Source: Limnanthes douglasii subsp. nivea
Lineage: Eukaryota; Streptophyta; Magnoliopsida; Brassicales; Limnanthaceae
Assembly: GCA_036936605.1 (NCBI GenBank)
Contig: JAUPFV010000001.1
Coordinates: 119,482,771-119,546,770, forward strand
Reading direction: 5' to 3'
Length of the DNA: 64,000 nt
The translations under genes were made by a program, and so were the position numbers. The stretch's first letter is position 1; every line of letters starts with the position of its first letter. Positions 1 through 64,000 of the stretch are shown in pieces. A model generated the notes under the pieces. It did not search any database and was not told where the DNA came from. It saw only the letters and a list, made by a program, of their open reading frames with translations.

Positions 1-82
1 TCTTGAGCAGCTTGATTGAAGTTTTATATATATAAAAATAGACTTTTTAATATTTGGATTAACGTGTGAGGATAAATATCAG

Positions 83-3000
83 GGGTTCTGCTTGTTGTTC
101 CACTTGATTTGGCTATAACCCCTATGAGAGTTTTGCAAGATCCTCTTCTTGGACCAGAATGTAGAGCCATGTTTGAAGAAGGAGAAGTGGATGATAGGTT
201 CTTGATGGTTTTATTCCTTACCTTGGAGCGTCTTCGTAAGAATTCTTCATGGAAGCCGTATGTATAATTGATTTCATTTGCTTAAGAGTAATGCTACACA
301 TCACAAATGATTTTCATGAATACTGAGAATGCCTGGTCCCATATGTAATTATACAAATTTATTACACCAATTTGATTGATTCTTACCTGTACATGTGGGT
401 CCAGGTCCAAGATTCGAGAAACGATTTCTTGATCAATAGCATTTTCCCTTGCTTAAAAACTTTATTTAGTCATTTCTTCACTCGCGGGTGTAATTAACTT
501 GCCTGCTGGAAATTCTTGTATTAGATACTTGGATACACTTCCAACCAGTTTTGGGAACCCTCTCTGGTTTAGTGATGATGAGCTTCTGGAGCTGAAGGGG
601 ACAGCCTTGTATCGGGCAACCGAGTTGCAGGTCAGTGTTCTCGTGTTCTTTCTATTCACACAGCTAATTTTATAGCTGATTTGGTATAGATAAAAATCAT
701 GATTCTGAAATGTAAACTGATCTGGACTTCACAGAAGAAAAGTTTGATTCGTTTATATGACGACAAGGTGAAGGGCTTGGTGAAAAAACTTCTTGTTTTG
801 GATGGAGATACAGAAAGGTGCTTGTCTCGTTTCTCTCTTTTGTTTTCTGGTTGGAGATTGTTAACCAAACCAATCAAATATTTATTGCTATATATTTCTG
901 TTTCTTGCATATTTGCTTGTGCCAATGCGTTCTTTTCAACTTGTTGACTATCTCACTCTCTTTTCATAGTCTTAGTAGTTGTTAGGTGTCATCAACTGGC
1001 TATAAGCAAAAGTGCTGGTTGGTTATCTATCTTTTTTGTTTTAAATTAAGTTAATTTATTCTTGGTTAATAAGATTAACAACCTGAAAGGATGCTTCTTT
1101 TATTTTGGTTTGTTAATTTTAACCTTTTTTTTTCTCAATATATTTTTCTCTAGATCCTTTGCTATATACTTTGTTTTTCTGAAAAAGAAACACATTTTGA
1201 GTTTCTTTGTTTTCAGTTTTCATTTTATGTGGCCATCTTTAAAGTTTTAAAGTTACCTTTTTTTTATTAGACACCAAACAACCTATGAATTTTCATGGAA
1301 AATCTAGCTTTTTTACTTACGTATTTGAAGTTAGCTTTTTGACAAACAGGTTGGACACCAAACAATGCCTTAGTGTTTAGGTTTATTCTCCGCATACACT
1401 ACGGGTTGTCGCTAATATTACTCTTTATTTCATTATAAGCAAGTCTCCTTCCTTTGTTGTTCGTCGTTTTACGAAAATAAAATATTAAAATTAAAATGTC
1501 TATCTCACTTGGAAGTTGGAAAGATAAAAAACCTTTGTACAGCTGTTGATGGGCTTTGGTTAATAGCAATTAAGCTTAGTTTCTTACTTTGCAGTGAGGT
1601 GTGTTTTGAAGATTTCCTTTGGTAAGCATTCTCCTTATGTTTATATTCTATCACTACATTCTCCTTATGTTTATATTGTAGCAGTATAAGCATGTTCTGT
1701 TTCAGCTCTCTTTAATATCATATATCACTACCTGTATTATGCCAGGGCAAATTCTATATTCTGGAGTCGAGCGTTGAACATTCCACTTCCACGTTCTTAT
1801 GTGTTTCTCGAAAGTCAAGAAGATCAGGATAACTGCTCTGCCGATTACATTTCTTCGACAGAGTTGGCCAACAGTTGATTAGCTTCATAACTCTCTTTTT
1901 TGTTTGTAATTTATATCTTTATCGACAAATTCATACCATCTTTGTTATAATACGGAACAAAAAATTGTTTTATTTTCTCGAATCATTTTTCCTTTTTCTG
2001 TTGGCCTGAAGATGAAATTCCCTGATGATAGGGTGTCAGGCTGAGAAATACTCTAGCGAAGCCAAAGGAGGAATTTCGACATCACAAGGAGAGACAATGT
2101 GGGTAGAGGGTCTTGTGCCTGGCATAGACTTTTGTAACCATGGTATTCCAATTAAAATATGAAGTGGAAATTTCTTATTTGCTATATTTTTTTTCCGTAA
2201 TTGAGTATCTACCATGTCCTAAAGTATTTATTTATAGATTCTGACTTGGTGTGCTTTTAACTATTTAGGTATTAAGGCAGTAGCCACATGGGAAGTCGAT
2301 GGAACCGGATCAGTTACTGGAGTTCGATCTTCCATGTATCTTATTTCAGGTTTTTTTTCTTATATTTATTTATCGTTTTTGTGTCTGTCTTAACTTGTGA
2401 GAATTCTAACTTGACATGGAATTCCTTTACTTGCAATCGGAAAGCTAACCAAATTCCTTTCGGAACGGAGAAAGAGATCTCCATTAGTTATGGAAACAAA
2501 GGAAATGAGGTATCTGATACCTACATCGCTTCTACTTCTATTTTTAATTCACAGTTCTTAAGCATGTTAAAATGAAAATCCTAATCAGTCTCGGAGTCAG
2601 AACTTTGAATTGTGTGTGTTTTTTCTAGGAGATGAACAGTATCTTTCATTACTAGTCAGTTCTGTATAACAACTTTGCTTTATTGTAGGAGCTACTATAC
2701 CTCTATGGGTTTGTCATAGATAATAATCCGGACGACTATCTAATGGTAATTCATTTTTCTAAAGTCTTTTGCTTTACCACTTTTATGGTGACTTTTTGTC
2801 AACAAAGGCTATTCTTTTTCTACTGACTTACTAATAAACTGCTGAATAAATTTCAATGAAGAATCGAGAGTTTTATCTATTCATTTTTTGCGCTCTTTTC
2901 TTAGTGCTACGATGATATTTGAAGGTGCATTATCCAGTGGAGGCGGTTCAGAGTATCTCATTTTCCGAATCTAAAGCACAGCTTCTCGAAGCTCAGGTCA

Positions 3001-4421
3001 ATAACCTCGTGCTCTTTACTTGATTGTGTGTTTGCAAGTCCTTAAATTTCGAGTCATTGAGATCATATTTCTTTTCATTTTCAATGTAAGATATTGTACT
3101 TATAGTCCCCGTTGTTGGTTACAGAAAGCCGAATTGCGGTGTCTACTACCAAGAGGTTTGCTGGATTATGGATTTGATCCGTCTGGTAAGATGAATGATA
3201 AAAAGGATGCTGGCAAAACCAAAATAAATAAATCTAGCAACCTAAGTTGGTGTGGCCAGCGAAAGACACCTTCTTATATTGATAAGTTGGTTTTCCCGGA
3301 GAACTTTTTAGCTGCTCTGAGGACCATAGCAATGCAAGAAGAGGAGCTATTCAAGGTGTCATCGTTGCTTGAAGAGGTATGATTTACAGGTCTTTGGTGC
3401 GCGGCTTATACACCAAAATGTTGGCTTAAAAATAAGAAAAGTTAGTGTTTTTAGAAACAGTCATCAGTTGTTTGGTGCCTCGTTAAAAAACAAACTCAAA
3501 AGGTTAAAATGATGGTACAAAATGAAAGCGAGAAGTAAAATAAATTGAAAATGTGTATAAAGAAAAGCCAGTAAAAATATATTGAGAAAAAGGAAAGAAC
3601 TAAAAAAAGCCAAACACGCTAATTACCTTTTTAGATTTTTTATTGTATACATTCTCTTAGCTTAACAAGTCAGACCAAGCAGAAAACCTTCTTGCTTATA
3701 AACCTCGATTCCAAAGAAGTTGATGGCACCAAACAACAGCTCAATCTCTTTATCAATAAACTCCTCTCTCTCTCTCTCTCTCATCTTTCTGGTTTTTCAC
3801 TTTTGATGGTTCTTGAAGCTTGTAGGTACGGAGGGAGATAGACAACCATCAGAGTCAGAAGTTAGAGCAGCCGTATGGGAGGCGTGTGGGGATTCTGGAG
3901 CTCTGCAGTTGCTTATAGATCTTCTTCAAGTAAAGTGAGAATCTAAAAATCCAACATCAAGAAAAAGACTTACGTGGAAAACATTTGAAAAAATATATTA
4001 TCTCCTTTGTATGCAGGATGATAAATCTTAAAGAGAATTCAGGAACCGAGGATGATGATGCCAATCTGCTGCAGAAGTTCCAGACCACTGATAATATACC
4101 ACAGAACACGGCCGATAGGTATGGCAAAACAATTTTTTGCTGCTCTTATAAGTTTGAAGCTTAAATCGTTAAGGTTCTGTTTTGGTCTTTGAAAACTAGG
4201 AAGGGTGAAAAAAACCAGGTGAAGTTTCACTAGAATAATTTTTCTTAATAAGATTTTTGTTTTCCAGCATCAAAATCATGAAAAATATTGTGGCTCTGTT
4301 TCATTATTGTAGAATCAGGTGGTCTTGTATAGTGTATCGAAGAGGCCAAAAGGAATTGACCCGCTTATTCTTGAAGGAAGCAGATCAAGCCTTACAGTTA
4401 GCTCTAAGAGAAGGCAACTGA
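83..4421 (+). CDS. SET-domain protein lysine methyltransferase, Rubisco-LSMT/SETD3-like (5' part outside window)
   Basis: Predicted lysine N-methyltransferase of the plant Rubisco-LSMT-like SET family; the substrate cannot be told from sequence. I read 14 exons: 83-257, 525-630, 735-817, 1595-1621, 1746-1873, 2032-2142, 2269-2349, 2445-2509, 2689-2745, 2925-2996, 3125-3376, 3819-3934, 4017-4118, 4268-4421. They join in one frame for about 508 codons to a TGA. Family landmarks seen: VPLDLAITPMRVLQDP, LPTSFGNPLWFSDDEL, the SET motif GIDFCNH (exon 6), EKEISISYGNKGNEELLYLYG (exons 8-9, cofactor and catalytic Tyr region), then a helical substrate-binding part with NFLAALRTIAMQEEELFKVS and VYRRGQKELTRLF near the end. 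The N-terminal part of the SET domain lies before the window. The exon 5 donor (A|GTTGAT) and exon 6 acceptor are weak and chosen because they keep frame. No stop interrupts the model, so it looks functional. The family is clear; exact borders are less so. Confidence 0.85.
3764..3781 (+). repeat. (CT)9 microsatellite in SET gene intron
   Basis: A run of CT dinucleotides in the intron between exons 11 and 12, about 40 bases before the exon 12 acceptor. It may act as part of the polypyrimidine tract. Confidence 0.9.
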
Positions 4422-4658
4422 ATCTCTTGGGCCATTTCCATTTTACTAGATTTCTAACAAATTTAGAAGTTTGGAAACTATTTTCATAGGGCATAACACA
4501 AACTTCTAATTGTAGAGGAGAAGAATGTTCAGTTCAATTCTTTTTTGATTTTTCTATGTAATCGTACGGGAGTAACTTCTCAAGTAATTTTGGCTATTGA
4601 TTATATTCTAAAAAGTTGGAAACTACGTATGATTGAAGTTAATATTCTGACATCTAGA
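4422..4658 (+). other. 3' UTR and flank of the SET gene
   Basis: The 237 bases between the SET gene stop and the MULE target duplication. AT-rich with no ORF. It should hold the 3' UTR and polyadenylation region; I see no single clear poly(A) signal. Confidence 0.5.
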
Positions 4659-4667
4659 TTCATTATT
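4659..4667. repeat. MULE target site duplication, left
   Basis: TTCATTATT, identical to 18684-18692 just outside the right end. Nine bases is the usual MULE duplication length. Confidence 0.92.
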
Positions 4668-4800
4668 GAGAAAAGTACATGAAAATACCCACTCAACTAT
4701 CTTATTACCCGACAGTACCCAAATTTAACATAGTGTTACTTAATACCCAGACACTTAAAATTTAGACAAAAATACCCTTCCACTATATATACCCATTTTT
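4668..4800 (+). repeat. MULE terminal inverted repeat, left
   Basis: Pairs with the complement of 18520-18683. Conserved blocks: ACTCAACTAT near 4690, GTTACTTAATACCCA near 4735, and the TATA region near 4783. It is an imperfect, gapped TIR. Confidence 0.8.
4783..4791 (+). promoter_or_regulatory. TATA box in left TIR for the Ulp1-like gene
   Basis: CTATATATA directed into the element, about 750 bp before the protease start, with a leader that ends in an intron acceptor at 5537. The equivalent block in the right TIR also has a TATA box, which supports a TIR promoter as known for MuDR. Confidence 0.5.
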
Positions 4801-5370
4801 CAATTCCATCCCACCTTTTCAACCTTCCTATCACCCTAAACAAACGCAAAAGTCTAATTTTAGAAACCACCAGAAAACCGTTCGACTTCGTGATACTCTC
4901 TCTCTCTCAAACCCAAAAACCCTACAGCTTCTCACCGTTCGCACCTTCGACACTATCGCACCGATCAGTGTCTTTTACTCACTCAGACTACACACCTTCT
5001 GTTCGACAAAGTTGTCGTTGAGTCGTCTTTGAAAGTTCAATCTCGTTCTCCGACCGGTGAAATTTAACAGGTATGCATCATCGCCAAAAGTGTACTTTTT
5101 TTTGCGTTTTTGACGAATTTGAACCACTTTTTTCTGTTGATTCACGATAGGCGTTGCTTTTTATACTAGAATGAAGTATCTACTGACGATAGTTGCTCAG
5201 TTCATGGGTTTATCGTCGAAGGTAGGGTAGAATTTTAGTTGCATGTAATACTAATACTTTCCTGAGAAATATTATGTATGTTAGATCTGCATTAGGTAGT
5301 TCATTGTTGATTTTGGTGTTTGTTGAATAATTCCCAGATCCCTGCAACGTGCATGTAAAAAGTGTAACAG

Positions 5371-5500
5371 TTCGCATCCTGATCACCCATTATGCAAGCA
5401 ATTCGCAGCTCGATTGTCTGTAAATAATTCGCAACTCAAGCTGCGAATTGTCTGTTAAAACAATATTTATATGTATGCAATTCGCAGCTTGTGATGCGAA
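5371..5500. repeat. MULE dyad-motif cluster 1 (leader of protease gene)
   Basis: TTCGCAKC half sites at 5371 and 5402. Full 20-bp dyads at 5428-5447 (one mismatch) and 5481-5500. All lie upstream of the protease start in a probable leader intron. Confidence 0.85.
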
Positions 5501-6607
5501 TTATTTGTGACACTCCAACTGATTTGTGTTTGTGCAGAAAGTATGACAACAAAACCTAGCTACTACAGATCAAGGTTGGTGAGCCTTCTGAAGCTACTCA
5601 AAGACATGCGTATTACAAGGGCGCACATTGAAGCTGCAAGAAACACACCCTTCTACACACTTCTGAAAACAGCTTTCCAAATCCGTAATGAGGCAGAGTT
5701 GCCAAGGAAAAAATTCTACCAAATCATTCAGTATATCATCGAGCAATTCTCCGTGGATAGAGACACCTTTAGAATTGACAACAAGTATGTAAAGCTAACT
5801 GAGAACGATGTCAAGATCATATTCGGGTTGAGGCATGGCACTGAGAAAATTCCATTAACAAAAACCGGAGCTTTTCATAACAAGTATGCACCCGGCGAGG
5901 AGGACGAATCAAGGATGATGAAGAAATACTTCATGGGTAAAACTGGCAGGAAAGTAGCAGCTAGTAATACCAAAACAATAACAAATGCCATTATAAAGGT
6001 ACGTCTAAAATGGACTTCATCTTTATAAAGCAAGATTCTGTACATTTCTAACATAGCATGTTGTCGTTGGTTTTACAGGAGGGTATAGAGAAGGCCATAA
6101 ACGAAGGAAGGGAGCATGAGTTGAAAGATGTTGCGAGGCTGTTGATACTGTTTTTGTGCTCCACACTATTCTACTCCGTATCTGGAGATATCCTGGGCTG
6201 GAGCACGGTTTATTACGTTGAAGACCTCAACAGAATAAACAATTATGACTGGGCTGGATCAATACTGTACAAGCTTCGACAGTCTATCAGGAGTTGCTTA
6301 GCGATAGAAAGAGCTGATAAAGTCGTCGGCTGCGTTGCCCTTGTAGTTGTAAGATTGATCTATTCAATATAAAAATTAGTTATGTACATAGCATCGTGTT
6401 GATAAAACCTGTTCCCATACAGCCCTTCATCATGGAGCACACAACAATCGGCCACGAGGTAGCGAAGCCAACCTCGATACCAAGGTTTTTCAAATGGTTG
6501 GGGTTAGAGTGCCAAGCATCAACCATGACATATCTTCTTAGAACACCCTCGCTGGATAATGACCAGGTATAAGCTTTATATATGTATTGAACTGGGGGTG
6601 CATACAG

Positions 6608-6911
6608 TTCGCAGCATATCATTCGTTTTGCTTAGAAAAATGTATCAATCATTTCGCAGTCTGATATGAATTTTACTTCGCAGCTTCTTTTTCCACACAG
6701 TTCGCATCATATAGTTTTACACGTAGTTCGCAGCATATTGTCCCATATATAAATACTTAGTTCGCATCCTATGGTTTACATTTAGTTCGCAGCATATCTT
6801 TTGCACATAGTTCGCAGCATATTGTCCCATACACATTTCGCAGCTCAGCATGCGAATTCTTTGCAACTCTAACATGATTAAAATCACACATTTCGCATCA
6901 TATGATGCGAA
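6608..6911. repeat. MULE dyad-motif cluster 2 (intron 3 of protease gene)
   Basis: Half sites at 6608, 6677, 6701, 6727, 6761, 6786 and 6811 all face one way. Full dyads lie at 6837-6856 (one mismatch) and 6892-6911. They make up much of the 426-bp intron 6568-6993, while neighbouring introns without motifs are under 100 bp. Confidence 0.88.
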
Positions 6912-7855
6912 CTGTTTCTAAAAAACAATTTGTTTGTCTACACCCTCATACTTTCGAAACAATTAATTTACTTACATGTGCCTCTGTTGGTAGGTTTTAG
7001 AAGGTCCATTACAGCTTACCGAGGCTGAAATTGAAGCTTTCGGAGAACGAGAAGATAATGAAGATGCATAAACCTTTTCTACTTCAACGGAAGAAAGACC
7101 AAGGAAGAGGAAGAAAAGCACAACATCAAAACCAAAACAAAGGAGACGAGCATCACAGAATGCAATGAATAAGGTGATGTCTCCCAGACCCGAACAACCA
7201 CCACCACCCGAGCCAACGATTCCACCACCAAGACTCCCCAAGCAAACGATTCCACCACAACCGAAAGGAAAATCCAGGCAGGAGCCCTCCAGCGACGACA
7301 CAACCAGTATGAGTGAAACAATCGGTGATTATGTACTCAAACGCAGAGGTCCTAATCACGAGACATCAAAGCGTTTGAAGACATACGCCAACAAGAACAA
7401 GTACGAGAGAAAGATAGAAAAACAGGCTAGAGAAGTAAGTATGACTTGAACCTTACAATCAGCACTTAATATGTTTATAAAAAGTTTGCTAAATTTTTTG
7501 CAGCTGAAAGAATTGAAACGCAAGATTGCGAAACTTGAAGCACAACAACTCCACAATGCTATCTCTCAGCCAATTTTCCGGATTGAAAGCCCAATAGAGC
7601 AGGTACCAGCAGCACTTCCAGAGAGAGAAGAATCCACTGATCAGCAAGCATCCATGTCTAATGCTGATCAGCACCATGCTGATGGAGTACTGCCAGAAGA
7701 AAGGGACGATGATGCCAACCATTCACCCATACCCCTTCAAATATCTGCAGAGATGGACATCTTGGACACACAGATAGAGGAGGTAGATAATGTAAGTGGA
7801 TGATATGATGTTACCAAACAAATATCAGGACTCTTGTGTAGTCCTGTCCAAACGT

Positions 7856-7972
7856 TTCGCAGCTTAAGCTGCGAATTGTGTAATAAACCATTGGGTTGGT
7901 TATTACACAATTCGCATGCTGAGCTGCGAATTGTTAAGAATGTACAACACAGATATCAGGTCAGCATGCGAA
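7856..7972. repeat. MULE dyad-motif cluster 3 (intron 5 of protease gene)
   Basis: Full dyads at 7856-7875 (perfect palindrome with TTAA centre) and 7911-7930 (one mismatch), and a variant half site at 7965. All fall in the intron 7792-8045. Confidence 0.88.
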
Positions 7973-8057
7973 CCGTGCTCAACAATGATTAACTTATGCT
8001 TAACCCTTCCACCCTTTTGTTTTTTTGGATTTTTGTATGAAACAGGAGACCGAAAGA

Positions 8058-8435
8058 CAACAACAACAACAACAGCAGAAACAGCAAGACCAGCAGCAAC
8101 AACAAGAACAAAAACAGCAACAAGAACAACAGCAACAAGAACAACAGCAACAAGAAGAACAACAACAACACCAATAGCAACAACACCAACAGCAAGAACA
8201 AGAAGAAGAACAACAACAACATCAACAACAAGACCAAGAAGAACACCACCAGCAACAACAACACCAACAGCAACAACATCAACAACAAGAAGAACACCAC
8301 CAGCAACAACAACAAGAAGAACACCAGCAACAACACCAGCAGCCACAAGTTCAACACGAAGACCGGCAACAAGAAGAACAACAAGAACAACAACGAGAGC
8401 AACAAGGACAACAAGAACAACAACAGCAGCAACGG
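8058..8435 (+). repeat. CAA/CAG-rich low-complexity tract (glutamine-rich segment)
   Basis: Inside exon 6 of the protease gene. Codons are nearly all CAA, CAG, GAA and CAC/CAT, giving about 125 residues rich in Gln, Glu and His. One CAG-type codon has become TAG at 8175-8177. The reading frame continues on both sides, so it was coding before the stop arose. Confidence 0.85.
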
Positions 8436-8825
8436 ATAACCTTGGCGAATAGAGAAAGGCTAACTCAAGAGATAGCACCTCAAGAGTCAGAACCTCAAAG
8501 ACCAACGGTGCTGTCAGCAAAGTCAGAATTGCTAAGCCAACGTGAAACTGTAGGCCCGGTAACAAATCAACTGCAAGCTCCAGAGTCCCACGATAACACA
8601 ATAGGTTTACCCGATACTTTTGTTGATGGTATTTACACTCACGTTTCACAGACATTTTTAAATGAAATTGATAATGTATATTACGATTCTATAATACAAC
8701 GGTCTTTGGAGAACATGTCGGAGGATGACTTTAATGATTTCTGCCGACACGATCCAGTTCATATGCCGAACAAGTCAACGACATTGGTTGTCGCTGACCG
8801 TGCGGTAAGGCCTACTTATAATGAT

Positions 8826-8997
8826 TTCGCATCATAACATGAGATTTGTGTTAGAAAACTGATTGGGGTATTATAAATGAATATCAGGGTAGGATGCGAA
8901 CTGTTCAGTGGAACCTCGAACAGTTCGTATCCTACCCTCATAGATACTAATAAATTTATTAGACTGGAACCAAACAGTTCGCAGCCTAAGATGCGAA
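8826..8997. repeat. MULE dyad-motif cluster 4 with 20-bp-arm hairpin
   Basis: Half site at 8826, half site 8893 inside a long hairpin, and full dyad 8978-8997. The hairpin arms are 8887-8906 and 8918-8937, 20 bp each with one mismatch and an 11-base loop. All lie in intron 8805-9064. Confidence 0.88.
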
Positions 8998-9941
8998 CTG
9001 TTTGGAGTCGTTGCAATTATAATTACTGACGCCCTTCTACTTTTGATTTTTGTTATTTACTAAGCTCGAGCCTAGTAAAGAGATAGAGGAGCCAAGTTTT
9101 ACTCTGCTGACACAAACGCAGCCTCAAGTGGCAGAGGAAGAAGAAGAGTTCGTAATAACAATACAGGAACCGCCATCAGTAGAATACAGCGACTAGCCAA
9201 AGAAAACAAAAGTAACTGAACGTATCGATCTGCAAGAATACCACAAAATATAGGTAGTTAAAGCCTACGAGAGAGACACACCTGATCTAGTGGTATGGCA
9301 GCTACCAAAGTCCAAGTTTACATACGGAATCAGGGTGCAAGCGAGTGATGTCATGGCACTACCTTTAGAACTGGAGCTGGACGTAAAGGTATCCAATTGT
9401 CAACCAATTCTATTTTCAATGTTTCAAATATGTATTGTATATTTAACATAAATCTACAACTCCTTTGTTAGGTTATCGATGCTTGGATTCAAAAGATGCT
9501 TGAAGATGCAGACTTCAAAGTTCCATGCACTAAAGCTAAAGGAGAGCATCATGACGCCGTACTGATTTCGGGCATGACTGCGGTAAGTTTAGCTCAGGTA
9601 AATTGAACAAAGTTCTCAGAAAATGTTCTCATTTTAATATAATCTTGCTTGGATGCAACATCAAATGAAAGCAGGCTGGCAAGTAGAAAATTTGGCTGAC
9701 ATGGCTTTTAGAATGGGGCACAAAGATGCCAACATCATCATGGTTCCAGTATGCACCGAGATGAAGGACACTGTAAACCACTGGACGTTGCTCGTCATTG
9801 ACATCGACGCCAGGACAATTTCAAACTACAATCCGCTGCTGCCTAAGCTGAAAGCCATAGACCACACCACAAGGACACCTGCACTACTGGTAAATATTCC
9901 AAACTATACACTTAAATTTAAGGGATATTTTAAGTATGCAG

Positions 9942-10181
9942 GCTGCGAACTGTTATCGGGATATGCCGCGAATTGTGAGTAAATCAATTGCTTTTCCCAG
10001 CCTATCCATAACACAATTCGCAGCATATGATGCGAACAATGGGGTGCATATCAAATAATTCGCAGCTTAAGCTGCGAATCGTGTGACATGCCCATGTTGG
10101 ATTTGTTGTCATACAATTCGCAGCCTAAGGTGCGAATTATATTGGATTTGTTGTCATATAATTCGCAGCCTAAAGTGCGAA
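9942..10181. repeat. MULE dyad-motif cluster 5 (intron 9 of protease gene)
   Basis: Half site 9942. Full dyads at 10017-10036 and 10059-10078 (centre of a 22-bp perfect palindrome at 10058-10079). Dyads with one or two mismatches lie at 10117-10136 and 10162-10181; this last pair sits in a 45-bp tandem duplication. Confidence 0.9.
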
Positions 10182-10617
10182 TTGTATGTCACCAACTGTT
10201 TTTGTTTTTATGCTTATTCCTAACACTAATTATTATACACAGATCAAATATTTGTTGGATAGAGAATTCCTACCTAAATATACTACAGGGTGGAAGGTGA
10301 AAGTGGAAAGAGGCATCCCACAACAAAAGTGAGGCACCCTGGACTGTGGTATCTTTGTCTGCAAATATGCAAGAGACATTATCGAGCATGGATCAGTGCA
10401 GAAAAAATAAGATGCAGATATGGTAACTGCCTTCAGAGCAGAAATGTTTTATTAATTTTTAAATGACAAAGACCGCATCGCATATGGCTGATTCGTGTAT
10501 TGCTTGTAAATACATCTCTTGCTTGTAAATACATCTGTTGTAATTTTTAGTTTTGTTGTGCATACATAAAAGAATTAAATTTTTAGAAATTTGAATATTC
10601 CTTAGCTGATATGTATG

Positions 10618-10842
10618 AACAGTTCGCAGCCTACCCTGGTAGATGCTTATTTATCGTTAAGTAATCCGCAGCCTAATTTATCATCCAATAGTTCGCAGCC
10701 TGACCTGATAGATGCTTATTTATCATTAAATAATTCGCATCCCAATTTATCATCAAATAGTTCGCAGCCTAACCTGATAGATGCTTATCACTACACAAAA
10801 CAGTTCGCAGCCTGGTATACCACTTTACAATCAGTTCGCAGC
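10618..10842. repeat. MULE motif cluster 6, 69-bp tandem repeats
   Basis: Half sites at 10623, 10692 and 10761 are exactly 69 bp apart, in a tandem repeat that also shares GATGCTTAT. Further half sites lie at 10734, 10804 and 10835. This is the spacer between the protease gene and the small ORF. An ORF that reads through here is a by-product of the repeat. Confidence 0.85.
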
Positions 10843-11106
10843 CTGGTGCAGAAATAAAAAATTCAAAATATAAAGTACAAGGATACGAACAGGCTGTGGC
10901 TTATGCCTTGGTAAAAGTTTTCTTCATTGAGCATACAAAAAACAATCTAATCAAGTACATAATTCATTAAATGCTGATTGGACATGAAGGCTATGTAATG
11001 ATTACCTCATTTCCCTACAAATACCTCTAGTAACCAGAGGCTAATTTTACACCAAACTCCATATTTTTTTAAAAACACCTCTTCTCTCTTCGAAAGGCAA
11101 ACGATC

Positions 11107-11605
11107 ATGTCTTTTTCCACCACCACAACCACTACCTCATACTCAAACTCTGGTTCACTCGGTTCTCTGGGTGACTCCTGGTCATCCATAACCGTTAACT
11201 GGAGTGATGAGTTGATCATGCCAGCAGTACCACCCCCAGCCCAGTCTCTGTCTTCGAACTAGACATGTATGATAACTACTACTCTGCTGACTCTCAACCA
11301 GTGGAAGTTGTTCCACTGGTTGCTGCTGAAACTCAGCCAGAACAGGTTCCAATGCTTCCTGCTGCACCTCAGCCAGAACAGGTGCAACCTCAAACGGCAG
11401 AGGTTCGAAACAACAAAAGGAAGAGGGAAGACGAAGCTGGTCCATCAAGGAAATTTTTTTAAGCATGATGGACATAGATATTGAAGCTGAAGAGAAAGTG
11501 GAAGAGAAAGAGAAAGTGGAAGAGAAAGAGGAGAAAGACAAAGATGATCAGCAGAAAGAGGAGAAACATGAAAAATATGGTGATGAATCCTCTACCAACT
11601 GCTAG
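11107..11605 (+). pseudogene. Small MULE-encoded acidic protein ORF, frameshifted
   Basis: I do not recognise the family. Three frames follow each other: 11107-11262 (Ser/Thr-rich start, SYSNSGSLGSLGDSWSS), 11265-11462 (Gln/Pro/Val-rich, repeated QPEQV, then the basic NLS-like NNKRKRE), and 11465-11605 (Glu/Lys-rich acidic tail of about 46 residues ending in TAG). The second shift lies at a run of seven T's, where a change of run length would restore frame. Taken together they suggest one protein of about 160 residues. It lies between the protease gene and the transposase 3' end, is transcribed with the protease gene, and has motif clusters on both sides. No zinc finger or other DNA-binding fold is visible. 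It could be a remnant of a third MULE gene; chance coding is possible. Confidence 0.45.
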
Positions 11606-11756
11606 AGTTGGTTTTTGTTTTTTGTTTTTTTGGAATGCAACTAACTAGCACCAGTAGCTTGTAGTGATATGTGTAAACAGTTGTTAGTGCATGAAAATAT
11701 TGTAATCCTCTTTTTTGTAATCTAATTTGTTTACAGAGTTTCAATGATATAAACGA

Positions 11757-12091
11757 TTCGCATCAAATACATTTTGCACATCATTCGCATGTTAACCTGC
11801 TATATTACTTATTTTCAACCTTATTGAATATCCTGGTATTGTTATTAAAGCACAATTCGCAGCTTATCATATGGCCAATATCAGGACTTCTAATTGTTCA
11901 TCATTCGCATCATAATTCTGGCCATAATTCGCAGCATATCATGCGAAACGTTTGATATAATAAATGTTTGATATGATTTTACTAGCGATTCACATCCTGG
12001 TGAAATTTCACATAAAAACGCATGTAATCCTGATAGATGTTTGCAACAATATACCAACATATTGTACATAATTCGCAACACAGGATGCGAA
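11757..12091. repeat. MULE dyad-motif cluster 7 (between small ORF and transposase 3' end)
   Basis: Half sites at 11757, 11856 and 11904, a variant at 11784, and full dyads with one mismatch at 11928-11947 and 12072-12091. This is the spacer between the two converging genes. Confidence 0.85.
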
Positions 12092-12537
12092 ATGCTTACA
12101 ACTCCAATAATAGCAATACAAAAACACAGGAATGTATAAATGTTTAGTTTGCTGTACAGAACAATAACTGTACTACAAAAATAAATGTGATATGGCCAAC
12201 CAGAATTGTCCTTAAACTAGAACATCACAAGTCCTCCGGTTATGGCCTGATTTCGAACATCGGCCACACCTCAACTTCTTGGTTGAGATTTCTCCTCTAG
12301 AAGGGATTCGTTTTTTCTTAGGCCTTCCGGAGCGTCTCTTAACGTTCGGAGGCAGAACTTCAACAAAAGAAGGATCGTTAGCGCTGGACCGTTCGCCGAA
12401 ATCAGTTATAGCTGGTATACTGAAAGAGTAACTTTCCCTGTAATTCTTAACTGTAAAGAAGGGTTCTATTACAGTCAATGGATCTTGGTCGGTGTATTGT
12501 AATGCCGCTAGAGCATGAGAACATGGAAAACACTCTT

Positions 12538-12545
12538 GTTGCCAT
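12538..12545. repeat. Target duplication of the hAT-Tip100-like element, left
   Basis: GTTGCCAT, repeated at 14017-14024. Removing the element and one copy restores the transposase frame exactly. Confidence 0.9.
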
Positions 12546-14016
12546 CAGTGGCGTAGCCAGGATCGAAACACAGTGGTGTCCTAGATCTTTTGATTATTAT
12601 CAAATAAATTAAAATAAGATACAAAAGTTATAGCAAAATGAAATCTCAAATATTAAGTTTTTATTGTTATAATATACGTTACACAAGTAACTAAAATGTG
12701 ATTAAAAAAACTAAAATACAAACATAAATTTAAGTTAACTTTACTTGTATTTTTCTCTTATTCATAGTTTAAAAATGTTGAAGGGTAGTTATGTTACTAA
12801 TCGTGCCACAAATATTACCAAACAATCATTAAGTTATGTATCGCTCATTTTATTTTTCAACTCCTTCTTCACATAATTCAAACCCGAGAAAACTCGCCCA
12901 ACACTCGTCGTTGCTACAGGTAAAAGCAAAGCCAACAATGAACAAAATTATTATGTTTAATATATTCTAAGTAACTTCGATATAAGGATATTTCTCCTTA
13001 CGAGGTTGTGTTATACCCCTTAAAAGGTAAGCTCTTCTTACCGAATCTTGAATATATGGATGAAAGCTAGAGATTCGATCTTTTTTCCCTGAACCAGCCT
13101 CCAAATGTTCCCAATTTGAAGATTGTGCTTCAACTTGAGGTTGTGGATTATTGACCACCGAAACATGTGCTTTTAGAATAACAAGTTAATCTTGTGTCCC
13201 TCTGCGGTTAACTTCACTGATTAAATTAAAGATATTTGTATTTTCTTTTCTAAATTTACTTGTTTCGAAATAGCAATGCATCCTATAGTGACAAACATAA
13301 AAACTAAATCAATAATAAAATTTGAACTTAGCAAAGCAAAATAAAAATTATGATTTATGGAGGTCTATTTGCTTTGAAATTTAACTGTACGACTCTCTAT
13401 CTTAAGAAAAAAATATAAATCAACCAATGTTAATCTTTGTAACTAGTGAATAGTAATATAAGACATGTAGCAAAGCTTAAATTTTGAGAATTTATAACAT
13501 AGAAACACAATAAATACCTTAGTGTTTGAAGCTTATAGTTAGAGTTGTCTAATTGATAGTAAAAGAGAAATTGGTGTAAAAAATTATATCTTATAGTTAG
13601 AATTTTCTATATAATATATAATAAAAATTTATACCAAATTCATATATAAATTTATATTACTTAATTTATTAGTATTTTATATATAATAAAAAATAAATGA
13701 TATATTTACATTAAAATAATAAAAAATATTAATTTGATATATAGTTAGGATTTTCTATATAATATATTACTTAATTTATATCAAATTCATATATAAATTT
13801 ATATTACTTAATTTATTAGAAATCTAACATAATTTAAAAAAACACATCAACCAATAGCCAGGTCTCGAACCCAGGATCAGTGGTCAGTGGGTTCCTGACC
13901 TGGCTTTTTGCCAACTCGCCAAAGGTAAAATACAGAATTGTATTACTAAAACTATGATTTAATGGAATCAGGTGGGTTCCTGGGACCCCACAGGCACCCA
14001 CCTGGCTCCGCCTGTG
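12546..14016. mobile_element. Non-autonomous hAT (Tip100-like) element inside the transposase gene
   Basis: 1,471 bp. The ends are CAGTGGCGTAGCCAGG and, on the other strand, CACAGGCGGAGCCAGG, like the CAGGGGCGGAGC termini of Tip100-type hAT elements. The 8-bp target duplication GTTGCCAT lies at 12538-12545 and 14017-14024. No transposase is visible; the inside is AT-rich, with short near-repeats of ATATAAATTTATATTACTTA at 13640 and 13790. A diverged, shortened copy lies at 26490-27050 in reverse. Confidence 0.9.
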
Positions 14017-14024
14017 GTTGCCAT
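14017..14024. repeat. Target duplication of the hAT-Tip100-like element, right
   Basis: GTTGCCAT, identical to 12538-12545. Confidence 0.9.
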
Positions 14025-14796
14025 GATCCGCATGAACATTTGAAATCCAACAGATTAACAGCAGCCACAGGATTCGAAAAGACTTCGAACATGGCGGAAG
14101 AGGACTTACGTACTACCCAAGTTCGGCACATGTCAACATTCTGCTTTAGCTTCTTCTCGTACTCGGGAACCAAATTAGTACTCCAGCTGAGACCTTCTTC
14201 GTATCTCCGTGAAACTTGAGTCATAAGCAAGACTTTAATCCAATCAATAAACTCAACAATTGGTAAGCCGCAATATTTTTTAATCTGACTGTTAAACGAT
14301 TCAGCTGCAGTAGAAGCCATAGATCCGTATCGCTTCCCTTTTACGTAAGCCTGCGCATACTTTTCAGGGGGTAAATTTGCAAGAAAATCACTCATTCTCT
14401 CATCACCTTCACATAGAAAACTCGTTAGTATATCTTTAAAAAGCTCTTGACTGGGAGCATAAGCAAGACGATGGAAGAAACTCAACATCCTTTTTTTATA
14501 CTCCCTGTTAGTATGTTCCAGTTTGGCTTTCAAATTCTGCATGAGATGAAAATAACAGTACGCATGATAGCAGTTTGGATACAAGACAGAAACAGCATTA
14601 ACAATACCAGAATGACGGTCTGAAATAAATGTGATCTGGCGATCCAGCAAATGTGGTTTCAAACACCCCAAAAACCACATCCAATTGTCCCAATCTTCAA
14701 TGCTAACTATACCAACAGCAACAGGGAATAGTCCTGGAAAAAGGCAGATCAAATGAACACTACAACAGTATGCAAACGTATAAAAAATGTAAAAAA

Positions 14797-15010
14797 TTCG
14801 CATGCTGTCCTGGCACAATTCGCAGCTTTCCATGCGAATTATGTGTGACATTTTTATTGCTCATACGAATAATTCGCATCTTGTCATGCGAATTGTTTGT
14901 AACTCAAGCTGCGATGTAAGTACAGTTTACTCAGATAATACCTAATTCACAGCCTCAAATGCGAAATGTGAGGATCACAACACTGCTTAATTCGCATCAC
15001 CTGATGCGAA
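14797..15010. repeat. MULE dyad-motif cluster 8 (transposase intron)
   Basis: Variant half site 14797. Dyads at 14819-14838, 14873-14892, 14946-14965 and 14991-15010, the last without mismatch in its arms. All fall between the two transposase exons (14734-15070). Confidence 0.88.
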
Positions 15011-16304
15011 TTGCATCCGTATTTTCACACAAAAAACATCGTTCAGATTAACTAGATAAATGTAACTAATCGTTGTTTCCGTCCTTTGCTACAACAGTGA
15101 GCAATGTACCCTTGTACTTTCCATATAAGTGGGTTCCATCGACAAACAACATTGGACGGCATGAATGAAAACCCCGAAGGGACAAACCGAATGCTACAAA
15201 ACAACGTTTGAATCGGTTTCCAGCTGACAACTCCAACTGGCAGTCTGAAGTAATATCCCGGCTCTTCAAGCGTTTGAAGTATCCGCTTAGTAAACTAAAA
15301 GAACTTGAACTATCTCCAAAAATTCCCCTCCTAGCCTTCTCTAAAGCATTCCATGACAAACGATAAGAGATGTCAAGACCGTAATCTTGTTTGACAGTCG
15401 ATTGTATGGTTTTGGCTGTCAACAAATGGCAGGTCCGGAGAGAATCCTGAATTTCCTCTGCAATCAAATCTGATGTCAAATGCCTGTGCCGCTTATGCTT
15501 ATGCTTCTGGGAGAAAACAGGACTGCAAGTATGGTACGAGACATACTTCTTGATCGTCATAAGGCCGGTGCTTGAGTCAATAGATGCATAAACCCTCCAT
15601 TTGCACCCGCTTGTGAGCTTCTTTTCACAATAAGCAGTGATCTTATTTGTTGTGTTGTGCAGGTATTTGAAAGAAAAACCATGCTCTAACGCAAACTTGC
15701 ATAAAGATACCCTCAGACCGGCAGCACCTTCTTCAAAAGCTTGACCCACTTCTGTAATAGCATCAGCCCAACCAGCAGTAACAAGTTGTTTTTTCCTCTG
15801 ATCAGAATTAACTAAACCATTACTACTCTCCCCGCTAACTAGTTGATCAAGAGATGGTTCTCCCAAAATCAAGCTACGCTCTTTACGCTTTACACCACAA
15901 TCCTTACCACCAAAGCTCTTATCAACATGACTTTTATTACCAGAACCCTTATCGAAGACGTGTTGTTCTATGAGAAAACTAACCCGTTTTAAATGCTCCA
16001 AATCAAGATATAACACCAACCCAACAAAATCATTCTGGTTATTAAAGAAACAATTATTGTGATCCCCGCAGGAGTAAGTAATTAGGTAGTCACCTGTGGC
16101 AAGCTCCTCCCATGTGTTCTCTACATAAGCTTGGATACTTTCGAAGCTTTCAAACTCCGTGAAAGGCACAATTGCAGTTTGGTGACCATATTTAAAAATA
16201 CAAACTCGTGATTTAGACATCTCTTACCCTGGACAGTACAAGTTATTTGTTATTAGTCACAAAAACTATGTGCAAATTATTTACTACTGCATCAAACAAT
16301 TCGC

Positions 16305-16312
16305 ATCCTATA
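16305..16312. repeat. Target duplication of hAT-like element, left
   Basis: ATCCTATA, repeated at 17656-17663. Confidence 0.88.
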
Positions 16313-16479
16313 TAGAGCTGTCAATTTTGGACACGACCTGTAAACCCAACACGAACACGACCCGAAATTTTAGGGTTAGAGACCCGATATTTCAGACCCG
16401 ATGAAATTAAGACACGACACGAACCCGACTCGAAAAAAAACGGGTCGGGTTCGGGTTGGGTTCGTGTCACCCGAAACTG

Positions 16480-16640
16480 ACCTGTAAAACCCGAAAAGAC
16501 CTGTAAACCCGAAACTGGACCTGTAAAACCCGAAAAGACCTGTAAACCCGAAACTGACCTGTAAAACCCGAAAAGACCCGTAAACCCGAAAAGACAGGTG
16601 AAACCCGAAAAGACATGTAAACCCGAAACAGACATGTCAA
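16480..16640. repeat. Short tandem repeats of GACCTGTAAACCCGAAA type
   Basis: About eight imperfect units of 17-19 bp in the left part of the hAT-like element. An ORF on the minus strand here (GLQVFSGFTG repeats) is a by-product of the repeat. Confidence 0.8.
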
Positions 16641-17272
16641 ACCCAAAAAACATGTACACTAGTGAAATAAAATACTGAAAACACTTAATAAAATAATATT
16701 ATTTTAAAATTTTGACTTATAAATTAGAATACCAAAAATACTTATAAAACTTTATTAATAATTTTATTTTTGATTTAAAATATATAAAATAAATAATATA
16801 CTTAAATAAGTATATGAGGGAGGATAAATGATGGTTTTGCTATAAAGTTTTGAATTTTATTCTTCTTTCACGTATATTAATAAAGTTTTGAATCTTTCAT
16901 CTTCTGTGTATATAGATTATAATATTAAGAATACAAAATGGAAATAATTTATTATTTAACAGTTTTTTTATAGTTTGCTAGATTTATTAATAGATATTGA
17001 ATGCATTCAATCTTGTTTTGTGGGATAAATCGATTTACAATTCTAGTGGTTATTTGATAAGAAGTGACAACTTAGTGGTTATTTGATATTTTCTGAAATT
17101 TATTTAATTTATCTCATTTTTTTTTTCATGTTTAGATGAGATGGCAAACCCATCATCACCATATATTTTACGGTAAGATAACTTCACCGGTGATAGTAAA
17201 AGCCGGTGTAAATATATGAAGTAAGCGTATCTTGACTTTATATAAATATAGTGGACCAATAAAATTTCAAAA

Positions 17273-17345
17273 GGGGATGTAGCTCAAATGGTAGAGCGTC
17301 CACTTTGCATACGGGAGGTATAGGGTTCGATCCCTTGCATCTACA
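17273..17345 (+). tRNA. tRNA-Ala(TGC)-like gene, probably a pseudogene
   Basis: 73 bases starting GGGGATGTAGCTCAAATGGT (A box region) and with GGGTTCGATCCC as B box. The anticodon loop is TTTGCAT, giving TGC. This matches plant tRNA-Ala(TGC) closely in overall sequence. Two pairs in the anticodon stem (A-C, C-A) and one in the acceptor stem (G-A) are mismatched, so it is likely degenerate. A TTTT run follows at about 17354, usable as a Pol III stop. It lies in the AT-rich core of the hAT-like element. Confidence 0.75.
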
Positions 17346-17369
17346 TTTATTAAGTTTTGTCTTTTCCCA

Positions 17370-17530
17370 AAATTCGTGTCAAACAGGTCGGGTTCGTGTC
17401 AGACGGGTGTTTCGTGTTTGATACAATTTCGTGTCAAACAGGTCGGGTTCGTGTGAGACAGGTGTTTCGTGTTGGATACAATTTCGTGTCAAACAGGTCG
17501 GGTTCGGGTCCAACAGGTTTTTAACAGGTC
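17370..17530. repeat. About 55-bp tandem repeats in hAT-like element
   Basis: About 2.5 units, each with TTCGTGTCAAACAGGTCGGG followed by GGTGTTTCGTGTT. They form the inner part of the right arm of the element. Confidence 0.75.
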
Positions 17531-17655
17531 GGGTTCGGGTCTTTGAACCTGACACGAATTTCGGGTTCGGGTCGGGTTCGTGTCACAGGTTCTAAAATTT
17601 CGGGTTGGTCAAACCCGACACGAACACGACCCGAAACCCGAAATTGACAGCCCTA

Positions 17656-17663
17656 ATCCTATA
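17656..17663. repeat. Target duplication of hAT-like element, right
   Basis: ATCCTATA, identical to 16305-16312. Confidence 0.88.
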
Positions 17664-17984
17664 TTGCGAATTGTGTATACCTACAACGAGCTATTCGCAT
17701 CTTGTCCTGATATTTGTAGGTAAACAAGTCCTGATATTTGTTATTAGTCACAAAAACTATGTTGTTAAATTATTTACTACTGCATCAAATAATTCGCATC
17801 CTAACTTGCGAATTGTGTATACCTACAACGAGCTATTCGCATCTTGTCCTGATATTTGTAGGTAAAAAAAGTCATGATATTTGTTATTAGTCACAAAAAC
17901 TATATGCAAATTATTTACTACTGCATCAAACAATTCGCATCCTATCTTGCGAATTGTTTATACCTACATAAAGCTATTCGCATC
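17664..17984. repeat. MULE dyad-motif cluster 9, about 141-bp tandem repeats (transposase leader)
   Basis: Half sites at 17694, 17836 and 17977, and dyads at 17793-17812 and 17934-17953, repeat with a period of about 141 bp. The first unit begins at about 16230 and its dyad is split by the hAT-like element at 16313. The unit carries GTTATTAGTCACAAAAACTA. Confidence 0.85.
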
Positions 17985-18519
17985 TTGTCTCCTGATATTT
18001 ATTTCGAAATACAATAATCTAATTGACCTAAAAACTCGTAATCTACACATTCAAGACAAAACTAAATCACTACCAAATTAGAATATAACATCAGACAACA
18101 AGGACATAACTATATAACGAACAATATTAACTAAAAAATAACAGATCACTATAACAAAAAAAAAACAGAGAAAAGCTCGAAATCAGGCAATGGCATCTAA
18201 AAACAGTAGAATAGAACCTATTCCAACACAGAAAACCAATAAAAAACTTCGAAATCGGTAGGTAATTACCTAAAAAGCTCGCAACACAATTACTTGTAAG
18301 CTATACGATTCCAAAAAGCGACGATCAACTCCTGTACGTATAAAACAGAGGTTAGACAGGTCTAACACAACCTACATAAAGAAACAAACCTTTAGCAGCT
18401 TCCGTTCATTGGAAAATGTGATTTCAACCGGTCTCGTGGTGGTTGGTAGGGTTAGGTGGTTAGAGCAGCTAACAAATTCAAATCTTCAAAAAGCTATAAA
18501 AAATAGAAAGAAAACAGAA
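17985..18519 (-). other. Leader region of the transposase gene
   Basis: AT-rich DNA between the right TIR and the motif repeats. It should hold the 5' UTR of the transposase transcript. No conserved ORF is visible. Confidence 0.4.
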
Positions 18520-18683
18520 AATTATGTTTATATAGTGGGTTAAGGGTAGTTAGGGTATTAAATTAATATTAGGTTGTAAGTGACAATAAGGTAGTTGAGT
18601 TGGGTATTAAGTAACAATTGATCAAACCTTGGGTGGTAAGTGACAATTGAATAGTTGAGTGTGTACTTTAAGTACAATTTCCC
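18520..18683 (-). repeat. MULE terminal inverted repeat, right
   Basis: Complement of the left TIR with small indels. It contains its own internal near-repeat: a block with AGTTGAGT and GGTAAGTGACAAT occurs twice between 18570 and 18660. Confidence 0.8.
18527..18536 (-). promoter_or_regulatory. TATA box in right TIR for the transposase gene
   Basis: On the minus strand this reads ACTATATAAA, at the place matching the left TIR's TATA box. It points toward the transposase start at 16220. The long leader between holds motif repeats and a nested hAT element and probably contains at least one intron. Confidence 0.5.
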
Positions 18684-18692
18684 TTCATTATT
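18684..18692. repeat. MULE target site duplication, right
   Basis: TTCATTATT, identical to 4659-4667. It marks the right outer border of the element. Confidence 0.92.
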
Positions 18693-19079
18693 TAAGATTA
18701 AAAGTTACTATTTTTTTTTATAGAAATATCTTGCATTGAACTTACTAATTTTTATGGGTTAATAAGAGACTGAAAAGAGTTAAATCTCACAAATAGATCA
18801 ACAAGTCTTATAATATTTGACTGGGTGAAAATATAAAGAGCGCAAATCTGTGTTTAAGTCATATTTTTGTGATGTGTAAGCTGAATATATAGTGTTGACC
18901 GGATTCAACTATTCATCTGTTAACTCTATTAGTTTGAAATTTTCATGGAGCATCGACATATAATTTTTGATGTGTAGTTCGAGAGATGATATATGTACAT
19001 CATGTGTGGTTAACTGGCATAGTAGAGCTAAAGGTAAATGGTCACAAAATTGGTGTGATCATTCATAGTTTGGGTATGA
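18693..19079. other. Flanking DNA right of the MULE, no gene seen
   Basis: AT-rich, with no ORF or repeat that I recognise. Confidence 0.4.
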
Positions 19080-22000
19080 CATGTTCAACAAGGATAGATG
19101 CATAAACATTTAAAGGTGAAGTTTGACTTATTTGGGATGATATGAAGATCTTATCTACGGGTCAACAAGTCATCGATATTGAAGTGTCATAACAGAGGTG
19201 TAAATTGTTGATTTTCTCAGCGGGTCAACAAGTCATCAATATTGAAGTATCAAAATAGAGGTGTGAATCATTGATTTTCTCTACAATGTATGTTAGTACC
19301 CAAGCTACGAAATATGGGAGAATTATGGGAGGCATGTAAGGTCGTTTTTCAAGGTCTTCAAACTCCGTGGATTGTGGCGGGTAACTTCAATCAAGTGAGA
19401 AAGAAAAATGATAAAAAAGGAGGGGTTTATGGGATTACGAGTATAATGGAAAGATTGAAAGAATGGCGCCAACAAATGTGGGTTGATTGACTTGAGTTTC
19501 GAAGGGCCAAGGTTCACATGGTGTAATTCTTGGAATTTGGGTCAACGAATAATGAGGTGTATGGATAAAGTGTATGGATAAAGTGTATGAAAATACAATG
19601 TTCATACTCTATTCCCACAGGTGAGGGTTATTCATTTAGAATAAGTGCATTCAAAACACACTAATATGTTGATAAAACTTATATGAGTTAGTCCTCCACT
19701 TTGAGGTCTTAAACGCTTCATATTTGAGTTAGCTTGGTGTTTGAACAATAATTTACAAGATTTTATTCGAGATAAGTGGGGCACATTTAAGTCAGACTTA
19801 AGATAACATATTTCCTACATTCAAGGTCACATCTGATTATCGAAAGATGAGATTTTTAATGATATTTATCGACAAAATAGATTACTTTTTGAAAAACTTC
19901 GAGGAATTAAACCTTGGTTTAAAAGGTCATACAATTCTTTCTTTTTCAGAATTGGTATGAAATTAGGGGAGGGTTATCCGGCTTTTTGGAAGAAGACGAG
20001 ATGTTGTGGTTTCAGCATTTGAAAAAAATAGTGGATAAGGTTGGGTTATCGTGACACATAATTTTACCATCTCTCAATCATGCGAAAAATAAAAAATCCG
20101 CGAATTATAAGTTTGAGAAATGATCAATAGGAATGATTTTTGGATCTACCAGAGATCCAAAGGTTAGTTAGATTGTTTTTGAGAAATTATGTTCCACAAA
20201 TATCGAGTTTGTTGGTTTGTTTTATCTTTTGTATATCCCTCGCATGGGAAAGTCGAATCAGATCTTCTAAACGAAGATTTTTTGGATGAGGAGACTCAAG
20301 AGGTCGTGTTCAGATCAAACCCGTCAAAAGCTCTAGGATTAAATGATATGCCTCATGCATTTTATCTGAATTTTTGGAAGACGGTTGGTCAGACTGTTTG
20401 TGAGATGGTTTGTAACACGATTTGAAGATGAGAGATCTTTACTCAGTTTAGTGGTACGATTGTTCATCTGATTCCTAATATTGCTGATTCGAAGAGAGTT
20501 AGTTAATTCCGCCCGATAAGCTTGACCAGTTTTATGGTAAACTTTCTTATGTAGGCAATCATTAACAGATTTCAATCCTTGATAGCCAAGCGTATTAAAC
20601 CCAATCAGATAAGTTTTGTTCCCGACCGATCTACTACAAATAACATAGTCTTGGTGTAAGGGGTAAACCATCGACTGTGTAGAGTCACTGGGGTGTAAGG
20701 AATATATAATGGTTAAGATTGACCTAGCCAAAGCGTATGACAACCTCATATTTTTTTCCATTGAGGATACCATCACTCAATTTGGACTCCCATCGACATG
20801 GGTAAAGCTTATTATTTCCGTCATGCGTTCGAATTTGATGCAAATTATGTGAAATAGGAAATCATTTTGAGTCTTTCCTACCGAAAATGAGGTATCAAAC
20901 AAAGTATCTAATGATCTATTACCTTTTTGTCATGTAAATTGAACGATTATCTTTTATCATTTAGGCTCTTTGTAGTGGTGGCGAATGAAGTCCATTGCGA
21001 CTCCATAGGCAAGGCCCCTAGTCCCCCATGTCTTCTTTGCAGATGGTTTAATTTTATTTGCAGAGGTTTTAAAAGAACAGGTCGACTTGATTAAATGAGT
21101 ATTTACGTTTGTTTTTGATGAATTTGGCCAATCGGTAAATGATGAGAAGGCGATAACAATATTTTATATAAATACAAAACAAAGTCTCAATTTTTTTTGA
21201 CGTTTAGGAATGGTTTTTGTCTTAGTGGATCCATAAAGATGTATATAGGTACGCCAGTTTCTTCAGGGCACCTCCTGGTGGGGTTTTACTGACAGCTTAC
21301 TACGAATATGAAGGGAAATTACCAAATTTGGAAACCCTAAAATATCTCTCTAGAGGATTAGATAACTCTGGCGCAATTGGTTTAGAGTGTGATCCCAACT
21401 TATATTATGCAAACAATGAAGTTCCTAGTGCATGTGTGCAATGGATTTGATCAAATGTTTAGATATTTCATTTGGTGTTCAACCAAAGAGGGTAAGAAAA
21501 TACATTGGGTGCCATGAGACAAGATATGTAGACCGAAAAGAAGGTTAGGATTAAGAGGTACAAAGAATTTCAAAATAAAGCGTTATTTGGCTAAACTGGG
21601 GTGAAAGATCTTACAAAATGAAAATGGGTTAAGGGTGAGGGTTATCAAACAAAATTATTTTAAGGATGATTTAATGGATCGTGTAGTTAATTATTTGGAT
21701 TCGAGGAAGTATAAAAACATATTGGAAGGGCGTGACATGTTGATTAATGAGTGAGTATAATTCAACATTGTGACGAAGAGCGGTACAAATGGAATTTAGA
21801 GACATCAATTTTTCCCCCGTAAAATCAGCTTATAATTCGTTTCTCTTGCTGAGGGGAATATATAAGTGGGAAAATCTCTGACCGTTCAAGTGTCTACAAA
21901 AAGTACGAGTACTATTATGGCGTGACATAAGTGTTTATGACGATGATTAATTTGGTGAGACGAGATATCACAATGTCGATTCGTTACAGTGAATATGGTA

Positions 22001-22250
22001 AGGTCATGGATACGACTATTGCTTTATTCTGAGATTGTGAGACGTACAAAGATGTTTGGAAATCACAGAGTAGCCTCGTGGATTTAAAAAAGAGCATGAG
22101 ACCGTCTTTAGCACCAAATGGAAGAGCGTCAAAATTTCAATGGACGACGATCAATTTATGTTTGCGCACCAGAAAATAAATGAGAAAATGTAAGAGATGT
22201 TAAATGATGGAGCAAATTATTAAGGTGTTGGGAGAAATCTAAGAGCCTAA
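19080..22250 (+). pseudogene. Ancient L1-type LINE, endonuclease-reverse transcriptase relic
   Basis: Non-LTR retrotransposon ORF2 broken by many stops and frameshifts. In order: endonuclease part with TPWIVAGNFNQVRKKNDKKGG near 19370 and FRRAKVHMV-type continuation in a shifted frame; reverse transcriptase with NPSKALGLNDMPHAFYLNFW (20320), RIKPNQISFVPDRSTTNNIV (20590) and KIDLAKAYDNL (20710); the catalytic box reads FFADGLILFAE (21035) in place of FADD; then HLLVGF (21265), an IPTYIMQTMKF match (21395) and a zf-RVT-like part near 21800. A 68-bp tandem duplication sits in the endonuclease part (19150-19282). No target duplication found. It is much older than the LINE at 57.7 kb. Confidence 0.75.
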
Positions 22251-23064
22251 AAATTTAAATTTTTGGATTGGTTGTAGTATAATATACATGGTTGGATATG
22301 AATAACATGATTTTTGAACCCAATCCGAGGAAAACATCTATAACATTAATTTTGGCTAAGGTTGATGGGGGATTTATAGTTTCGTCGGGATGCATACTGG
22401 TAAAATGGACGAATCTAAGTGCAGGAGTTAACCTCAACATAGACAATATAGTATATAGATAAAATTTATATATCACACGACCTAGAAAAATCGTGATTTA
22501 TTCGACTCTTTTAAAATTTACAGCTATTTTATCTTTAGTTTATCTCTTTAGGATATTTTTATCTGTAAATAAGATCGATCATAAATCACAGTCTTTTAAA
22601 GATAAATATTTAACAACAAATATTTATAAAATTTATAATAATTTATTTAAATAAAATTAAATAATATAAAGCTTAAAAGAATAAATATAGAATTTTAAAA
22701 AATATAGAATTTGTTGAATAAAATTGGATTTCTCTTTAAAATTGATTTAATACTAGTTAAAATGATGGTTTATTGTTGCTCGTAAAATTATATAAGATCA
22801 TGACCAACTTAACAAAATTTAAAAATAAAATTTCATTCTATGTAAACAACTCTCAAATCCTTTAATATAAATAAAAAATCACCAATATCATTATTTATCA
22901 TAAGAATTCATAGGGATGTATCACTAAAATAAAAGAAATAGTTTATGACTTAAAAAAATTGATTTCATAAATTATTTTGATAATGTCAAACGGTGCCACA
23001 AACATTGATAACTAATATTTTTTGGATTATTCAAATCTTTAGTAGTTATAGTATAGTAAGAGCT
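22251..23064. other. AT-rich stretch, no gene seen
   Basis: Possibly the 3' tail of the old LINE up to about 22.45 kb, then AT-rich DNA without recognisable features. Confidence 0.35.
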
Positions 23065-23079
23065 AGGAGGGCTAAATAT

Positions 23080-23254
23080 GCCCCGAAAGGGGTAGCCGAG
23101 TTGGTGAAGTAAATGAGCTCGTGACCAAACTTCTTGGTTTGAGTCTGTCACCTTGTGTGGTTTACTTTCTCGCGTTGGTTTGCAGGCTATTGCGTTAGAC
23201 TGAGGGTTTACCCTCGCACTCGTTGAGTAGCGGTTACAGATTCCCTCCAAAAAA
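23080..23254 (+). mobile_element. tRNA-derived SINE
   Basis: About 175 bp. It starts with a tRNA-like head: A box GGTAGCCGAGTTGG at 23089 and B box GGTTTGAGTCTG at 23135, with spacing as in tRNA genes. A non-tRNA body follows and the end is a short A run (CCAAAAAAA). Near-identical flanks AGGAGGGCTAAATAT (23065-23079) and AGGAGAGGCTTAAATAT (23255-23271) look like a target duplication with small changes. The head does not fold as an intact tRNA. Confidence 0.7.
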
Positions 23255-23272
23255 AGGAGAGGCTTAAATATT

Positions 23273-26240
23273 TTCACCATTTGTATTCCAAAATAGTTTG
23301 GATGCTCAACAACATAAATCTTAATCGTATTAAATTTTATTTTTGTATTGGGTCAACATGACTTCACTTTTACTAGACTTCTACAAATGTAAAAATATTT
23401 TGAGCAAATATTTTGTGAAGCTCAAAGTTAATGTACCAATATTTAATAACTACTACAATGGATATTATTTTGAGAATGAAACTATTACATACTTAATTAG
23501 TTAAAACAGGTCACAAGTTCACTGTACCGTTAAACCTATCACAATGACAACCATGACGAGATATGACACTACTAAATTTTTGCTGAGGTGTTTTTTTAAC
23601 ATTAGTCTTGAAATAATTAGAATTTCAGTGAATTTGACTCTATGATGACATATGTATATAATAGTAAAATAATAATCTATGAGCTATATTATTTATCTCG
23701 ACCATCCCATGAAAATAACAATCCACGTATGTTCGTAAAAATTTCTTCGAAGACTTCTATCGTTCTATATACACTTATTTTTTTATTTGGTTTGTTTTTT
23801 ATATATATTCGACACACAATTAAATAGATATACAAAATATTAAGTAGCTATATCTTCAATCACGTCCTTAGAGGTATGCCATGAATGATTATGCTAAAAG
23901 TATGCTTAATTTACATAAATATGCATAACATTATTGTAAACGATAGTTGTATGTATTTTATGTAAGTTATATTTTTATTTTAAATTTTTATAGCTATGCA
24001 AAATTTATCGTTGGCTGTAAAGATCTTTTATCATCACTAACTTACCAAAAATTTAATATAGTTTCCAAATATATACATACTTTGACAAATGTAATTGTAT
24101 TAAATTCGCCAAGTGTTTCTTGGAACTAAAAATAAAACTAGACCATATATATGAGAAGCATTTCTTTGGTTATGCCAATTCTTCAACCTAATACTAGCAT
24201 TCTAAATTTGTCTCATAGATTTTTAATAAGAAAAAAATACAGTATGATGACTAATTTTACTTGATCTTTATAAAATTTTAAATCACGTGCTGTCATACTT
24301 AATTGTATTTTATTTGCGGATATTTATCATAGAATCTTTTTAATGGTCAAACCGAATAATGTTTCTTCTTACCGTGTAATTTATAAGGATATAATAAATA
24401 AAAAATCTCAACATACTTAACTAAGACATATAGTGCTGTAATAAAATAAATAAATAACAAAGTCTTGAGAAAATATCAATAAAAAACTTTGAAACTTGAC
24501 CATGGATTATATTTTTACATAAATTTCTTACAAATTTTATCATTTTTCTCATCATCAATAAATTTTGTTTAAACATTAGAATTGTTAAGATCTAATTATG
24601 TAAATTACTTGTCCTATAGTTAATAAAACATAAAGTTAATAAATATTTGGGCCCATATCACTTTAAAAACGTGTAAATAGAAAACATATATTAAATATAC
24701 ATTTTGTCCGATATAAAAAAGTAATTTGTCAAACTAAGATATTTGTAATAGTTAGTTAAATAATAAAATATAAAAATTAATTTTCCCCGAACCAATGATA
24801 AAATCCCATGTAGTCTCAAGTTATAAATAAGATCCCCAACATATGAGCTATGTATCAAACTATTAATATTCTATTGATGTTTTTGCATTTATTTCCTTAT
24901 TTAATTACTTAAATATTATAAACTTACTAAATTATTTCTATTCTATTTGAGTTAGAATAATTTAAGCATTATCATTAGCGTCGTTTGTGAGAACAAAGTT
25001 TCCAGAAGACTCCAAGATTTTTTTAAACGGAATACATGTTTGGGTTTTTACAAGACTGGACAGTTTCAGTAATGGGCCCCACTGGTAATAAAAAAAATCT
25101 CACCGATAAACGAGCAGATCCTCCCGGTAAACCCATATATTCTAAGAGTTCGAGCTATGTGTATACAAGATGGGGAGAAAAGTTATATAAAATAAAATCT
25201 AACGTTAAAGAGATGCGATGAGATTTCAAAAAAATAAAAATTTGCGCATTTAATAAGTATCGAATTTTTGTGCATATTACCAAAATTTTTCATTATTAAC
25301 CATACGGACAAGATAAAAAAGTGTAATATACCATTATTAATTTTTCTTGATGTAACTTCAACAAACATGACATTTTACTTTGTTTTTATTTTTTTGAGTT
25401 TTGAGAAGTTAGAGCGTTTAAAATCGGTCTTGGAAGATAATCAATGTTTGTTATTGCGTGTTTTTTTAAAATATTTAAAGCTAACTTTGATATGATCAAT
25501 TAAAGATGTATTTCGTAACATATTTACATTTTATGCAAATGACATATAAGCAAAAAAATTATTGTAAATACAAATAAGTAATAGAAAATGTATAGGATTT
25601 CAAAGAGCAGATACATTTTTGGAATGTTGTTTTTGAATCCATAACCGATAATGAGGTGACACCAAATTTGGAAAAAAATATAGCGCTTAACCAACCATCA
25701 TCGATTACGTTATGATTTCTTAATAAAATCACATTGTGAAAACTTTCTCATCACGTCATGAATGTGATTCAATTTGGACAATACAATAATTAATAACAAG
25801 TTATTTTTATGTATAACTTACAAAATTTCCTTAACAATACAATATTTTCCCAACTCTACTATGTGAATTTTATAGGATCAAAAGTTCTCACTCGAATCTA
25901 AAGCTTATTCAGCATGTTTCGAATATTTGGTTATTTGTTCATGTCAAAGGTTTATACTAGAAGTCGCCATATATATAATGTTAAAAATAATTATCTAGAG
26001 AAATAGGGTTTGATCAGGAATATGGATGTATTTGTTTAGAAAACACATGGACCGTATTGTCATGCAAACTAGCTATGTTAGACAAAAATAATATGCATAT
26101 TATCTTACGAGTATGTGATAAATATAGGAAAATTGTTGGCAAACCTATGTGTGAAGCTGATATGAATCTTATGTTAGGAGTATGTGATATATGTATCCGT
26201 TCATGCAGCTTATGATGCATAATATTTATCGAACTAGTGT
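23273..26240. other. AT-rich intergenic DNA, no gene seen
   Basis: About 3 kb of strongly AT-rich sequence. The short ORFs have no family features. I find no repeat or RNA gene here. Confidence 0.4.
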
Positions 26241-26242
26241 TG

Positions 26243-26460
26243 ATGAAGGCTAGAATTATCATAAGCAAATACAAGCTAACAGTGGACTATAACACAGTCA
26301 ATCTCGAGCTAGTAATGAACTCATATTATAATTTAATCATACTTTATTCTATAAAAGATTTATGTAATTATGTTTAGTTATTTATAACACTTAAGATATA
26401 TTGATTTCTTTGTCAGTTATAACAATGAATCTAGTTTTGTAACGATTAATCTAGCTTTGT
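26243..26460. repeat. Diverged direct repeat, copy 1
   Basis: Shares GCTAGTAATG, CATACTTTATT and TAATTATGTTTAGT in order with 28781-29000. The two copies are about 2.5 kb apart and may be old LTRs of a non-coding retroelement. Confidence 0.5.
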
Positions 26461-26489
26461 CGTCGCCCCTAACTACAAGATACAATCTT

Positions 26490-27050
26490 TTGGAACAATT
26501 GTTCTTTTACTATCAATTAGAAAACTCTAACTAGAAGCTTCAAACACTAAAGTATTTATTATGGCTCTATGTTATTAATTTTTAATATTGAAGCTTTGCT
26601 ACATGTCTTATATTACTATTCACTAGTTACAAAGATTAACATTGGTTGATTTATAATTTTTCTTAAGATAGAAAGCTGTAGAGTTCAATTTCATAACAAA
26701 TAGACCTGCATAAATCATAATTTTTTATTTTTCTTTATGGATCAAATCGTAACAACATAGATTCTCGAGTTCACTAACAATACATGTCATAATCAATACA
26801 TCTATTATTCTCTGTATACTGCGAAAATGCTCAAACTAAAACCCGATGACACTTAATTTATTATGTTATAATAGTACTTCAAAGTGTTGACAAAAATAAT
26901 ATGGAAGACTCACTTAAACAAATAAACAACTTTTATATAAATAAAATATGAAGATATATTACAACACCATTTTACAACTTTCACTACAAAAGAAATATTT
27001 TTGGACAATAACTAGGACACCATAGGGTTTAAATCCTGGCTACGCCACTG
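26490..27050. mobile_element. Second, shortened copy of the hAT-Tip100-like element (reverse orientation)
   Basis: The right end reads AATCCTGGCTACGCCACTG, the complement of the terminus at 12546. The left part matches the complement of about 13330-13565 (for example ACTAGTTACAAAGATTAACA and ACATGTCTTATATTACTATT). The segment between is shorter than in the first copy, and I cannot find the other terminus. Confidence 0.7.
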
Positions 27051-27309
27051 AGTATCTAGATCTGCTATCTCAATCTTTATGAAATGTCACTGCTTTTACA
27101 GCCGCCACTGCAATAACTGGTTTTAATCCATGTATCACCGATGACACTTAATTTGCAGGATCAAACAAGTCATTAATGCAATCACTGTTAAATGGCACAT
27201 GTTGGTGTAATCAAATGAGTTTCTCTAAATCCTATCTATATAGCCAAACCCCTAAGGTTTATCCATATATTCACACATCTAAAACTTAATTCTATAGCTA
27301 AATCACATA

Positions 27310-27510
27310 ATAATCAGCCACGACGCAGTTCAGTAAGGCCCTGGTTCAGTTTAGCTAGACATCGACTAAGTTCAGCAAGGTTCGGCTTAGTTCATCACAA
27401 CCTTAGCCAGTTCAACAAAACATCAACTTAGTTAAACATGGTTTTGGCTCAGGTTCGACCCACACTCAGCTTATTTGTGCACGACCTCAACACAGTCTCG
27501 ACCTATCATA
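27310..27510. repeat. Degenerate repeats around AGTTCAGCAAGGTTCGGC
   Basis: Loose reiteration of CAGTTCAG, TTAGTTCA and CTCAGCTTA-like words over 200 bp. It lies between the two diverged direct repeats. Confidence 0.35.
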
Positions 27511-27579
27511 ATTATATTTGATATATTTTTACTATTTTTATTCATATAATAGAAAATGAAAATGCGTATCACGTTTCCG

Positions 27580-27805
27580 AGTCAAGCAAAAATGTGGACT
27601 ATGTTTCCGATATGAGCACCAATATGCACTAGGATTTGGATTCGAGCACCAAACATGTCAGAGTGACTTTTAAGTCAGAGCACCATATGCATGGATCCCA
27701 TGCTAGAATTCTGAGCTGAGTATCAAATGTGTGTAACATGACATCCAAGCCAGAGCACCACGTACATGGCCATACGCCAGGCTTCTAAGCATGAACACCT
27801 AACAT
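27580..27805. repeat. Degenerate GAGCACCANATG repeats
   Basis: Five to six units of about 33-40 bp, each starting GAGCACCA or GAGTATCA followed by an ATG-containing word. No coding sense is visible. Confidence 0.45.
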
Positions 27806-28780
27806 ATACACTCATGACTGTTCTATATAATATCAAACTGCTCTGCCCCCTCCTATTCAATTTGGGTGTCTGTCGTACCATACCATATTTTTCTCTCTTT
27901 CATAAATAGTAGCTCAATCCCTTAGCATTTTAAGAATGTCAGAGCTGGAACAATTAATACATGCGTCCTCCAAGTACGAGCAGCGTGTTGTGTAAAAACT
28001 AAGTATAAATGTCCAAATTAAATTTTAATGAGACTGGGCCCAATAATCAAACGTTCATCGTCCAAATACAAGCACTGTATTATTTTTTGAACAAGTACGA
28101 ACACCTCATGCAAGACCTTAGTACGTACTTTATCAAAAAATATAAAGTTGTTCAATAGAAATCATTCATAAAAGTGGTACATCTCTCGTTCATGTTTTAT
28201 TACTTTACTAATTGTATTAATTTTGTTTTTATATCATAGTACTAGGAGGTCACCCCTCTCAGTAATTTTACCATAATTCTAGTTACTTTAGCAGTCCGCT
28301 ATCTATGTTGTACTCATTTCTATTTGTAAAATAGAGTTTTTTTCCTCAAAAGAGAGTTTTGACAATGAAGGGTTTTAACGAGGCAGATATGAGACCATTA
28401 TAAACCGAGTCAGACATAAGGTGAGAGCATCACAACATGATCATTCAATCAAAGCAGAGCCTGTCCAAACTGATTAGTTAACTAAAAAACTAAAATTCAA
28501 GAGAACAACATCCAACTCTAATCCATGAGGGCATCGATCAACTGTAAAATCAAAGACATGATCCTTCGCATTTCTTCAATGCCTAAACCACTTACAAAGA
28601 AGCTCATGATCATTCTTCCACTTATGCAAAATAATGGCGATGTCTGCCATCAAAACATCACTGGTACCTTCTAGGCTCGATAAACTTAAAACAAACAAAG
28701 AAATAGTTCGAATACACATGGATTATTGGACATCAACTATTACTCTTCTTTCACATATTTCTTAAGGAGTAGAGGGCTAC
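27806..28780. other. Intergenic DNA, no gene seen
   Basis: Mixed AT-rich sequence inside the putative 26.2-29.0 kb element. No ORF of note. Confidence 0.35.
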
Positions 28781-29000
28781 AGATGAGTGATATAATTATC
28801 ACAACCTAATCCGAGTTAATAATAGGCTCAGACAAGCTAGTAATGGCCTCGTATTCTAACTTAGTCATACTTTATTATATAAAGGGTTTGACTAATTATG
28901 TTTAGTCAAATATTTCTATGCTTAGATAGGTCTAGAATTTAAGATAACATATGAGGTGAACTAATTACTCTTTTAGTTATAAAAATGAATCTAAATTTAT
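28781..29000. repeat. Diverged direct repeat, copy 2
   Basis: Same orientation as 26243-26460, with several shared blocks and many substitutions. Confidence 0.5.
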
Positions 29001-30164
29001 TTTTATACACTTATGCGTTTATTTTATAGAATTAAAGTAACATTAATGTGATCTAAAGTGCGGGGATCCCCAAAATGGGCATATGACATGTGGAATGAAT
29101 CATCCCAATCATTGTTAACTAAAACACGGTTAATTCTAAAAGTAATAAGATTTAGGTAGCAATGATGAACTCGTCAATAGTTACTTGACTAGAAGAGTTG
29201 GTACATTTTTTCGGGCTTACGAATAACATTGAAATCTTAGAGAGCAACCCAAGGGTAATCACATAATGTTACCAAAAAGTATTCAAATCAACCTTGTCGC
29301 TGAGGCCCATCATTGAAAGTATAAATGGTTGTGAGAAAGGAGGGAATAAAGGAATTAAGGCTACAAACTTTGCAGGAAAAAATGATAAAAATAGAAAAGA
29401 CACTTGGATTCTTGATAAACTAGATCATGCCCAAAACGATGAGAAGAGTGGTTAGTGACATAACTCCAAAAATGGATCCATTTTTTCTAATAAAAGAGTC
29501 AATATTAATAAAAAAACTATAGTCTCCACAAGAATCATGATCGAAATAATATTCGTGATGATAGATCAGTGATATATTTTTATCGTATTAGATCGTTCAA
29601 CCCACATACATATAGCTAAAATAATAAACATTATTAAAACTTACACTGACCTCAACTGATGAGCTATCCAATGAATAATATTATTAGAGTTGAAACACCT
29701 TTGGAACAACCACGATAATTTGAAAAATTTACTCGAACATCGTAAGAAGCACAGTAAAAACCGTTTTATTATCTGCGATAAAAAATTTAAAAAATATTTT
29801 AAAATAAATAATCGGATTTAATAAATTGGCTTATACCAAGCCCACTTTATCATTAAAAATTAATTTATAAAAACACATATACGTGAAAGTATAGGTTTGT
29901 TAGAGAAACACCTCATGTAATGTTTACCTATAATTTATAACAATTATGAAGTAGTAGTTGTAGGCATGAACCCAACTAATTAGTTGGAGAAAATACTTTG
30001 ATATAATTTTGTATTTATAATGTTCGATCCAAATTTGAATCAATCAAATTAAACTCAATATTTATTTTTGTTGTTTTGATAATAAATTCGTTTGTCATCT
30101 CTTCAGTAAAAAGGTAACAATAGGGAGATGCTTAGGAGGCGACCATGTAGGATTTGAACGGAAA
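29001..30164. other. AT-rich intergenic DNA, no gene seen
   Basis: No ORF, repeat or RNA gene that I can support. Confidence 0.4.
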
Positions 30165-30533
30165 CTCGTCCATGGACTATTGAGTTTAGTGATGGATAGT
30201 TCATGAACTTTGAAAAGTCCACTGGTAGTCCTTGGACTATCCAGTTTGGGTAAAGTTAGTCGCCCTACGTGTGTTGACTATCAATTTTTGTGACAGATAG
30301 TCCATCAACTATTCATTTTTGATAAAGTTAGTATTTTGATTTTTTTATAAACTTAGTCCACTTAATAAACATGCGTAAAAGACTAACTTTATCCAATATG
30401 AATAGTCCAGGGACTACCACCAGACTTTTGAAAGTCAAAAGACTATATGTCACCAAAATGGATAGTCCATGGACTACCAGCGGACTTTTGAAAGTCCATG
30501 GACTATCTGTCACTAAATTCAGTAGTCCAGGTA
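30165..30533. mobile_element. Fold-back MITE with TAGTCCATGGACTA-type repeats
   Basis: About 370 bp. The left arm (from 30165) and the complement of the right arm (to 30533) share TCCATGGACTATT/CCTGGACTACTGAATTTAGTGA and then AAAAGTCCACTGGTAGTCC in order. Inner words TAGTCCATGGACTA and GACTTTTGAAAGTC repeat. It looks like a fold-back transposon. A clear target duplication is not seen. Confidence 0.65.
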
Positions 30534-30839
30534 TGATTAATTGTTCAAAGCCTAACCATGTATGTTATGGACCACCTTAAAATATATAAAAGAAAAAAGG
30601 GTCACCCTAAAATCACCCAAAATGCATATATCCTTACCCAATTTTGAGTTCACTCACAACTGGTATAATCCCAACCTTTTAAAACCAAAATACCCTTAGG
30701 GGTATTTAAAGAGTTTTTTTTAAACCGCATCGACCCTTGTTTGAAGAACACAAACCTCACACCCTTTTCTCTCACTTCTCTCTAAAAATTCTCTATCTCT
30801 TTTTAGAATCTAGCCACTCAAAGGACCGCTCCCTTCACC

Positions 30840-31830
30840 AGACGGAGTAGGAGGCAGTTCGCCAGGTATCACGAGCGTATCATATGCTTTTATTTGGACA
30901 ACTATATTAGTGAACACCAGTTAGAAGAGCGTGAAAGCTGACTACCTCTATAGTTTGGCGAACATGGATTCCGGTTTGTGACACATAACATGAGGGACTA
31001 ATGCATTGGCTTCCCTTTTCCGTGCTTTATGGGATGCTTCAAAATCTTCAAAGCAAAACCTATACGAGTTTTTCGCCATGGTAGACTACTGGATATAGAT
31101 AATTTCCCAGCTTTGAAAGCTCCATATAACCTAAATTATGTCTTGAAGAATCCGAATATTGTTAGCTAGCTACCCAAGAGAATTGTTGAAGCCTGAAATC
31201 TAAAATACAACTGCTTCTCTCTGATCAGAAAAGGAATGATGCAAGTAACCAATTTTATACTTAATTTATGTTTTACTTATCATATTTTTCTAACTAAATG
31301 TTTTAATTTATTGTTATACAAGTCATGTTCAAACCGTACGAACACATGAGGGTTTAATTTCTCGTCCAAGATATTTGTCTACTAGCTTATCCACTCTGAA
31401 TGATGAGAACGGTAGAGGAATAATTTCTTGATCGAGTGATACACCAATTCGGATAGGTTCATAATGAACCAACACCTCTATTTTTACTCAAGTCTGGCTA
31501 TAAGAAGGGAGATCTCTCTCGATACACCTGGCGCGAGAGTGCATGGCTATACTGGCATCAACACCTACTTCCTAAGGATCGATTGACCGTTACCATAACT
31601 ACCTATGGAAGATCGATAACCGACCATGTATCACGATTACATTGCTCAGCAAGGTTGATACGTTATTATCTAGAGATGATAGACTCATTGTGGCAATTCG
31701 ATCACTGAACACCATGCCCGTCCGAGAAGAGTTTGAGGGTTTACTGCTTTTTAGACGAAATGATACAACTTGTTTCTCCGTAGCTAGTTGTTTTATTTAT
31801 GAAACGTTTTTTTGGTTATGCTAGGTTGAC
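30840..31830 (+). pseudogene. Decayed coding region, possibly plant-mobile-domain-like
   Basis: Interrupted reading on the + strand: FGEHGFRFVTHNMRD near 30955, then VIHQFG.VHNEP near 31438, WRESAWLYWHQHLL near 31530, and a 60-codon open piece at 31642-31824. The order RVIxQFGxVxxxP followed by W..Y..W resembles the C-terminal half of plant mobile domain proteins, which also occur in MULEs and gypsy elements. The likeness is slight. It could also be unrelated transposon debris. Confidence 0.25.
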
Positions 31831-32217
31831 TCATGTTTTCTATTATGTTTATGTTTTGTATCGTATCAGACAACAAATGGTTTGAATAGTTAGTACCTTT
31901 TTATGCTTACCTTATTATATATTAACTTATTTTGTATCCATATTATTATAATAATATGTAGTACCGTATCATACTTACATTTAAAATTGATTAAAAATTA
32001 GACTAAAAATAATAAGCCTATAACTTATGCAAAAAGGTAGACTAAAAATACGCCTAAAACCTATACTTAAACCTAGAATGAAACTAACCCTAAAACATTG
32101 ATTAAAAAAAACTTAGAAAAAAGATAAGCCTAAAACTTATGCAAAAACCTAGACTAAAAATAAGCATAAAACATACTATTTTTTTGAATTTAAAAAAAAA
32201 TCAAAAAATAACAAGTA

Positions 32218-33082
32218 TAATGCACCATATGTGCTAAGTCGTGAGCATCTGTGGTGCACATTATTGTGCCCTAATGGTGCAAAGAGGAAGCACCATCAAT
32301 GTCGTATACCCCAGACCGATGGTCTGGAATTGTTGTACCCATTTGTGAGGGTATGCCACATCGATGGTGCTAGGCGTCGAGCGTGCACTGTTGGACGACC
32401 GATGTATAACACCATTGGTGCCCAGTGGTGCACCGATAATGCATCGAATTGGTACCATAAGTGCACAACATAGTGCACTATTTATGCCAATGGCTGGGCA
32501 CCGATGGTACCGCATGTTGTGCACCATGGGTGCACATGAGGCAACACCCATGATGCTAACGTTTTACAAAAATAATTATTTTGCCTAAAAATTATCTTCC
32601 GAAAAAAAATCCCACTCAAATAACCTCGCTAATTTTAAGATTCACTCTATAAAAGGTTATTGACCAGCCTGACTCTAACACACAACTTCAACTATCTACT
32701 TATAACTTACATCAATATGGAATGAAGTGTGGTTGAAGATGCTCATCTACTCCAAGCCACCAAACATGTGAATTTTACTCGATCAGATGAGAATACCGAA
32801 TGAATTTTCAACGAAGTGCTATGTAAGATTTATTTCATGTACAATGCATGCATCGGGTAAACACAAGTCAAAGTTTGTAGATAAACATAAGTCACTAAAA
32901 CCGATAGAACTAGGGGTTCAGACCACTAAGAAGACCAATTGTTTATGGCCACACATTACATGTACCACCGGACCTGGTGCCCTTGCACCAGTGGTGCGTA
33001 GGGGTTAGAATCAGATGATGCACCTTCGCACCACCGATTCCAGCTCATAGAACTGGTGGTGCGAAGGTGCACCACCACATTT
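32218..33082. repeat. Cluster of GGTGC/GCACC motifs
   Basis: About 18 copies of GGTGC or its complement in 32218-32560 and 32968-33082, many in palindromes such as TGGTGCACCG or GTGCACCATGGGTGCAC. They are scattered in non-coding DNA of the putative second MULE-like element. The overlapping ORFs on both strands here follow from the repeats. Confidence 0.6.
33019..33071. repeat. 17-bp perfect hairpin in GGTGC cluster
   Basis: Arms 33019-33035 and 33055-33071, perfectly complementary with a 19-base loop. The arm reads TGCACCTTCGCACCACC. Confidence 0.85.
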
Positions 33083-33569
33083 TTGTTTTATTATGAAAAT
33101 TATAACACTATTACCTTTTCCGGCGTCTGAACCTATTTATCCGACAAACGAAGCTCATCCTCCACCTCCGAGAAAAGTAAGTCCTCTATGTTGATCCCAT
33201 AATCCAGTTGACTTATGTTTAATATTATGTTTTGTTAAAAAATGTTCGAAAAAGTTTGAAAAATGTTTGAATGTTCTTGAAAAATGTTTGAATGTTTGAC
33301 AAGTTTTTCTAAGAACTTAAGAAAATTATAGCAATATCATGTTTAATCTAGTAAATGAAAGTGTTATTTTATGGGCGGGGTTAGTAAATTAGTCTGTTTT
33401 TCAAATTGAGTGAGAATATGATACACTTAGTGTTTTTCTTTATTAATGAAAGTTCCGTAAATAAATCAAACTTGGGGTAAAGTTGGTAATGAAAAAGTCA
33501 AAGTTTTCTCAAAGATATTTTTTTGGGTTGGGATAAATGCGTTTTGAGTAATTTTATCCTGACCCAAAT

Positions 33570-33680
33570 AAAGAAGTTTGGTTTAGTGGTAAAGTAATTT
33601 AAAATCTAATCTAAGGTTCTATGTTTGATTCTGGTTAGCGGTAGAATTCTTTTTTGGATCATTTTATTACTTATACTTTT
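33570..33680 (+). other. tRNA-like sequence, possible SINE head
   Basis: GGTTTAGTGGTAAAG (A-box-like, 33582) and TGTTTGATTCTGG (B-box-like, 33633), followed by AT- and T-rich sequence. It resembles the head of a tRNA-derived SINE. No target duplication found. Confidence 0.3.
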
Positions 33681-33854
33681 TTTCTTCATTTTTTTTCAAA
33701 TCTGTTTCAGTAAAAACAAGAGAAATCTCACTTAAAAAATCCTATATTCTCTCTTTCTCATTCAAAGAAATTACAATCTAACCCAAACACTAAAATCAGT
33801 AGCAAACTCTCATAAAAAACAGTAGCAATCTTACCCAAAGACTTAAAACAATTA

Positions 33855-34272
33855 TGTTTCTATCTTTAATGGGTTTTGTAGATCTGCTAATTTTTTGGTA
33901 GATACAGAAATAGGCTTTCTCATAGTTTGGATTTTTTTAGAATTAGATTAGTGGAGTAAAGTAACATAACAAGAAAAAATCGTCACTACTTAAGAGATGA
34001 TACTGAAGAACATAATGGAGTAATATTGTTGATTTGAATTTTTATGTAAGAAAAATAAAGAAAAAATGAACAACAAGATGGATTTTAGAATCCCAAACAT
34101 TTATTATAGCGTAAATGTATGTTTCTATTTGTTTTTTACGAGTTTCGTAGATCTGTTCATTTTTGGTAGATTGAGAAATATATTTGGTCAAAGTTTGATT
34201 TTTTTAGGATTTAAATTAATAAAGTAAAAACATAAAAAAGAAATCGTGAGTGTTTGATAATTGATACTGAAG
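33855..34272. repeat. Imperfect tandem duplication, period about 264 bp
   Basis: Shared blocks in order: TATGTTTCTAT, GTAGATCTG, TTTTTGGTAGAT, TTTTTTTAG and GATACTGAAG. The copia LTR at 34273 follows the second GATACTGAAG directly. Confidence 0.55.
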
Positions 34273-34652
34273 TGTCAAGAGTATATCCTTGGTAAAAAAC
34301 TTCACCATGAACCAAGAAGAGGGAATGTAATGTTGTTAGGGTTCTGAGTTCAACTTTACCTAACACTAACTCAAAACGCAATGCCAAGAATTGTTTTAAG
34401 AACTTGGGTTTATCACATCTAGACTTCATTTAAAGGCCCAATCGACTACTCTATCAAGACTGGACACTGAACTTCAATTTAAAGCCCAAGTCTCAATTCA
34501 AATCTCTGGTAAAGCCTGCATCAATCCCACATTCTAACCCTGTGACCAAGCACTCATATAATGAAGATAAGACCCTGTAACAAACTCATAGCACAACCTA
34601 TAATATTCCTCAATTATGTTACAACAAAAATCATTATATGTATATATGATAT
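34273..34652 (+). repeat. Ty1/copia 5' LTR (truncated at its 3' end)
   Basis: Matches 42242-42633 over its length, starting TGTCAA.AGTATA.CCTTGG and sharing ATTCCTCAATTATGTTACAA near the end. At about 34653 it switches directly to gypsy pol sequence. Confidence 0.8.
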
Positions 34653-34654
34653 AC

Positions 34655-37435
34655 CCTACCAACATGATTTTGCTTGGTGTAATGCTAATGTGACCGGAGT
34701 GTCTGCAAGTGTTATATCACACAAGCTGTCCATCCGTAGTGATGTTGCACCTGTTTTGCAAAAAAAGAGAGTTTTTTCTAAGGATAAAGCTGATGTAATA
34801 GTCCAAGAAGTCGACCGACTTACCAAGATGGAGCACATAAAGGAGTCTCAGTATCCTTTGTGGACTGCAAACCCAGTGTTAGTTAAGAAAAAGAATGAGA
34901 AATGGCGTATGTGTATCAATTTTACTGACCTCAACAGAGCTTGCCCAAAAGATCTCTATCTAGTCCCTCAGATAGAACAATTGGTGGACTCGACATTTGG
35001 AAACAAGTTATTGTCTTTCATAGATGCCTTCTCTGGGTACAACCAGATACAGGTGGATCCAAAGGACCAAGATCACACTACCTTTGCTACAGATAGGGGT
35101 CTTCATTGTTACAAGGTGATGCATTTTGGGTTGAAAAATGCCGGGGTTACTTATCAGAGGTTGGTGAACAAAACATATGCTGGTCAGATTGGTAGAAATA
35201 TGGAAGTATACATCGATGATATGATGGTTAAAAGCTTAGAAGAAGAATTGCACCTATCTGATCTACAAGAAACTTTTGCCAACTTGACAAAGGTTAATTT
35301 AAAGTTGAATCCAGAAAAATGTGTGTTTGGGGTGCAGTCCGGAAAGTTTTTGGGTTATGTGATAAGTGAAAAAGGGATATAGCCTCATCCGGACCAACTC
35401 GATGCTCTGTTAAAAATAGACCCCCCTCGAAATATTAAAGAAGTACAGAGGCTGACAGGAAGATTGGCTGATTTAAATCGTTTCATTTCAAGGTCTTCGG
35501 ACAAATGTGCTCCGTTCTTTCAGACCTTGAAAGGTGCTAAAGACTTCAACTGGTCTCCGCAACGCATCCATGCTTTTGATGAAATAAAGAAGCAATTGTC
35601 TTCACCAAACCCCTTTTTAAGCCTGTTGAAGGAGAAACACTTTATGTATACTTGACTGTGTTAGAATATGCTATAAGTGCAGTGTTGGTAAGAGATGTGG
35701 ACAATTATCCTCGTCCGGTGTACTACATCAACAAGCGTCTAATAGATGCTGAGAATATATACCTAAAGCTTGAAAAGCTGGCACTGGTCTCTAACAATGA
35801 GTCTGAATTGTACCAGGTTATATGCTTTGGGTTCAGGGCCTCTAACAATGAGTCTGAATTTGAAGCAGCCATAACTGGTCTTAAGTTAGCTTTTCTAATG
35901 TGGGGCTAAAAGAGTTAGATTGATGAGTGATTTTCAGATTCTTATCCACCATGCTCAAGGTCAGCCTGAGGCCAAGAAGGAATAACTGATCAAATACTTA
36001 TTCGTCCTTAAAGAGGTGGTAGCCAATTTCAAAAATGTTTGCTATGAGCATATTCCTAGATCGGAAAATACACTGGAAGATTCCTTAGCAACCATAGCAT
36101 ACTCTGAGTCCTACCCTTGGATTCATATACAGGAATGCCCATCTATAAAATCAGATCAGAACAAAGAAGAGGAGGAAAGTTTGAGTATACAAGTAATTCA
36201 ACCTAAATATTGGAGATTTCCCCTTCTTCAATATATATCTGATGGGATTTTGCCTCCATAGAAAGCTATGGCAAGAAAAGTGAAACACAAAGCTCATGGT
36301 TTTTTTATCATAATAGAGGTTCTTTATAAAAAGTCTTTCAGCAGACCTCTTCTACGTTGTGTGGGGGCTGAAGAATCCCAAATCCTGTTATCCTAACTAC
36401 ATGACGGAGAGGGATCAACACATTGTGGTTACAGAGCTCTAATCCGGATGGTTTTATTGGCCGGATATTATTGGCCATAAATAATGGCAGATGCTAAAGA
36501 ATTGGTGAAAAAGTATAATCCTTGTCAAAGGTATGGAAACGAAATTCATATCCCAACAGTGCATATGGAGTCAATTTCTGAGCCGGTACCTTTTGCTCAT
36601 TGGGGATTGGACCTCTAACAATGGCGTCCGGAGGGTGTAGGACTATTATTGTAGCCATTGATTATTTCTCAAAGTCGATAGAAGCAGCTCCCCTGCTAGG
36701 AACCACTTCAAAAGTTGTTATAAAATTTATCTTGTCTAACATCTGTTGCAGATTTGGGGTTCTACAAAAGATAACCACAGATAACGGGCCACAATTTGAT
36801 AACAAAGATATGGAGAGTTTCTATGTCTCCAGGGGCATTCATCATTTCTTCTCTTCTCCTTTCCACCCACAAGAAAATGGCCAAGTTGAAGTGGCAAACA
36901 GGACCATTCTGTCCGGTTTAAAAAAGAATTTAGAAAGGGTGCTGGGAAGTGGCCAAGCTATTTGCAAGAAGTGCTGTGGGCATACTGAACTACTCCTAGG
37001 GCAGCTACTCAGGAATCTCCTTTTGCCTTGGTGTATGAGATGGATGCAATTACTCCTATAAAAGCTACCCTACCATCATATAGGGTCCACAACTATTCCA
37101 AACAAGCCAATGAGATGGCAATTAGGAATCAGTTGGACTTAATAGAAGAAAGAAGGGTTAAAGCTCATCTTAGAATAATCCACTATCAAGGCTTGATGAT
37201 GAGCAGATTTGTTTCAAAGATCAAGATAATTGATTTTTGACCGGGAGATAAAGTTTTGAGAAAACGTTTCTTACATACTAAGGAAAATCAGTTCGGCAAG
37301 TTGGATCCGAACTGGGAAGGCCCTTATGAGGTCTCCAAACAACTTAAACCTGGGACATATAGGCTTCAAGACAAAGATGGAAGAATTTTGAAGCACCCAT
37401 GGAATATTGAACACCTCAAGTTATATCTAGAATAA
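34655..37435 (+). pseudogene. gypsy element 1 pol: reverse transcriptase, RNase H, integrase
   Basis: Copies retroelement RNA to DNA and integrates it. The reverse transcriptase reads openly to 35382 with FTDLNRACPKD, FIDAFSGYNQIQVDPKD and the active site YIDDMMVKS (35210), then a TAG at 35380. RNase H is in broken frames from 35640 to 36050. The integrase has DYFSKSIEA, TTDNGPQFD and ENGQVEVANR as the D, D, E regions (36660-36900), with frameshifts near 36600 and 36950. The end is HPWNIEHLKLYLE and TAA at 37433. It lacks gag and protease. Confidence 0.85.
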
Positions 37436-37912
37436 AAGTTGTGTAAATATTTACTTGTTAAAAATCAATGTAAATATTAGGGGGCATACTCTTTCCTACC
37501 ATGGTGGAGAGAGGTTTTAATGAGGTGTCCGATTTTTTCAATAAAATATGATGCCTTCTTAAAACATTCGATGTTCTTTGACTACAATTCTTTTCAAGTT
37601 TTCGATTTAATGTTGTGGATCTTTGACAGATCAGATTAATTTGGTTGAATGATGACCATTAAATACATGTCATCAAAGATATTAAACACTCCCATTTTAA
37701 ATACTTTTGAAATAATTGGGGCTCTTTAAACATTAGCAGTTAGAATTGAAATGAAGCGTGAAACAATGAAAAATTTGATAGATAAGCCTATCCGGGTTTA
37801 AACAGGATAATGCCACCAAAGTACAAAATATGCCTTGGCCTTCCAAGGACTTTAAGTGTTTTGAAAGACTTATCCGGACTCGAACCGGATTGCAGACCGG
37901 TGGGAATCTTCT
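37436..37912. other. Spacer between pol and antisense ORF in gypsy element 1
   Basis: Untranslated spacer. It shares CATACTCTTTCC...GGTTTTAATGAGGTGTCC with the complement of about 46190-46275 in element 2. Confidence 0.6.
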
Positions 37913-39932
37913 CTACCAAGGTGGGGTCAGTTGGGTCTGATGGACGTAGAAGCTCCGAATGGCGAATAATGATTTCTTCCCGTAAGGTGACCTTTTACTT
38001 CTTGGCAGCCTTTTCATCACTGCTTGCTCCCCTTTTTTGGTCCTTTTTGGGAGGCCTTGGTGGATTTTGTGATTCTCCTGCCTCCTTAACAGTCTCATCT
38101 TCAACTACCTTGAGCAAGGCAACATCGACCCCCCCTTGGTTCCCCGAACCAGTCTCCTCTGTGACAGCCCAAACTGCTTCTTTTGCAGTTCTCTTCTTCT
38201 TTCCCTTCATCTTGCTGGGAGCATTGGCTCTAGAGGGAAATAATAGTTTACCATCTTTCTGTTCTGCCCGTTCAAAAATGACACCTGGAGGAGGGGGTGT
38301 GGTCAATTCTTCCTATGTAAGATCTCTCTGACCTGTAGTATTCCACATATGGGATCTCACCATATTTCTTGAGGTAAATTAGTAGTGAAAGGCATTCCCC
38401 CAACGCTTTGCAGCCCATAAATATAGTTTGGCACATATAGTCTGCCTCTCCTCCAGATATCCTGTATACTCCTTCGGCAACACTGAAAAAGAAGTAATGA
38501 ATAATTCAGGAGTGAAATATTTGTGAAGTAAAAAGAAGAACATAAAAAACAAAATCGAAGAGCTTACCCGTACTCTTCCATCTACTAGTTAGCATACTAG
38601 GGTTGGTTTTGGCTTTGATCTTCCTCCCATTTTCCCATGACCCACTGATGAATAAGAACTGAGTTCTCCAATTATTTTCTGATTCCAGTAAGTCGTCTAC
38701 CACTTTAAAGTCATTTCCCATATTGTGATGATAGAATGTGATGTGGTGATTCTTGCATAGACTTGCCACAACGAAAAATTGCCCCATATGGAGATGGATT
38801 TTGGAAAGCCTTGATGCCATTATGCAAGCAATGAGGGAGTACCAAGCATTTGGACTTAATTGGCTTAGGTAAAACTTTACCAGGTGGAACTACTTGCCGA
38901 TCTCTGGATCTAAGGGGAACCTGAACCCCCAGTTTAGCAGTTCGGTGAAGATGTCCACTTCATTAAGTTTTTAATCCATCAGAGTCTCCGGAGTGACAGG
39001 TATCCTCACCTTCACTGATTCTAGGATCCTCCACTTTGTCCGGATCTGGCCCAACTTGGCAGTATGAGTATAAACATAATTTATGTTCTGCATGGCTAAT
39101 AAATATTTAACGTTAACATTCTTAAAGCAAGGCCCTACCTTGCCCTCCAAGCATTCCGGGAGATCCGAATGAGCCACACCAACTTTTACTTTTCCTTTGC
39201 GTTTCTTGTCAGAGGCAACATCCCCAGTTTGTCCTGAGGCTTCAGTTTCAAAGGGGGCCTCTTCAATGCTGTCCTCCATCACTTCTTCCATCATTGTGGA
39301 AGGTCTATCAGTAGTTGTAGATGGGAAGGGAACATTTTCTGACACCAAAGGCTCTCCGGATAAATGGGTTCCAGTTGTTTCCAAATGCTTGATATCTGGT
39401 TGAGGCTAAGCTCCGGAGGATTTCGCTTGTGAGTCTAATTTGGATGCCTCTGATTCAGAGAGCTTATCTTGTGGGGCTCTTATAGACATCTCCGATCCGG
39501 AGGGTTTTTCTTTAGATGTTGCTTAAGAGGCCTCCGATTCGGAGGGTTTTGATAGTGAGGCAGTTGCTTGTGCCTTCTCCAAACGATTTGTCCGACGTGG
39601 AGTTGATTTTTCTGGAGACTTTTCAATATATGAGCCTATGGCTATGAAAGGGAAGGGTTTTCTAACACTCGATACTGCTTTTTCCTAGGTAGTGGAGGGT
39701 TGGGACTTCTAAACAGAAGAACTTGTTTAGGTTTTGGGTTTCTGGTGGAGGATGACCCTTGGTCAATTTCCTGGGGTGGTTCACCAAACTTTTTGCTTGG
39801 GGAGACCGGTAGACTAGCAACGATACGTTTCTTGCTTTTGACTTTCCTTGCTTTCTCTAGCTCAGACAGGTTCAACCAGCCGCCTTTTACAAGAACGTTT
39901 CTAGCCGTGAACCTAAAACTATCCAAGACCAA
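37913..39932 (-). pseudogene. Antisense extra ORF of gypsy element 1
   Basis: Opposite to pol, between pol and the 3' LTR. It opens MVLDSFRFTARNVLVKGGWL, matching FTARNALVKGGWLNLSEL in element 2. Further pieces: VGVAHSDLPECLEGKVGPCF (about 39150), a middle part near 38506-38820, and a basic C-terminal part with KMKGKKKRTAKEAVWA (about 38200). Frames are broken by stops and shifts. Tat-lineage gypsy elements are known to carry extra and antisense ORFs of unknown function. I recognise no domain. Confidence 0.6.
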
Positions 39933-40343
39933 GTTTGAAAGAGAGGGTGGAAAGCTCTTTAAGAGGTTTTTAAGTGATAATGATGATAATGAAACAGTGA
40001 AAAAATGGTTTATATATTAGTATAAAAAGGTAACTAATACCTAGGAGGAGTTAAAGGGATTTCGCAATGATTAGAGACGGCGCAGACGTGGGGAGAATTA
40101 AATGCATAAGTTACTTTTTAGGTTTAGTGGGAGCACCAATCTAGGTAAAAAATGGCTGATAGGTCGAATCAGATTGTGACACGTGTTCCACGATCCAAAA
40201 GAAGACTCTTAGAATTCTAGAAAAAAGTCAGTTCAGACAAACTCCAAGCTAGATACACAAGCGGGTCGGAAAACGTCGTCACTGACTAAGTAAATTTTTT
40301 AGTCCTGCCAAAGATTTTTGACAAGGCCTAAAAATGGGGCTAC

Positions 40344-40689
40344 TGATGAGTTCGGATTATTCAGCCACAACTCCCTGTGTTATCCGGACAAGGGAAATTT
40401 GGACTTAACTTGACACTGAACTATCCGGACATGACAAAAGTAAAGAAATAACTAAACACTTTTTGACTAAGCTATGTGCTAATTAGCTTAATAACCCGAT
40501 TCCATAACTTGACCCGAAAGCCCATGGGTCAATAATTAAGGGTATAAATACCCCAACCACTTTCATTAATGAGGGTAATGAACATTTAATACAACCAGGC
40601 AGCTCAAATCTCTCACTATAAAACACTCAAAACATTTAATACCCAAAATACTTTACAAAATTACCCTCAATCTAAAATAAACCTCACCA
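40344..40689 (+). repeat. 3' LTR of gypsy element 1
   Basis: Starts TGATGAG right after the purine tract and ends CTCACCA. Contains GGGTATAAATACCCC, a likely TATA box. Matches the complement of 42634-42994 and 51997-52356. Confidence 0.85.
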
Positions 40690-42241
40690 GTCCGAAACAT
40701 TATCATAGCCCTAATACATAGGTCAATAAACATACTATGCAGAGTAGAGCCAAAAGTGGAATACACAAACCTAAAAAACCATACATTGGTTCTCTTACTA
40801 CTACTGACAACAATGTTCTTGAACCAACGAAGTTCTCTGAGGCAGTGGGTAACCCTAAACGGGAGGAAGCTATGCATATGAATACAATACTTTGATGGCT
40901 AACAACATTTGGTCATTGGTTCTAGTGTTTCATAATCTCACTATCATTGGATGCAAGTGGGTCTATAAAGTAAAATACACTCTAGATGGTTCAGTACATC
41001 ACTACAAGGCTAGGTTGGTTGGCAAGGAGTTTCATCAAACCCATGTTCTTGAATCTATGAGACTTTCAGTCCAGTTATAAAGGCTTATACAGTGATAATT
41101 ATCTTGACTATTGTTGTCTATAAAAAATGGGAAGTTAGGGAACTTGACATAAATAATACCTTTCTCAATGGTTTTCTAAGAGAAGCTATGTAAATGATAC
41201 AACTACATGGTTTTGCGGATACCGAAAATCCTACAGACGTATGCAAACTTCACAAACCTATCTATGGCTTTAAATAGGCTCCTCGAGCCTGGTCTCTAGA
41301 CTCAAAGACACACTCCTAACTCGGGGGTTCAGAAACTCAAAGGCTAACTGTTCTCTCTTCTATTGTCTCCAAACTGTCATACTCCTAATACTCGTTTATG
41401 TTGATGACATTTTGGTCACATGAAATAATGCAGCATGCCTACGTCCGTTTACACACAAACTCAATGCCATATTTTCTCTTAAAGAAATTGGGCCACTCCA
41501 TTCATTTATGGGAATAGAAATTCATCGTGACTCCACTGGCATATATCTTTCACAACATCAATACATAAAAAACTTAATTGCTTCTCAAGGTTTCTCGCTG
41601 TCCAAACCCTAAGCTACTCTTATGGCTGCTGGTGCTCCAAATTCCAACCTTGATGGTGTTCCCCATGGAAGTCGTACACAGTATAGAAGCTTATTAAGAC
41701 CATTACAATACCTTACACACACTAGACATGACATTGCATATGCTGTAAACAAAATTAGTCAATTTCAACAGAATCCTACTTCAACTAATTGGCAGAATCT
41801 TAAATTCTAAGGTAATTTCGGGTTCTCGATTGCTAAGTCTTCACATCAAACCATGTAATAACTTGCAACTTTATGGCTACTCTGATGCTGACTGGGCAGC
41901 TTCATCTACGATTGTCAGAGTGTGGGTGCCTATTATGTATATCTTGGCGAATATCTGATCTCCTGGTCTTTTTGAAAATATAATATTGTTTCTTTCTCTT
42001 CTACTGAATCTGAATACAAATCTCTAGCAAACATGTCGTCGGAGCTTATCTGGTTACAGTCTCTTTTCCCTGAAATACAAATACCTCTCACACCACTCTT
42101 TGTGATTTGGTGTGATAATTTAGACGCAAACTTCTTAGCATCCAACCCCGTCTTGCACACTCGCACGAAACCCAGTCTTCCCTTTTTCTTTTCTTCGTGA
42201 AAAACTTGGGCACCTGACTCGCCTCTGCATTTGAGGGGGGA
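40690..42241 (+). pseudogene. Ty1/copia pol remnant: reverse transcriptase and RNase H
   Basis: Host element of the two gypsy insertions. Reverse transcriptase pieces: ANNIWSLV, CKWVYKVKYTLDGSVHHYKA (40950), LVYVDDILVT (41390, active site), SQHQYIKNLIASQGFSLSKP and QYRSLLRPLQYLTHTRHDIA (41680). RNase H: SSTESEYKSLANMSSELIWL near 42000. Many stops and shifts. It ends at a polypurine tract GAGGGGGGA (42233-42241) directly before the 3' LTR. Gag, protease and integrase parts are not seen, probably lost with the left junction of gypsy element 1. Confidence 0.82.
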
Positions 42242-42633
42242 TGTCAATAGTATAGGCTTGGTGAAAGACTTCACCATGGACCCAGAACAAAGTGGCACCA
42301 AGAATAGGGAAGTCAATACTGTTAGGATTCTGACTTCAACCTCACCTAATGCTAACTTATAACATAGTGTCAAGAATTGTTTTAAGGACTTGGGATTATC
42401 AAATATGGACTTCACCTAAAGGCCCAGTGGACTACTCAATCAATACTAGACACTAGACTTCTATTTAATTCCCAAGACTCAATGCAAATCTCTAGTGAAG
42501 GTTGCATCAATCCCACATTCCAACCATGTGACCAAACACTCCTATAATAAAGATAGTTACCTATAACAAACTCATACTACAATTTAGAATATTCCTCAAT
42601 TATGTTACAACAATAACCATTACATGTATATAT
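42242..42633 (+). repeat. Ty1/copia 3' LTR, cut by gypsy element 2
   Basis: Begins TGTCAATAG after the purine tract. Matches 34273-34652. It is interrupted at TATAT (42629-42633) by gypsy element 2 and resumes at 52357. Confidence 0.8.
42629..42633. repeat. Target duplication of gypsy element 2, left
   Basis: TATAT, repeated at 52357-52361. AT-only, so weak by itself, but it agrees with TG...CA ends of the LTR. Confidence 0.75.
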
Positions 42634-42994
42634 TGGTGTGGTTAATTTTTGTTTGAGGGTAATTTTGTAAAGTGTTTTGGGGAATTTAATGTTTAAGGAA
42701 GAGAGTGGTGAGATAATTAAGCAGCGTGTCAGCAGTAAATTCTGATTACCCCCATTAATGAAAGTGGTTGAGATATTTATACTTAATTAATGACCCATGG
42801 GCCTATCAGGTCGGATTGTGAAGTCGGGTCAAGATTAATGACCCATTAACAACTTGGTGTTAAGTGACCAACATCTAGCTTAGTCACCATTTATTACGTT
42901 TGTCCTGTTCGGTTTTTTTATAATAGTGGTTATGGTCCAACTGCCCATCGGATTAAGTCAAGATTCTACAGCTAAAATATATGATCTATTAGTA
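42634..42994 (-). repeat. 3' LTR of gypsy element 2
   Basis: On the plus strand it starts TGGTGTGG. The inner border is at about 42994, where the expected CA end reads TA. Closely matches 51997-52356. Confidence 0.88.
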
Positions 42995-43452
42995 GCCCAT
43001 TTAGGTCTTGCAAAGAATATTTGGAAGAGCTAACTCTTAAAAATCAATACCAACACTCTCCAATCTGTTGTTGTATCCAAACTTTAAACTTTATTTTTTC
43101 TCGTTAAGAATTTCATGAATCACTCTGTTCGAAATTTGGGGGGACTGATTTTTCAGTTCAGAATTCTAAGAGTTTTTTTCCAATCGTGGGACACGTGTCA
43201 GACTCTGGTTTAACCTCTCAACCGTTTTCCTCCTTGATTCTCATACCTACTAGGCTAGAAAGTTATCTAAGCTTTAACTCCCATACTTTGCAGCCTTTAA
43301 TCATTACTTAAATCGTTTTACTTTCTCCTAGGTAACTCCTACTTTTCGCCGCTATATATAAATCTCCTTCAATGTTTACTGTCTTCAAAAATTACAAGCA
43401 TTTCTAGTGAGAGAAAGCTCAGTACACCTTCAAGCTTGTGTTTGAGTCATAT

Positions 43453-45074
43453 ATGTTCACAGCCAGAAACGCTCTAGTAAAAGGAGGTTGGTTAAACTTG
43501 TCCGAGTTAGGATAACGAGAAAAGTTGCAAGAGACGAACGAATTGCTGATCGCCTCCTTGTTTCTCATGGTGAAGGAACCAATCAACCACAAGTGAATAC
43601 GGACCAGGGTTCATCATCCTCAAAAGCACCCAAGGTTATAAAAATACCATTTGTTTCAAGCCTTTCTCCTCTTCCATCAGGTTCCTCTGTCCAAGAGTCC
43701 TAAAACCCTCTCCCTAAAGAGAAAGCCGTTTCTAGCGTTAGAAAACCCTCGCCTTTTATAGCAATGGGTTCAAATAAAGAGAAATCCCCAGAGAAATTAA
43801 CCCCACGCCGAGGAACCAAATCATCCGGAACTAAATCGAAATCCACTCTTACCTCTTCAAAACCTTGTAGTTCGGAGCCAGTAAAACTTGTGCCAGAAAC
43901 CAAATCATCCGGACAGCAGCCCATGGCAGAAGCCAAACCATCTGAACAAACATCCGAACAACCATCCGAACAACCATCCGAACAACCATCCGAACAGCCT
44001 TCCACTGTTCTGGAAGAAAACATGGAGAATATTTTAGATGAGGCATCCAGATAAATGGAGGACACAGCTGTAGATCGGAAGGCAAAGACTAAAGTAGGTT
44101 TAACTCATCCAAATGCACTTCCGGAGAGTCTGGAGGGGAGAGTGGGGCCAAACTTCAAGAAGACTAGTGTGAAATACTCGTGTCTCTTCAAAACATATCC
44201 TACGTATACACCCATACTGCTGAATTGGGTCATATTCGTACAAAGTGAAGAATCCCAGACTCTTTCAAGGTGAGAATTCCATTCACCCAAGAAACCCCGA
44301 TGGACTGCAAACCCAAGCCAGCTAAACAGTCACTGAAAGAGTATTGGTGAGTTTTTTTATGTCATCTTTAATCTTTCAAGTATTAAGTAACTACTTCGAA
44401 CGGATTTATATCTCTTCTTAGCATTTCCGAATGAGTTTTTGGACTATGTAGATGCATGTCAAGATACCTGTGCCAAACTGAATGCTTGGGCCTTGGAGAA
44501 ATGGGACACCACTTTCCACAACTGCTTCATATCTGGGAAATTTATGAGGTCTCATTAGTGGAACACCACAGGGAGAAGAGACCTATCCTGGGAAGAGTTG
44601 ACCACCCATTCTCCTGCATATGTCATCCTGAGGAGGACATAGGCTAAAGATGCTAAACTTTACCTGCCTTCTATGGCTAATGCCCCTAGTCATCTGAACA
44701 AGATGAAGAACAAACAAAAGAAATAAACCACAACAGACCCACCTCAAACAACCACTGAAGAGACCGGTTCAGAGAACCAAGGAGGCATAAATGCTGCTTT
44801 ATTGGAAGCAGTATAAGTTACTGTTAAGGAGATTGGTGGGTCAAACAACGCACCAAATATTTCGTAGAAGGACAAGAAATGCAAAGCTAGCAGTGACGAA
44901 AAACTGCAAAGAAGAAGAAAGTTACTCTAAGATCAGAGATAATTCTACATTCTTCTAAAATCCCTCCTCCAACTCTTGCCGATCCCATCTTACAAGAGAA
45001 AATTCCACCCAATCTTTCTTCCGAACAAGCTACTGCTGATGGTAATGAAAATCTTGACGCTTTTCAAAACATCA

Positions 45075-45106
<32 letters not shown>

Positions 45107-45797
45107 GATTTAGAAAAAAATGATTTCGCGGGCCCTTACCGTCCTCCTAACTCTTCCAACGTTGTGACCCACAATGAAGGATCAAACCGTTACCATCAAC
45201 TCCCTGACTTTAGAGAAGCAGAGCTTGACAAACGATCTTTCTAGCATTTAGCAAAGCATATAATTATTGAGGAAGGAGAAAGAGGATTTAACTGATAAAC
45301 TGCTTAAGTTAGAAAAGACCAGCAAAGACCTCAAAACCAAGTACTCCGAAATGATATCACAGTTTTGAAGGAGCAACTGCAAGCTAAGAACAAAACTATC
45401 CAGACTTTATCCGATGACAAAGTCAAGTTGGAGAACACTGTCTAAGAGAAGACCGAAGAGAATGCTGCCTTAGAACGCCAACAAGCTCAAGCAATATCTG
45501 CAGGGATAGAGAAGTATGCTAGTGGAATAATGGATTCTCTAGAGAAGAAGGATAATTAAGTCCGATATGGTCTTGTTGTTCCATGAGACCTTTCCTAAGA
45601 GGACTCTTGGTCCTTTGTGGAAATTTGTGGACTACGATGACCTCCCTTTCCGTAATATGGCTGTTGGGGACAAACACAACTACTCCAGTGGGGTAGATTC
45701 CAAAGACGACGAAGAAATTGGTGAGATTTCAAGTTCTGAACTCAAAAATTCCAAAAAATATGGTAGTGAAGAAACAACCGAAGGGAACAATCCCTAA
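43453..45797 (+). pseudogene. Antisense extra ORF of gypsy element 2
   Basis: Opposite to pol and downstream of it, as in element 1. Starts MFTARNALVKGGWLNLSEL. Then a Ser/Lys-rich part, four repeats of SEQP coded by 12-bp units (about 43950-44000), GLTHPNALPESLEGRVGPNF (44097), a middle domain with FPNEFLDYVDACQDTCAKL (44425), NAWALEKWD and SWEELTTHSPAYVI, and near 45350-45540 a coiled coil (LKEQLQAKNKTIQTLSDDKV). It ends at about 45797 after an acidic tail. Stops and shifts break it. The function is unknown. Confidence 0.65.
45075..45102. repeat. (AT)n microsatellite
   Basis: About 14 AT units in the antisense ORF region of gypsy element 2; absent from the equivalent part of element 1. Confidence 0.9.
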
Positions 45798-46315
45798 GGT
45801 TGTATTGTGTATTTTTTGTTGAAAAACTAAAGTCCTTTGAAGTCCAAGGAATCTTGTTGTATCCTTTGTTTATTCATTGTTCTATAAAAGTCTAAGTCCT
45901 TGAATGGTCAAGGCATTTTGCAAGTCATAGATCAGTTTTAGTCCGATCAGATTTTAATATCATATTTTCTTTTGTTTAAATTATGTTTAACTCTTTATGG
46001 CCAATGTTTAGATAGCCTTCATTATTTCAGATGTATTGAACAAAAGTATCAAACATCCTCAACCACATGTGTTTAATAAATGTGATCAAAAGTTCAATAT
46101 ATTCGATCAACTCAAAGACATTTGAGTACCAGGGTGTTTAATAAGTATTTAATATCCGACCTGAAACAAAATTGCACCAGGCTTTTGAAGAAGGCATAAG
46201 ATATTGTCAAAAAACCCGGACACCTCATTAAAACCTCCCCGCGCCACCAGGTTAGGAAAGAGTATGCCCCATAATATTTACATTGACACTTCAAAAATAA
46301 ATATTTAAAAGAGTT

Positions 46316-49300
46316 CTATTCTAAGTATAACCTGAGATGTTCAATATTCCATGGGTGTTTTAGTGATCTCCCTTATTTGTCCTAGAGCCTGTATGTTCCT
46401 GATTTAACCTTTTCATAGACCACATAAGGGCCTTCCTAGTTTGGAGCCAGATTAGCAAACTAATTTTCCTTGGTGTGTAAAAAGAATTTTCTTAAGACTT
46501 TGTCCCTTATTTGAAAATCTATTCTTTTAACTTGTGAGGAAAATCTGCTCCTCATCAAGCCTTGGTAATGCGCTGTTCTCATATGTGCTTTAACTCTTCT
46601 TTCTTCAATCAAATCTAACTGATTCCTGACTGCTATATCATTAGCCTGCTCGGAATAGTTTTGGACTCTGTGAGATGGTAAAGTAGCTTTTATGGGAGTA
46701 GTTACATCCATCCTATAGACCAAAGCAAAAGGAGACTCTTGTGTAGCAGCCCGAGGTTTAGTTCGGTAGGCCAATAATACTTCTTGTATATAACTTGGCC
46801 ACTTTTCTGCAGCTCCTTCCAAATTTTTCTTCAATCCGGACAATCTTGTCCTGTTTGCTAGCTCAACCTGTCCATTTGCTTGAGGGTGGAAAGGAGAAGA
46901 AAAACAATTTTGAATTCCTCCGGAGGTGCAGAATGCTTCCATATCTTTATTATAAAACTGTGGCCAATTGTCTATAGTAATCTTTCGGGGAACCTCTAAT
47001 ATGCAACATATGTTAGATAAAATAAATTTAATAACTTCCTTCAAAGTGGTTCCAACCAAATGAGTTGCCTCTATCCACTTAGAAAAATAGTCAATAGCGA
47101 CTATGATTGTTCTACATCCACCGGATGCCATGGGAAGAGGCCCAACTAGATCCATACCCCATCTGTCAAAGGGTATTGGTTCAGATATGGATACCATAGG
47201 AACAACTGGCACATGAATTTCATTCCCATATTTTTGACAAGGATCACACCTTTTCAACATCTCTTTAGCATCTGCCATTATGGTTGGCCACTAGTATCCT
47301 GCTAACAGAACTCTTCCGGTTAGAGCCCTATAGCCACAATATGCAGAAATTTCTCCATCACGTGGTTCAGATAACACCACTTGGGATTCTTCAAATCTTA
47401 AGCAACGTAGGAGAGGTCCGTTGAAAGATTTATTATATTGAAATTATCTTAATATCAAGAAACCACAAGCCTTGTACTTGGTTTTTTTTAGCCACAGCTT
47501 TATCCGAAGGAAATATCCCATCAGAGATGAACCGGAGAAGATCATATCTCCAATCTTTAGGTTGAATAACAAGTATATTCATACTTTCTTCACTTTATTT
47601 TTCTTGACCTGCCTGTACGGATGAGCATTCCAGCATACGAATCCATTAGGTAAGATTCAAAATAAGTCCATAGTTTCCAAAGAGTCTGCCAGAGTATTTT
47701 CCGATCTAAGAATGTGTTCATAGCAGATATTTTTGAAGTTTGTGGAAACTTCTTTCAACATAAGAAAGTATTTAATCAAATATTCTTTCTTTGCTTCAGA
47801 TTATCCTTGAACATGGTGATTCAGCAATTAGGAATCACTCATTAACCGAACTCTCTTTGCCTCACATAGGAGAGCCAACTTAAGACCAGCTATCGCTGTT
47901 TCATATTCAGACTCATTGCTAGAAGCTCTGAAACCAAAATATATGGCCTGGTACATATTGTCACCATAGGGATAAGTTAGACAAATTCCATCTCCACAGG
48001 CCATACTACTTGATCCACCATCAGTTCGAACCACCCATTCTTTCTTACACCATTTTTCTAATTCCAGTCCCGAGGATCTATTAGCATGAAATTCTACCAA
48101 GAAGCCAGCCACTGACTGGGTTTTAATTGTTGTTCGTGGTGCAAAATCAATATCATAATCACCCAGCTCCACTGACCACTTGGTCCTTCTACTTGACACA
48201 TCAACTTTTTGAAGAACACTTTTCAAGGGGAAAGATGTTCGAACAACAATAGAATGATCTTGGAAGTATGGTCTCATATTTCTTGCTGCAATTACTAGGG
48301 TCAATGCCAAATTTTCCAACTTCAAATATCTTCTTTCAACATCCAACAGACTTTTACTGATGTAATACACCGGACGAGGGTAATTGTCCACCTGTCTTAC
48401 TAGCACGACACGTATTGCAAATTCTGATACAACTAGATATACACAGAGATCCCCCCCAAACAGGTTTGAAAAGAGTTTTAGGGGAAGAAAATGCTTTTTG
48501 ATTTCAATAGAAGCATGGTCACACCGTGGAGACCAATTAAAGTCTTTAGCATTCCTCAACACTTGGAAGAATGGAGGGTACTTGTTTGATGATCTTGAAA
48601 TAAGCCTATTCAATACAGCCAATCGTCCCGTTAGTATTTAAACTACTTTAACATTCCGAGGAGGTCTATAGCTAGCAAGGTATTAAGTTGATCTGGATGA
48701 GGATGAATTCTCTTCTCATTTCTTAGATAGCCCAAGAACTTTCCAGATCGGACCCCAAATATACACTTTTCAGGGTTCAAATCTAAGTTTACCGCGTCTA
48801 AGTTAGAGAATATTTCTTGAAGGCCATATATATGTGCATCTTTCTCCAAGATTTTAAACATCATATCATCTATGTAAACCTCCATGTTTCTGCCAATCTG
48901 ATTAGCAAAAGCTTTATTCACTAACCTTTCATAAGTGGCTCCAGTGTTTTTCAATCTGAAAGGCATCACCTTATAACAATGAAGACCTCTGTCTGTGATG
49001 AAAGTAGTGTGATCTTGATCCTTCAGATCTACTTGTATATGGTTGTATATTGAAAAAGAATCCATAAGAGGCAATAGCTTGTTTCTAGAGGTAAAATCCA
49101 CCAACTGATCTATCTGAGGAACATGATAAAGATATTTAGGGCATGCCCTATTAAAGTCAGTGAAATCAATGCACATGGGCTACTTTCCATTCTTTTTATT
49201 AAGCAAAACAGGGTTGGCAGTCTACAAAGGGTACTGAGATTCTTTAATGTGACCCATCTTGGTTAAACGATCAACTTCTTGAACAATCACATCTTCTTTT

Positions 49301-49599
49301 TCCTAAGAAAAAGACATTCTCTTCTGTACAACTGTCGAAATATCACTTCATATTGATAACTTATGGGAAATAATATCATTTAGAACTCTAGTGACATCAC
49401 TATTATACCACATGAAAACATGTTGATTATTCATAAAAAAGGATAATAACCGGTGCTTTAAATCCAGTGCTAACTTGGAACCAATTTTAACATTTTTTCC
49501 CTTTGCGAGGGAGTGGGTCTCAACCTCCTTAATAGGTATTATAACATTAGGAGCCTTCCTGGGATCATCAATTTTATTTTCATTAATAGAAGGCTCCAA
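46316..49599 (-). pseudogene. gypsy element 2 pol: reverse transcriptase, RNase H, integrase
   Basis: Reverse transcriptase: IDFTDFNRACPKYLYHVPQI, DSFSIYNHIQVDLKDQDHTT and active site YIDDMMFKI (48865). RNase H with connection: YYISKSLLDVERRYLKLENL, then VVRTDGGSSSMACGDGICLT and FRASSNESEYETAIAGLKLA (47828-48622 open). The integrase is open at 46460-47278 (272 codons): CDPCQKYGNEIHVP zinc part, DYFSKWIEAT, TIDNWPQF where the usual box is TDNGPQF, and NGQVELANRT. The end is HPWNIEHLRLYLE with TAG at 46316-46318. Stops between 49176 and 49348 and elsewhere break the polyprotein. Confidence 0.88.
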
Positions 49600-51990
49600 T
49601 AGTCGCTAATCTTTGTCAACTTTGACTGCCTCTAAAGTCTTGGGGGCAAGGGATGTTGCATAACATCCTCTAGCTATCTTCTGGTTGCTCCAAACAACAC
49701 CTACTTGTCCCTCGACATCATACTTCAAACATTGGTGGACCGTAGAGGACACAACATGCATTCTGGAGAGCCAAGACCTCCCAAATATTGCATTGTAAGA
49801 TGTTTTGGAAATCCATCACAACAAACAGTATTCTTACCATTTTTAAAGGGTCATTTGCCCAACAACACTTCCTCTTCGAACTCCCCAATCACTTCTGCAG
49901 AACTTCCTGTGAAGCCTACGATGGTTCTATTCGAACATTGTATAACCAAAAGGTTTCTTATCTGCTTGTAAGAGCTTAAAAATATGATATTTTACGAATT
50001 TCATGTATCAATCACAATCCTGCGTATATTGTTCCCCCCTATTGATGCCCTTATTACCACCGCATCTTTATGAGGCACTACAATGTCTCTGAGGTCATCC
50101 TCATAAAAAACAATAAAGGGAGAAGGGGAATGATACTGGTGGGTGGACATCCCACCATCCAACTGGGTGGCCAAATTGTGGACATGCCTCTTCCTAGATG
50201 AAGTGGAAGACGCAGTCACAGTATCCCCTCCGAAAATAGTTAGTGACTCAAAAAAGTTATTCAGACCGGAAACAGTTCTGGTCTTGTCTGTTATTACCCC
50301 CACCTGATTTTGACTCGGATCTGGATCAAGATACTCAGAGTCTAAATCAAACCTTTCAATAATTACCATTGCACCCTCTTGCGTGGATGTCCCAGGATTG
50401 TTCGAAGGACCAGTTCGGGGAGTATTAGCATGTGCATTATCCGGTCTGCTTCCCTTTTATTTTTTCACATAGGCTCCTAACTTTCCCTTTTCAATGAGGT
50501 TCTAGACCTCCTGCTTTGAGGCTATACAATCATGCGTATCATGGCCTATGTCATTGTGATATTGGTAGAAACGAGTGCTCCGGTTTTCTCCGGGGGGGCT
50601 GCAATGTTGCTAGCTTTCTAAAATGCACCTCATTTTTAGTTTTATCATAGATTTTAGCCACACTCTCCCCCAATTCAGTAAACAACTCAGGCTGAACCCA
50701 GGCCCCCTCTTATTTCTGACCTGTTGGCTTTAAGTCTGATTAGATTGACTCTGCCTCGCCTTGTTAGATCCATGTCTAGTCTCTTTTGCCCTGTAACTAG
50801 AATGATTTGTAGTTTGAGGTGTTGTTGTTGTAGTTGTGGACCTAACCTGCGTTGTACTCTTGTTTTCTTGGTCTCCTCTACGTTGCTTTTCTTTCCCACT
50901 TGATTTAACAAACCACCACAGGTCATAGCCTTCTTTCGAGTCATTGAATCGACTAGATTACCTGGATTTAAATCTTGTCTGAGGGAGCTATTGCAACTTG
51001 TTCAAAGCAATTTGCAAGCCTATTTTTTATGTTCACAAAACGATTGATGTACTCCTTTAGGGACTCGTTCGGCTCTTAAGCACAATGGATAACGGTGTGC
51101 CCATTACCTTTGAGTTCCTTACTTCCGAGAAATTGCCTCCGGAAGGCAACCTATAACGTATCAAAATTTCTTATGCACCCCTAAAGGAGACTATTGTACC
51201 ATTTGAGGGCACTTCTTGTGAAAGTTTGGGAGAATGCCCTAAATAATAGCTTGTCATCGTCGTTGAAATTCTTCATAAAGTTCTTAAACTGCTCCAGATG
51301 GTTGTCCGGATCTCGACTCCCATCATATGTCTCTATCTTGGAGCTATCAAATCTCTTAGGAAGATGTCCGGAGAGTATTTATGCGGACAAAAGAGATTGC
51401 CTTCAATTTGTTCTACGTCTAAAAACAGTGTCTTCATTAGGGGTTGTAAAAATATTTGGTTCGGACTGACAAACGGATCAATCAACAACGGATCAATATG
51501 TTGATTAGCTGACCCCTTACCCTTTCTTTGTGCTTCTTAAGCCTGCCATGCCTATCCCTTTTCCTTGAATGTTTTTTTAGTCAACATCATTTTCTTTTTT
51601 TAACCTTCCTTCATCACTGCTTGAAGATAATGATTCTTCAAGCTTTGCGTCATTCTTGGATGCAGAGCTCTCAACGGGTTTAGATTGGTGTGTCTTTTTG
51701 GAACTGAGATGGGTCTTCAAAGACTACTCGTTTTCCCTAAGATTGTCAGTGTGGTGAAGTACTGAAGCACCAGAGTGTTCCTTAACCCTTTTCTCTGCTT
51801 GTTTTATTGCTCTCAACGCCTCTATTTCAGCTCTCAACTGGTTGTGCTCCTCAATAGTATAATCATTATTTTCCCTGCAACTTCCACCTCAGGAGGTGGA
51901 ACATTCTGCTCATTCGGATCCATCCGAACTACTTTGCTTGCTGGTTTTAAATTATGAAATTCCGGCACCGTCGTGCTCCCACTATGCTCG
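49600..51990 (-). pseudogene. gypsy element 2 gag and protease remnant
   Basis: Protease: VVIRASIGGNNIRRIVIDT at about 50005-50060, the DTG active-site region, followed by a stop. Upstream are gag pieces in shifted frames: a zinc-knuckle-type region with YHNDIGHDTHDCIASK and IEKGKLGAYVKK near 50460-50560, and capsid-like pieces between 50700 and 51900. The sequence next to the 5' LTR (51960-51996) should hold the primer binding site; I do not identify the tRNA. Confidence 0.7.
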
Positions 51991-51996
51991 TCAATT

Positions 51997-52356
51997 TGGT
52001 ATGGTTAAGTTTTGTCTGAGGGTAATTTTGTAAAGTGTTTTATGGAATTTTATGTTTAAGGTGGAGAGTAGTGAGATAATTAAGCTGTGTGCTAGTAGTA
52101 AATTCCGATTACCCCCATTAATGAAAGTGGTTGGGGTATTTATACTTAATTAATAACCCATGGGCATATCGGGTCCGATTGTGAAGTCGGGTCAAGATTA
52201 AGGACCCATGAGTAGCTTGGTGTGAAGTGACCAACATCTAGCTTAGTCACCATTTATTACATTTGTCCTGTTCCGTTTTTTTATAATAGTGGTTATGGTC
52301 CGAACCGCCCATTGTATTAAGTCAAGATTCAGCAACTAAAATATATGATCTCATCA
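51997..52356 (-). repeat. 5' LTR of gypsy element 2
   Basis: On the plus strand TGGTATGG ... CATCA. 360 bp, with GGTATTTATACTTA as likely TATA region. Direct repeat of 42634-42994. Confidence 0.9.
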
Positions 52357-52361
52357 TATAT
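52357..52361. repeat. Target duplication of gypsy element 2, right
   Basis: TATAT, matching 42629-42633. Confidence 0.75.
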
Positions 52362-52655
52362 GATACATTGTATCGTGAATCAACACAATTTACAAAAAAA
52401 AAATCATTTCAACAATACAATTGACTCTCTCTTATCTTTTACTTAAAGAATGAAAAAAATAAAGTGAGTCTGTTATAGACTGTGCAGTTTGCTGTAACTT
52501 CACAGAGAAATTTATAAATTGTTCAATCAAATACTAAATAATGGTGTAGTCACTTTATAATTCATTTGTAATAGATATAATATAAGTTACTTGGCAGCCC
52601 ATAACTGGAACGCTCTTACATTTGTCTTACCCTCCGGGAGGGTGTTATCTCGTAA
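52362..52655 (+). other. Rest of copia 3' LTR and flank
   Basis: Continues the copia LTR after gypsy element 2. I cannot fix the LTR's 3' border because the 5' LTR is cut near the same point. No ORF. Confidence 0.4.
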
Positions 52656-55600
52656 ATACAACATTTATGGTTAACTTCTACCGTCTTTCGTTTCTATGAC
52701 TCCAATTTGGTGATCTGGTGTAACGGTGATGAGCGTAGAGCCATGTTGTAAAAGAAAGAGCGGGTTGTAACTGGAGGCGGCCGCCTTTGCCAATAGGGCG
52801 CAACATTTAGTCGTAAATGATACACTAGAGTTTTCCCATTTCTTGAGTGCCTCTAAGTATTGGTATGTTGTTTCATGTTTGACAAACACCATAGAGGCCT
52901 TTCATCTGACTAATCACCAACTCAGAATCAGAACAAATTCAGAAGGCCCTTTCCCTACAAATATAGGCTAGTCTTATTCTTCGCAAGACCACTTCATACT
53001 TTACTATGTTGTTTGTTACACTAAAGTTGAATTTTATAGCTAGCCTGATTTCATCACCATTTGACATATTCAAAATAATACCGACCCCTCCCCTTTGTGT
53101 GGTGAAGGTACTGTCGACTTCCACTATTCATTCCAATGGTGAGCTTCCATCAGGCTCATCACTTCCTTATTCAAACCTTCTTGCCTTTGTAAAATCATTT
53201 ATGAAATTGGCAACCACTTGGATTTTCATCGCGGTGCATGGATCATACTTAATCTCATACTCCTTGAGTTCCATCGACCATCATGTTAAGCGCCTAGAAA
53301 TTTCTGGTTTCTGCAACACACTTTTCAAAGGAAATAAAGTTTGTAAGATGATGGTGTGACCTTATAAATGCGATCGCATTTTGCGTGCTACCGAAAATAT
53401 GCCAATGGCTAACTTCTCAAGGTTGAGATATTGAGTCTCCGCGTCAATGATGGTCTTGCTTACATAATATACTGATTTCTGTACCCCCAGCTCTCGGACT
53501 AGCACTCGACTAACTGCATATTTGAAACTATAAGATAGAGATAAAGTGGTTCACCTGGGATAGTGCTGAGAGGATTTCGGCACACCTGGTTAAGGTTTGT
53601 GAAGTCGACGCATGTTCGTTATAAGTCCCCTTCTTCTAACCACAACCAGGTATGCTACCCACATTGGCTATTCTTCCTTTAGAATGTATCCTAGACGGAG
53701 GAGCCTTTCCACCTCCCGAGTGATGGATTCAGTCTTTTCGGAGGAGAAATACCGTAATTTATGTCAGGTCAGTCTCGCCTTCTTGTCAACGGAAAGTTTG
53801 TAAAAGATAACCGACAAGCTAACCCCCAATAACATCATTAGTGTTCTAAGAAAAACATCCACATTATGTTGCAACAAATTAATTAAAGTACTTTTGAAAG
53901 GAGGCTCAAGTTTATTACTGATAAGAACCCGCGAACTCTCAGTTAGGGCCTCACTGATTTATTATTTGTTAACACTAATGATTTGATCATTCTCAAAGGG
54001 GTTGTCCACCACGTATAGAAATGGTCTGGTATCATACTACTGAGTTCCCACCCCTATCATTAGTTAATTTCTATCTTTCTAGCTTTGCAGAGTCCACGAA
54101 GATGACGTAGTTTTTGTCTGCTGGTTACTCCTAACAGTTCCTACTAGGTTGTCGACCGTATACTTCAGGCACAGGAAAAATGTACAATGAATGTCCTCTA
54201 TTTCATATAACCATGAGCCACCAATGATGCCATGATAAGAGCTTGTGGTATCTGATACGATAAAAAGGTTCTTCAATGTTTTATTTGGGATTTCGTGCCC
54301 GACGGTTACCATCAACTTAACCTAACCCATATGTTGAGACGACTTACCCTCGTACTCAATGAGCGTTCGATGGGTTGAATTGTATGGGGGAACTCTAAGT
54401 ATATGGTTGTAGCTTGATTTCAAGTTAATGTTTTCCAAGCTACCATCATCCACAAGGATATGTAATCGTCACTCCTCTAATATCCAAATTAATTTTCAGT
54501 GTATCTTTGTGAGTGTCACGCCCTCTCGCAAGTCATCATTGTTGAAAGCTAAATCACCTACTGGATCTCGGTAGTGGTTATGACGACCCGTTCACAGCTT
54601 GCACTTTGAGATTTTTCTTATATCTCTTCCTAGACGTGGGATCTTCTCCCAATAAAGTACCCTCTCCGGAGATGGTGAACATCCATTGCTGATTTCAGTT
54701 ACCGTTCTTCCTCTGTATTCCCCCTCGTCCGAAGGGCTCTCAACCTTTATGTCCTCCAACTTTTCAACTCCTTTGCGCCTAACCAACTGAACCAGCTCTC
54801 TACTGTCTATAAGTCATTGAATCACTTCTTGGAGCTGCTAACACTCGTCAGTCGGGTGACCGTGATCATTGTGGTAGGAACATAAGTGGCGGTTAGATCT
54901 CTTATAGACAGAAACTTTCCTATTCCGCGAAGGCTAATATTTAACTTGTCATTAAATTCTATAGTAGATAACCGATATTTTCTCCGTCAAATGCGTGAAT
55001 TTTTGTGTCCGGTTGTTGTAATATGAGGCCCTTGCATGCATACCAAGCCCTTCACGCTTCTGTAGCGTCTCGCGTGGTCCGCTCTATTTCGTTCGGATGA
55101 TGGAGTTTTAGGATTTTTCTATTTGATAGTGGAGGAGTATGATAAGCCCCCTTCTTTGCATCAACCACTCCGATAAATTTGGTTCATCTAGGAAAAAATA
55201 TCCCCCATTGTTTTTACCAAAAATTGAACCAAATCGGCATACAAAGGCCCATCATGGTCGAACCCCCTCTTCAAATATGTCATTGCCACTGTCTCCTCCA
55301 GATTTGGAAAGACGTTCATATTGTGTACAACTCTTAAATGACTCCATTATCCTTTAATACATTTCCAACATGGAGAAACTTTCCTTTTTAGATTCTGTGT
55401 TGCCCATGAACATATCTTTAAAGGTTCCCCAAAAACCTATAAAATCACGTATCGACCCCTTCAGTAACCCATTAATCCAATCCATAATGTTACCTTTGAG
55501 AGTCTTGGATAACGCCTTGGACAACATGGCGTATTCGGAGTTGAATGTCATCATCATATTCGAGAATTTCTCCAAGTGGCGTTCTGAATCTCTCGTTCCA

Positions 55601-56300
55601 TTGTACGTCTCCATGTGATATAGGTTAAAATTTTACGGAAGTAATGCTTCCAAAATCTTTCCCACGAAGAGGGATTCCTTAAGGACGTAGGCGACCATTT
55701 TCAGACGCACTTGGTCATATTAGATCGCGTCATTCTCCCTAAGTCGTTGAGCCTGTTCTTTCTCTGTCCTCTCATCATGCTTATGATTCTTGGATAATAT
55801 TTTCTATGACTCTTTCCTTGTCCCTCAATCGGGCTCTGCTCGATCCATAACCTTATCTCCACGACTCATCTTGCTGGCCTCCAGTGGTAGCCTTTGCTGA
55901 GCCTTGCCCCCTTATGTACTTTCTCAGTCAACAACTGCAGAGCACCGCTCATTTTGGCAAACGTGACATTGGCTTCCTAGTCATTGATCTCCTGCAGCTA
56001 GAGTCTCTTGATCTTCGCATGCTTCATCTCTTTGATATGCGATTTTCAAAAGGATAACAATAGAAAGGGTTACCACCGAGATACCTTGAGTTGTAGTAAA
56101 CTCTCCCTGAACGGTCGTGATTTCCTCGTCAACGCGATGTGAGTCATTGTTAGGATCGGTAGGAAAAAGATCATTGCAGTTAAAACTCTGTTTGTGGTGG
56201 TGGCCATATGGTTGGCTGAGTCGGGTGTGAGGATAGTTTTGGTGGGTAAGTTTCCTACTGCGTCAAGGAAAACTACTTGATTCCATTGGGAGGGTTCCCC
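52656..56300 (-). pseudogene. Ty3/gypsy element 3, gag to RNase H, reverse transcriptase core deleted
   Basis: A different gypsy lineage from elements 1 and 2. In order on the minus strand: gag METYNGTRDSERHLEKFSNM and WGTFKDMFMGN (55614-55354), zinc-knuckle part YHNDHGHPTDECQQL (about 54860), protease region with VGHEIPNKTL and YHGIIGGSWLYEIEDIHCTF (54315-54079), N-terminal part of reverse transcriptase SITREVERLLRLGYILKEE (about 53730), then directly a late part, LVRELGVQKSVYYVSKTIID (about 53500), and RNase H MEVDSTFTTQRGGVGIILNM with NNIVKYEVVLRRIRLAY (53124-52939). The fingers and palm with the YxDD box are absent. No integrase and no LTRs found. Confidence 0.8.
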
Positions 56301-57713
56301 TATGGATCCTCCCTTTTGATTTCATATCTTATTATCACCATTGGGAATTTTAAGGTTTGTTCATTAATAGACTTCTCACAAACATCGCTAAATTTGTTAA
56401 AGAAAAATACTCACAAATGAATGCAAAAAGGATAATTTATTAATCGGAAAAGAAAAGATACAATCTTAAAGTTCGTAACCATATTTATAAGATACGAAAA
56501 TAACTTTTTCTTTCTTAATAATTACATGACCGTTCGTTTGAACGTGGACTAATGGTATGACGTCCATAACGTAAGAATATGCCAGTTACGTTACACGCTC
56601 ATTAATAGTAGTGAAGAGCGTGATATGTTCATTAATTGTAGTGGAAAATGATATACTTGTGGAAGGACAGTTACGACCGACTTTGATAATAGGATAGTAT
56701 CTCCTCGGCAAACCTTTTGTTTTTGCTATCCATACATCTTTATTCATGTCATTCAATGAACCTTCCTTTCTTGAACCCACAACCGATCCCCAATTTTCGT
56801 CAAATTTTTTGTCTACTTTGTTGTGCTCGAAAATCATAGATGAACTAATGAATTTGGTTCTTAATCCGATTTGAAAATTTCTTTGACTCATAAGGTTCCG
56901 TTTTTAACCAATTTTTTTTATTTTACTACGTCGTACAGGATATGACCTCATCTATCATATTGAACTTCAATTATTTATATTTATTTTAATTATTTGATAT
57001 TTTTATTTGAAAATAAATAAAAATAACTGCGTTTTTAATTTTTTTGTTACCAATAAATAAGGTAGACACGTTTTTTAAATCCATACTCAACAGTAATTCT
57101 TAAGTCTAAACTCGAAATTATAGTTTTGTTTCTGAAACGCCTCGTCCAACCAGAAAAGCAACACAAAGTTGAGTGCGGTGGTTTGCAAGAGTAGTTTCAC
57201 AGAAGTTACTGCCTAAACTTGATTTTAGGGATTCTCATTGGGTCACTTCTCACTTATCTGTTACATATCCAGTGCTGCCCGCAGAGCTGTTTTGCCCACA
57301 AGGGGAATCACAGACAAGGAGCCTGCAAATACTTGTCTCTGCGCCATTTAAAATCTCAATACACTCTCGGAGATCTGAGTCGTTTACTAACATCACCCAT
57401 TCCTCCTGATCGTCAAGTACTTGAGCTGAAATACCCCATTTTGCAATTGAAAACGTTTTCTGATTTCAGCGTAACTTGAACCTTATTGCACTCACTATCT
57501 TAAATAATACACCTGTCTATAGTATAGGTCCTTTTGATTATACAAAGGTCGCTCTGTGTAAAGCTAAGGACTCATCTTGTAAACTAGAATTTTTTTTTTT
57601 AATTGTTTTTTTGTCTTTTTTTCATCCTTTATTTGTTTCACATCCAAAGTTTTTTCGGATCAAATTTATACTTTTGTGTTTTATATATATATTGTGTTGT
57701 TCGATATCAAAAT
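56301..57713. other. Intergenic DNA, no gene seen
   Basis: AT-rich. ORFs at 56586-56891 (-) and 57173-57715 (+) have no family features that I recognise. A poly(T) run lies at about 57590-57600. Confidence 0.35.
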
Positions 57714-57725
57714 AATTTAAAATAT
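57714..57725. repeat. Target duplication of LINE, left
   Basis: AATTTAAAATAT, identical to 61501-61512. AT-only, so a chance match is possible, but it sits exactly at both expected ends. Confidence 0.65.
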
Positions 57726-60700
57726 TACATGTTGGAATGTTAGAGGGTTAAACGACCCTGTACGCCAAAAAGACGTACGTCATTTAGTCTTCACGAATAG
57801 TATAAATATCATTTGCTTTTTGGAGACCAAGGTTAAAGCTCCTAACACTGAGGTCTTTATGCGAACCATGCTGCCTTTCTAGCACTACCGCACAAACCAT
57901 GACTACCATCACTTAGGCAGAATATGGATAGCTTGGAACCCTAGTGTCTACAGCTTATCCATTTTGGATATAACGGCCCAGACCATCCACTGCTCCATAG
58001 TTTGGACTGCTAGAAATACCCGCTTCAATCTTACGACAGTCTATGGCTTTAATGATCACGCAAACCGGCTCCCTCTTTGGAGCAAGCTTCGATCCATTGC
58101 TCTTAATACGACCAGCTCCCCTTGGATTGTTCTCGGGGATTTCAATGCCATTAGAAACCCTCAGTAGAGAACCAGCCAAGACCCTCGTTGGAACAGTTCT
58201 ATCAAAGCTTTCAATGACTGCTGTAGAGCCTGTAATCTCGAGGATCTCCGTTCCACAGGATTCCAATTCTCTTGGTTCAACAGACAAGAGACTAACCTCA
58301 TATCCTCTAGAATTGATCGTGCGCTGATTAACGCCGATTGGGATGACTCTTTCCCGAACTCTTTTGCTCACTATGACATCCCGCTCACCTCTGACCACAC
58401 CCCAATTATTATCCACCTTTCCACCCCTTTCTTGACCTCCCCTAGCCCCTTCAAATATTTCAACATGTGGAAACTCCACCCGAGTTTCCAGGACTTGGTC
58501 CTCAACAATTGGAATATCCCCACTCACCAAAGCCCTATGGAAAATTTAGCCACTAAGCTCTCTAGGCTCGTCCCTTCTCTAATCTCCCTAAACAAAACTG
58601 CATTTAGTGATATTAGTGACCGTGTTAAGAAGGCTAGAGCCTCCCTAGTCCAAGCCCAAGTAAACCTCCTTAACTCCCCCTCAAACCAGTCTTTCATCTC
58701 CCTCGAAAAATCGGCTTCTGATTCCTACATTTTCTTCAGCCGTGCTGAAGAATCTTTCCTCAAGCAGAAATCCAGAGAAACCTGGCTCAAGCTTGGGGAC
58801 AAGAATTCCAAATTCTTCCATAACAGCATCCGAGCCCACAGAGCCAGGAATAAGATTCTCTCTATTCAGAAAGAGGACGGCACCTTAAGCTCCAACCCTC
58901 GCACCATCTCCGCCACCTTTAACAACTTCTTCCTTAATCAATTAGGCTCCCCTAGTTTGAAAGACTACCCTGGTCCTGGCCGAATCCGAAATCTAATTAA
59001 AACCTCGGTCCCCCAGAGCCTAATCTCGGACATGATTAAACCCATCTCTAATGAAGAAATCAAGCAAGCCCTATTTGCGATTAACAATGACAAGGCGCCT
59101 GACCCTGATGGTTTAAGCGCATACTTCTTCAAGACCTGCTGGACAACGGTAGGCCATGATGTCTGTGAAGGGGTCAAATCCTTCTTCTCAAGAGGGAAAA
59201 TGGACCCCAACTGGAACAAAACCCTAATAGCTCTCATCCCCAAAACAGATACCCCCTCCCACCCATCAGACTTTAGACCTATAGCCTGCTGCAACGTGAT
59301 TTACAAAACTATCTCGAAGATCATTGCAAATCGCATTAAGCCAACACTCCCATCCCTTATCGACCCCTCCCAATCCGCCTTCATCCCGGGGAGATCAATA
59401 GTGGAAAACATTATCCTCTCCCAAAACCTCCTGCATGGGTACCACGCTAATCGCAAAGGCCTCAGATGTGCCCTCAAAATAGACCTTAGAAAATCTTTTG
59501 ATAATGTCAGATGGGAACTCGTTCTTGACATCCTGCTTGCCATGAACTTCCCCATTGACATGATAAATTGGATCATCCAATGCATCACCACCCCCTCTTA
59601 CGTCGTTAGCATAAACGGCAAGACCTCGAACTACTTCCCGGGTACCAAAGGTCTCAGGGAAGGCGACCCTCTTTCCCCGTATATTTTTGTTATGGTAATG
59701 CAGGTACTCTCCAGCATCCTCCAGGAAAAAAGCAGGCATCCATCTTTCGGATTCCATTGGAAATGTCAAAAGCTTCATATCATCAACCTGTGCTTCGCAG
59801 ACGATCTCCTGATTCTTTGCAGAGCAAATTCTCCATCCATCAAACTCATCCTCGAAGGCCTTCAAGAATTTGCGACCCTATCAGGGCTTCATCTAAATCC
59901 CGCCAAAAGCCACATATTCTTCTCTGGAACCTCCCCCGGCACCAAGCATGAATACCTCTCCCTCCTCAACTTCATCGAAGGTTCCCTCCCAGTCCGTTAC
60001 CTAGAAGTTCCCCTCATCACCTCTCGCCTAACTTACAATGACTGCAGACCTCTTTTTCTCAAAATCACAAACCGAATCAACTCTTGGACCACAAAACAGC
60101 TTTCATATGCTGGCCGCCTTCAGCTTATCACATCTGTCCTCTTCGCTAGCCAAGTCTATTGGTCCTCAATTTTCATCCTCCCAATCAGAGTCCTCAAAGA
60201 GCTCTCGCAGCTCTTACGCAGATTCCTCTGGTCTGGCTCAGAAATGAAGATCACGGGATCAAAAATCGCTTGGGAAAGGGTAGTCGAGTCCAAAGAAGAG
60301 GGTGGCCTTGGGATCCCAGACTTAAAAACCTGGAATCAGGCGGCCGCCCTAAAACTCCTCTGGTCCATCCTCACAAAAAATGAGAATTCCCTTTGGACAA
60401 AATGGACTCTAATGGAAAAAATAAAAAACAACTGTTTCTGGACCATTCCCATCCCCCCAAACGACAGCTGGAGCTGGAGGAAAATCCTCAACCTCCGTCC
60501 AGTAGCAGCAAATCTCTACAGAGTCATAATTGGCAATGGAGAGGACACATCCATCTGGCATGACCCCTGGCTCTTCTCCACCTCTCTGATCAACCGCTAT
60601 GGACCTTCCATCCAATCCCTCTCCCGTCTGCGGAACTTAAAAATGGTGAAAGATCTCTATCAAAATGGCCGCTGGACGTGGCCCCCCCAAGCTAGAGCTC

Positions 60701-61338
60701 CTAACAGAAACCTCAACCCCTTCCTCACAGAAATAACATCTGCCATCGAAAACCTCCCCCCACCCTCCCCAGCTAAGGACACATTTATATGGCTCCCCAA
60801 CAAACAGCTTCATTCCTTCTCCATCAGTAGCACCTACAAATTCCTTAAACCAACCAGAAGTAAGATCGCCTGGTCTTCTCTTGTCTGGCACAAATTCTTG
60901 ATCCCCAGACACTCTTTCATCACTTGGCTTGCAATCCATAACAAGCTCACTACCAGGGATAAACTTATTGCGTGGGGTCTTGACTCGCCCCCGACCTGTG
61001 TCTTATGTGAAACATCGTCCGAAAGCATATAACACCTCCTAACCCAGTGCCACTTCTCCAGCGCAATATGGGAATCCTTTGCCCAAAAACTACTGTTTCC
61101 CTCCCCCCCTCCCTCTTGGCCCCTATGGTTAGAGCAAGCGAGCACATGGAACGCCCCAAAGGATAACCGAAAGACTCACTGGAAAACGGCCTTCTGTGCC
61201 ACCATCTACTACATCTGGAGGGAAAGGAATGACATAATCTACAACAACAAACAATCCCCCTTCACCATCATAGCTCATCATGTGCTATCTGACCTCAGAT
61301 ATCGATTCAAAGGAACAAAAGCCAATTTCACTGGATAG
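57724..61338 (+). pseudogene. LINE ORF2: endonuclease, reverse transcriptase, zinc-finger domain
   Basis: One frame of 1,205 codons with three internal stops: TAG 57880, TAG 58165, TAA 61030; the final stop is TAG 61336. The longest open piece is 58432-61032 (866 codons). Endonuclease: CWNVRGLNDPVRQKDVRHLV, FLETKVKAP, SSPWIVLGDFNAIRN and the catalytic-type LTSDHTPIIIHL (58395). Reverse transcriptase: NDKAPDPDGLSAYFFKTCW, FRPIACCNVIYKTISKIIAN, QSAFIPGRSIVENIIL, ALKIDLRKSFDNVRWE, LREGDPLSPYIFV and active site CFADDLLIL (59790). The C-terminal zf-RVT part has FITWLAIHNKLTTRDKLIAW and, after the stop at 61030, HLLTQCHFSSAIWESF. No RNase H is seen. Confidence 0.9.
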
Positions 61339-61500
61339 CCTAGCTACCCATAATGCCTTTCTAGCAATACAAGTGTAATTTCAAATTCTGTAACAATCCT
61401 CAATCCAATCTGGATTTCCCTTTGTACCGAGGCACTTGCCTCCTGAACCCATGTACAATATTTCATTTTTAATTTAAGCGTTTTTTATACCAAAAACAAA
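57726..61500 (+). mobile_element. L1-type LINE, probably 5'-truncated at the endonuclease start
   Basis: 3,775 bp. It begins within the first codons of the endonuclease (TGTTGGAATGTTAGAGGG) and ends after a 160-bp 3' UTR with a short A-rich tail (CCAAAAACAAA). The 12-bp duplication AATTTAAAATAT flanks it. The coding part is clearly richer in G and C than its surroundings and is nearly open, so it is the youngest element in the right half. Confidence 0.78.
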
Positions 61501-61512
61501 AATTTAAAATAT
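61501..61512. repeat. Target duplication of LINE, right
   Basis: AATTTAAAATAT, identical to 57714-57725. Confidence 0.65.
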
Positions 61513-61554
61513 ATAAATTGATTTTATGGTACATTCAAACTAGAGTAAACTCAA

Positions 61555-62633
61555 TATGGTCAAACAAGAATCTAGTCAGGTTTATGGAAAATTATGTTTC
61601 AAAGACACGTGGAATGCTTTAAGACTTGAAGGATCTTACTCTCTCCTATACTCTAACATCTGGAAAAATATGACTCCCATCAAATACTTTGGAGATTACT
61701 ACACAATTGGATCTCAGTTGACAATGTTCTTCAATTAAGAAACATTACACTTGTTTGCAAATGTAACTCTGTGTTATTATCTAATCTATCCAACATTATT
61801 TTGTTCAATGTTAGCTAGCATGGTATGTTTGGCTAAACTACAACAAGAATCTCTACCACATTGTAAGACTCCGGGTTTGGTCTGCACCTAATACGACTTA
61901 TATTAGGACTACTCTTCCTTCAATTATTTGTTGGTCTCTTTGGCAGCATCGAAATAAGAAAAAAGTTTAGTCTACAAGCTACTTCTAATAAAGAAGTAAT
62001 CAATTATGTCAACCATGTTATCCTTTATCTCGATATGGCTAATCTACTCAAAATAAAGTTCTGGACCAATGAATCTCATATGGCTCTCGACTTTTACTGT
62101 TTTCATCATCTAAGCCAGACACAAAGATTGAAACATATACACTAGTACCCTCCCTATGAACCCAAGCTAAAACTCAATATAGACGCCTCGTGTTTACAAT
62201 CGAGAGAAGCTTCATGAAGTGCTATTATTCGTGACTACAAGGGTGAAATAAAAGCACCTATATGAAGGAATTATGGAAAACTTAGTCTTATTATTGCTGA
62301 ACTCATGCTTTACTTGACGATTTAATCTTATGCAATAAATTGAAAATCTCTGTCTTAGAGATTGAAACTGACTGTATAATTTTTTTTAACTATGCTCTTC
62401 ACTAACAAATCACCTTGGTTCTTACTACCTACTCTTCAATGCTGCATCTAACATGACCATATCTTGTATACATAGAGAGCAAAACGTTGATGCGGACTGG
62501 CTTGGTAGATGGAAAAACAAATCCAAATACACATTTAATTTGACCACAAACCAAAATCCCAATTATCTCAAAGCTATTCTTCTGCTAGACAGTCTCCAAA
62601 CAAACTCTATCAGAGAAAGTATTGAGCCCTAAC
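61555..62633 (+). pseudogene. 3' part of another LINE: zinc-finger and RNase H domains
   Basis: Broken frames. 61556-61738 reads QVYGKLCFKDTWNAL and IWKNMTPIKYF, a zf-RVT-type region. Then LFVQC near 61800 and FVGLFGSIEIRKKF near 61925. RNase H: YEPKLKLNIDASCLQSREAS (62155), SAIIRDYKGEIKAP, KLSLIIAE, NKLKISVLEIETD (62335) and a VYIERKTLMRTGLV piece at 62465, where ENxxADWLGRxK is expected in another frame. It differs from the LINE at 57.7 kb, which has no RNase H. Its reverse transcriptase is not found nearby. Confidence 0.65.
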
Positions 62634-63334
62634 TCTAATGAATATCAAATTGATCGAGGTTTATAAAGATATGATAAATACTTAATGGAACTTAACTTTT
62701 TTGCGGATCTTTCAAGCTCTTATATTCTCGTAGTCTCCAATTATAGCAAAATTTATTCTCCTATATGTTGACCATTATTCCTAAATCGAGCTCAATCCTT
62801 GCAATCCTAATTGAATCACATCAAATTAATCTATCAAACATGCAAAAAATTATTAAACTATCTATGGAGTTTTTACTATAGAGTAACTAAAGAGACTTAC
62901 TGTTTTACCTAATGTTATTATCCATAATTTTTATTCAAATTTTAATGTTCTTAAATCTTTATTTAAAGTTCTTGAAGACTCAGTTCCTGAAATTTTTTGT
63001 TAGTCTTCCTCTCATTAAAAACAATGACTGATTTTTTTAGAGTTAGGTTAAAAGAATGTCTGAATCTCAATCATTTATTTTGTAGGAAAATACGATTAAA
63101 ACTCTAATCGTATAAATTCCATAACTTATAACATTTTGTGCTCGGGGACTACAATCCACTAAATTGATAAGAATTAGTTTAGTCTATGATTTATCAGTTT
63201 AGGCATAAGTGTTGAGATTGGGATTCACTCATTCACTGTGTGTAAATCCAATCAGTTACCACACTTTATATTTTACTAATCAAAGCTTCACATTATAGAT
63301 TCGAGGATAAATTCTGTTACACAGAAGAGTTGAG
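62634..63334. other. AT-rich intergenic DNA, no gene seen
   Basis: No ORF or repeat that I can support. Confidence 0.4.
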
Positions 63335-64000
63335 ATTTTTCTATGGAAAAATAAGGGACTATTTTTCAAGAGGCGGATCATCTTTCTAGGGCTGGACATA
63401 TTAAGGAGGCACATTATCCTTTATGGACTAGAATTCCAGTGTTAGTAAAAAAAGAACAAAAAAAAAGCAAATGTATGTTGAATTCACAGAGTTAAATTGA
63501 GCATGCTCTAAAAATCCATTTCATGTCCTTCGAATAGATCAACTGGTTTATTCTACTCGAGGGAATAAAATTATCTCTTTTATGGATGCCGTTGCGAGTT
63601 ATAATCAGACCCAAATGGATCTAAAATATCATGAAAGTACTGAATTCATCACTGATTGAGGACTACATTTTATAGGGTCATACCATTGGGGTTGAAGAAT
63701 GCTGGAACAACATATCAAAGGTTGGTGAATAAGGATTTTGCTCCACAGATTGGAAGAAATATAGAGGTATTGATGATATACTGGTAAAATGATCCGCATA
63801 TGGTGAAAACCTCGAAGATTTAGAGGATACATTTCTAAATTTAAGGCCATTCGTTTGAAGTTAAATCTTAAAAAGTGTACCTTTGCTGTCCGATCAGGGA
63901 AATTTTTGGGATATATTATTAGTGAAAAAGGGATAGAAGAAGATCTAGAATAATTCAACGCTTTAGTTTCGATAATATCGCCTCAGACTATGAAGGATGT
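63335..64000 (+). pseudogene. Ty3/gypsy element 4, reverse transcriptase relic running off the window
   Basis: Related to elements 1 and 2. Broken frames on the plus strand: ADHLSRAGHIKEAHYPLWTR (63372), VLVKK, then degraded FTDLNRACPKD-type sequence (63480), FMDAVASYNQTQMDLK (63580), GLKNAGTTYQRLVNKDFAPQ (63690), IDDILVK with the active-site Tyr lost in a short deletion (63770), SGKFLGYIISEKGIEED (63893). The rest lies beyond 64000. The ORF on the opposite strand (63629-63958) is its shadow. Confidence 0.8.

Follow-up and report, generated by a model that had tools for sequence, protein, structure and literature searches.

The closest described systems are VANDAL21/VANC21 and VANDAL6/VANC6 of Arabidopsis, in which anti-silencing is sequence-specific (Hosaka et al. 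2017, PMC5735166). According to the accessible part of a 2026 review, the VANC gene of some VANDALs includes a Ulp1 domain; this type, named KIU, is reported to act on the motifs of its own group (PMC13317346). In view of that description, a VANC system that bears Ulp1 is not in itself novel. A literature search with the letters of the motif treated here found no paper on such an element by title or abstract, and we do not claim that the motif is unpublished. In maize, the TnpA protein of Spm/En binds many short motifs of its element and can reverse promoter methylation.

We analysed a window of 64,000 bases, the whole stretch of DNA under study, from the genome of Limnanthes douglasii subsp. 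nivea. It holds a Mutator-like element (MULE) that resembles VANDAL21 and VANDAL6, as far as the available text describes them, in that a short motif recurs many times within its introns and intergenic non-coding DNA (PMC5735166).

The element, its genes and its site array

A target-site duplication of 9 bp is characteristic of the Mutator superfamily. The element is bounded by such a duplication, TTCATTATT, at 4659-4667 and 18684-18692, and a related copy (copy A) is flanked at either end by TTTTTTAAA, recognised by eye as its target-site duplication. Compared over the first 60-100 columns of their alignment, the left and right ends of the element share 63-67% identity. The features are as follows.

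4659..18692, no strand: Mutator-like element with its target-site duplication (element proper 4668-18683); terminal repeats apparently degenerate
5371..5500, no strand: 5 TTCGCAKC sites, gene 1 5' leader intron
5543..10420, plus strand: gene 1, about 10 coding exons, placed by eye
6608..6911, no strand: 10 TTCGCAKC sites, gene 1 intron 3
7856..7930, no strand: 3 TTCGCAKC sites, gene 1 intron 5
8826..8997, no strand: 4 TTCGCAKC sites, gene 1 intron 6
9942..10169, no strand: 7 TTCGCAKC sites, gene 1 intron 9
10623..10842, no strand: 6 TTCGCAKC sites in the gene 1-gene 2 intergenic region
11108..11604, plus strand: gene 2, small acidic protein, frame-shifted in the window copy
11757..12091, no strand: 5 TTCGCAKC sites in the intergenic region from gene 2 to the transposase gene
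12190..16220, minus strand: transposase gene with MULE, DBD_Tnp_Mut and SWIM domains, split in the window copy by a nested insert
12546..14016, no strand: nested insert 1, 8-bp duplication GTTGCCAT; motif-free, a natural control
14819..15010, no strand: 4 TTCGCAKC sites, transposase intron 1
16300..17984, no strand: 6 TTCGCAKC sites upstream of the transposase gene, 1 at 16300 and 5 from 17694 on, with a nested insert between
16313..17655, no strand: nested insert 2, 8-bp duplication ATCCTATA; motif-free, a natural control that interrupts a motif dyad

The product of gene 1, which is interrupted by stops in the window copy, is composed of an N-terminal domain, a coiled coil, a Q-rich stretch and a Ulp1/C48-type domain. 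The last gave a Pfam match to Peptidase_C48 (E 8.4e-14), in agreement with the initial annotation of a Ulp1-bearing MULE, and coiled-coil-type matches were also found. In all nine copies compared, Asn occupies the position of the expected catalytic Asp of the Ulp1-type domain. Neither DUF1985 nor DUF287 was matched in gene 1 in Pfam searches with E up to 1 and then up to 10, and the only match of this kind was to the Plant mobile domain, far below the cut-off (E 0.11 and 0.027). With the N-terminus as query, none of 807 candidate proteins reached E 0.001 or better. The AlphaFold2 model obtained for exon 1 by itself was of poor quality (mean pLDDT 44.5) and was set aside. The reading frame of gene 2 is open in copy A and in three further copies (L025, L026 and L030). 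The transposase matches MULE (E 1.9e-17), DBD_Tnp_Mut and SWIM in Pfam; a PF10551 search scored 150 of 16,741 candidates.

The initial annotation had estimated about 50 exact TTCGCAKC sites in one MULE, with only near matches elsewhere. A count on both strands of the 64,000 bases gave exactly 50, from 5371 to 17984, and all of them fall inside the element. The remaining 50.0 kb of the window contain no exact site and 53 sites with one mismatch; within the element the one-mismatch sites number 29, about twice the earlier figure of some 15. Markov models predict 0.48 (order 1) or 0.79 (order 2) sites in the element, and 6.0 at order 3, for which the model was trained on the element with the motif included.

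The array occupies the non-coding parts of the MULE, as had been proposed. With exons placed by eye, none of the 50 sites touches a coding base, and both nested inserts are free of the motif. No site lies in the five short introns of gene 1 (69-88 bp), and those of at least 256 bp have 3-10 each. The sites are not clustered beside the element ends in the manner of Spm/TnpA; the outermost lie 703 bp and 699 bp inward.

A paired half-site conserved between copies

The 8-mer itself is not palindromic, contrary to its earlier description; the palindrome is formed by two half-sites. The unit is a dyad of a half-site, a 4-bp spacer and a reversed half-site, with the consensus ACAR-TTCGCAKC-NNNN-GMTGCGAA-YTGT. 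The partner signal of the window sites appears at a single offset only: a partner matching at least 5 of 8 bases accompanies 26 of the 50 sites at the dyad offset, against 29 of 1,100 at control offsets, and the other 24 sites have no partner of that quality. Within a dyad, the identity of one K base is independent of that of the other, which is consistent with half-sites that are read separately.

These dyads could also be hairpins in RNA or single-stranded DNA, serving as a small-RNA source or a splicing signal, or tiny palindromic insertions. Perfect dyads are able to fold, and introns hold most of the sites. However, unlike K bases in 8 of 19 distinct dyads would disrupt the stem, and site orientation does not follow transcription: the plus-strand gene 1 region has 25 sites in plus and 10 in minus orientation, and the minus-strand transposase region has 9 and 1, respectively. 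We consider hairpins or insertions of this kind very improbable.

All eight of the other long copies that were fetched contain the array, with 38-52 sites each, and a ninth, decayed copy retains 20; the expectation that related copies would have the motif was thus borne out. Across nine copies, 1 of 401 sites lies in coding bases. Conservation was assessed in three copies with the sites chosen in the third, and the multiple alignment excluded copy B as too decayed. At four of the seven fixed core bases, variability was 2.4-4.6 times lower than in the rest of the non-coding DNA; for the fixed bases C2, G3 and C7 it was only about 1.3 times lower, and at the K position G and T were exchanged freely. 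This test was used instead of the comparison of the window with copy A (36 of 50 sites retained; other non-coding 8-mers 39% identical), which is biased because its sites were picked in the window.

Tandem duplication could also have produced the array as a neutral side effect. Tandem Repeats Finder, tallied by hand, places 14 of the 50 sites in tandem arrays, but the other 36 lie outside them. Neutral duplication would also leave unexplained a core that is less variable than other non-coding bases even with sites chosen in the third copy, and sequence sharing among sites that is near zero more than about 10 bases upstream, despite selection for exact matches. We regard this origin as extremely improbable. 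Paired binding sites for a protein remain our preferred reading.

Contrary to the initial annotation, the motif does not belong to this element alone. TTCGCAKC occurs 134,945 times in the genome and the reversed pattern 26,487 times; exact dyads number 4,391, compared with 1 for the control. Small non-autonomous and unlike elements also bear the motif in arrays. Arrays lie in the stretches L013, L014 (second part) and L018. One non-autonomous element (L015) has related ends and 12 sites, and in the small unlike elements the half-site occurs without the dyad (0 of 20 sites). Eight stretches taken at round coordinates on contig 1 (80 kb in all) gave 10 sites, and L018 accounts for 9 of these; with that array-bearing stretch left out, 119,984 bases classed as outside had 1 exact site.

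A sister family with a changed half-site

A sister family has the half-site CTCTCAGG in the same dyad frame (426 dyads, control 0), and the general frame ACAAnTCnCA-N8-TGnGAnTTGT occurs 9,798 times (control 0). The two best-defined keys, TTCGCAGC/TTCGCATC and CTCTCAGG, are separated by a minimum of 3 in 8 bases, and mixed dyads are found in tandem. The switched dyads occupy corresponding places in the transposase intron. Between the sister copy (L031 with L032) and the window, transposase exons are 85-87% identical and gene 1 exons 68-82% identical, the latter in aligned parts only. The suggestion that motif and protein co-vary thus found support, in that the transposase has changed less than either the half-site or gene 1. 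The candidate reading domain could hardly be compared because exon 1 and the greater part of exon 2 are missing from sister gene 1; the other exons of this gene are alignable only in part.

If the dyads were internal sites of the transposase itself, for transposition or self-regulation like the TnpA sites of maize Spm, the DNA-binding domain of the transposase and the retention of both ends and array in non-autonomous copies would be accounted for. However, the distance of the outermost sites from the ends and the change of the sister half-site despite such similar transposase exons make this unlikely. A host factor with a role in driving or insulating the element's transcription would suit sites located in long introns and leaders, and a palindromic site fits many host dimers. 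Two related families with different half-sites in one frame in one genome are not simply explained by a common factor, and among the first 100 forward sites listed, singles or pairs numbered 26 against 18 expected from the control. Such a factor is quite improbable.

On the evidence of the sequences and by analogy, the array probably provides paired sites at which a fast-evolving protein of the element binds, presumably the Ulp1-fused gene 1 product, with VANC-like anti-silencing; binding and demethylation are the inferred parts. The pattern suggests that each element would bear its own tag, recognised by one of its own proteins. With paired sites dispersed over introns and intergenic DNA, this protein, most likely the gene 1 product, would bind the dyads in dimeric form, and in trans as well. 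By likeness to VANC, its binding may lift silencing from copies with a matching half-site and not from sister families, and joint change of half-site and gene 1 would keep each system specific.

On a broader proposal our judgement is evenly balanced: that in L. douglasii MULEs the fixed frame is a lock, with a core that receives a new key at dozens of scattered positions whenever a family divides, that re-keying accompanies turnover of gene 1 while the transposase is conserved, that small non-autonomous elements ride along with arrays of the matching key, and that steps of the specificity switch are preserved in one genome. If the binding model is true, a 1.78-Gb plant genome would use VANDAL-type anti-silencing logic on a large scale, and two half-sites with a 4-bp spacer would point to a dimeric reader whose specificity could readily be tested. 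The two related keys, together with their intermediates, would offer a way to study joint change of a protein and dozens of dispersed sites.

Comparison with known systems

Spm/En is a CACTA element with subterminal sites, whereas the window element is a MULE whose sites start about 700 bp inside its ends. VANDAL21 and VANDAL6 have their motif in terminal non-coding DNA too, according to the accessible text (PMC5735166). The VANDAL motifs, given there as YAGTATTAY and AGTTGTCC or AGTTGTAC, contain no CpG, whereas TTCGCAKC does (PMC5735166). The dyad is a feature of the window element, and the available part of PMC5735166 mentions none for the VANDAL motifs.

The VANC accessory protein has DUF1985 (and DUF287), whereas neither is detectable in gene 1 of the window; the element is not classed as a VANDAL because no DUF1985 was detected. 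The Asn of the Ulp1-type domain is a further difference, from KIU. KIU and gene 1 are alike, as far as the review text extends, in being accessory genes with a Ulp1 domain in a MULE (PMC13317346). The motifs of VANDAL21 and VANDAL6 lie partly in tandem repeats, and in the window element 14 of the 50 sites do; in the VANDALs, from what is accessible of that paper, as in the families studied here, the motif differs between related families and the transposase is better conserved than the accessory protein (PMC5735166).

The motif array in the main element

Exactly 50 TTCGCAKC sites, counted on both strands, lie between 5371 and 17984 of the window. All of them are found within a single Mutator-like element (MULE) at 4668-18683, which is bordered by the 9-bp duplication TTCATTATT and has ends that are 63-67% alike across the first 60-100 columns.

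Components of the main element
Transposase gene, minus strand: MULE, DBD_Tnp_Mut and SWIM domains
Gene 1, plus strand: Ulp1/C48-type domain at its end (E 8.4e-14)
Gene 2, small: encodes an acidic protein
12546-14016, nested insert: duplication GTTGCCAT; splits a transposase exon past the SWIM start
16313-17655, nested insert: duplication ATCCTATA; ends TAGAGCTGTC and a near complement thereof

No TTCGCAKC was present in the remaining 50.0 kb of the window or in either nested insert. Order-1 and order-2 Markov models predict 0.48 and 0.79 sites in the element, and an order-3 model, whose training on the element included the motif, predicts 6.0. The initial annotation had estimated about 50 copies in the non-coding parts of the MULE, and both the number and the placement were borne out: none of the 50 sites touches a coding base, with exons placed by eye. 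Gene 1 introns of at least 256 bp hold 3-10 sites each, and the five introns of 69-88 bp hold none. The accompanying estimate of some 15 one-mismatch sites was too low, as 29 occur in the element and 53 outside it in the window.

The window copy looks inactive because gene 1 contains stops, gene 2 is frame-shifted, and the transposase is split by an insert. The insert at 16313-17655 was inserted within a motif dyad. By eye, a tRNA-like stretch was seen in it near 17275-17350; a bacterial-mode ARAGORN run over the window reported no tRNA.

Across the 50 window sites, the informative stretch begins about 7 bases ahead of the core and ends about 25 bases past the core start, with the core's reverse complement reappearing 12 bases on. 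At this offset, a reverse partner matching at least 7/8 bases was found for 22 sites (exact for 14), compared with at most 3 sites at the remaining offsets from 8 to 59. Partners of at least 5/8 were found for 26/50 sites, versus 29/1,100 at control offsets; therefore, about half lack a clear partner. The K pairs in 19 distinct exact dyads from 10 copies were 8 G/T, 6 T/T, and 5 G/G. The two K bases of a dyad are independent, which fits separate reading of the half-sites in duplex DNA rather than a hairpin.

Conservation and distribution of the sites

Each of the eight long related copies that we retrieved (A, L024-L030) contains 38-52 sites, and the decayed copy B contains 20; seven of the related copies were picked via the dyads that mark them and so do not sample the family at random. 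In the alignment of the window copy with the eight long copies, coding columns hold 1 of 401 sites. These nine copies contain 404 exact sites and at most 26 of any one-base neighbor, except TTCGCAKG (73). For conservation, one copy served to pick the sites and two others to count the differences; since the copies are related, the following comparisons are not independent. Differences were found in.033 (T0),.030 (T1),.046 (C4), and.017 (A5) of comparisons, in.098 (C2),.101 (G3), and.101 (C7), and in.228 at K, mainly G/T. For other non-coding bases the figures were.079 for A and T,.129-.135 for C and G, and.127 for CG.

In the genome (1.78 Gb), TTCGCAKC occurs 66,578 + 68,367 times, versus 13,289 + 13,198 for the reversed control. 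Exact dyads number 4,391, versus 1 for the control. The first 100 listed forward-strand sites, which all lie close to the beginning of contig 1, comprise 74 in five clusters and 26 singles or pairs (about 18 expected from the control). MULE copies A and B account for two clusters, the small element L015, which has related ends, for a third, and two other small elements, L013 and L014, for the rest.

L015 is about 1.1 kb long, has ends 75-82% like those of the MULE, and carries 12 TTCGCATC within 40-50-bp repeats. L014 holds a sibling of L015, 81% alike across 574 columns, whose repeats are based on CTCTCAGG in the same frame. At L014:124-376, a small element has its terminal stretch as two tandem 126-bp copies and a CTCTCAGG-type array. 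Three further small elements contain TTCGCATC arrays, in which 0/20 sites have a dyad partner of at least 5/8.

Small elements with 26-bp-type TTCGCATCTATCA arrays and no dyad partner
L013
L014:2480-3300 (second part)
L018:7300-8720

Some stretches of L013 and L014 are 72-78% similar to L015 or to L014 in its first part, and L018 is linked to these only via L013 and L014. Because small elements also carry arrays, the motif is not private to one MULE; the proposed genomic enrichment is present, but not in this MULE alone.

A sister family with another half-site

Dyads of CTCTCAGG occur at 426 genome places (control 0). At one cluster (L032 with L031), a long copy lacking its 5' part holds 27 CTCTCAGG and 6 TTCGCAKC in 10 kb; 24/27 CTCTCAGG have a partner of at least 5/8 at offset 12, versus 5/594 at control offsets. 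Its transposase pieces share 72-84% protein identity with those of the window. A second sister copy (L033) comprises the transposase end only, with CTCTCAGG dyads. When one window copy was compared with these two, dyads of both families stood at corresponding places in the transposase intron, where the sister sites still resemble TCGCAGC. The general frame ACAANTCNCA-N8-TGNGANTTGT was found at 9,798 places (control 0), and those listed include TTCGCA, CTCTCA, TTCTCA, TTCACA, and mixed dyads. A tandem array with steps of about 49 bp and mixed dyads (TTCTCATG with CTCTCAGG) at C1:9093163-9093485 is a possible intermediate between half-site types.

The suggested co-variation of motif and protein finds support in the sister family, where half-site and gene 1 both diverged further than the transposase. 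By exon, DNA identity between L032 with L031 and the window is 85-87% for the transposase and 68-82% for gene 1 where aligned; exon 1 of gene 1 is absent, exon 2 aligned over 22/264 bases, and exon 9 gave no alignment. Within the main family, A and L025 are 96-97% (transposase) and 83-95% (gene 1) identical to the window.

At the sequence level, the sites are paired, conserved, and non-coding, are retained in small non-autonomous copies, and have another half-site in the sister family. A protein of the element would read the dyads. The gene 1 product is the best candidate because gene 1 diverged further than the transposase as the half-site type switched, with its putative reading domain hardly compared between families. 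Among rows with a valid frame, the N-terminal part of gene 1 has the lowest dN/dS (0.39 vs 0.50-1.14). Gene 1 also has a coiled-coil stretch, which could pair two subunits. In the Ulp1-type domain (9671-9889 of the window, with the matching exon of eight further copies), NYN occurs in 9/9 copies where the catalytic Asp is expected; therefore, the domain may be inactive as a protease.

Comparison with VANDAL elements

DUF1985 and DUF287 were not detected in gene 1, and the main element is therefore not filed as a VANDAL. In the portions of the VANDAL/VANC literature covered, we found no description of a fixed dyad or of a half-site switch in a kept frame. AGTTGT, formed by the outer bases of the sister half-site, is identical to the opening six bases of the VANC6 motif and serves as a lead only. 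Anti-silencing has been shown for VANC21 and VANC6 (PMC5735166), and by likeness to them the reader protein would act in anti-silencing. RdDM targets the same non-coding regions in the VANDAL system, according to PMC10398659. Some VANDALs encode KIU, a Ulp1-fused VANC (PMC13317346), and by analogy the present element appears to work like these VANDALs.
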